A stretch of 32,383 nt of DNA from Acidimicrobiaceae bacterium (GTDB taxonomy: Bacteria > Actinomycetota > Acidimicrobiia > Acidimicrobiales > RAAP-2): positions 32,515-64,897 of the forward strand of contig PLHD01000037.1 in assembly GCA_003138815.1 (NCBI GenBank). Reading direction: 5' to 3'. Numbering within the stretch: position 1 is the first letter of the stretch; every line of letters begins with the position of its first letter. Below are positions 1 to 32,383 of the stretch, piece after piece. The translations under genes were made by a program, and so were the position numbers. A model generated the notes under the pieces. It made no database searches. It was not told the DNA's origin and was given only the letters and a program-made list of their open reading frames with translations.

Positions 1-1638
1 CTCGGCCTTGATGCGGCGAATGGCCTCGATCGTCTCGATGCCGTCGCGGCGCGACTCGACCATGCCGGTCGAGAGGGGCAGCGCGAGCGGGTCGATGAAG
101 ACGTCGTGGGCGTCGAGCCCGTAGCGGGTCACCGCGAGGTCGGTGATGGCCCGCGCGGCGCGGACCTTCCACTCGGCGGTGCGGGCCTGGCCCTCCTCGT
201 CGATGCAGGTGGCGACGACCGCTGCGCCGAACTCGGCGGCGAGCGAGAGGAATCCGTCGAGACGGGTGCCGGGACCGTCACCCTCCTCGAGGTTCACCGA
301 GTTCAAGATGGCCTTGCCGCCGAGCCAGGTCAGGGCCTGGCGCGCGACGGGGATCTCGGTCGTGTCGACCATGATCGGCACCGACGACTGCGTGGCGAGG
401 CGGCTCATTACCTCGTTCATGTCGCCCACGCCGTCGGCGCCCGTGTAGTCCACGCAGACGTCCAGGATGTGCGCGCCCTCCTTGACCTGGTCGCGGCCGA
501 TTCCCACGCAGGTGTCCCAGTCGCCGTCGAGCATGGCCTGGCGGAACTTCTTGGATCCGTTGGCGTTGGTGCGCTCGCCCACGAGCAGTACCGAACGGTC
601 CTGGTCGTAGGTGGTAGCGGCGTAGATCGACGCGACGGCCGGCTCGAGGACGGGGCGGCGCGGGGCCGCGGTGAGGGGACGCACCGTCTCGACCACCCGC
701 GCGAGGTGCTCGGGTAGGGTCCCGCAGCATCCACCGACGACCTGGAGGCCGTATTCGGTGACGAACTTCGACAGGTGCTCGGCCAGGTCGTCGGGCGTGA
801 GGTCGTAGTGCATCTTGCCGTCGACCACGCTCGGCAGCCCCGCGTTGGGCAGGCAGGCGACCGGCATCGGGGCGCTCTCGCTGAGCTGGCGCAGCGGCTC
901 GTACATCTCGACGGGTCCGGTCGCGCAGTTGAGCCCGATGACGTCGATGCCGAGCGGGGCGAGGGACGTGATCGCCGCGCCGATCTCGGTGCCGGGCAGC
1001 ATCCGTCCGGTCATCTCGATGGTCACCTGGGCTTGGATCGGTACGATGCGGCCGTGGCGGGCCATTGCCCGATGGCACGCCGCGATGGCGGCCTTGCCCG
1101 ACAGCAGGTCGAACATGGTCTCGACGATCAGGAGGTCGACGCCGCCCTCGAGCAGCCCGTAGGCGAGCTCCTCGTAGCTGGCCGACAGGTCGTCGTAGGA
1201 GATCTGGCCGAGCGTGGGAAACTTGGTGCCCGGTCCCATGGAGCCCGCGACGAACCTGGGTGACCCGGCGCTCGCGTAGCTGTCGGCGACCCGTCGTGCG
1301 ATCTGGGCCGAAGCGAGGGCGAGCTCGTGGGCGCGCTCGGCGATCCCGTACTCGGCGAGCACCACGCTGAACGATCCGAACGAGTCGGTCTCGATGGCGT
1401 CGACGCCCACGTCGAGGAAGGAGCGGTGGAGCCGCTCGATTGCCGCGGGCTTGGTGACCACGAGAATCTCGTTGCAGCCCTCGAAACTGACTCCCCCGAA
1501 GTCGTCGGCGCTGAGGTCCTGGAGCTGGAGGTTCGTGCCGGTTGCCCCGTCATAGATGAGAACCCGCTGGCCGAGGGCCGCGAGATAGGGGTCCTCGGCG
1601 CCCGGACGGGCGAAGGGAGGGCGGGCGGAGGACTCCAT
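1..1638 (-). CDS. metH: Cobalamin-dependent methionine synthase, N-terminal part (runs off left edge)
   Basis: The visible 546 codons, reading leftwards from ATG at 1638 to the window edge with no stop, hold the homocysteine S-methyltransferase domain (about residues 20-320) and the start of the pterin-binding domain (from about residue 340, beginning LLVGERTNANGSKKF). Cys238 in GLNCATGP and the pair Cys304-Cys305 in GGCCGT are the expected zinc ligands; E. coli MetH has 247, 310 and 311. The enzyme transfers a methyl group from methyltetrahydrofolate to homocysteine through methylcobalamin in the cytosol. The cobalamin and reactivation domains must lie outside the window. The gene diverges from a cobalamin adenosyltransferase across 47 bp, too short for a cobalamin riboswitch. 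A TAGCCT hexamer 9 nt before the ATG suggests a leaderless transcript. Confidence 0.96.
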   Translation of the reverse strand, partial: MESSARPPFARPGAEDPYLAALGQRVLIYDGATGTNLQLQDLSADDFGGVSFEGCNEILVVTKPAAIERLHRSFLDVGVDAIETDSFGSFSVVLAEYGIAERAHELALASAQIARRVADSYASAGSPRFVAGSMGPGTKFPTLGQISYDDLSASYEELAYGLLEGGVDLLIVETMFDLLSGKAAIAACHRAMARHGRIVPIQAQVTIEMTGRMLPGTEIGAAITSLAPLGIDVIGLNCATGPVEMYEPLRQLSESAPMPVACLPNAGLPSVVDGKMHYDLTPDDLAEHLSKFVTEYGLQVVGGCCGTLPEHLARVVETVRPLTAAPRRPVLEPAVASIYAATTYDQDRSVLLVGERTNANGSKKFRQAMLDGDWDTCVGIGRDQVKEGAHILDVCVDYTGADGVGDMNEVMSRLATQSSVPIMVDTTEIPVARQALTWLGGKAILNSVNLEEGDGPGTRLDGFLSLAAEFGAAVVATCIDEEGQARTAEWKVRAARAITDLAVTRYGLDAHDVFIDPLALPLSTGMVESRRDGIETIEAIRRIKAE

Positions 1639-1647
1639 GGCGTAGTC

Positions 1648-1653
1648 AGGCTA
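1648..1653 (-). promoter_or_regulatory. -10 element of metH (probable leaderless transcript)
   Basis: TAGCCT on the minus strand, 9 nt before the ATG. It fits the actinobacterial TAnnnT -10 consensus and would place the transcription start at or next to the start codon. No clear -35 was seen. Confidence 0.5.
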
Positions 1654-1673
1654 CCCGCGCGCGCGGCGTTCAC

Positions 1674-1679
1674 TACGCT
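1674..1679 (+). promoter_or_regulatory. -10 element of the adenosyltransferase gene (probable leaderless transcript)
   Basis: TACGCT, 6 nt before the GTG at 1686. There is no Shine-Dalgarno sequence in between, so the mRNA probably begins at the start codon. Confidence 0.5.
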
Positions 1680-1685
1680 GAGCGT

Positions 1686-2225
1686 GTGAAGATTTACACG
1701 CGCAACGGCGACGACGGCACGACCGGGCTCTACTTCGGAGGCCGCATCGCCAAGAGCTCGGACCCCATCGAGGTGAACGGCGCGGTCGACGAGGCTCAGG
1801 CGATGCTCGGATGGGCCCGGTCGCTGAGCGAGCCGTCGAGCCGCCTGAACGAGCTGCTGATCACGCTCGAGCGCGACCTGTGGATCTTGATGGCCGAGGT
1901 CGCCACGTTGCCGAAGAACCGCCACAAGTTGATGGCCGGGCAGTCGCTCGTGACCACCGAGATGGTCACGCGCCTCGAGGACGAGATTGACTCGCTCTCC
2001 GAGGAGACCCCGATGCCCAAGGAGTTCGTGGTTCCCGGTGAGAATGCGCTCGCCGCGTCGCTCGACGTGGCCAGGACCGTCGTTCGCCGCGCCGAGCGGA
2101 TCGCCGTCGGCTACCCGCTCGAGGACTCGTTCGTCGTGGCCTACCTGAACCGCCTGAGCGACCTCGTCTGGACAATGGCCCGATGGGCCGAAGGACCCAC
2201 CCACCGCACCGCGCGCACGCGATGA
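1686..2225 (+). CDS. pduO: Cob(I)alamin adenosyltransferase, PduO type
   Basis: A 179-residue protein of the PduO-type ATP:corrinoid adenosyltransferase family, which transfers the 5'-deoxyadenosyl group of ATP to cob(I)alamin. The N-terminal nucleotide-binding signature is present (YTRNGDDGTTGLYFGG, residues 4-19), as is the VVRRAER motif around residue 138. Length and the two motifs match the family. GTG at 1686 is chosen because the family signature begins within five residues and a TACGCT -10 lies 6 nt upstream. pepA follows after 15 nt, probably in the same transcript. The product, adenosylcobalamin, is the cofactor of the mutase encoded at 6218, while divergent metH uses methylcobalamin. 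The function is firm; which PduO paralogue it corresponds to is not. Confidence 0.93.
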   Translation: MKIYTRNGDDGTTGLYFGGRIAKSSDPIEVNGAVDEAQAMLGWARSLSEPSSRLNELLITLERDLWILMAEVATLPKNRHKLMAGQSLVTTEMVTRLEDEIDSLSEETPMPKEFVVPGENALAASLDVARTVVRRAERIAVGYPLEDSFVVAYLNRLSDLVWTMARWAEGPTHRTARTR

Positions 2226-2240
2226 CAAGATAGGAAACGC

Positions 2241-3746
2241 ATGTCAGTCTCCGCCCGAATCTCGACGCCTCACGAGAGTGCCGCCCAGGCGACGCTCTGC
2301 GTCCCGGTCACCTTCGACAACGGCGAGGCCTTTCTGGCCGAGTCGGTGCCCGTCGCGCTCGCTGGCCAGTCACTGGCCCGGTCGTTCTCCAAGGAGTGGT
2401 GCACGGCCCAGGGGCTCAAGGAGGAGCCGGGCAGCACCGCGGTGATCCGTCCGTTCGAAGGATCGACGATTGTCATCGTGAGCCTGGGCGCGACCTACAA
2501 CAACCCCGAGCACTACCGGCTCGCCGGCGCCGCGGCGCTGCGGGCGGCCAACGGTTCCAACGTGGCCTTCTTCCTGCCCACCAGCGGCATCGAGGAGCCG
2601 GGCGCCGCCGCCCAGGCGCTGGTCGAGGGCGCCCTGCTCTCGAGCTACCGCTACAAGACCACCGACGCCGACGCCACGTTCGATGTCGTTCCGCTCGGGC
2701 TGCCGCTGCCTTCGGTGGAGACCCACGACGAGGTGAGCGAGGGCGTGCGCCGCGGCGAGATCGTGGCCAACGCCGTCAACTGGGCCAAGCATCTCATCGA
2801 CTCGCCGCCTGGCGCCATGGCGCCCAAGCAACTCGCCAAGACCGTCGCGAAGCGACTCGAGAACGACCCCGAGGTCACCGTGGAGGTGTGGACGGAGTCG
2901 CGGATCAAGGAGGAGCGGCTCGGCGGTCTGCTCGGGGTCGGCATCGGCTCGGCCGAGCCAACGCGCCTCGTCTACGCGTCGTACCGGCCGAAGGGCGCCA
3001 ACCTGGCCCACGTGGTGCTCGTGGGCAAGGGCGTGACCTTCGACTCGGGAGGGCTTTCGCTGAAGACCGGCGCGGGCATGATGACGATGAAGACCGACAT
3101 GTCCGGGGCCGCAGTGGTGATGACGGCGCTGTCGATCGCCAGCCGCCTCGGCCTCGCCGTGCACGTGAGCGCGATCGCGCCGATGGCCGAGAACCTGCCC
3201 GGCGAGGAGGCCACCAAGCCCGGCGACGTGCTCACGATCCGCAACGGCATGACGATCGAGGTCCTCAATACCGACGCCGAGGGCCGGCTCATCCTCGCCG
3301 ACGGCCTGTGCCTGGCCGTCGAGGCGAACCCCGACGCGATCGTCGACGTCGCCACGCTCACCGGCGCCCAGGTCGTGGCTCTCGGCGATGAAGTGGGCGC
3401 GATGTACGCCACGACCGACGAACTCGCTGACTACTTCGCGACGGCGAGCGCGCGCAGCGGCGAGCTTCTCTGGCGCATGCCACTGGTGGCGAGCTACGAG
3501 TCTCACATCGAGTCCGACGTCGCGGACATGAAGAACATCGGAAAGACCGGTCAGGCAGGTTCGGTGTCGGCGGCGCTGCTGCTCCAGCACTTCACCGACG
3601 GGCGTCCCTGGGTGCACCTCGACATCGCCGGCCCGGGCCGCGCCGAGTCCGGCCGCGGCTACGTCACCAAGGGAGCCACGGCCTTCGGCGCACGCACGAT
3701 CGTCGAGTTCCTCTCGGCGGTGGCCGCGGCCACCGAGACGAGCTAG
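2241..3746 (+). CDS. pepA: Leucyl aminopeptidase, M17 family
   Basis: A 501-residue cytosolic M17 metallopeptidase that removes N-terminal residues from peptides. The catalytic C-terminal half is intact: a metal/catalytic-lysine segment VGKGVTFDSGG near residue 260, KTDMSGAA shortly after, and the family signature NTDAEGRL at residues 343-350. The N-terminal non-catalytic domain occupies about residues 1-170. The ATG at 2241 has AGGAAA (2233-2238) in front. It lies 15 nt after the adenosyltransferase and probably shares its promoter. It meets the next gene tail to tail, with the two stop codons overlapping (TAG at 3744-3746 against TAG on the other strand at 3743-3745). Confidence 0.95.
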   Translation: MSVSARISTPHESAAQATLCVPVTFDNGEAFLAESVPVALAGQSLARSFSKEWCTAQGLKEEPGSTAVIRPFEGSTIVIVSLGATYNNPEHYRLAGAAALRAANGSNVAFFLPTSGIEEPGAAAQALVEGALLSSYRYKTTDADATFDVVPLGLPLPSVETHDEVSEGVRRGEIVANAVNWAKHLIDSPPGAMAPKQLAKTVAKRLENDPEVTVEVWTESRIKEERLGGLLGVGIGSAEPTRLVYASYRPKGANLAHVVLVGKGVTFDSGGLSLKTGAGMMTMKTDMSGAAVVMTALSIASRLGLAVHVSAIAPMAENLPGEEATKPGDVLTIRNGMTIEVLNTDAEGRLILADGLCLAVEANPDAIVDVATLTGAQVVALGDEVGAMYATTDELADYFATASARSGELLWRMPLVASYESHIESDVADMKNIGKTGQAGSVSAALLLQHFTDGRPWVHLDIAGPGRAESGRGYVTKGATAFGARTIVEFLSAVAAATETS

Positions 3747-4339
3747 CCGCGGACGCGCCTTACGCGCGCAGACCGGCTGGGGACGTCGCGGCCCAGCGAC
3801 GGCGACGCAGCGTCCTGTCCGTCGCCGTGGCCGAGGAGGACGGTGGCGAAGAGTTCCTCGTCGTCGATTCGAGCCCAGGCGAGCACAGCGGCGTCGTTTC
3901 GGAAGTTGCCCCAGATCGTGGCCTGCCAGCCGCCCTCTTCGAGCAGCAGCAGCAGCGCCATGGTCGCCATCGCGGCGTCGGCGTGCCAGTAGGGAACCGG
4001 CCAGGCGGAGGGCTCCTCGAGGCCCGAGCGGGCCTTGTCGCCCTGCGCGTACCGCTCCAGGTAGTCGCCGGGGCGCGACGTGACCAGCACGGCCCCGCCG
4101 GCTCGAGCCAGCCCGGGCGCCCGCCTCGACGAGGCGCGCCACCGCTCGTCGGTCGACACCTGGAAGAACTCTCCCATCAGTTCGCGCCCCAGCGTGTACA
4201 TCCGCACGCCGGCGCTGTTGCCGGCCGTCGGAGACCAGAGCGCGTCGGCGCACCGCTCGTCGAGCCAGTCCTGGTCCACGGGTGTCGCGTCGAAGGACCT
4301 GACCATGCGCCGCCGGGCCAGCAATTCGCGAAGTTCCAC
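3743..4339 (-). CDS. Nitroreductase-family protein
   Basis: A 198-residue protein with the nitroreductase (FMN-dependent oxidoreductase) pattern. It has an N-terminal RRRMVRSF motif (residues 9-16) that usually contacts the FMN phosphate, then SPTAGNSAGVRMY around residue 40, and a helical core with a hydrophobic ALLLLLEEGGWQATIWGNF segment near residue 130. The substrate cannot be told from sequence. Translation starts at GTG 4339, with TAGACC 6 nt upstream as an imperfect -10. It diverges from the moeB-like gene and converges on pepA. Near its 3' end lies a perfect 9-bp inverted repeat, ACGGCGACG (3799-3807) and CGTCGCCGT (3820-3828), which could help terminate transcription from either side but also simply encodes protein. 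Confidence 0.82.
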   Translation of the reverse strand: MELRELLARRRMVRSFDATPVDQDWLDERCADALWSPTAGNSAGVRMYTLGRELMGEFFQVSTDERWRASSRRAPGLARAGGAVLVTSRPGDYLERYAQGDKARSGLEEPSAWPVPYWHADAAMATMALLLLLEEGGWQATIWGNFRNDAAVLAWARIDDEELFATVLLGHGDGQDAASPSLGRDVPSRSARVRRVRG

Positions 4340-4385
4340 GCGACGGGTCTAGCAGGTGGGGTGAAGTGGATGGCGGGTCGACCGG

Positions 4386-4391
4386 TAGGAT
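4386..4391 (+). promoter_or_regulatory. -10 element of the rhodanese-MoeB gene
   Basis: TAGGAT, followed by a strong ribosome binding site GAGAAGGAG at 4401-4409 and GTG at 4416. Unlike many promoters in this window it gives a normal leader of roughly 18 nt. Confidence 0.5.
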
Positions 4392-4415
4392 TCGCCTACT
4401 GAGAAGGAGCGACTC

Positions 4416-5579
4416 GTGTCATCACCCAGAGAACTACTGAATGCGGCCAAGGCCGAGATCCGCGAGATCGAGCCCGCCGAGGTTGCCACACGCCTCGATC
4501 ACTACCAGGTCCTGGACGTGCGCGAGCCCGACGAGTATGACCAGGGCGCGGTGCCCGGCGCGGTCCACGTGGCGCGCGGCAACCTGGAGTTCTCCGTTGA
4601 GGGCCGTCTGCCGGACAAGAACGCGCCGATAGCCGTCTACTGCGCCGGGGGCGTCCGGTCGGCCTTCGCCACCAAGACCCTCCAGGAACTCGGCTACACC
4701 GACGTGGTGTCGGTCATCGGAGGATTCAACAAGTGGAAGGACGAGGGGCTGGTCTGGACCACTCCTCGGGTGATGACGGCCGATCAGCGGATCCGCTACC
4801 ACCGCCACCTCCTGCTTCCCGAGGTGGGCGAGGCCGGCCAGTTGAAGCTCCTCGACGCCAAGGTCCTGCTGCTCGGAGCCGGGGGGCTCGGCTCGCCCGC
4901 CGGGCTCTACCTCGCCGCGGCGGGCGTGGGCACCATAGGGATCATCGACATGGACGTCGTGGACTCCTCGAATATCCAGCGCCAGATCATGCACAACCTC
5001 GAGCGCGTGGGCATGCGCAAGGTCGACAGCGCGCGAAAGACCCTCGAGGCGTTGAATCCCGACCTCAAGGTCATCACCTACGACACGCGCCTCGGCGCGG
5101 ACAACGTGCTGGACATCTTCGACGGCTACGACGTCATTGTCGACGGCACGGACAACTTCCCGACGCGCTACCTCGTCAACGACGCGGCGCTGCTGAAGAG
5201 GATTCCGGTCGTGCACGGATCGATCTTCCGCTTCGAGGGCCAGATCACCGTCTTCAACCCGTACGTCGGTCCCTGCTACCGCTGCATGATTCCCGAGCCG
5301 CCGCCCGCGGAGTTGGCGCCGAGCTGCGCCGAAGCCGGCGTGCTCGGCGTGCTGCCCGGGATCGTCGGCTCCATCCAAGCCGTCGAGGCCATCAAGTTAC
5401 TGCTGCTACTCGGCGACCCACTCGTCGGACGGCTGATGACCTACGACGCGCTCGACCAGTCGTTTCGAACCTTCAAGGTCCGCCGGGACCCGACGTGCCC
5501 CGCGTGCGGCGACGACGCCGGCGAGATCGTGATCGCCGAGTACGACGACCTCTGCATGCCCCACCCGGTGCGCGTCTAG
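4416..5579 (+). CDS. moeB: Rhodanese-MoeB/ThiF fusion: sulfur-carrier adenylyltransferase
   Basis: A 387-residue E1-like enzyme. Residues about 18-115 are a rhodanese domain with Cys76 in the loop YCAGGVRS, the persulfide-carrying position. Residues 120-387 are a ThiF/MoeB domain with the ATP-binding GAGGLGS at 154-160, the NIQRQ region, and zinc cysteine pairs CYRC and CPAC. Such enzymes adenylate the C-terminal glycine of MoaD/ThiS/CysO-like carriers and then hand on sulfur. In the usual actinobacterial MoeZ the rhodanese domain is C-terminal; here it is N-terminal, so the order is reversed. No carrier protein is encoded next to it, so whether it serves molybdopterin, thiamine or cysteine synthesis is open; a MoaC-like gene lies 20 kb away. 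GTG 4416 follows GAGAAGGAG by 6 nt. It abuts the RDD gene end to end with no gap. Confidence 0.9.
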   Translation: MSSPRELLNAAKAEIREIEPAEVATRLDHYQVLDVREPDEYDQGAVPGAVHVARGNLEFSVEGRLPDKNAPIAVYCAGGVRSAFATKTLQELGYTDVVSVIGGFNKWKDEGLVWTTPRVMTADQRIRYHRHLLLPEVGEAGQLKLLDAKVLLLGAGGLGSPAGLYLAAAGVGTIGIIDMDVVDSSNIQRQIMHNLERVGMRKVDSARKTLEALNPDLKVITYDTRLGADNVLDIFDGYDVIVDGTDNFPTRYLVNDAALLKRIPVVHGSIFRFEGQITVFNPYVGPCYRCMIPEPPPAELAPSCAEAGVLGVLPGIVGSIQAVEAIKLLLLLGDPLVGRLMTYDALDQSFRTFKVRRDPTCPACGDDAGEIVIAEYDDLCMPHPVRV

Positions 5580-6119
5580 CTAGATCTGGACCTTCGTCAC
5601 GATCGTGCCGGCCAGCTTGTCGTGCAGGGTCTGCTTACGAGGATTGACGAGCGGGTAGAGGTAGTCGATGGCCGCGACGACGCCGACGAGACCGATCACG
5701 AGCGAGCTTCCCGAGAACTCGAAGAGGCTGTAGGCGGCGAGAGGGGTCCAGCGTCGAATTGCCTGGCGGTTGGTCAGGGCCTGGCCGGTCAGGGCGTCGC
5801 GAACCCGCGAGCCCGCCACCCGGTTCCCGATGGTCTGGCCGTGCGGCGACGCCAGCAGATTGACCATGTAGACGCCTTGGACGGCGATCGCCGCCAGGGC
5901 TCCCACGACGCTTCCGGCGACGTCGCCGACAATCGTGTAGACGACCAGCGTGGGAATGAACAGGATGAGGTTGTCGACCACCGTCGCCCCGACGCGCCGC
6001 CACCAGCCCGCCAGGTCGCTCGAGGCCCGCGAGTCATCGCCGAAAGTCGTGGGGGCCGACGCGCCGCACACCGCGCATTGCGGGCCGCTCACTTGGGTGC
6101 CGCAGTTCGAACAGTACAT
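5580..6119 (-). CDS. Zinc-ribbon RDD-family membrane protein
   Basis: A 179-residue protein that starts with a small zinc ribbon (Cys3, Cys6, Cys15 and Cys18 in MYCSNCG and CAVCG). An RDD domain follows, beginning GWWRRVGATVVDNLILFIP. Three hydrophobic segments can be read at about residues 45-68, 72-90 and 140-165, so it should sit in the cytoplasmic membrane with the zinc ribbon inside. The RDD family has no single agreed function; some members are linked to ion transport. Its stop codon begins on the base after the moeB stop. It diverges from the mutase gene across about 98 bp. No clear Shine-Dalgarno precedes the ATG. Confidence 0.85.
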   Translation of the reverse strand: MYCSNCGTQVSGPQCAVCGASAPTTFGDDSRASSDLAGWWRRVGATVVDNLILFIPTLVVYTIVGDVAGSVVGALAAIAVQGVYMVNLLASPHGQTIGNRVAGSRVRDALTGQALTNRQAIRRWTPLAAYSLFEFSGSSLVIGLVGVVAAIDYLYPLVNPRKQTLHDKLAGTIVTKVQI

Positions 6120-6204
6120 TCGTACATCTTTGCCGAGCGGGGGGGCCTTAGCGAACGCCGCACCGGGCGCGCGAATAGTGGCGATTGGCCCTCGGCGATG
6201 CGCC

Positions 6205-6210
6205 TAACCT
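6205..6210 (+). promoter_or_regulatory. -10 element of the mutase gene (probable leaderless transcript)
   Basis: TAACCT, 7 nt before GTG 6218. It decides the start of the mutase: the in-frame TTG at 6185 lies upstream of this hexamer and so would not be on the transcript. Confidence 0.5.
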
Positions 6211-6217
6211 TGCACAC

Positions 6218-7794
<1,577 letters not shown>

Positions 7795-7798
<4 letters not shown>

Positions 7799-8088
7799 CG
7801 CTCGACGGGGTCGTGGAAGTGCGTGACGACCGGAGCGTTGACGTAGAAGGGGTGAGTGAGCGCGCGCCACTGTGTGAACGGCGTGGTCTCGCGAAACGCC
7901 ATATGGGCTTCGACCGACGACCAGCGCACGAGCAGAAGGTACACCGAAGCGTCCTCCTCCTGGCGGCGCACCTCGGCGCCGTGGCAGCCGGGTGCCGACT
8001 CGATTATCGGCAGGGCGCTCGCCACGGACGCCTCGAACTCGGCCTCGCGTCCGGGGATTATGACCAGCAGCGCGTGCTCGAGCATCAT
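7795..8088 (-). CDS. Small ABM-domain (antibiotic biosynthesis monooxygenase-like) protein
   Basis: A 97-residue protein, [20 protein letters not shown] onwards, with the pattern of a dimeric alpha-beta ABM domain: an N-terminal strand, a helix with [16 protein letters not shown], an HGAEV strand, then [17 protein letters not shown] and a C-terminal TPFTQWR region. Family members range from quinol monooxygenases to heme-degrading enzymes and many of unknown role, so no reaction is assigned. Its ATG at 8088 overlaps the stop of the upstream amidohydrolase as ATGA (8085-8088), so it is the third gene of a coupled operon with the carboxylase and amidohydrolase. Its 3' end overlaps the stop codon of the convergent mutase by 4 bp. 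Confidence 0.8.
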
Positions 8089-9248
8089 CGCCGGGCCACC
8101 AGACGTGAGCGCAGGACCGGGTCCTGGGCGACACCGATCGCGGTGCGGGCGAGGGCGAGCGCTCCGTCGAGCACGGCTCGGTCGGCGTCGCTCGTGATGC
8201 ACGCCGCGGTGAACTCTGGCTGGTGGTTGACCGCTCCGTTGGTGGGGATGCCCAGCAGCGGATGGATCGACGGCACCACGAGTGAGACGTTCGCCATGTC
8301 CGTCGAGATGGTCGGCCTGGGCGTGCCCTCGTCGTCGAGCGTGAAGGTCCTTCCGAGCGCCTCGGCGGCGATGCGGTAGTGGGCGAGGATGTCGCGGTCG
8401 GTCTCCATGTGCGAGAACGCGCTGCCCAGCTCCTCGATCTGGAGCCGGGCGCCGGTCGCGACCGCGCCGGCCCGGAAGCAGGCGTCGATGCGACCCCGCA
8501 GTTCCCCCAGACGCTCGCTCGAGACCGACCGGGCCATATAGCGCCCGATCGCCAGGCTGGGGACGATGTTCGCCGCCGATCCGCCCTCGGCGACGATGCC
8601 GTGGACCTGGTCGCCGGGACGCAGCTGCTGGCGCAACAGGGCGATCGCCACCTGGGAGATGGTGAGCGCGTCGAGGGCATTGATACCCTCCCACGGAGCG
8701 GCCGACGCGTGGGCGTCCTTGCCGCGAAACGTCGCGTCGAAGTGGTCGACGGCCAGGCACGTCGCCTCGAGCCGGTCGTCGGGCCAGGGATGGATCATCA
8801 TGGCCGCGTGCACGCCGTCGAAGCACCCCGCGTTGATCAGGTCGATCTTGCCCCCGCCGCCCTCCTCGGAAGGCGTGCCGAGGAGGGTGACCGTGAGGTC
8901 GAGTTCGTCCGCCACGCTCGCCAGGCCGATGGCCGCGCCCAGAGACGAGGCGGCGATGATGTTGTGGCCGCAGGCGTGGCCGACGTCGGGCAGCGCGTCG
9001 TACTCGGCGCAGAACACGATGTGCAGGGTGCCCGAACCGAGGGTCGCCCGAAATGCGGTGGGCAGCGAGGCGATTCCCCGTTCGACGTCGAACCCCGCCT
9101 GCTCGGCGGCGTGGGCCACGGCTTCGGAGCTGGCGAACTCCTCGTAGCCCAGCTCGGGGTGGGAGTGGACGTAGTGGCTGAGCTCGATCAGCGACGCGCT
9201 CGCGGCCTCGACGGCGCTCGTCGCGGTGGCGGTGGCGGTGACGCTCAT
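8085..9248 (-). CDS. M20-family amidohydrolase/aminoacylase
   Basis: A 387-residue metal-dependent amidohydrolase of the M20D group (AbgB/PM20D2-like). The metal-binding motif GHACGHN is at residues 90-96 and the catalytic glutamate pair follows in TPSEEGGGGK (128-129). The dimerisation domain begins near GKDAHASAAPWEGINAL (about residue 180), and a late histidine lies in NHQPEF. Such enzymes hydrolyse amide bonds of N-acyl or dipeptide substrates; the substrate here is unknown. There is no signal peptide, so it should be cytosolic. The ATG overlaps the carboxylase stop codon by 4 bp (9245-9248), and the ABM gene overlaps its own stop in the same way, so the three genes are translationally coupled. 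Confidence 0.88.
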   Translation of the reverse strand: MSVTATATATSAVEAASASLIELSHYVHSHPELGYEEFASSEAVAHAAEQAGFDVERGIASLPTAFRATLGSGTLHIVFCAEYDALPDVGHACGHNIIAASSLGAAIGLASVADELDLTVTLLGTPSEEGGGGKIDLINAGCFDGVHAAMMIHPWPDDRLEATCLAVDHFDATFRGKDAHASAAPWEGINALDALTISQVAIALLRQQLRPGDQVHGIVAEGGSAANIVPSLAIGRYMARSVSSERLGELRGRIDACFRAGAVATGARLQIEELGSAFSHMETDRDILAHYRIAAEALGRTFTLDDEGTPRPTISTDMANVSLVVPSIHPLLGIPTNGAVNHQPEFTAACITSDADRAVLDGALALARTAIGVAQDPVLRSRLVARR

Positions 9249-10996
9249 TCGATCTCTGCGACGACGTCGCCGGCGCCGACCGAGTCACCAGAGGTCACGC
9301 GGATGCTCTTGACGACGCCCGACTTCTCGGCGGCGACCGAATTCTCCATCTTCATGGCCTCGAGGATCACGACCGTCTCACCGACCTCGATGGCCTGGCC
9401 GACCTCGACGCTCACCTTGACGATGGTGCCCTGCATGGGAACGGTCACCAGGTTCGATCCGCTGCCCAGGACTCCCGCGTGGTGCTGGCGGCGGGGCTTG
9501 GCGGCGGTGCTGGTGGCCCGCGGCGGTCCGTCGTTGCCCTCGGGAATCCACAGCGAGACCGTGATGCGCCGCCCGTCGACCTCGGCGGTGACGTCCTTTC
9601 GCACCTCGCCCGCGCCCGCCGAGACGACGGGCGCGGCACTGGTCTTGAGGTCGGAGAAGTCGAGAACCTCCTCGACCCACTTGGTCGAGTGCGTGCCCTC
9701 GACGAAGTCCTCGCTGGTCAGGATCACGACGTCGGCATCGAGCGTCGTGGCGACCCCCTCGATGCAGGTCTCCTCGATGGCGCGCAGCATCCTTCGTCGG
9801 GCGCGTTCGCGGTCGGGTCCCCAGACGATCAGCTTGGCGATCAGGTTGTCGTAGTACTGCGAGACGGTGTCGCCGGCGCCGTAGCCAGCGTCGAGGCGCA
9901 CGCCCGGGCCCGAAGGCTGGTCGAAGCGCGAGAGCGTGCCCATCGACGGCGCGAACTTCCCGCCGGAGGGGTCCTCCGCGTTGATGCGCACCTCGATGGC
10001 GTGGCCGGTGCGCGAGATCTCGTCCTGGGTGAAGTCGAGTTCCTCGCCGGCGGCGATGCGCAGCTGCCACTCGACGAGGTCCAGGCCCGTCACCAGCTCG
10101 GTCACGGGGTGCTCGACCTGGAGGCGCGTGTTCATCTCGAGGAAGAAGAACTCGTCGTCCTGGTAGAGGAACTCGACGGTGCCGGCATTGACGTACCCGC
10201 AGGCCCGAGCGACCTTCACCGCGGCCTCGCCCATGGCCTGGCGCACGGCGTCGGGGAAGTTCGCCGCCGGCGACTCCTCGATCAGCTTCTGGTGGCGGCG
10301 CTGGGCGGAGCAGTCGCGCTCGCCGAGCCAGAGGGTGTGGCCGGCGGCGTCGGCGAGGACCTGCATCTCGATGTGACGCGGCCAGGTGAGGTAGCGCTCG
10401 ACGTAGCACTCGGGGCGTCCGAAGTAGCTCAGGGCCTCGCGCTGGGCGCTCTCGAAGGCGGCGTGGGCGTCGTCGGGTCCGGTCACGACCTTCATGCCGC
10501 GTCCGCCGCCGCCGTAGGCGGCCTTGATCGCGACGGGCCAGCCGAACTCCTCAGCGAAGGCTACGACCTCGAGGGCGTGCTCGAGGGGACGGTTGCGCCC
10601 GGGCACCCCGGCCACCCCGGCCTCTTCGGCGGCGATACGCGAGGAGATCTTGTCGCCCATGATCTCGATCGCCTCGGGGGGAGGGCCGACGAAGGTGACT
10701 CCGCGCGAGGTGATGGAACGGGCGAAGTCGGTGTTCTCCGAGTAGAAGCCGTAGCCCGGGTGCACGGCGTCGGCGCCGCAGCGCTCGATGACGTCGAGGA
10801 TGGCGGCGGTGTTCAGGTAGCTCTCGGCGGCGCTCTGGCCCCCCAGGGCGTAGGCCTCGTCGGCCAGGCGCACGTGCAGGGCGTTGCGGTCGAGCTCGGA
10901 GTAGACGGCCACGGTCGAGATGCCCATCTCGCGGCACGTCCGGATAATCCGGACGGCAATCTCGCCACGATTGGCGATGAGGACTTTCTTCAACAC
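9245..10996 (-). CDS. accA: Acetyl/propionyl-CoA carboxylase alpha chain (biotin carboxylase plus biotin carrier)
   Basis: A 583-residue protein: biotin carboxylase (residues 1 to about 450, beginning VLKKVLIANRGEIAVR), with the glycine-rich ATP loop AYGGGGRGMK and the EMNTRLQVEHPVTE active-site segment. A linker follows, then a C-terminal biotinyl domain with EAMKMENS; Lys549 is the biotinylation site. It carboxylates biotin using ATP and bicarbonate and needs a separate carboxyltransferase beta chain, not present here. The beta chain would decide between acetyl- and propionyl-CoA. GTG 10996 is chosen because GGAGG (11002-11006) lies 5 nt upstream; the ATG at 11008 overlaps that ribosome binding site and is less likely. 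It heads a coupled operon with the amidohydrolase and ABM protein. The biotin ligase gene is divergent across 73 bp. Confidence 0.94.
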   Translation of the reverse strand: MLKKVLIANRGEIAVRIIRTCREMGISTVAVYSELDRNALHVRLADEAYALGGQSAAESYLNTAAILDVIERCGADAVHPGYGFYSENTDFARSITSRGVTFVGPPPEAIEIMGDKISSRIAAEEAGVAGVPGRNRPLEHALEVVAFAEEFGWPVAIKAAYGGGGRGMKVVTGPDDAHAAFESAQREALSYFGRPECYVERYLTWPRHIEMQVLADAAGHTLWLGERDCSAQRRHQKLIEESPAANFPDAVRQAMGEAAVKVARACGYVNAGTVEFLYQDDEFFFLEMNTRLQVEHPVTELVTGLDLVEWQLRIAAGEELDFTQDEISRTGHAIEVRINAEDPSGGKFAPSMGTLSRFDQPSGPGVRLDAGYGAGDTVSQYYDNLIAKLIVWGPDRERARRRMLRAIEETCIEGVATTLDADVVILTSEDFVEGTHSTKWVEEVLDFSDLKTSAAPVVSAGAGEVRKDVTAEVDGRRITVSLWIPEGNDGPPRATSTAAKPRRQHHAGVLGSGSNLVTVPMQGTIVKVSVEVGQAIEVGETVVILEAMKMENSVAAEKSGVVKSIRVTSGDSVGAGDVVAEIE

Positions 10997-11001
10997 GCGA
11001 A

Positions 11002-11006
11002 CCTCC
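11002..11006 (-). promoter_or_regulatory. Ribosome binding site that sets the carboxylase start
   Basis: GGAGG on the minus strand, 5 nt before GTG 10996. It overlaps the alternative ATG at 11008, so the GTG is the better start. Confidence 0.7.
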
Positions 11007-11038
11007 ATACAGGGACTGTTATTTTCTACCACTCGTCG

Positions 11039-11058
11039 TCTAAACCCTAATGTTTGGA
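11039..11058. promoter_or_regulatory. Imperfect inverted repeat between the carboxylase and birA genes
   Basis: TCTAAAC (11039-11045) and GTTTGGA (11052-11058), separated by 6 nt; 6 of 7 positions pair. It lies in the 73-bp divergent region and runs into the birA ribosome binding site (GGAG, 11056-11059). It could be an operator for a biotin- or acyl-CoA-responsive regulator, but I recognise no known consensus. Confidence 0.3.
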
Positions 11059-11069
11059 GTGTGAATCCA

Positions 11070-11807
11070 ATGATTTGGCGCGTCGAGCATTTCGTCGAGG
11101 TGGACTCGACCAATACCTGGGTGGTCCAGGAGGCCCGCGGCGGCGCCCCCGAGGGGCTCGTGGCCTACGCCGACTACCAGATCGCCGGACGCGGGCGACT
11201 CGATCGGCAGTGGGAGGCTGCGCCCCGGTCGGCGCTGCTCTGCTCGGTGCTGCTGCGCCCCCAGATCGAGGTCGACGACCTCCAGCTCGTGGTGGCGAGC
11301 GTGGCGTTGTCCGCGCGCGCCGCGCTGGTGCGGCTCTGCGGGGTGCGTCCCGGTCTCAAGTGGCCCAACGACCTGGTGGTCGGCGACGCCAAGCTCGCCG
11401 GGCTGCTGGCCGAGGTGATCGACGCCGCAAGTCCGGCCATCGTCGTGGGCATCGGCGTGAACCTCACCCGCAGCCCCACCCACGTGCTCGCCACCAGTGT
11501 CCTCGCCGAGGCCGGGGTCACGATCAGCCCCCGCGCCCTGCTCGACATCCTCCTGGAGGAACTCGAGTGGCGCCGCGCGCAGCTGGACAGCGAGGAGGGC
11601 CGGACCGCGCTGCACGCCGAGTACGAGAAGGCGCTGGTCACGCTCGGCGAGCGGGTGCGCATCCAGCGCCCCAGCGACATCCTCGTGGGCGAGGCGTTGC
11701 GCGTCGACCGCTCCGGCCGGCTCGTCGTCGACGTGGGCGGGACCGAGATGACCTTCGCGACCGGCGACGTCGTGCACGTGCGCCGCCACAGCGAGGAGTG
11801 GCTATGA
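11070..11807 (+). CDS. birA: Biotin--[carboxyl-carrier protein] ligase, monofunctional
   Basis: A 245-residue ligase that activates biotin with ATP and attaches it to the lysine of biotinyl domains. The biotin/AMP loop GRGRLDRQW is at residues 40-48, followed by LKWPNDLVVGDAKLAGLLAE and VVGIGVNL; a C-terminal SH3-like cap ends the protein. There is no N-terminal winged helix, so it is the class that only biotinylates and does not repress. ATG 11070 has GGAG 10 nt upstream; an in-frame GTG at 11061 is an alternative. The biotin carboxylase-carrier protein encoded divergently next door is an obvious substrate. rmlD overlaps its stop codon as ATGA. Confidence 0.93.
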   Translation: MIWRVEHFVEVDSTNTWVVQEARGGAPEGLVAYADYQIAGRGRLDRQWEAAPRSALLCSVLLRPQIEVDDLQLVVASVALSARAALVRLCGVRPGLKWPNDLVVGDAKLAGLLAEVIDAASPAIVVGIGVNLTRSPTHVLATSVLAEAGVTISPRALLDILLEELEWRRAQLDSEEGRTALHAEYEKALVTLGERVRIQRPSDILVGEALRVDRSGRLVVDVGGTEMTFATGDVVHVRRHSEEWL

Positions 11808-12736
11808 GCAGCCCCACGCGAGTGCTCGTCACCGGCGCCGCGGGACAGGTCGGCGTCGATCTCGTCGACACGCTCTCAGGCGTGACGCCGCTCGGCGGTG
11901 ACCCGGCCTTCGAGCCCGACGGGCGCAGCGTTGACCGTGACGAGTTCGAGGTACTCGCCCTGAGCCATCACGATCTGGACATCACGGACCGCGACGCCGT
12001 CATGAAGTGCGTTCGCGGATCCAGGCCCGACGTGATCGTGCACCTCGCGGCCTACACCGCCGTCGACCGCGCCGAGGTCGACGCCGACGCCTGCTACGCG
12101 GTGAACGCGACGGGCACCGAGTCGCTCTCGCTGGCCGCTCACGACGTCGGCGCGCACCTGATCGCCATCTCGACGGACTACGTCTTCGACGGCAACAAGG
12201 GCAGCGCCTACGTTGAGGAGGACTCCGCCAACCCGCTCAACGTGTACGGCGCGTCCAAGCGCGCCGCGGAGCTGCTCTGCGCCGGCGACGACACCATTGT
12301 GCGCACCTCGTGGGTGATGGGGGTGCGCGGCAAGAACGTGCTGCACGTGATCGCCCAGCGCGCCCTGTCCGGCGAGACGGTGCGCTTCGTCGATGACCAG
12401 ACCGGAACGGTGACCCTGGCCAGCGACCTCGCCCGCGCGCTCGTGACGATGGTGCGCGAGCGGCCCGGTGGCCTATGGCACGTGGCCAACGCCGGTACCA
12501 CGACGTGGTTCGAGGTCGCCCAGTTCGCCGGCAGCGTCCTTGGTCGCGACGAGGGCTTCGCCACTCCGATTTCCACCGACGACCTGGATCCCGCTCCGCT
12601 GGCCCGGCGTCCGATCCGCAGCGACCTTTCGACCAAGAAGTGGGAGTCCCGGCGGTGGACCGCGATGGCGCCGTGGCGCAGCGGCGTCATCCGGCTGCTG
12701 GAGGCACGTGCCCTCGGCGGCGGGCCGACGTCGTGA
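11804..12736 (+). CDS. rmlD: dTDP-4-dehydrorhamnose reductase
   Basis: A 310-residue short-chain dehydrogenase/reductase of the extended RmlD type, which makes dTDP-L-rhamnose with NAD(P)H. The Rossmann glycine motif VTGAAGQVG lies at residues 9-17, followed by VIVHLAAYTAVDRAE and ISTDYVFDG. The catalytic Tyr and Lys are in NVYGASKRAAE, and RTSWVMG follows. It is coupled to birA by a 4-bp overlap (11804-11807, with GAGGAG just upstream) and to the next glycosyltransferase by a GTGA overlap. The pairing with a rhamnosyltransferase-like gene suggests supply of rhamnose for cell-envelope glycan, as in the arabinogalactan linker of mycobacteria; whether this organism has that polymer cannot be seen here. 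Confidence 0.9.
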   Translation: MSSPTRVLVTGAAGQVGVDLVDTLSGVTPLGGDPAFEPDGRSVDRDEFEVLALSHHDLDITDRDAVMKCVRGSRPDVIVHLAAYTAVDRAEVDADACYAVNATGTESLSLAAHDVGAHLIAISTDYVFDGNKGSAYVEEDSANPLNVYGASKRAAELLCAGDDTIVRTSWVMGVRGKNVLHVIAQRALSGETVRFVDDQTGTVTLASDLARALVTMVRERPGGLWHVANAGTTTWFEVAQFAGSVLGRDEGFATPISTDDLDPAPLARRPIRSDLSTKKWESRRWTAMAPWRSGVIRLLEARALGGGPTS

Positions 12737-13572
12737 GCGACCCGTCGAGGGACGTGGCGTGCGTCGTCGTGGACTACCACGCCGGCGACGCCCTGGCCGC
12801 GTGCATCGACTCGCTGCACGCCAACGGCGTGCGCGACATCGTGGTCGTCGAGAACGGCGAGGTGGATTCGAGCGCGCCGGCGCTGGACGGGCGCGACGTC
12901 GTGCTCGTGGAGCCCCGAAGGAACCTCGGCTACGGGCGGGGCGTGAACCGCGGCGCGGCGGCGACGGGACCGGCCAGGTACCTGCTGGTCTCGAATCCCG
13001 ACGTGGTGCTGCACGAGGGAGCGGTGGCGGCGATGCTCTCGTACCTCGACGCCCACGACGACGTCGCCGTTGTCGGGCCCCAGATCCTCAGACCGGACGG
13101 GACGGTCTACCCCTCCCAGCGGGTCTTCCCGAACATTTGGCTGGCGGGGGCCCACGCGCTGCTCGCGCCGCTGTGGCCCGACAACCCGGTCACGCGCATC
13201 TACCGCTCGCCGCGGTCCGACGGGACGGTCGACTGGGTCTCGGGCGCCTGCTTCCTCGTGCGCCGCGACGTCTTCGAGGAGATCGGCGGCTTCGATGAGC
13301 GCTACTTCATGTTCGCCGAGGACATGGCCCTTTGCTGGCAGGTCCGAGCGCTCGGCTACGGCGTGGCGAGCACCCCCGAGGCGGTCGTGACCCACGTCGA
13401 GGGCCTGTCGCGCCAGCGCGCGTCGCGCTCGATGATCCTGGCCCACCACGCGAGCGCCCTGCGCTTCGAGTTCCAGACCGCGCGGGGCCTGCGCCGAGCG
13501 CTGGCGCCGCTGGCTGCGCTGGTGATCGGGGCGAGGCTCTGCTTGGCTCTCGTGATGCGCCCGAAGGGTTGA
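12733..13572 (+). CDS. wbbL: Family 2 glycosyltransferase, rhamnosyltransferase (WbbL) type
   Basis: A 279-residue GT-A fold transferase. The nucleotide-sugar region begins VACVVVDYHAGD; RNLGYGRGVNRGA and the metal-site motif SNPDVV follow, and then the acceptor-side VSGACFLVRRDVFEEIGGFDERYFMFAEDMALCWQ with its ED pair. This motif series is typical of WbbL-like rhamnosyltransferases. The C-terminal ALAALVIGARLCLALVMR stretch may be a membrane-associating helix. Translation starts at GTG 12733, which overlaps the rmlD stop as GTGA (12733-12736). It is probably a cytosolic or membrane-peripheral enzyme that uses the dTDP-rhamnose made with RmlD; donor identity is inferred from context. Confidence 0.82.
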   Translation: MSDPSRDVACVVVDYHAGDALAACIDSLHANGVRDIVVVENGEVDSSAPALDGRDVVLVEPRRNLGYGRGVNRGAAATGPARYLLVSNPDVVLHEGAVAAMLSYLDAHDDVAVVGPQILRPDGTVYPSQRVFPNIWLAGAHALLAPLWPDNPVTRIYRSPRSDGTVDWVSGACFLVRRDVFEEIGGFDERYFMFAEDMALCWQVRALGYGVASTPEAVVTHVEGLSRQRASRSMILAHHASALRFEFQTARGLRRALAPLAALVIGARLCLALVMRPKG

Positions 13573-13587
13573 AGGCGCGAATGGGCC

Positions 13588-13593
13588 TAGAAT
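13588..13593 (+). promoter_or_regulatory. TAGAAT hexamer, possible start of a transcript upstream of secA
   Basis: TAGAAT 15 nt after the glycosyltransferase stop. It matches the -10 consensus well, but the only TTG-type -35 nearby (TTGAAG, 13569-13574) is too close at 13 nt. It precedes three consecutive hairpins. Confidence 0.3.
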
Positions 13594-13609
13594 GGCCTCA
13601 GGGCTGCGA

Positions 13610-13739
13610 GTGGGTCTGTGGTTGCAAGTCGATGCCAGTCGCGGGCGAAACGACCCACGTAAGGCGTCTTATCGACGCTGAGCATGGCGCGGTTTAGAAG
13701 TAAGCCCTGCCCCGGGATGATCAAAGAGGTCAGCCCGGG
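13610..13739 (+). ncRNA. Candidate structured RNA or secA leader with three hairpins
   Basis: The 319-bp gap between wbbL and secA holds no convincing gene but three stems in a row: GTGGGTC/GACCCAC (13610-13616 with 13652-13658), GCGTC/GACGC (13664-13668 with 13674-13678), and a strong 12-bp stem CCCGGGATGATC/GGTCAGCCCGGG (13711-13722 with 13728-13739; one mismatch, one G-U pair, AAAGA loop). The last has no U-tract, so it is not a standard terminator. The segment TCAAAGA then GGTCAG recurs slightly modified at 13813-13832. I compared it mentally with SRP, cobalamin, TPP and 6C RNAs and it fits none. Confidence 0.35.
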
Positions 13740-13875
13740 AGCCGGTGAAGCATGCGAGTCCATCGCCGGAGAGCCTGGTGCTGCCGGAGGTGCGCACGGA
13801 CACCGCCGCAGGCAGATGTGGGGTCAAAGACCAGGTCAGACACTCGCAGCCCTCTAGCATTTCTAATGGAACCGG

Positions 13876-13881
13876 TAGGCT
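13876..13881 (+). promoter_or_regulatory. -10 element of secA
   Basis: TAGGCT, 10 nt before the secA ATG. It gives a leaderless or nearly leaderless transcript; no Shine-Dalgarno is present between it and the ATG. Confidence 0.45.
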
Positions 13882-13891
13882 GAGTCACGCT

Positions 13892-16556
<2,665 letters not shown>

Positions 16557-16570
<14 letters not shown>

Positions 16571-17702
16571 GGCGGAGGGCGCGCTTCGCGATGCCGTATC
16601 GACGCTGGGCGATCTCGAAGACCGGTGGAGCGCGGCCCGGGACTACCTGAAGATCGAAGAGGGCCGCGAACGCCACGCGGCGCTCGCGCTCGAGGCGGCC
16701 GATCCCGACCTCTGGAGCGATCAGGATCGGGCCCGCGAGGTGACGACCGAGCTCGGCCGGCTGTCCAACGACCTCGAGGAGTTCGACCAGTTGCGTCGGG
16801 CCCTCGACGACGGCCTCGTGCTCGCCGACTTCTCGCGCGAGGCGCTGAGCGCGGGAGAGGCCGACTGGTCGCTGCTCGACGAGCTCGCTTCGACCGTGGC
16901 CCAGCTTCGGCACTCGCTCGCCGCGCTCGAGATGCGCAGCCTGCTGAGCGGACCCTACGACGAGAACGACGCCATTGCCGAGCTGCACGCCGGCGCCGGC
17001 GGCACCGACGCCCAGGACTGGACCGAGATGATGCTGCGCATGTACTCGCGCTGGGCGGAGCGGCGCGGCTTCGACGTCGAGATCGACGAGGCCACCGCGG
17101 GCCAGGAGGCCGGACTGTTGTCGGCCACGTTCATCGTGAAGGGACGCTTCGCGTACGGCTGGCTGTCGGCCGAGCGAGGCGTGCACCGTCTCGTGCGCAT
17201 GAGCCCCTTCGACTCACAAGCCCGCCGCCAGACGAGCTTCGCGAGCATCGATATCACGCCGCTGCTCGCCGAGGGCTCGGGCGAGGCGGAGATCGACGAG
17301 AAGGACCTGCGGATCGACACGTTCCGCTCGTCGGGCGCGGGGGGACAGCACGTTAACACGACGGACTCGGCGATTCGCATCACGCACCTTCCCTCGGGCA
17401 TCGTGGTGAGCTGCCAGAACGAGCGCAGCCAGCACCAGAACCGAGCGCGGGCGATGCAGATCCTCACGGCGAAGTTGGCGGATCGCGCGCGCATCGAGCG
17501 CCAGGCGCAGATGGACGCGCTGAGCGGAACGCGCAGCGACAACGCGTGGGGATCGCAGATCCGCAGCTACGTCATGGCGCCCTACCAGTTGGTGAAGGAC
17601 CACCGCACGAACTACGAGACGGGCAACGTCGAGGCCGTGCTCGACGGCGACCTTGACGGTTTCATGGAGGCGGAGCTTCGACGTCAGCGTGAACGCTCAT
17701 AA
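16557..17702 (+). CDS. prfB: Peptide chain release factor 2
   Basis: A 381-residue class I release factor that recognises UGA and UAA. The discriminator tripeptide Ser216-Pro217-Phe218 (RMSPFDSQARRQTSF) identifies it as RF2 rather than RF1. The catalytic GGQ is at 262-264 in SSGAGGQHVNTTDSAIRITH; the Gln is the expected methylation site. The frame is open from ATG 16557 with no in-frame UGA near codon 25-35, so the programmed +1 frameshift that autoregulates many prfB genes is absent. The ATG lies within secA (overlap 16557-16570) and lacks a well-placed Shine-Dalgarno, which suggests translation coupled to secA. ftsE follows after 126 bp with its own promoter. Confidence 0.97.
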
Positions 17703-17762
17703 GAATTGTCAGACCTTGCAAACAGCGAACATTCGTGGCACGAACGCCATGGTCGTCCAAAC

Positions 17763-17768
17763 TAGAAT
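17763..17768 (+). promoter_or_regulatory. -10 element upstream of ftsE
   Basis: TAGAAT in the 126-bp gap between prfB and ftsE, about 60 nt before the ftsE start, so it would give a real 5' leader. A short perfect inverted repeat TTCGT-GGC-ACGAA lies just upstream at 17732-17744 and may be an operator; no regulator is recognised. Confidence 0.45.
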
Positions 17769-17828
17769 GATTGCCACGTAGATGTGTGCCCACGCACTCT
17801 TACCGACCAGCCCAAAGGGGGTGATGCC

Positions 17829-18527
17829 GTGATTCGATTTGAGAATGTCTTCAAGACGTACAAGAACGGGACGCCCGCGCTGAAGGACATCTCGCTCAAC
17901 ATCGAGAAGGGCGAGTTCATCTTTCTCGTCGGCTCGTCGGGCTCGGGCAAGACCACCTTCCTGCGACTGCTGCTGCGCGAGGAACTGCCCGACCAGGGCC
18001 GCATCCTCGAGGCCGGACGCGACATCGGCGAACTGCCCAAGTGGCGTGTGCCGTACCTGCGGCGCAACATCGGCTGCGTCTTCCAGGACTTCCGGCTGCT
18101 ACCCAACAAGACGGTGTTCGAGAACGTCGCCTTCGCCCTCGAGGTGATCGGGCGCCCGCGCTCGACCGTCGAGGCGCAGGTCCCCCAGATCCTCGAGCTC
18201 GTCGGCCTCACCGACAAGTCGAAGAACCTGCCCCACGAGCTCTCCGGTGGCGAGCAGCAGCGCGTCGCCGTGGCGCGCGCCTTCGTGAACCGACCGCTGA
18301 TACTGCTCGCCGACGAGCCCACCGGGAACCTCGACCCCACGAACTCCGAGTCGATCATGGCCCTGCTCGAGCGCATCAACCGCACGGGAACCACCGTCGT
18401 GATGGCCACCCACGACAAGGTGCTCGTCGACAAGATGCGCCGGCGCGTCGTCGAGCTCGACAAGGGTGAGATGATCCGCGACCAGGTGCGCGGGGTCTAC
18501 GGTATCGACGAAGCGGGGATCCTGTAA
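17829..18527 (+). CDS. ftsE: Cell division ATP-binding protein FtsE
   Basis: A 232-residue ABC-type ATPase with Walker A GSSGSGKT (residues 35-42), a Q-loop in [15 protein letters not shown], signature [14 protein letters not shown], Walker B LLADEPTG and the H-loop in MATHD. Partnered with FtsX, it controls periplasmic peptidoglycan hydrolases during division rather than transporting a substrate. GTG 17829 is chosen because AAAGGGGG (17814-17821) lies 7 nt upstream and the family starts at IRFENV; an ATG-led extension to 17784 would add 15 unrelated residues. The TAA stop shares its last base with the ftsX ATG, so the two are coupled. Confidence 0.96.
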
Positions 18528-19381
18528 TGCGCGTCTACTTCCGCTACGCGCTTAAGGAGACGCTGAGCAACCTGTGGCGCAACCGCATGATGACGATCGC
18601 CGCGGTGCTGACCGTGGCCGTCTCGCTGTCGCTCGTGGGGGCGGCGCTGCTGCTCAAGCAGAGCGCGGCCCAGGCCTCGGCGCAGTGGCAGCAGGGGACC
18701 CGCGTGACCATCTGGATGGAGCCCACGGCCTCCTCGAGCGAGGTCTCGACCATTCAGACCCAGCTCGCCAACCTGCCCATCGTGAAGAGCTGCGTGTTCT
18801 ACTCCCAGGCCCAGGACTACCAGGAGGCCAAGTCACTCCTGCAGCCCAACGAGTTCGACGTGTTGAAGGTCGCCAACATGCCGTCGTCCTTCCGGTGCGT
18901 GCCAACAGTGCCCGCCAACGCCTTCACGGTTGAGTCGACGTTCTTGCCCCAGCCGGGCGTCTTGACGGTGACCGCGCCCGAGCAGCAGATTCGCGAGATG
19001 AACAAGGCCATCCGGGTCGTGCAGATTGTCTTTCTCGCGCTGGCCGGCGTGCTGCTGCTCTCGGCGACCGTGCTGATCCTGAACACGATTCGAATGGCGA
19101 TCTTCTCGCGGCGCCGCGAGGTCTCGGTCATGAAGCTCGTGGGTGCCACCAACTGGTTCATCCGGATCCCGTACATCACCGAGGGCTTCATACAGGGCCT
19201 GATGGGTTCGGTGGTGGCCATGCTGGCGGTGACGGCGCTGCACACGTGGTATCCGCTGCACAACGAGTTCCAGCTCGACACGAGCGCGCTGGTTGGCACG
19301 AACATCGTGGTCCTGGTCGTGGGGGTCGTCATCGGCTCGGTCGGTTCGGCCATCGCCATCCACCGCTTCCTCGACGTTTAG
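18527..19381 (+). CDS. ftsX: Cell division membrane protein FtsX
   Basis: A 284-residue membrane partner of FtsE. It has the standard topology: a first membrane helix at about residues 21-43 (TIAAVLTVAVSLSLVGAALL), an extracytoplasmic domain of roughly 110 residues with two cysteines (KSCVF and FRCVP) that could form a disulfide, and three C-terminal helices (VQIVFLALAGVLLLSATVLI; the GLMGSVVAMLAVTAL region; IVVLVVGVVIGSVGSAIAI). The cytoplasmic loop carries FSRRREVSVMKLVGATNWFIR, the conserved FtsE-contact region. The ATG overlaps the ftsE stop by one base. In many actinobacteria smpB follows; here it does not. Confidence 0.94.
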   Translation: MRVYFRYALKETLSNLWRNRMMTIAAVLTVAVSLSLVGAALLLKQSAAQASAQWQQGTRVTIWMEPTASSSEVSTIQTQLANLPIVKSCVFYSQAQDYQEAKSLLQPNEFDVLKVANMPSSFRCVPTVPANAFTVESTFLPQPGVLTVTAPEQQIREMNKAIRVVQIVFLALAGVLLLSATVLILNTIRMAIFSRRREVSVMKLVGATNWFIRIPYITEGFIQGLMGSVVAMLAVTALHTWYPLHNEFQLDTSALVGTNIVVLVVGVVIGSVGSAIAIHRFLDV

Positions 19382-19393
19382 CTCAGATGCCGC

Positions 19394-19417
19394 ACCCGGC
19401 CCGGACAACAGCCGGGT
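19394..19417 (+). terminator. Candidate terminator hairpin after ftsX
   Basis: ACCCGGC (19394-19400) and GCCGGGT (19411-19417) form a perfect 7-bp stem 13 nt after the ftsX stop. There is no U-tract, so intrinsic termination is uncertain. The rest of the gap up to 19546 shows no gene I can support. Confidence 0.4.
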
Positions 19418-19546
19418 CGCGCCATCGCCACCATGCGGGCAGGTTCTGCGCGGTCGGCGCCCCGGCTGACGGGAGCCGCTGGGCAGTCGCCCTCATCGGG
19501 GCTTCGTCCGGGGTGGTGAGGACGGGACTTCGCGGCGAGTTGGCGC

Positions 19547-19552
19547 TAGGGT
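19547..19552 (+). promoter_or_regulatory. -10 element for a leaderless small ORF
   Basis: TAGGGT, 8 nt before the ATG at 19561, with the same geometry as the other leaderless promoters in the window. Confidence 0.4.
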
Positions 19553-19560
19553 GACGGACG

Positions 19561-19641
19561 ATGGTCAAATCAAGCATTCTCGCGACATGGGGGCATCTCG
19601 CAAAGAGTCCCGCAGATTGGCGTTCTCATGAGTCTACGTAG
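19561..19641 (+). CDS. Possible 26-residue leader peptide
   Basis: ATG 19561 opens a 26-codon frame (MVKSSILATWGHLAKS..., ending in HEST) that closes at 19641. The only support is the TAGGGT hexamer 8 nt upstream and the fact that its stop lies 14 bp inside the start of the next ORF, an arrangement that would let terminating ribosomes restart. It matches nothing I know. Codon usage is too short to judge, and third positions are less GC-rich than the neighbours. Confidence 0.3.
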   Translation: MVKSSILATWGHLAKSPADWRSHEST

Positions 19642-19807
19642 CCTTCGATCACTCTTCCTTGGACGTGGTGCGGTCGTAAGCGACCCGACGGCCGACCTTC
19701 AGGCCGAGGCGGCGGCCAACCCCGAGGACGACAACGTCGAAGAGCGCATCATCTCGCGCGAGCGAGAGGACATCGAGCGCACCGAGGAGGGCTTCCCCAG
19801 CGAGTAG
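19628..19807 (+). CDS. Hypothetical small acidic protein, 59 residues
   Basis: ATG 19628 gives MSLRSLRSLFLGRGAVVSDP, then a strongly acidic tail rich in Glu, Asp and Arg that ends in EEGFPSE. From about codon 18 onward nearly every third position is G or C, as in real genes here, which supports coding. No Shine-Dalgarno or own -10 precedes the ATG, and there is no in-frame start further upstream before a stop at 19547, so coupling to the 26-codon frame is the simplest route. There is no recognisable domain, signal peptide or membrane helix. The C-terminal half looks like a charged helix. A perfect 8-bp hairpin follows the stop. Function unknown. Confidence 0.55.
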   Translation: MSLRSLRSLFLGRGAVVSDPTADLQAEAAANPEDDNVEERIISREREDIERTEEGFPSE

Positions 19808-19809
19808 TT

Positions 19810-19840
19810 GGCGGCCCGTGGCGTCGTTCGATGGGCCGCC
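19810..19840 (+). terminator. Hairpin after the 59-residue ORF
   Basis: GGCGGCCC (19810-19817) and GGGCCGCC (19833-19840) pair perfectly, with a 15-nt loop, immediately after the stop codon at 19805-19807. There is no U-tract. The rest of the gap to 19963 shows nothing else I can support. Confidence 0.4.
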
Positions 19841-19963
19841 CAGCCGGCGTTCGAGTCCCGTCCTGGCGTCGGTGTGCGCGACGTCGCGCGTGGACCTGGC
19901 GAAGAGTGGGACTGGCCCCGATTGGAGGGGCCGGCGTAGAACGGGCGGTTACCGTCGGGTCGT

Positions 19964-20362
19964 TCAGTCCTCGGCCGGATCGAAGTCGATGGCTGCCGAG
20001 TTCACGCAGTAGCGCAGCCCCGTCGGGGTCGGCCCGTCGGCGAAGACGTGGCCCAGGTGGCCGCCGCATTTCGCGCAGAGGATCTCGGTGCGCTCTCGAG
20101 CGAGCGATCGGTCGCGTCGCTCGATGATCGTTCCGGGTTCGCAGGCGTCGAAGCTCGGCCAGCCGCAGCCGGAGTCGAACTTCTGGTCCGCCGTGAAGAG
20201 GTGCTGGCCGCAGCCGCCGCAGGTGAAGACACCGTTCGCGTCGACGTTGAGCAGCGATCCGCTGAAGGGCGCCTCGGTGGCGGCCTCGCGCAGCACCGCG
20301 TAGCGCTCGGGGGAGAGCTCCTGGCGCCATTGCTCGTTGGTCTTCTCGATCTCGTATGTCAT
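19964..20362 (-). CDS. msrB: Peptide-methionine (R)-S-oxide reductase
   Basis: A 132-residue enzyme that reduces the R epimer of methionine sulfoxide in proteins. It has the two zinc CxxC pairs (CGGCG and CAKCG), the conserved SGCGWPSF and GGHLGHVFADGP segments, and the catalytic cysteine in RYCVNSAA near the C-terminus. There is no signal peptide, so it is cytosolic. ATG 20362 is chosen because the family begins there and TACATT sits 6 nt upstream. It lies 32 bp after dxs on the same strand but has its own leaderless promoter. It converges on the small acidic ORF. Confidence 0.96.
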   Translation of the reverse strand: MTYEIEKTNEQWRQELSPERYAVLREAATEAPFSGSLLNVDANGVFTCGGCGQHLFTADQKFDSGCGWPSFDACEPGTIIERRDRSLARERTEILCAKCGGHLGHVFADGPTPTGLRYCVNSAAIDFDPAED

Positions 20363-20368
20363 GGCGTC

Positions 20369-20374
20369 AATGTA
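20369..20374 (-). promoter_or_regulatory. -10 element of msrB (probable leaderless transcript)
   Basis: TACATT on the minus strand, 6 nt before the ATG, inside the 32-bp gap after dxs. Confidence 0.45.
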
Positions 20375-20394
20375 GCGGGCGAAGGCCGGCGTGC

Positions 20395-22320
20395 CTACAC
20401 GTAGCGCGGACGCGGGGCCTCGGGCACGGTTCGCGGGAATTCGGGCGCGTCGCACAGCAGCCTCGAAAACGCGCCCGCCAGTCCCTCGGGGTCGAGCCCG
20501 AGCTCGGCCAGCAGCGCGTCGGGCTTGTGATGCTCCAGGTAGGCGCGCGGGGTCCCGAGGATCCGCGTGGTGGGAAACGGTCGATCGAGCTCCTGGGCCC
20601 GGCCGCGGATGGCCGACACCATGAGGGTTCCGGCCCCGCCGTGGCGGGTTCCGTCCTCGATGGTGATGATGCGATCGTGGGAGAGGGCGTCGTCGATCAT
20701 CTCGGTGTCCGGCGGCAGGACTCGCACGTCGTAGAGGGTGATCTTCGCGCCCTCGTCGCCGAGCAGCTCGAGGGCCCGGTAGGCATTCGGCGCCATCTTG
20801 CCCACGGCCAGCACGCATAGGGACCCGTCGCCGCGCACGACCCGGCGGGCCTTCAGCCCGTCGCCGATCCTGCCGTCGAAGGGCTTGGGCAGGGTCTTGG
20901 GGAAGCGCAGCGCCGTCGGGGTGGACATCGACAGGGCGGTCGCGAGCATCCCCGGGATCTCTTCCGCGCACGACGGCGCGAAGATGGTCATGTTGGGGAT
21001 CGCCAGGCAGAGCGCGATGTCCAGCAGGCCGTGATGGCTCGGCCCGTCGTCGCCGGTGACACCGGCGCGGTCGAAGACGAAGACGACCGGCAAGTTCAGC
21101 AGTCCGACGTCGAGATGGGCCTGGTCGAACGCTCGCGAGAAGAACGTCGAGTAGATCGCCACAACCGGCTTCAGGCCTCCCATGGCCATCCCCGCTGCCG
21201 CCGTCACGGCGTGTTGCTCGGCGATGCCGACGTCGAAGAAGCGTGCGGGGTACCGCTCTTGGAAGTCGAGCAGTCCCGTCGGCCCGGCCATGGCGGCCGT
21301 GATGGCCACGATCCGCTTGTCGATGCCGGCGAGCAGCATCAGCGCGTCGGCGAAGGCCACGGTGAAGGACGTGGGCGCCGCGTCCTCCTCGTCGAAGCGC
21401 GGGGGCAACTTGAAGTCGTGCATCTTCATCTTGTCGCTCAGCGCCGGCGCGTAACCGCGACCCTTCTCGGTGAGCACGTGCACGACTATCGGACCGTCCC
21501 ATTCGGCGGCGCTGCGTAGCGCGGTCTCGAGGGATTCGATGTTGTGCCCGTCGATCGGACCGACGTAGCGCACCCCGAGGTTCTCGAAGAACGTGTGCGG
21601 GGTGACCATCTCGCGAACCACCGACGTGACGCCGTGCACGCCGAGGTAGGCGGCCTGTCCCACCTTGGGCATGTGGGGCACGAGCCGGCGCAGGCGTTCG
21701 CGCATGGTGATGTACGTCCGGTTCAGCCGCAGTGTCGTGAGCGAGCCCGAGAGCTTCGAGATCGTCGGGGCGTAGCTGCGCCCGTTGTCGTTCAGGATGA
21801 TGACGACGCGCTGGTTGGAGTGGCCGAGGTTGTTCAGCGCCTCGTAGGCCATGCCGCCGGTGAGCGAGCCGTCGCCCACGACGGCCACGACGTGGCGCTT
21901 GCCTCCGTGTCCAATCAGCTCCTTCTTCTGCGCCAGGGCCACCGAGAGGCCGTGGGCGTAGGAAAGGGCGGTCGAGGCGTGCGAGGACTCGATCCAGTCG
22001 TGGTCGCTCTCCGAGCGGTTCGGGTACCCCGAGAGCCCGCCGCGCTGGCGCAGGTTCTTGAACCCGTAACGGCGTCCGGTCAGCAGTTTGTGCACGTAGG
22101 ACTGGTGTCCGGTGTCCCAGAGCAGGATGTCCTTGGGCGACTCGAATACCCGGTGCAGGGCGAGGGTCAGCTCGACGACACCGAGGTTCGAGCCCAGGTG
22201 GCCTCCGGTGGTGGTGACCGTGGAGATGATGAATTCGCGGATCTCCGCGCTGAGCTGGTTCAGTTCGCCGTACGACAGCCCCTTGAGGTCGGCGGGCGTT
22301 TCAATCGATGGCAGAATCAC
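20395..22320 (-). CDS. dxs: 1-Deoxy-D-xylulose-5-phosphate synthase
   Basis: A 641-residue thiamine-diphosphate enzyme that condenses pyruvate and glyceraldehyde 3-phosphate, the first step of the MEP isoprenoid pathway. The N-terminal domain has TTTGGHLGSNLGVVELT and the ThDP/magnesium motif GDGSLTGG (149-156) continuing into EALNNLG and ILNDN. The second domain has FFDVGIAEQHAVTAAAGMA with the catalytic glutamate, then DRAGVTGDDGPSHHG. Full length. It starts at GTG 22320, with TAGGCT 6 nt upstream. It diverges from tldD across 69 bp and precedes msrB. Confidence 0.97.
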   Translation of the reverse strand: MILPSIETPADLKGLSYGELNQLSAEIREFIISTVTTTGGHLGSNLGVVELTLALHRVFESPKDILLWDTGHQSYVHKLLTGRRYGFKNLRQRGGLSGYPNRSESDHDWIESSHASTALSYAHGLSVALAQKKELIGHGGKRHVVAVVGDGSLTGGMAYEALNNLGHSNQRVVIILNDNGRSYAPTISKLSGSLTTLRLNRTYITMRERLRRLVPHMPKVGQAAYLGVHGVTSVVREMVTPHTFFENLGVRYVGPIDGHNIESLETALRSAAEWDGPIVVHVLTEKGRGYAPALSDKMKMHDFKLPPRFDEEDAAPTSFTVAFADALMLLAGIDKRIVAITAAMAGPTGLLDFQERYPARFFDVGIAEQHAVTAAAGMAMGGLKPVVAIYSTFFSRAFDQAHLDVGLLNLPVVFVFDRAGVTGDDGPSHHGLLDIALCLAIPNMTIFAPSCAEEIPGMLATALSMSTPTALRFPKTLPKPFDGRIGDGLKARRVVRGDGSLCVLAVGKMAPNAYRALELLGDEGAKITLYDVRVLPPDTEMIDDALSHDRIITIEDGTRHGGAGTLMVSAIRGRAQELDRPFPTTRILGTPRAYLEHHKPDALLAELGLDPEGLAGAFSRLLCDAPEFPRTVPEAPRPRYV

Positions 22321-22326
22321 CTCTCC

Positions 22327-22332
22327 AGCCTA
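22327..22332 (-). promoter_or_regulatory. -10 element of dxs (probable leaderless transcript)
   Basis: TAGGCT on the minus strand, 6 nt before GTG 22320. The spacer GGAGAG resembles a Shine-Dalgarno but touches the start codon, so it is not usable as one. Confidence 0.5.
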
Positions 22333-22376
22333 CCTTTGGGCTCCTGGGGCCCGGGAGGTCGCGGTGGCCCGCCCTG

Positions 22377-22382
22377 TACGCT
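22377..22382 (+). promoter_or_regulatory. -10 element of tldD (probable leaderless transcript)
   Basis: TACGCT, 7 nt before ATG 22390. Confidence 0.5.
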
Positions 22383-22389
22383 GGCGGGC

Positions 22390-23787
22390 ATGCCGAACAC
22401 CCTCGTCGAAGCAGAAGTCCTCCAGCGGGTCCTCGACGAGGCCCTGAGCCGCGGGGGCGAGTTCGCGGAGGTCTTCGTCGAGGACCGCACGACGTCGTCG
22501 GCGATGCTAGACCAGCGCCGCGTCGAGGAGCTGAGCTCGGGCCGCGACCGCGGCGCCGGGATCCGAGTGGTCGTGGGCGAGACCACCGGCTTCGCCCACA
22601 CGGCCGATCTGTCCCAGCGGGGACTGCTGGCGGCCGCGCAGGCTGCGGCGGCGGTCGCGCGAGAGGGTGGCGGCGGTGTGCGCGAAATCGCGCTCGGACC
22701 GCTCCTAGACCATCCGAGCCACGCCGTCATGCTGCCGGGCGACGTCGACAAGGCCAAGAAGATCGAGCTGCTGCTACACGCCGACGACGTGGCGCGCTCC
22801 GAAGGCTCCTCGATCACGCAGGTCCAGGTCGGGTTCGGTGACTCCTCGCGGCGCTTCGTGGTGGCCAACTCCGACGGCGTCTTTGCCTCGGATCACCAGG
22901 TGCGCACCCGTTTCAACATCTCGTGCATCGCCACCGGCGACACCGGCATGCAGACGGGCTACCGGCCGATCGCCGGCACCAGGGGATTCGAACTGCTGAC
23001 CCCCGAGGCGGTCGGCGACGCCGCGCGCCGCGCGGCTCGCCAGGCGATCACCAAACTCGACGCGCGTCCCGCGCCGTCGGGCGACCTGCCGGTCGTCCTG
23101 GCGGGGGGATCGGGGGGGATCTTGTTCCACGAGGCCTGCGGCCACGGGCTCGAGGCCGACGCCGTCTTGAAGCAGGCGTCGGTCTACGCCGGAAAGGTCG
23201 GTCAGCAGGTGGCGAGCCCGCTCGTGACCCTGGTCGACGACGGGACGGTGCTGGGCGAATGGGGGTACCTCGCGGTCGACGACGAGGGCCGCCCCGGGAC
23301 CCGCAACGTGCTGATCGAGAACGGGATCCTGACCGACTACATGTGGGACCTCCTGCGCGCGCGCAAGCAGGGCCGGACCTCGTCGGGCAACGGGCGCCGA
23401 CAGAGCTACCAGCACCTGCCGATGGTTCGCATGACCAACACCTACCTGCTCGAGGGCGACGCCGACGCCGACGAGATCGTCGCCCAGACGCCCCGCGGGG
23501 TCTACGTCGCCCAGCTCGGAGGCGGTCAGGTCAACACCGCCACCGGCGACTTCGTCTTCGGCATGACCGCCGCCTTCATGATCGAGAACGGCCAGATCAC
23601 GGCGCCGCTGCGCGACTGCAACCTGATCGGCAACGGTCCCGAGGTCCTGGCTCGGGTCGACGCCGTGGCGGGCGACTTCTCAATGACCCCCGGCACCTGC
23701 GGCAAGAACGGCCAGAGCGTGCCGGTAGGCACGGGTCAGGCGACGATGCGCCTTAGCGCGGTCACGATCGGCGGTACGGCGTCGTGA
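22390..23787 (+). CDS. tldD: Metalloprotease TldD
   Basis: A 465-residue member of the TldD/PmbA family with the zinc motif HEACGH (His247-Glu248 to His252) in GGILFHEACGHGLEADAVLK. A C-terminal beta region follows, with GGGQVNTATGDFVFGM and GNGPEVLARVDAVAGDF. TldD carries the active site of the TldD-TldE heterodimer, which degrades small unfolded peptides and in several bacteria trims leader peptides of ribosomally made peptides. ATG 22390 is set by the TACGCT hexamer. tldE follows with a GTGA overlap. No recognisable precursor peptide is seen next to it. Confidence 0.94.
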   Translation: MPNTLVEAEVLQRVLDEALSRGGEFAEVFVEDRTTSSAMLDQRRVEELSSGRDRGAGIRVVVGETTGFAHTADLSQRGLLAAAQAAAAVAREGGGGVREIALGPLLDHPSHAVMLPGDVDKAKKIELLLHADDVARSEGSSITQVQVGFGDSSRRFVVANSDGVFASDHQVRTRFNISCIATGDTGMQTGYRPIAGTRGFELLTPEAVGDAARRAARQAITKLDARPAPSGDLPVVLAGGSGGILFHEACGHGLEADAVLKQASVYAGKVGQQVASPLVTLVDDGTVLGEWGYLAVDDEGRPGTRNVLIENGILTDYMWDLLRARKQGRTSSGNGRRQSYQHLPMVRMTNTYLLEGDADADEIVAQTPRGVYVAQLGGGQVNTATGDFVFGMTAAFMIENGQITAPLRDCNLIGNGPEVLARVDAVAGDFSMTPGTCGKNGQSVPVGTGQATMRLSAVTIGGTAS

Positions 23788-25139
23788 GCGAGCTACTGGA
23801 CATTGCCGAGCGGGTCCTCAACTCCGCGAAGGGCGCCGAGCAAGTCGAGGTCTACCTCGCACGCGGCGTCGACACCGACGTGCAGGCGTACCAGGGTGAG
23901 ATCGAGGAGCTGTCCAGCGCCTCCTCCAGCGGCATCGGCGTGCGCGTGCTGCGCGACGGCGTCTCGGGGGCCCAGGTGGGAACGGCCTGGGCTGGATCGC
24001 TCGACGAGTCCGCCATCGAAGACGTCCTGCGCGAGGCGCGCGACAACGCCCGTTTCGCCACCGAGGACGAGTTCGTGGCCCTGGCCCGGCCCGACGGCGT
24101 GGCGCCCGCGGCGCTCGAACTGAGCGACGACGGGGTGACCAGCACGGCGCTCGACGAGAAGATCGCGATGGCGATTGAGCTGGAGCGGCTCGTGCGCGCG
24201 GGCGACGCCAGGATCCGCCAGGTCGACTCGGCGAACTACTCGGACTACGTCGCCGAGGCGGCGATCGTCTCCACCACGGGCATCCGCGCGACCTACGCGC
24301 GCTCGGGGGCCTACGTCTCGGTCGAGGCGATCGCGTCCGACGAGTCCGGCGACCGGACCGGCTGGGGGCTGTCGTTCGGACGCGCTCCGAGCGCGCTCGA
24401 CATCCACGCGGCGGCCAGCGACGCCATCATGCGCGCGACGCGCATGCTCGGCGCCGTGAAGCCCCCGTCGCTGAAGTGCACCGGCGTGTTCGATCCCCGC
24501 ACCGCAGCGACCCTGCTGGCCATCATCGGCGGATCGCTCAGCGGCGAGGAGGTCGTGCGGGGGCGATCGTTCTTCGCGAACCGATTGGGCGAAGTCGTGG
24601 CGTCGCCGCTTTTCACCCTGCTCGACGATCCGACCGACGCCCGGCACTTCGGGGCGTCGGTGTTCGACGGCGAGGGGCTGGCCTGTCGGCGCAACGTCAT
24701 GATCGAGAAGGGTCGACTGAAGGCCTTCGTCTACGACACCGTGTCCGCGCGACGCGCGGGAACGGTGTCGACGGGCAGCGCGGTGCGCGCCGGTATCGCC
24801 GGCTCGCCGTCGGCGGGGTGCCGCGCGCTGGCGCTGGCCCCTGGCGAGATCGACCAGGCCGGCATCTTGGTGTCCGTGGGAAACGGCATCTTCGTTGACT
24901 CGATCGTGGGCGTGCACTCCGGGGTGAATCCCGTCTCCGGCGATTTCTCTGTGGGAGTGACCGGGCTCATGATCCGCGACGGCCAGCTGTGCGAGCCGGT
25001 GCGCGAGATCACCATCGCCTCAACCCTGCAGCGGATGCTGCTCGATATCGTGCACGTCGGAAGCGACGTGGAGTGGCTGCCCGGCAGTGCCGCCGGACAG
25101 ACGCTCGCCATCGAGGGACTCGCGGTGTCGGGAGCCTAG
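23784..25139 (+). CDS. tldE: TldE/PmbA, partner subunit of TldD
   Basis: A 451-residue paralogue of TldD without the HExxxH motif, as expected for TldE/PmbA. Family segments are the N-terminal SSGIGVRVLRDGVSGAQVGTAW, a central RSFFANRLGEVVASPLFTLLDD, and GVHSGVNPVSGDFSVGVTGLMI near the end. It forms the heterodimer with TldD and shapes the peptide-binding cavity. GTG 23784 overlaps the tldD stop codon by 4 bp, so the two subunits are coupled. It converges on the FmdB-type gene with overlapping stop codons (25136-25139). Confidence 0.92.
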   Translation: MSELLDIAERVLNSAKGAEQVEVYLARGVDTDVQAYQGEIEELSSASSSGIGVRVLRDGVSGAQVGTAWAGSLDESAIEDVLREARDNARFATEDEFVALARPDGVAPAALELSDDGVTSTALDEKIAMAIELERLVRAGDARIRQVDSANYSDYVAEAAIVSTTGIRATYARSGAYVSVEAIASDESGDRTGWGLSFGRAPSALDIHAAASDAIMRATRMLGAVKPPSLKCTGVFDPRTAATLLAIIGGSLSGEEVVRGRSFFANRLGEVVASPLFTLLDDPTDARHFGASVFDGEGLACRRNVMIEKGRLKAFVYDTVSARRAGTVSTGSAVRAGIAGSPSAGCRALALAPGEIDQAGILVSVGNGIFVDSIVGVHSGVNPVSGDFSVGVTGLMIRDGQLCEPVREITIASTLQRMLLDIVHVGSDVEWLPGSAAGQTLAIEGLAVSGA

Positions 25140-25474
25140 TCCTGGGACTTGGGCGACGATCCCGCATTCGAGCCGGTGCTCGAGCCGGTGCTCGCAGCCG
25201 GTGTCGCAGCCGGTGTCGCAGCCGACGCGGAGGCCGTCGCCGGCGCCGGCGGGGCTTTCGCCGGAGTCGAGGGCGCGGCCGAGCCGCTCGAGGAGCTGCT
25301 CCGGCTGTCGTTCTTGTAGAAGCCGCTGCCCTTGAACACGATTCCCACTGCCGAGAAGACCTTGCGCAGGTCGCCCCCGCAGCTCTCGCACGTGGTCAGC
25401 GCGGCGTCGGCGAACTTCTGCACGGCTTCAACGCGCCGGTGGCACGACTGGCATTCGTATTCGTAGGTCGGCAT
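25136..25474 (-). CDS. FmdB-family zinc-ribbon protein with low-complexity tail
   Basis: A 112-residue protein. Residues 1-60 are the FmdB/CxxC_CxxC_SSSS regulatory zinc ribbon: MPTYEYECQSCHRRVE and TTCESCGGDLRKVFSAVGIVFKGSGFYKND. The remaining half is a Ser/Ala/Pro/Thr-rich tail (STPAKAPPAPATASASAATP...) that is probably disordered; in the DNA it contains a 12-bp tandem repeat. FmdB was named from a formamidase operon and its biochemical role is uncertain. ATG 25474 is chosen because AGGAG (25482-25486) lies 7 nt upstream and the zinc-ribbon family begins with MPTYEY. It diverges from the MoaC-like gene. Confidence 0.88.
   Translation of the reverse strand: MPTYEYECQSCHRRVEAVQKFADAALTTCESCGGDLRKVFSAVGIVFKGSGFYKNDSRSSSSSGSAAPSTPAKAPPAPATASASAATPAATPAASTGSSTGSNAGSSPKSQD
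25169..25228. repeat. 12-bp tandem repeat in the 3' end of the FmdB-type gene
   Basis: Two copies of CGAGCCGGTGCT, two of CGCAGCCGGTGT and a degenerate fifth copy follow each other without spacers. The period is a multiple of three, so copy changes lengthen or shorten the disordered tail without breaking the frame. The paired GAGC/GCTC ends could also fold at this convergent gene end. Confidence 0.85.
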
Positions 25475-25547
25475 CAACAAACTCCTGAAAGGCAAAGCGA
25501 CCAAGAGAGTCTACCTTTCATCAAGGATTCCCCGGCCGCAACCTCGG

Positions 25548-25553
25548 TAGCAT
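25548..25553 (+). promoter_or_regulatory. -10 element of the moaC-like gene (probable leaderless transcript)
   Basis: TAGCAT, 6 nt before GTG 25560 and 3 nt before GTG 25557. The spacing favours the second GTG as the start. Confidence 0.45.
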
Positions 25554-25559
25554 GGCGTG

Positions 25560-26075
25560 GTGGACGATTTCCACCAACTACGCAGATCCCTTCACGACGG
25601 GCCCTTCCCGCGTGATCTGGGGCCCTCTGAGGTCAGTGCCCGACGAGCACTGGCCCGCTGCCGCATCACCATGCAGGCCTCCACTACGGCGAGCGTCGCA
25701 CAGAATGCAATGAACAAGGGCGACGTGCTCGCCACGGCGCGCATTGCGGGCATGCAGGCCGCCAAGCAGGCATCGTCGTTGCTGCCGATGTCGCACCCGG
25801 TGCTCGTGGGCAACGTCTACGTGAACTTCACGATCGCCGACACCCATATCGACGTCGAGGCCAGCGTCGACACGGTTGACCGCACCGGCGTCGAGATGGA
25901 GGCGCTCACGGCGGTCACCGTGGCGGCGCTGACGATCTACGACATGTGCAAGTCCGCCGACCGCACGATGACGATCGAAGCGGTGGCCCTGTGGGAGAAG
26001 GCAGGGGGGCGCTCGGGGACCTGGCGCCGTGAGGAAGCCCTCGGCGCCGACGGCGGCGAAACAGCCCCTCGCTAG
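25560..26075 (+). CDS. moaC: MoaC-like protein (cyclic pyranopterin monophosphate synthase family), divergent
   Basis: A 171-residue MoaC-family protein. The core is clear: NKGDVLATARIAGMQAAKQ, a histidine in LPMSHPVL, the acidic active-site motif DRTGVEMEALTAV, ALTIYDMCKSADR and EKAGGRSGTW. MoaC converts the GTP-derived cyclised intermediate to cyclic pyranopterin monophosphate in molybdenum cofactor synthesis. Two things are off. The usual LCHP is MSHP (Cys to Ser), and the conserved N-terminal MVDVSxK stretch with its lysine (K21 in E. coli) is not present; its place is taken by DLGPSEVSARRALAR. It may be a working variant or a paralogue with another role. No other molybdenum cofactor gene adjoins it. 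Confidence 0.82.
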   Translation: MDDFHQLRRSLHDGPFPRDLGPSEVSARRALARCRITMQASTTASVAQNAMNKGDVLATARIAGMQAAKQASSLLPMSHPVLVGNVYVNFTIADTHIDVEASVDTVDRTGVEMEALTAVTVAALTIYDMCKSADRTMTIEAVALWEKAGGRSGTWRREEALGADGGETAPR

Positions 26076-26102
26076 CCGCGCGCCGGGTCCGCGCCGCGCC
26101 GG

Positions 26103-26108
26103 TACTCT
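26103..26108 (+). promoter_or_regulatory. -10 element of pafBC
   Basis: TACTCT about 25 nt before ATG 26134; a short leader with GGGAG (26125-26129) follows. Confidence 0.35.
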
Positions 26109-26133
26109 CGGGTGTAACGATGACGGGAGTCTG

Positions 26134-28071
26134 ATGGGCGCTTCACGAGGTGGGAATGATCAGAGCCGAGAGCGCCTCGTCGCGCTCGTGCTGCTGCTCC
26201 AGAGCGCGCCGAAGTCCGAGCCGCTCAGCCAGGAGGTCATCGTCCGCGAACTGATGGTCGACGAGTACCCCGTGTCGGCCAAGGGGCCGCGTAAGGTGCG
26301 TGCCTACGAAGGCAACGAGGCCGCCATTCGCCAGAAGTTCGAACGGGACAAGGCCCGCATCCGCGACCTGGGATTCCATATCGACACCGTGACCATCGGC
26401 GACACCGTCGGCTACCGGATCGACCCCGCCAGCGGTTACGCGCCGCCCATCAACTTCTCCGATGCCGAGGAGAGGGTCGTCCAGATGGCCTTGCGCTTCT
26501 GCGGGTTCGGAAAGTCGGGGGCCTTCAGCGTCTTCAACGAGGGACCGGCCAGCGATGGCGGGGTCAAGTTCACGAACGACTACACGCCCATGCTGCGCGC
26601 CCTCCATCAGCGCCGGGCCCTCAGGTTCGACTACCACTCGTCGGCGAACAGGGCGCGCGCCGTGGAGCCGCTCGTGATCGACTTCTTCGGCGACGCCACC
26701 TACCTGGTCGCGCGCGTCAAGGGGACCGACGAGATCAAGGGCTACCGCGTCGACCGCATCACGTCGATGCCGGTGGTGCTGAACGACACGTTCCAGGTCG
26801 ACGAGGCCACCGCGCAGCTGGCCAAGGCCTGGCGTCCCGCGTTCTCCAAGGGACCCGCGCCGGTGGACGTCGTCTTCACCACCAACCAGAACTACGCGAC
26901 GCTCCTGCTGAGCCAGTTCCCCGACGCCGTCGCGGCGAGCAAGAAGGGCGGCAAGGTCGAGGTCAGCATCAGCTTCGACAACCTGAACGCCGCGAGGGAC
27001 TTCATCCTGGAGGCGGCCGAGCGGGTTCGCTTGCAGTGGCCCAAGGCGCTGAGGACCGAACTCGTCGATTGGCTCGGTCGCGTGAACCGCGGCAAGGTGC
27101 CGGCGCTGGAGAGCCTCAAGTTCGCGGGAACGTCGACCAACGACGTGCTCGGCCAGACCCTTCAGCTGCTGCACGCGGTCTACGTGGCCCCCGACGGCTT
27201 GCGGATCAGCGACCTCGCGAGACGCTTCGAGCTCGACCGCGATCAGGTGCGTTACATCATGGACCGTCTCGTGTCCTTCGAGCCGATGGGCGGCCACTAC
27301 GGATTCCCCGCGCACGTGGTCAAGGAGTGCGACGACTGGGACAACGAGGAGTCCGACGACTCGACCTACTTCGCGAGCTTCTCCGACGCCCACGGATCGA
27401 CCAGCCCGTCGCCCTTGCTGTGGCGCGACCTGTTCGAGCTGAACATCGCCCTGCGCGAAGCGTCGAGGGTCTACTCGGACCCCGCGGTCCAGTCGGCCAT
27501 CGACAAGATCGAGGCCGCCGCCGCCGCGTTCGTGCAGGTCGAGTCGCCGTCGAATGAGCCGTTCATTGGCCACGTGCAGTCCGCGGTGGCCGAGCACGCC
27601 CAGATCAAGATTGCGTACACCCCCGGGACGGCCCAGGAGGCCAGTATCCGGTTGATAGAACCCCGCGAGATGAAGGCTCTCAACGGCCACACGTACGCGC
27701 GCGCCTACTGCACGACGAGGCAGGCCTGGCGGACGTTCCGCGTCGACCGCATCAGCGCCATCCTCGCCAAGTCGCCGGTGACCGAGGAGCGTGCGCCCGA
27801 TGGCGCCACGAACTGGCTGACCCAGGTGGGCGACGAGGGCGTCGAGGTCGTCGTCGTCATGGAGGCCCCACTGCGCTGGCTCTTCGAGCCGCTGCCCGGC
27901 GCACAGTGGCTGGCCCTCGAGGACGGCCGCCACGCCGTCAAGTTCCGCGTCGGCGACGAGTCGTTCCTCGACCACCTGATGCTGCGCGCCGGCGGCGGCG
28001 CGGTGGTGGCGTCACCCCAGTACGCCAAGGCCGGTCACGAGCTCGCGGCGCGGATCGCGGAGTGGCTGTAG
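26134..28071 (+). CDS. pafBC: Fused PafB-PafC transcriptional activator (WYL domains)
   Basis: A 645-residue protein made of two similar halves, each with a winged helix-turn-helix, a WYL domain and a WCX extension. The first HTH is at residues 10-85 (RERLVALVLLLQS ... FERDKARIRDLGFHIDT). The first WYL region is near residue 170 (ALHQRRALRFDYHSS, KGYRVDRITSM). The second HTH is near residue 345 (LGQTLQLLHAVYVAPDGLRISDLARRF), and the second WYL near residue 500 (VAEHAQIKIAYTPG, RTFRVDRISAI). PafBC activates DNA-damage genes in actinobacteria when its WYL domains bind single-stranded DNA. In mycobacteria pafB and pafC are separate genes beside pafA; here they are fused and no Pup-proteasome gene is near. 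A relaxase gene follows after 33 nt on the same strand. Confidence 0.88.
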   Translation: MGASRGGNDQSRERLVALVLLLQSAPKSEPLSQEVIVRELMVDEYPVSAKGPRKVRAYEGNEAAIRQKFERDKARIRDLGFHIDTVTIGDTVGYRIDPASGYAPPINFSDAEERVVQMALRFCGFGKSGAFSVFNEGPASDGGVKFTNDYTPMLRALHQRRALRFDYHSSANRARAVEPLVIDFFGDATYLVARVKGTDEIKGYRVDRITSMPVVLNDTFQVDEATAQLAKAWRPAFSKGPAPVDVVFTTNQNYATLLLSQFPDAVAASKKGGKVEVSISFDNLNAARDFILEAAERVRLQWPKALRTELVDWLGRVNRGKVPALESLKFAGTSTNDVLGQTLQLLHAVYVAPDGLRISDLARRFELDRDQVRYIMDRLVSFEPMGGHYGFPAHVVKECDDWDNEESDDSTYFASFSDAHGSTSPSPLLWRDLFELNIALREASRVYSDPAVQSAIDKIEAAAAAFVQVESPSNEPFIGHVQSAVAEHAQIKIAYTPGTAQEASIRLIEPREMKALNGHTYARAYCTTRQAWRTFRVDRISAILAKSPVTEERAPDGATNWLTQVGDEGVEVVVVMEAPLRWLFEPLPGAQWLALEDGRHAVKFRVGDESFLDHLMLRAGGGAVVASPQYAKAGHELAARIAEWL

Positions 28072-28081
28072 GGCGACCGTT

Positions 28082-28103
28082 GGGCACCTCTATGGAGGTG
28101 CCC
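28082..28103 (+). promoter_or_regulatory. Perfect inverted repeat covering the relaxase ribosome binding site
   Basis: GGGCACCTC (28082-28090) and GAGGTGCCC (28095-28103) pair perfectly around a TATG loop. The only good Shine-Dalgarno of the relaxase (GGAGG, 28094-28098) lies in the loop and right arm, one base before TTG 28105. It could be an mRNA hairpin that blocks translation, a pafBC terminator (no U-tract follows), or a DNA site for a regulator or the relaxase itself. Confidence 0.6.
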
Positions 28104-28104
28104 G

Positions 28105-29181
28105 TTGCTTCGACTTTTCGTGCGGCGTTCGAACGACGTCAACTACTTCACCGATGATCCGGCCCACGAGCTCGACGGGTTGCGCGAGGGCGGTCCCGGA
28201 TGGTGGATGCGGGGATCGGGCGACACCCGGGGCCCCGACGACGTGCGGGGCGTCTTTGGAACGACCGAGCGTTCCGCGGTGCAGGGCTACGACATCGTGG
28301 TCGCCGCCCCCCGCCCCGTCTCGATCCTGATCGCCCTGGACCCCGAGCACGCCGCGGGCGTGGTCGGCGCACACCGTGCTTCGGTCGCGGCGACGATCGG
28401 CTACCTCGAGGAGAGGGCGCTGGTCGTGCGGGACCGTCGAGGGGGCGAGGACCGCGACGAGCCGGCGCGGTGGCGCGCCATCGTCAGCTACACGCACGGA
28501 CTCAATCGTCACGGCGAGCCGCACCTCCACGACCACGTGCTAGTGGGCGCGCGACCCGACGGCGCGCGCGGCGTGCTCGACGGCCGGGCTCTCTTCGCCC
28601 ACGTTCGCGCCGCCGACGCCCTGTACCGCTCGTCGTTGCGCCACGAGATCGCCCAACGAACGCCCTGGACGGCGTGGCGATCGTTCCAGGGAATCGAGCA
28701 CGTCCAAGGTCTGGACGAGGGGCTGCGGGCGCTGTGGGGTGGGCATCACCAGGGTCGCGGCGAGAAGCTGGCGTGGCATCGCGACGACACGGTCCGCCAG
28801 TGGCGGCGCGACCTGGAGCGCTTCGAGTCCCAGGGCACGGTCGCCCCGCCCCGGGGGGACCGGGGAAGGCTCGACGAGCACTCGTTCGCGGGCGCCCTGG
28901 AAGGGCGCGCCGACGTAGCCCGCCGCCACGTCGTGGCGGCGTGGGCCAACGCCGCGAGATACGGCCAGGCTGCGAAGGATACCGCCCGCGCGATCGATCA
29001 GCTGTACCCCACGCTGGCCGAGTCCAGGGGGGTCCGTGAGGCGACGATCGGCCTGACCCAGGCTCGGATGATCGGCGTCGTTCGCGAGCGCGGCCCGCGC
29101 CCGCTGGCGGTGAGCGAACTGGCTGGTTGGGCTCAGCGCCCGCGCGAACGCTCGGGCTCGTGGATGGACCGCTCGAGGTAG
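28105..29181 (+). CDS. MobF/TrwC-type relaxase domain protein, no helicase domain
   Basis: A 358-residue protein that matches the N-terminal relaxase domain of TrwC/TraI. Tyr14 in NDVNYFTDDP is the candidate DNA-nicking tyrosine. GYDIVVAAPRPVSILIALDP matches the family's LTFSAPKSVS strand. The metal-binding three-histidine motif is His140, His142 and His144 in HGEPHLHDHVLVG, and AADALYRSSLRHEIAQ follows. Family relaxases nick one strand at oriT and stay covalently attached for conjugative transfer. Normal MobF proteins continue into a helicase and reach 900 residues or more; this one stops after the relaxase domain and a short arginine-rich tail. TTG 28105 is chosen for the GGAGG 6 nt upstream. 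Its last 49 bp overlap the end of the convergent coupling-protein gene. GC content equals the neighbours, so recent arrival is unlikely. Confidence 0.8.
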   Translation: MLRLFVRRSNDVNYFTDDPAHELDGLREGGPGWWMRGSGDTRGPDDVRGVFGTTERSAVQGYDIVVAAPRPVSILIALDPEHAAGVVGAHRASVAATIGYLEERALVVRDRRGGEDRDEPARWRAIVSYTHGLNRHGEPHLHDHVLVGARPDGARGVLDGRALFAHVRAADALYRSSLRHEIAQRTPWTAWRSFQGIEHVQGLDEGLRALWGGHHQGRGEKLAWHRDDTVRQWRRDLERFESQGTVAPPRGDRGRLDEHSFAGALEGRADVARRHVVAAWANAARYGQAAKDTARAIDQLYPTLAESRGVREATIGLTQARMIGVVRERGPRPLAVSELAGWAQRPRERSGSWMDRSR

Positions 29182-30440
29182 TGGCGGAAGCGTTCGTCGC
29201 GGTAGGCGGGGGTGAGCCCGATCCACTTCATTTCCTTGTTCGAGTCGAGACCGAGCCCGAATCCTGGACGGCCGCGGGCGATCTCGCTCAGAGTGGCCCG
29301 GTCCCGTTCCATCCAGCCGGTGGAGTATCCCTGCGCTCGGCCGCGCCGTCCGATCTGGTGGGTCGACGTGGCCACCTGCGTGCGCCCCGCGAGGTGCGCC
29401 AGCAGTTCGAGCGTGGGCCGGTCGGCGATGCCCGGCAGGATGATGGCGGTGGGGAAGAGCGAAAGGAATCCGTCGCCCGTCTGGCCCCAGCGACTTCGGG
29501 CTTGACTGAGGTCCTGCAGGCAGGCCAGCGTCAGGACCCCCTGGCCGCCGCCTTCGGACACGATGCCCGCCAGTCGAGGCAGGGGAGCCACGTTGGCCAG
29601 TTCGTCGAGGGCGAGGAGCAGCCGGGCACCCTCTTCGTGGCGGTCGTAGGTCGCGTGGACCAGCTCCTCGATGAGGCCCACGACCAAGGGGGTCGTCACC
29701 GCCTGGTGACGGCTGGGCGCGACGATGTGGAGCTGGTGGGGTCCGGCGAGGAAGGCGTCGATATCGAGCGGGGCTTCGCGGGCGCTGGCGCGAGCGGCGT
29801 CGGTTCGCACGCCGGCGAAGAGACCCGATGCGGTCGACCAGATGCTCGAGCGCTCGCGGTCCTCGGTGGCGAGCACGCCTCGAAGGAGCGTGAGCGCCGG
29901 ATGATGATCGCCGTAACGCTCGCGCAACTCGAGCGCGACGTCGTCGCTGCGTCGCTCGTCGACGCGCGACGCCAGTGACCCGAGCGACTCGTTTCGTAGC
30001 GCGGCGGCGTGCAGAAGTGGTCCGACGAGCGCGCTCGCACGCTCCGTCCAATGATCGTCGCCGCGCTCGCTGCGCCCTCGTCTCGCAACGTCGATAAGAC
30101 TTCGGGTGGCCAATACTGCGCCATCCCACGTCAAAGATTGCCGAATCGGCGAGTAACCAATGCGCTGCACGCCCGGCGGAGTGCGCACCGTTCCGGAAGG
30201 ATCGAAGAGAAGTGTCGCGCCATCGTGACGTGCCGATGCCATGAGAGAGACGACATCGTTCTTCGTCGAAGTGACTACGCAAGAACGTTTTGTGATCAGG
30301 AGGTTTGGGATGATCAGCGAAGAGGTCTTTCCACTGCGACTTGGACCCAACACGAGTGTCGATCGCTCTGGTCCACTCGTTGCATCACCACTCGCGCCGC
30401 GTCCCAAATAGATTCCGCGGTCATCGATCACGAATGACAA
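29133..30440 (-). CDS. VirD4/TraG-type coupling ATPase without membrane anchor
   Basis: A 435-residue P-loop ATPase of the type IV coupling protein family. Walker A GPSRSGKT lies at residues 32-39, followed by SLIIPNLLITKRSCVVTSTKNDV. Walker B ends at Asp279-Glu280 in LLLALDELANVAPLPRL, and GGGQGVLTLACLQDLSQARSRWG follows, the TraG/TraD C-terminal recognition-type region. Coupling proteins bring the relaxase-DNA complex to a type IV secretion channel. Canonical members have two N-terminal membrane helices before Walker A; here only about 30 soluble residues precede it, so the protein should be cytosolic. The start is TTG 30440, or GTG 30431. The first ~350 bp are less GC-rich than the rest. 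It faces the relaxase tail to tail. Confidence 0.82.
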   Translation of the reverse strand: MSFVIDDRGIYLGRGASGDATSGPERSTLVLGPSRSGKTSSLIIPNLLITKRSCVVTSTKNDVVSLMASARHDGATLLFDPSGTVRTPPGVQRIGYSPIRQSLTWDGAVLATRSLIDVARRGRSERGDDHWTERASALVGPLLHAAALRNESLGSLASRVDERRSDDVALELRERYGDHHPALTLLRGVLATEDRERSSIWSTASGLFAGVRTDAARASAREAPLDIDAFLAGPHQLHIVAPSRHQAVTTPLVVGLIEELVHATYDRHEEGARLLLALDELANVAPLPRLAGIVSEGGGQGVLTLACLQDLSQARSRWGQTGDGFLSLFPTAIILPGIADRPTLELLAHLAGRTQVATSTHQIGRRGRAQGYSTGWMERDRATLSEIARGRPGFGLGLDSNKEMKWIGLTPAYRDERFRHYLERSIHEPERSRGR

Positions 30441-30524
30441 ATGTCGTAAAAAAACTCGAAATGCTTGACATTGGCCTCTAAAGCGAGTGAACTTTTGTTT
30501 GTCCTTCTGCGGAGGAGGTCAACG

Positions 30525-30549
30525 TTTTGCAAAAGTGCTGCTAGCAGCA
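30525..30549. promoter_or_regulatory. Two adjacent perfect palindromes
   Basis: TTTTGCAAAA (30525-30534) is followed after one base by TGCTGCTAGCAGCA (30536-30549); both are perfectly self-complementary. Adjacent palindromes in a divergent intergenic region suggest operator or relaxase/accessory-protein sites. No known consensus is recognised. Confidence 0.4.
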
Positions 30550-30669
30550 TCTGAGTGAAGTGCTCTTTCGCGTTTGGACCGTGCACTGCGTTTGGTCGCC
30601 GCACAGCCGTGAGGCTGGGTGGTCCACGAACGAGTTCACGTTTTTTCAATGCGGTACCAGATTCGCGGT

Positions 30670-30682
30670 CACCACGGTGGTG
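30670..30682. promoter_or_regulatory. Short palindrome upstream of the lysine-rich protein gene
   Basis: CACCAC-G-GTGGTG, a 13-bp palindrome with one central base, about 48 bp before the GTG start at 30730. Possible operator. Confidence 0.3.
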
Positions 30683-30729
30683 TCCTCGGGGTCCCAAATT
30701 GATTCAATGATGATTCCCAAGGAGGGAAA

Positions 30730-31047
30730 GTGGCAACAGCTGCGAAGAAGAAGGCTCCGGCCAAGAAGGCCCCCGCCAAGAAGGTCGCTGCGAAGCGTCC
30801 TGCGAAGAAGGCCGCTGCTAAGAAGGTAGTCAAGAAGGCTCCGGCCAAGAAGGCCGTCGCCAAGAAGGCTCCGGCACGGAAGGCTCCGGCCAAGAAGGCC
30901 GTCGCCAAGAAGGCTGCTGCACGGAAGGCTCCGGCCAAGAAGGCTCCGGCACGGAAGGCCGTCGCCAAGAAGGCTCCGGCACGGAAGGCTCCGGCCAAGA
31001 AGGCTCCGGCGAAGAAGGCCGTCAGGCGCGTCGCCAAGCGCAAGTAG
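30730..31047 (+). CDS. Lysine/alanine-repeat, histone H1-like DNA-binding protein
   Basis: A 105-residue protein built almost wholly of Lys, Ala, Pro, Arg and Val in [16 protein letters not shown] and RKAPAKKA repeats, ending VRRVAKRK. It resembles the C-terminal tails of eukaryotic histone H1, of mycobacterial HupB and of AlgP-type proteins, but has no folded HU domain. It should bind DNA or RNA non-specifically by charge, probably in the nucleoid; this is inference from composition. GTG 30730 is preceded by a near-ideal AAGGAGG (30719-30725), suggesting strong translation. A strong hairpin terminator follows. The DNA is itself repetitive (units like AAGGCTCCGGCCAAG), so copy number may vary between strains. 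Confidence 0.8.
30750..31020. repeat. Tandem imperfect repeats encoding KKAPAKKA-type units
   Basis: Units built from AAGAAGGC, GCTCCGGCC, GCCGTCGCC and GCACGG alternate throughout the gene, mostly in multiples of 9 to 18 bp that preserve the frame. Several stretches are identical over 15 bases or more. Confidence 0.8.
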
Positions 31048-31068
31048 TCGACCCCTTTCGGGGAGTTG

Positions 31069-31102
31069 GCATTTGAGGGGGCCTTCGGGTCCCCTCAAAT
31101 GC
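31069..31102. terminator. Shared bidirectional hairpin terminator
   Basis: GCATTTGAGGGGGCC (31069-31083) and GGTCCCCTCAAATGC (31088-31102) form a 15-bp stem (one G-U pair) closed by a stable UUCG tetraloop. It lies after the lysine-rich gene and includes the last codons and stop (31095-31097) of cofC from the other side, so it can serve both transcripts. A smaller CCCC-TTTC-GGGG stem (31052-31063) precedes it. There is no long U-tract. Confidence 0.75.
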
Positions 31103-31655
31103 TGTCCGGGTGCTGTTTCAGGTCGCTTGGGTCATCCACGTCGAAGCGCCACGGGCTGTCGTCGATGACCCTCCAGAGAACGCCGAGGCGCTCAGCCTCG
31201 GCCTGGTGCAGCCGCATCGAATCGGGTCCGTAGGCGAAGTGGAAGTCCAGACCCGTTGGCACCACGAGGACGTTCGTGCCCGCGCGGTGGCGGTCGGCGA
31301 TGATCGTGATGCCTGGTCCGGGCTGGAACTGGCCGAGTCCCTCGGGGCTGGCGAGGTCGCCGTGGACGATGAGCAGCCGGTCGAACCTGTCGCGCAGGGC
31401 CGCGTAGGCGCCCTGAACCGCCTCATTGAGGCTTCGAGCTTGCGAGCGCCAGGCTTCGGCCCCGTGGGCCACGGCGAATTGGGAGATCTCGTCGCTTTCG
31501 CTGAGTACGACGACGTGACGTGGCCTGCAGCTGCGCAGCACGCCGAGGGCGAGGTCCTCGGCGAGTTGGGTGACGTCGACCGCGCCAGCCTGACGTAGCC
31601 GGTCCTTGGCCACGTCGAAGCGCTTGAGTGGCATCACAATGGCGTCGCGGGTCAT
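31095..31655 (-). CDS. cofC: 2-phospho-L-lactate (or phosphoenolpyruvate) guanylyltransferase of F420 synthesis
   Basis: A 186-residue nucleotidyltransferase of the CofC/FbiD family. It has the N-terminal VMPLKRFDVAKDRLR with the triphosphate-binding lysine, a VVVLSES strand, LLIVHGDLASP in place of the usual DLP motif, and the family hallmark AGTNVLVVPTGLDFHFAYGPDSMRLHQAEA. It activates a phosphorylated three-carbon acid with GTP for coupling to the deazaflavin Fo, so the organism probably makes coenzyme F420. ATG 31655 is set by a TAGCAT hexamer 8 nt upstream. Other F420 genes are not in the window. It diverges from rnhB across 42 bp. Confidence 0.88.
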   Translation of the reverse strand: MTRDAIVMPLKRFDVAKDRLRQAGAVDVTQLAEDLALGVLRSCRPRHVVVLSESDEISQFAVAHGAEAWRSQARSLNEAVQGAYAALRDRFDRLLIVHGDLASPEGLGQFQPGPGITIIADRHRAGTNVLVVPTGLDFHFAYGPDSMRLHQAEAERLGVLWRVIDDSPWRFDVDDPSDLKQHPDSI

Positions 31656-31663
31656 GGATGTGA

Positions 31664-31669
31664 ATGCTA
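31664..31669 (-). promoter_or_regulatory. -10 element of cofC (probable leaderless transcript)
   Basis: TAGCAT on the minus strand, 8 nt before ATG 31655. Confidence 0.5.
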
Positions 31670-31684
31670 GGGGCCGTCGTTGGT

Positions 31685-31690
31685 TACCCT
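31685..31690 (+). promoter_or_regulatory. -10 element of rnhB (probable leaderless transcript)
   Basis: TACCCT, 7 nt before GTG 31698. Confidence 0.45.
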
Positions 31691-31697
31691 GTTCAGC

Positions 31698-32383
31698 GTG
31701 GCCCACTCCGAGCTTGACTTTCTCCACTACGAGCGGCCGCTGCTGGCGCGCGGCGAAGTAGTGGTGGGCATCGATGAGGTGGGACGCGGAGCGCTCGCCG
31801 GTCCCTTGACGGTCGGAGCCGTCGTCCTCACCTGCGGGGCCGCGGCGCCCCAAGGGCTCGCCGACTCCAAGCTACTCACGTCCGCACGTCGCGAAGCGCT
31901 GGTGGAGCCGTTGGAGGGCTGGGCCGCCGACTGGTCGCTTGGATCGGTCACTTCGGCAGAAATCGACGAATGGGGACTGCGCTTGGCGCTGGCGGTGGCG
32001 GGAACCCGGGCCCTTGATGGGCTGCGGGTGAGGCCGACACATGCGCTCATCGACGGTTCGTTCAACCTCTTGAGAGCACCGCTGGATACCGGATTCGGTG
32101 TCCAGGCGCCTCCGCGGCTCCGCTACTCGAGCCTGCCCTCTACGACCATCGTCAAGGGCGACCAAGTGAGCGCGACAATCGCCGCCGCCTCGGTGTTAGC
32201 CAAGGTCCATCGTGACCGGTTCATGGTGGAACTCTCAGGGGAGTTTTCGGCTTACTGCTGGGCCGCGAACAAGGGCTATGGAGCCCCTGAGCACCTGGAA
32301 GCGTTGCGTCGCCGCGGCCCTACGTCCTTTCATCGTCAGAGTTGGCGTCTACCCGTTCAAGTGGACTCGTCAGAGTTGGCGTA
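31698..32383 (+). CDS. rnhB: Ribonuclease HII (reaches the right edge)
   Basis: 228 codons plus two bases are visible. The enzyme cleaves the RNA strand of RNA-DNA hybrids and single ribonucleotides in DNA. Catalytic Asp26 and Glu27 are in GIDEVGRGALAGP, followed by DSKLL, an aspartate in ALIDGSFNLL, and the last aspartate region in IVKGDQVSATIAAASVLAKVHRDRF. NKGYGAPEHLEALRRRGPTSFHR is the typical end of the domain. After SFHRQSW a tail of about 14 residues leads to the edge, where the last two bases TA could begin a stop codon. GTG 31698 fits the TACCCT hexamer. The tail is encoded partly by a duplicated segment. Confidence 0.95.
   Translation, partial: MAHSELDFLHYERPLLARGEVVVGIDEVGRGALAGPLTVGAVVLTCGAAAPQGLADSKLLTSARREALVEPLEGWAADWSLGSVTSAEIDEWGLRLALAVAGTRALDGLRVRPTHALIDGSFNLLRAPLDTGFGVQAPPRLRYSSLPSTTIVKGDQVSATIAAASVLAKVHRDRFMVELSGEFSAYCWAANKGYGAPEHLEALRRRGPTSFHRQSWRLPVQVDSSELA
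32333..32382. repeat. 16-bp direct repeat, 34-bp period, at the rnhB 3' end
   Basis: TCGTCAGAGTTGGCGT occurs at 32333-32348 and again at 32367-32382, with 18 bp between. The 34-bp period is not a multiple of three, so the copies are read in different frames. The window ends one base after the second copy. Confidence 0.85.

Follow-up and report, generated by a model that had tools for sequence, protein, structure and literature searches.

A conserved relaxase and coupling ATPase in Acidimicrobiales as the candidate DNA-processing half of a chromosome-encoded conjugation machine

Results

A relaxase and a coupling ATPase converge on the chromosome

The window (the whole stretch of DNA analysed, 32,383 nucleotides from the Acidimicrobiaceae assembly GCA_003138815.1, hereafter the host genome) carries a relaxase gene and a coupling ATPase gene that point towards each other, with a PafBC-like regulator gene upstream and genes for a histone H1-like protein, CofC and RNase HII downstream (Table 1).

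Table 1. Features of the relaxase-ATPase locus, in window coordinates.
Feature	Position	Strand	Basis
Fused PafB-PafC-like WYL regulator (pafBC)	26029..28071	+	Pfam WYL and WCX; 33 nt upstream of relaxase start
CGACCGTTG motif, then hairpin of variable sequence	28074..28107	+	SD-like GGAGGT in 3' arm, directly before relaxase start codon
Helicase-less MobF/TrwC-type HUH relaxase	28105..29181	+	358 aa; Pfam TrwC, conserved residues, structure match
Convergent overlap of relaxase and ATPase 3' ends	29133..29181	.	49 nt, ORF coordinates
VirD4/TrwB-type coupling ATPase	29133..30440	-	435 aa; Pfam domains, Walker motifs, TrwB fold
Putative structured leader RNA, ~260 nt	30464..30725	+	TTGACA box at 5' end, SD of Lys-rich gene at 3' end
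Lys/Ala-rich histone H1-like (HC2) protein	30730..31047	+	Pfam HC2 42.3 bits, cut-off 40
cofC	31098..31853	-	Pfam CofC 43 bits, cut-off 22
rnhB, runs off window	31680..32381	+	Pfam RNase_HII 115 bits

The relaxase begins with TTG at a column where most relatives have ATG or GTG. Its score against Pfam TrwC (88.5 bits, cut-off 25) indicates that a TrwC domain is present, while its score against NCBIfam MobF (79.3 bits) lies below the cut-off of 100, and we therefore class the protein as MobF-type and withhold the canonical MobF label. The AlphaFold model (pLDDT 88.7) matched TrwC (1zm5) with a Z score of 20.5 and an rmsd of 3.4 over 234 aligned residues, and Pfam recognised no C-terminal helicase domain; AAA_30 is present in a relative from family f22. 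The helicase-less MobF relaxase described in an initial annotation of this DNA, a claim that was to fall if no relaxase profile matched significantly, is borne out by these data. Y14, H131, H142 and H144 are invariant in all 43 rows of the relaxase alignment (A1, the window and 42 of 49 loci, omitting the incomplete L044, L047, L048 and L049, with L006, L016 and L027 not given), and H140 is likewise invariant. In a profile alignment, H131, H142 and H144 coincide with histidines of the TraI proteins of pCU1 and pKM101 that we take to be metal ligands. Tyr14 had thus been named correctly, whereas the proposed histidine triad (140/142/144) retains H142 and H144 and gains H131 as its third member. 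MobF (TrwC/TraI) relaxases have two N-terminal catalytic tyrosine positions; Y14 is the sole conserved tyrosine within the first 45 columns of our alignment, from which the second is absent.

The coupling ATPase probably starts at the GTG at 30431, a column conserved in relatives. It exceeded the Pfam cut-offs for T4SS-DNA_transf (72.2 bits, cut-off 20.1) and TraG-D_C (54.6 bits, cut-off 22), and it has a Walker A (GPSRSGKT) and a Walker B (LLLALDE) motif whose catalytic residues are invariant across the 37 rows of its alignment (A2, the window and 36 of the 49 loci), in agreement with its earlier description as a VirD4/TraG-like ATPase with both Walker motifs and with the statement that the catalytic motifs of both enzymes look intact. 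The model (pLDDT 80.1) matched TrwB (1e9s) with a Z score of 27.1 and an rmsd of 3.5 over 373 aligned residues. Crude hydropathy showed no hydrophobic membrane-type window in either protein, and in the ATPase none that would form an N-terminal membrane anchor, its ORF beginning at the motor domain. A few relatives carry broken copies, which may reflect either MAG errors or genuine decay: the L048 relaxase stops after 296 aa, the L019 ATPase frame is broken after 277 aa, the G328 ATPase is split over two frames and the G002 ATPase match contains an internal TAG. GC content, described in the initial annotation as equal to that of the neighbours over most of both genes, is 0.70-0.72 there and dips to 0.585 around the ATPase start.

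For the putative leader RNA of the Lys-rich gene, RNAalifold predicted 52 pairs from 35 of 42 located sequences (alignment A7), 31 of them kept through changes on both sides, and an Rfam search gave no match up to E 1. This conserved and covarying element lies outside the transfer machine proper.

A hairpin with the properties of an mRNA element precedes the relaxase

The motif GACC[GA][TA]TG occurs before the relaxase in the window and in all 49 relatives. A hairpin stem of at least 5 pairs follows in 45 of these 50 sequences, compared with 25% of shuffles; L010, L011, L029, L030 and L042 have no uninterrupted 5-pair stem. Mean MFE over the 50 sequences was -12.4 for the sense strand, -8.9 for the antisense strand and -4.8 for shuffled sequences. 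Covariation was seen in a hand-chosen subset of 29 of the 50 sequences that omits some irregular hairpins (e.g. L011, L018, L022, L025 and L043); as realignment of all 50 hairpins misplaces the 3' arms, the stem and MFE comparison given above takes the place of that count. Since the sense strand folds better and the 3' arm contains the SD, we read the hairpin as an mRNA element and rejected the CGACCGTTG motif with its hairpin as an oriT nick site. This is the single conserved element before the relaxase. No oriT was identified, as the initial annotation had also found. The 12-mer GCGACCGTTGGG has two copies in the host genome; the second lies ~45 nt beyond a tRNA-Lys gene, and inspection by eye showed no hairpin following it. 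Outside the genus the sequence before the relaxase differs, and some relatives have, by eye, short hairpins containing or near an SD. Apparent AT-rich inverted repeats were noticed upstream of the relaxases of families f39, f43 and f60. Separately, a CGACC-type motif was noticed just upstream of the ATPase start at many loci (by eye, no statistics).

Further families also have PafBC ahead of the relaxase, and HTH_PafC is recognised in some of them; Pfam did not recognise HTH_PafC in the protein of the window. Excerpts of earlier work describe ssDNA as the trigger of PafBC (PMC11804915) and tTGTCRgtg-8-TannnT as its promoter consensus (PMC5656591). The relaxase gene directly follows pafBC and begins with an SD-bearing hairpin, an arrangement suggestive of translational coupling and of a connection to the PafBC damage response. 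As a candidate PafBC promoter upstream of the ATPase we compared, by eye, a conserved TGTCAAG, which is uninformative because, read on the other strand, it coincides with the TTGACA box of the divergent gene.

The pair is conserved at a fixed address and under purifying selection

Every one of the 37 genomes examined from the host genus had both genes. In the named contigs (49 MAG or bin records, judged by titles) pafBC lay upstream of the relaxase in every case, and the ATPase adjoined the relaxase convergently in 46, the contigs of L044, L047 and L049 ending inside the relaxase; downstream, cofC was found in 34 of the 49 (the remaining contigs end earlier or gave no match) and rnhB in 33. 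The same order of pafBC, relaxase and convergent ATPase also occurs in other families. Conservation of the pair and its flanks and dN/dS had both been suggested as checks. In the six closest listed pairs dN/dS was 0.10-0.16 for the relaxase and 0.05-0.10 for the ATPase, values that we quote because wider pairs are near saturation; medians over all pairs with dS of 0.15-1.5 were 0.27 (relaxase), 0.14 (ATPase), 0.25 (pafBC), 0.28 (rnhB) and 0.13 (dxs). Distances correlated with those of dxs at r 0.79 for the relaxase and 0.83 for the ATPase, next to 0.75 for moaC and 0.77 for rnhB (computed pairwise, 21-34 loci per gene pair).

In the host genome the pair occupies positions 60619-62954 of contig C10 (144,876 bases) and VirB4 is encoded on contig C42, so that relaxase, T4CP and VirB4 form no ICE-like cluster; nor is the distribution patchy as in a mobile element, the pair being found at its fixed address in all 37 genus genomes. 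No integrase or excision gene was recognised among the 18 window proteins run against Pfam, and pattern scans of viral contigs yielded no relative of either enzyme. Among the matches listed, the best plasmid relatives share ~36% identity with the ATPase, and 33% over about half its length with the relaxase; the annotated products of pRWAY04, the plasmid with the top ATPase match, include no relaxase. An additional, weaker match to MobF occurs in 7 of the 37 genus genomes, and some genomes carry additional T4SS-like genes (G033:C17, G028:C17). Presence in every genus genome at one address, invariant residues, low dN/dS and housekeeping-like divergence speak against the residue of an old integrated element, one of two possibilities originally offered, and strongly support the other, a domesticated chromosomal DNA-processing or transfer system.

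Channel genes lie at a second chromosomal locus

No T4SS gene was recognised in the window, as stated before; for the genome as a whole the statement does not hold, and the pair cannot be called an orphan. A search for T4SS genes elsewhere, likewise proposed earlier, located channel genes on two contig ends: at the end of C42, behind serS and a two-component pair, lie B2, B6, B4N and B4C (VirB2-like, VirB6-like and VirB4), and at the start of C73 a second VirD4 with a ROK-family kinase. Here 'regX3' and 'senX3' are our labels for the two proteins that Pfam identifies as response regulator and histidine kinase, and 'ppgK' is our label for the ROK-family protein. The host VirB4 is 75% identical to that of the genus genome G033, which counts as a VirB4 ATPase by AAA_10 (33.4 bits, cut-off 27.5) and falls just below the cut-off for P-loop_TraG (25.6 bits, cut-off 25.8). 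The second VirD4 of G033 scored 90.8 bits against T4SS-DNA_transf (cut-off 20.1); the host copy, on what is presumably the next contig, is 74% identical to it and supplies the VirD4 of the same cluster. The G033 VirB6-like protein remained below the TrbL cut-off (17.6 bits, cut-off 25.9), and several hydrophobic windows were seen in its host counterpart by crude hydropathy. The pilin-like small subunit of G033 matched DUF6112, a family without assigned function (42.3 bits, cut-off 25), and stayed below the cut-off for T4SS_pilin (21.0 bits, cut-off 26.6). PF03135 found no match in the host genome, a failure of sensitivity, because the clade's own profile detects the host VirB4. PF19044 matched in 28 of the 37 genus genomes at E <= 0.001; it passed its cut-off in only 10 of 61 genomes, and its matches are therefore not relied on.

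The two-component address of the channel genes recurs at 8 of the 12 loci examined (families f1, f31, f32, f39, f43 and f45), and in f16 a TrwC-type relaxase stands next to the channel genes, together with VirB4. There is no second VirD4 beside VirB4 in G018, and only one ATPase match was obtained in 6 of the 37 genus genomes. Gene calls outside the window came from a simple codon-score script, which fails on low-GC genomes, where tblastn hits alone were used.

The two loci occur together across the order. Among 397 order genomes the coupling ATPase ortholog was found in 115, a related VirB4 in 154 and both in 110, 44 having a VirB4 match and no coupling ortholog (raw counts with no phylogenetic correction; the family lists comprise only genomes with a match and do not give prevalence within families). 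G257 was the one genome of family f32 to match the relaxase profile, although ATPase and VirB4 are present in that family. ComEC was found in none of the 41 genomes that have the coupling ATPase and in 19 of the 20 that lack it (61 genomes, no phylogenetic correction; G038, G041 and G054, with weak ATPase matches of <100 bits, were scored as without the ortholog). In the ATPase tree families f45 and f21 each form one group and f1 needs 2 changes; in the VirB4 tree f1 needs 3 changes and f45 needs 2. Deep branches are unresolved and f1 is no single clade in either tree, so that we do not claim strict vertical descent between families.

Discussion

Sequence establishes that both enzymes and the genes for the channel are there and conserved, that they behave as inherited core genes do, and that they occur together. 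The reading that we consider the probable one is that the pair would supply one half, that for DNA processing, of a conjugation machine that is encoded on the chromosome, inherited vertically and used to move chromosomal ssDNA between cells; DNA as the substrate, the direction of export, control by damage and the replacement of ComEC are what we infer. In such a machine the relaxase would nick chromosomal DNA at a site and remain bound to the 5' end, with a host helicase standing in for the helicase that it has lost, and the soluble coupling ATPase would pass the nicked strand to a minimal Gram-positive-type T4SS channel made of the VirB2-like pilin, the VirB6-like membrane protein, VirB4 and the second VirD4, encoded beside serS, the two-component pair and the ROK-family kinase. 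The cell's own ssDNA would thereby be exported to sister cells. The relaxase may be translationally coupled to pafBC and the machine possibly tied to the ssDNA-sensing PafBC damage response, and the system may have displaced natural transformation of the ComEC type as the DNA-exchange route of the lineage.

Other readings assign the same genes different work. A co-opted T4SS might export proteins or serve cell contact, with the relaxase kept as a substrate or regulator, as proposed for Patescibacteria, whose chromosomal T4SS are described in part of PMC12102498 as mostly relaxase-less and thought to do other work; the missing helicase and single conserved tyrosine of our relaxase would suit this. 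We regard it as unlikely, since all 43 aligned relaxases keep the HUH residues and Tyr14, under purifying selection, and ComEC is absent where the coupling ortholog is present. That the relaxase and ATPase are an intracellular ssDNA-processing unit of the PafBC response, acting in repair or replication restart with the T4SS an unrelated resident, would fit the linkage of relaxase and pafBC in several families and the lack of a membrane-type window in either protein, but VirB4 accompanies the ATPase in 110 of 115 genomes and the f16 relaxase adjoins channel genes, which makes this quite unlikely.

We find it very unlikely that the pair is kept to mobilise resident plasmids or ICEs in trans: weaker MobF matches and further T4SS-like genes do occur in the genus, yet the former are found in 7 genomes against 37 of 37 for the pair, and the best plasmid relatives listed are as distant as reported above. 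A decaying remnant of an integrated element, to which the missing helicase, the lack of a recognised integrase among the 18 window proteins searched with Pfam and the few broken copies (L019, L048, G328 and G002) could be referred, is already contradicted by a pair that all 37 genomes keep at one address, with conserved active sites and low dN/dS, and has next to no probability.

A conjugation machine of the proposed kind would resemble several known systems and differ from each. With the TrwC/TraI relaxases and TrwB (1zm5, 1e9s) the pair has in common the fold, the HUH histidines and the RecA-like motor; unlike them it lacks a helicase and a membrane anchor, conserves a single tyrosine and scores below the NCBIfam MobF cut-off. 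The archaeal Ced and Ted systems are, in the parts of PMC9905601 drawn on here, chromosomal conjugation machineries off mobile elements that move cellular DNA and have a pilus and a T4SS-type ATPase. The likeness in chromosomal, inherited machinery is supported by our data, and cellular DNA movement is predicted here from genomic sequence. The same excerpts describe Ced as UV-inducible, a link to DNA damage that we suggest for our system, and as importing DNA, with no recognisable relaxase in Ced or Ted, whereas the bacterial system has a relaxase with conserved sites and two VirD4-type ATPases. The Patescibacteria T4SS is, according to portions of PMC12102498 and PMC12857230, likewise chromosomal, of monoderm type and found across a large clade, with VirB4, a VirB2-like pilin and a coupling protein often far from virB4, as here; those portions also describe the relaxase as mostly absent, the function as thought non-conjugative and comEC as present in the strain studied, whereas a relaxase was present in every genus genome that we examined and ComEC was not found. 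The GGI T4SS of Neisseria gonorrhoeae combines a relaxase with a T4SS and exports chromosomal ssDNA, as we propose here, but is F-like and lies on a genetic island of a naturally competent host (PMC12857230, in part), in contrast to genes spread over housekeeping loci with no ComEC match. Mycobacterial distributive conjugal transfer and Streptomyces TraB transfer also exchange chromosomal DNA in actinobacteria, by ESX- or FtsK-like machines (same source, in part) rather than by a relaxase with VirB4 and VirD4. In open-licence PMC literature, judged by titles and the starts of abstracts, we found no report of such a system, and nothing on orphan relaxases, Acidimicrobiales relaxases or DUF6112, although a published account may exist outside that literature.

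Classing by gene cluster can go astray when the components are dispersed. Under the rule given in an excerpt of PMC3158045, a relaxase without a nearby VirB4 denotes a mobilizable element and a VirB4 without a nearby relaxase protein export; as the parts lie scattered among housekeeping genes, ICE finders that look for clusters would report two separate things, a lone relaxase and a relaxase-less T4SS. The survey in that source counted 402 chromosomal relaxases without a neighbouring T4SS and read them as possible IMEs; unlike these, the present relaxase is inherited and fixed, with its T4SS partner at another locus. Bacterial conjugation is described, in part of PMC9905601, as a property of mobile elements. 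A core, inherited, relaxase-bearing T4SS where ComEC is missing would, if true, be a conjugation machine for the cell's own benefit. We put forward more tentatively that many families of the order may have given up ComEC transformation and inherited a relaxase-bearing conjugation machine as part of their core, for a DNA exchange linked to damage that would be the bacterial counterpart of archaeal Ced. The old question whether bacteria evolve machinery dedicated to exchanging chromosomes of their own, and with it whether transformation can give way to conjugation, would thereby become testable.

A conserved relaxase–ATPase pair in a housekeeping stretch

The window is a housekeeping stretch, in which the initial annotation had picked out a relaxase and a coupling ATPase. 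Domains, motifs and fold clearly bear out both assignments. The relaxase keeps one conserved tyrosine, Y14, and its HUH histidines are H131, H142 and H144; one correction to the annotated triad therefore follows, as H142 and H144 stand but H140 should be H131. No helicase domain was found in this protein by Pfam. Structure comparison of the predicted ATPase model gave an alignment with TrwB covering residues 4–425 (Z 27.1), and a hydropathy scan of the ATPase showed no membrane-type segment. By ORF coordinates, the two convergent genes overlap by 49 nt.

Features of the window at and around the relaxase–ATPase pair
Feature	Position	Strand	Remark
SecA, peptide release factor (PCRF/RF-1), ABC transporter			window proteins (Pfam)
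MoaC, CofC, RNase HII, fused PafB-PafC-like WYL regulator			window proteins (Pfam)
CGACCGTTG and variable hairpin	28074-28107	+	directly before relaxase start
TrwC-type relaxase, 358 aa	28105-29181	+	starts 33 nt behind pafBC
VirD4-type ATPase, 435 aa	29133-30440	-	converges with relaxase gene
Candidate leader RNA, ~260 nt	30464-30725	+	between ATPase gene and Lys-rich H1-like gene

Within the host genus, the relaxase was matched in all 37 genomes at nearly full length (at least residues 3–323; 42–71% identity in the 36 others). The ATPase was likewise matched in 37/37, three of them as pieces across two contigs. pafBC lies upstream of the relaxase in 49 of 49 named contigs. Three of these contigs stop within the relaxase gene; in the remaining 46 the ATPase gene lies next to it in convergent orientation. 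Y14, H131, H142 and H144 are invariant across 43 aligned relaxase rows, and the ATPase Walker motifs show little or no variation across 37. In the six closest listed pairs dN/dS was 0.10–0.16 for the relaxase and 0.05–0.10 for the ATPase, compared with 0.03–0.26 for dxs and 0.04–0.13 for pafBC. Pairwise distances correlated with those of dxs at r = 0.79 (relaxase) and 0.83 (ATPase) over 29 loci, the neighbours giving 0.75 (moaC), 0.77 (rnhB) and 0.81 (pafBC), with permutation maxima below 0.4. Judged by these comparisons, both genes behave like core genes.

The initial annotation had weighed the residue of an old integrated element against a domesticated system, and had proposed comparing relatives and computing dN/dS. 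Both comparisons speak for a maintained pair: presence in every genus genome, a fixed address, invariant residues, low dN/dS and dxs-like divergence all argue against a remnant. Damaged copies do occur, namely broken frames in the ATPase of locus L019 and the relaxase of L048, a broken ATPase copy in genome G328 and a TAG within the ATPase match of G002; these may reflect either assembly errors or decay. At five loci (L007, L013, L017, L027, L039), an extra ~1.3 to 6.2 kb separates moaC from pafBC, otherwise a tight junction. The same gene order as in Acidimicrobiales loci was also seen in records titled Saccharibacteria (L021) and Acidobacteria/Acidobacteriota (L026, L031, L032, L050), which are probably mislabelled MAGs.

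The arrangement is, by gene order, older than the genus. pafBC followed by convergent relaxase and ATPase genes recurs in other genera of the host family (L173-L176), in family f31 (L186, where cofC and rnhB follow, as they do in the window) and in f21 (L113, L185). In f22 (L111), the genes for the relaxase (1063 aa) and the ATPase also converge, close to cofC, with another ORF between them and not behind pafBC; in f60 (L184), convergent relaxase and ATPase matches share a contig with cofC; f45, f39, f43 and f9 have pafBC-relaxase without an adjoining ATPase match. By Pfam, the relaxase of f22 has a helicase domain (AAA_30); no such domain was detected in those of f31 (674 aa), f45 (437 aa), f43 (461 aa), f16 (723 aa) and the sister genus g26 (390 aa). 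By eye, AT-rich inverted repeats precede the relaxase genes of f39, f43 and f60 (L181, L182, L183, L184), possibly oriT or operator sites.

Putative RNA signals beside the pair

Directly following the pafBC stop and preceding the relaxase, the hairpin is retained despite changes in its sequence, and the SD sits in its 3' arm. Stems with 5 or more uninterrupted pairs occur in 45 of 50 sequences versus 25% of shuffles, and in 29 sequences selected by hand, five of the six pairs show both-sided changes. Most simply, relaxase translation would be coupled to that of pafBC. By eye, many relatives show a similar CGACC-type motif ahead of the ATPase start, as though a translation-level signal were common to the two genes. 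The region between the ATPase gene and the H1-like gene, located in 41 relatives, keeps 31 of 52 predicted pairs through both-sided changes (35 aligned sequences) and has no Rfam match up to E 1; it is a candidate new structured leader RNA of the histone-like gene.

Channel genes at a second locus

The pair had been called an orphan, a view that the same genome contradicts: as the suggested search for type IV secretion system (T4SS) genes elsewhere revealed, contig C42 terminates in serS, a two-component pair and VirB2-, VirB6- and VirB4-like genes (B2, B6, B4N, B4C), and contig C73 begins with a second VirD4 followed by a ROK-family kinase gene. From relatives' gene order we infer that C42 and C73 adjoin. 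At L117, serS, a response regulator and a histidine kinase precede DUF6112 (99 aa), TrbL/VirB6-like (370 aa), 355-aa, VirB4-like (394 aa) and VirD4-like (384 aa) genes and the ROK-family kinase; at L118 a single 744-aa gene replaces the 355- and 394-aa genes, the first part of which matches EccE (Pfam) in f45 and f31. PF19044 matched in 28/37 genus genomes; on contigs that also had a match to the second VirD4-like gene, the two lay ~1 kb apart. The VirB4 profile has three matches in the host genome, one of them listed, on C42.

The two-component address recurs in 8 of 12 further channel loci (families f1, f31, f32, f39, f43, f45); L251 and L260 have the downstream kinase gene without it, and L253 (f22) and L257 (f16) have neither. 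At L260 (G018:C31, a 1.4-Mb genus genome), VirB6 and VirB4 are followed by the ROK-type kinase gene with no second VirD4 between, and G018 keeps the pair's coupling ATPase. Two genus genomes hold further T4SS-like genes (L121/L122, G033:C17, a contig shared with a long MobF frame; L123, G028:C17), whose small subunit and VirB4 show about 31-37% identity; these probably belong to genuine mobile elements that coexist with the inherited system.

In f16, TrwC-type relaxases (723 and 810 aa) directly adjoin the channel genes, and the ATPase lies elsewhere (L271). The relaxase thus sits with the coupling ATPase in some families, and in one other family with the channel; this pattern links the three components. 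Among 397 genomes of the order, 115 carry a match to the coupling-ATPase profile (E <= 1e-50) and 154 carry one to the VirB4 profile (E <= 1e-15): 110 had both, 5 the ATPase only, 44 VirB4 only, part of them probably through ordinary ICEs, and 238 neither. In a phylum sample of 396 genomes including order members, four matches outside the order scored 176–200 bits and those inside it 262 bits and more. Pair and T4SS very probably belong together and are inherited.

A putative chromosomal DNA-transfer system

The archaeal Ced/Ted systems are domesticated DNA-transfer machines for which PMC9905601 describes no recognised relaxase; Patescibacteria have a chromosomal yet mostly relaxase-less T4SS (PMC12102498), and the Neisseria T4SS has a relaxase and is island-borne (PMC12857230). 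In the literature searched, we found no report of a relaxase-bearing, dispersed, inherited system across many families of a bacterial order.

By analogy with known family chemistry, the relaxase would nick one DNA strand and remain bound via Y14, the coupling ATPase would pass the nicked strand into a channel powered by VirB4, and contact would be served by the pilin-like subunit. Mycobacterial PafBC is triggered by ssDNA (PMC11804915), so that its linkage to the relaxase, an enzyme that handles ssDNA, is suggestive. We lean towards chromosomal DNA moving between cells as the substrate.

ComEC, the natural-transformation channel, was sought with profile PF03772, which matched 10 of 14 control genomes, in the 37 genus genomes and 24 outgroup genomes (one per family). 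It was unmatched in 37/37 genus genomes and in five outgroups (G044, f9; G051, f16; G056, f21; G057, f22; G060, f25); the remaining 19 outgroups gave a match. Coupling orthologs (>250 bits) occur in the 37 genus genomes and exactly G044, G051, G056 and G057; G060, an 80% complete genome, lacks matches to both. ComEC is thus found in 0 of 41 carriers versus 19 of 20 non-carriers among the 61 genomes, and by family in 0 of 5 versus 19 of 20 (Fisher p 1.1e-4), both counts uncorrected for shared descent. Tentatively, the putative conjugation system may have replaced ComEC in these bacteria.
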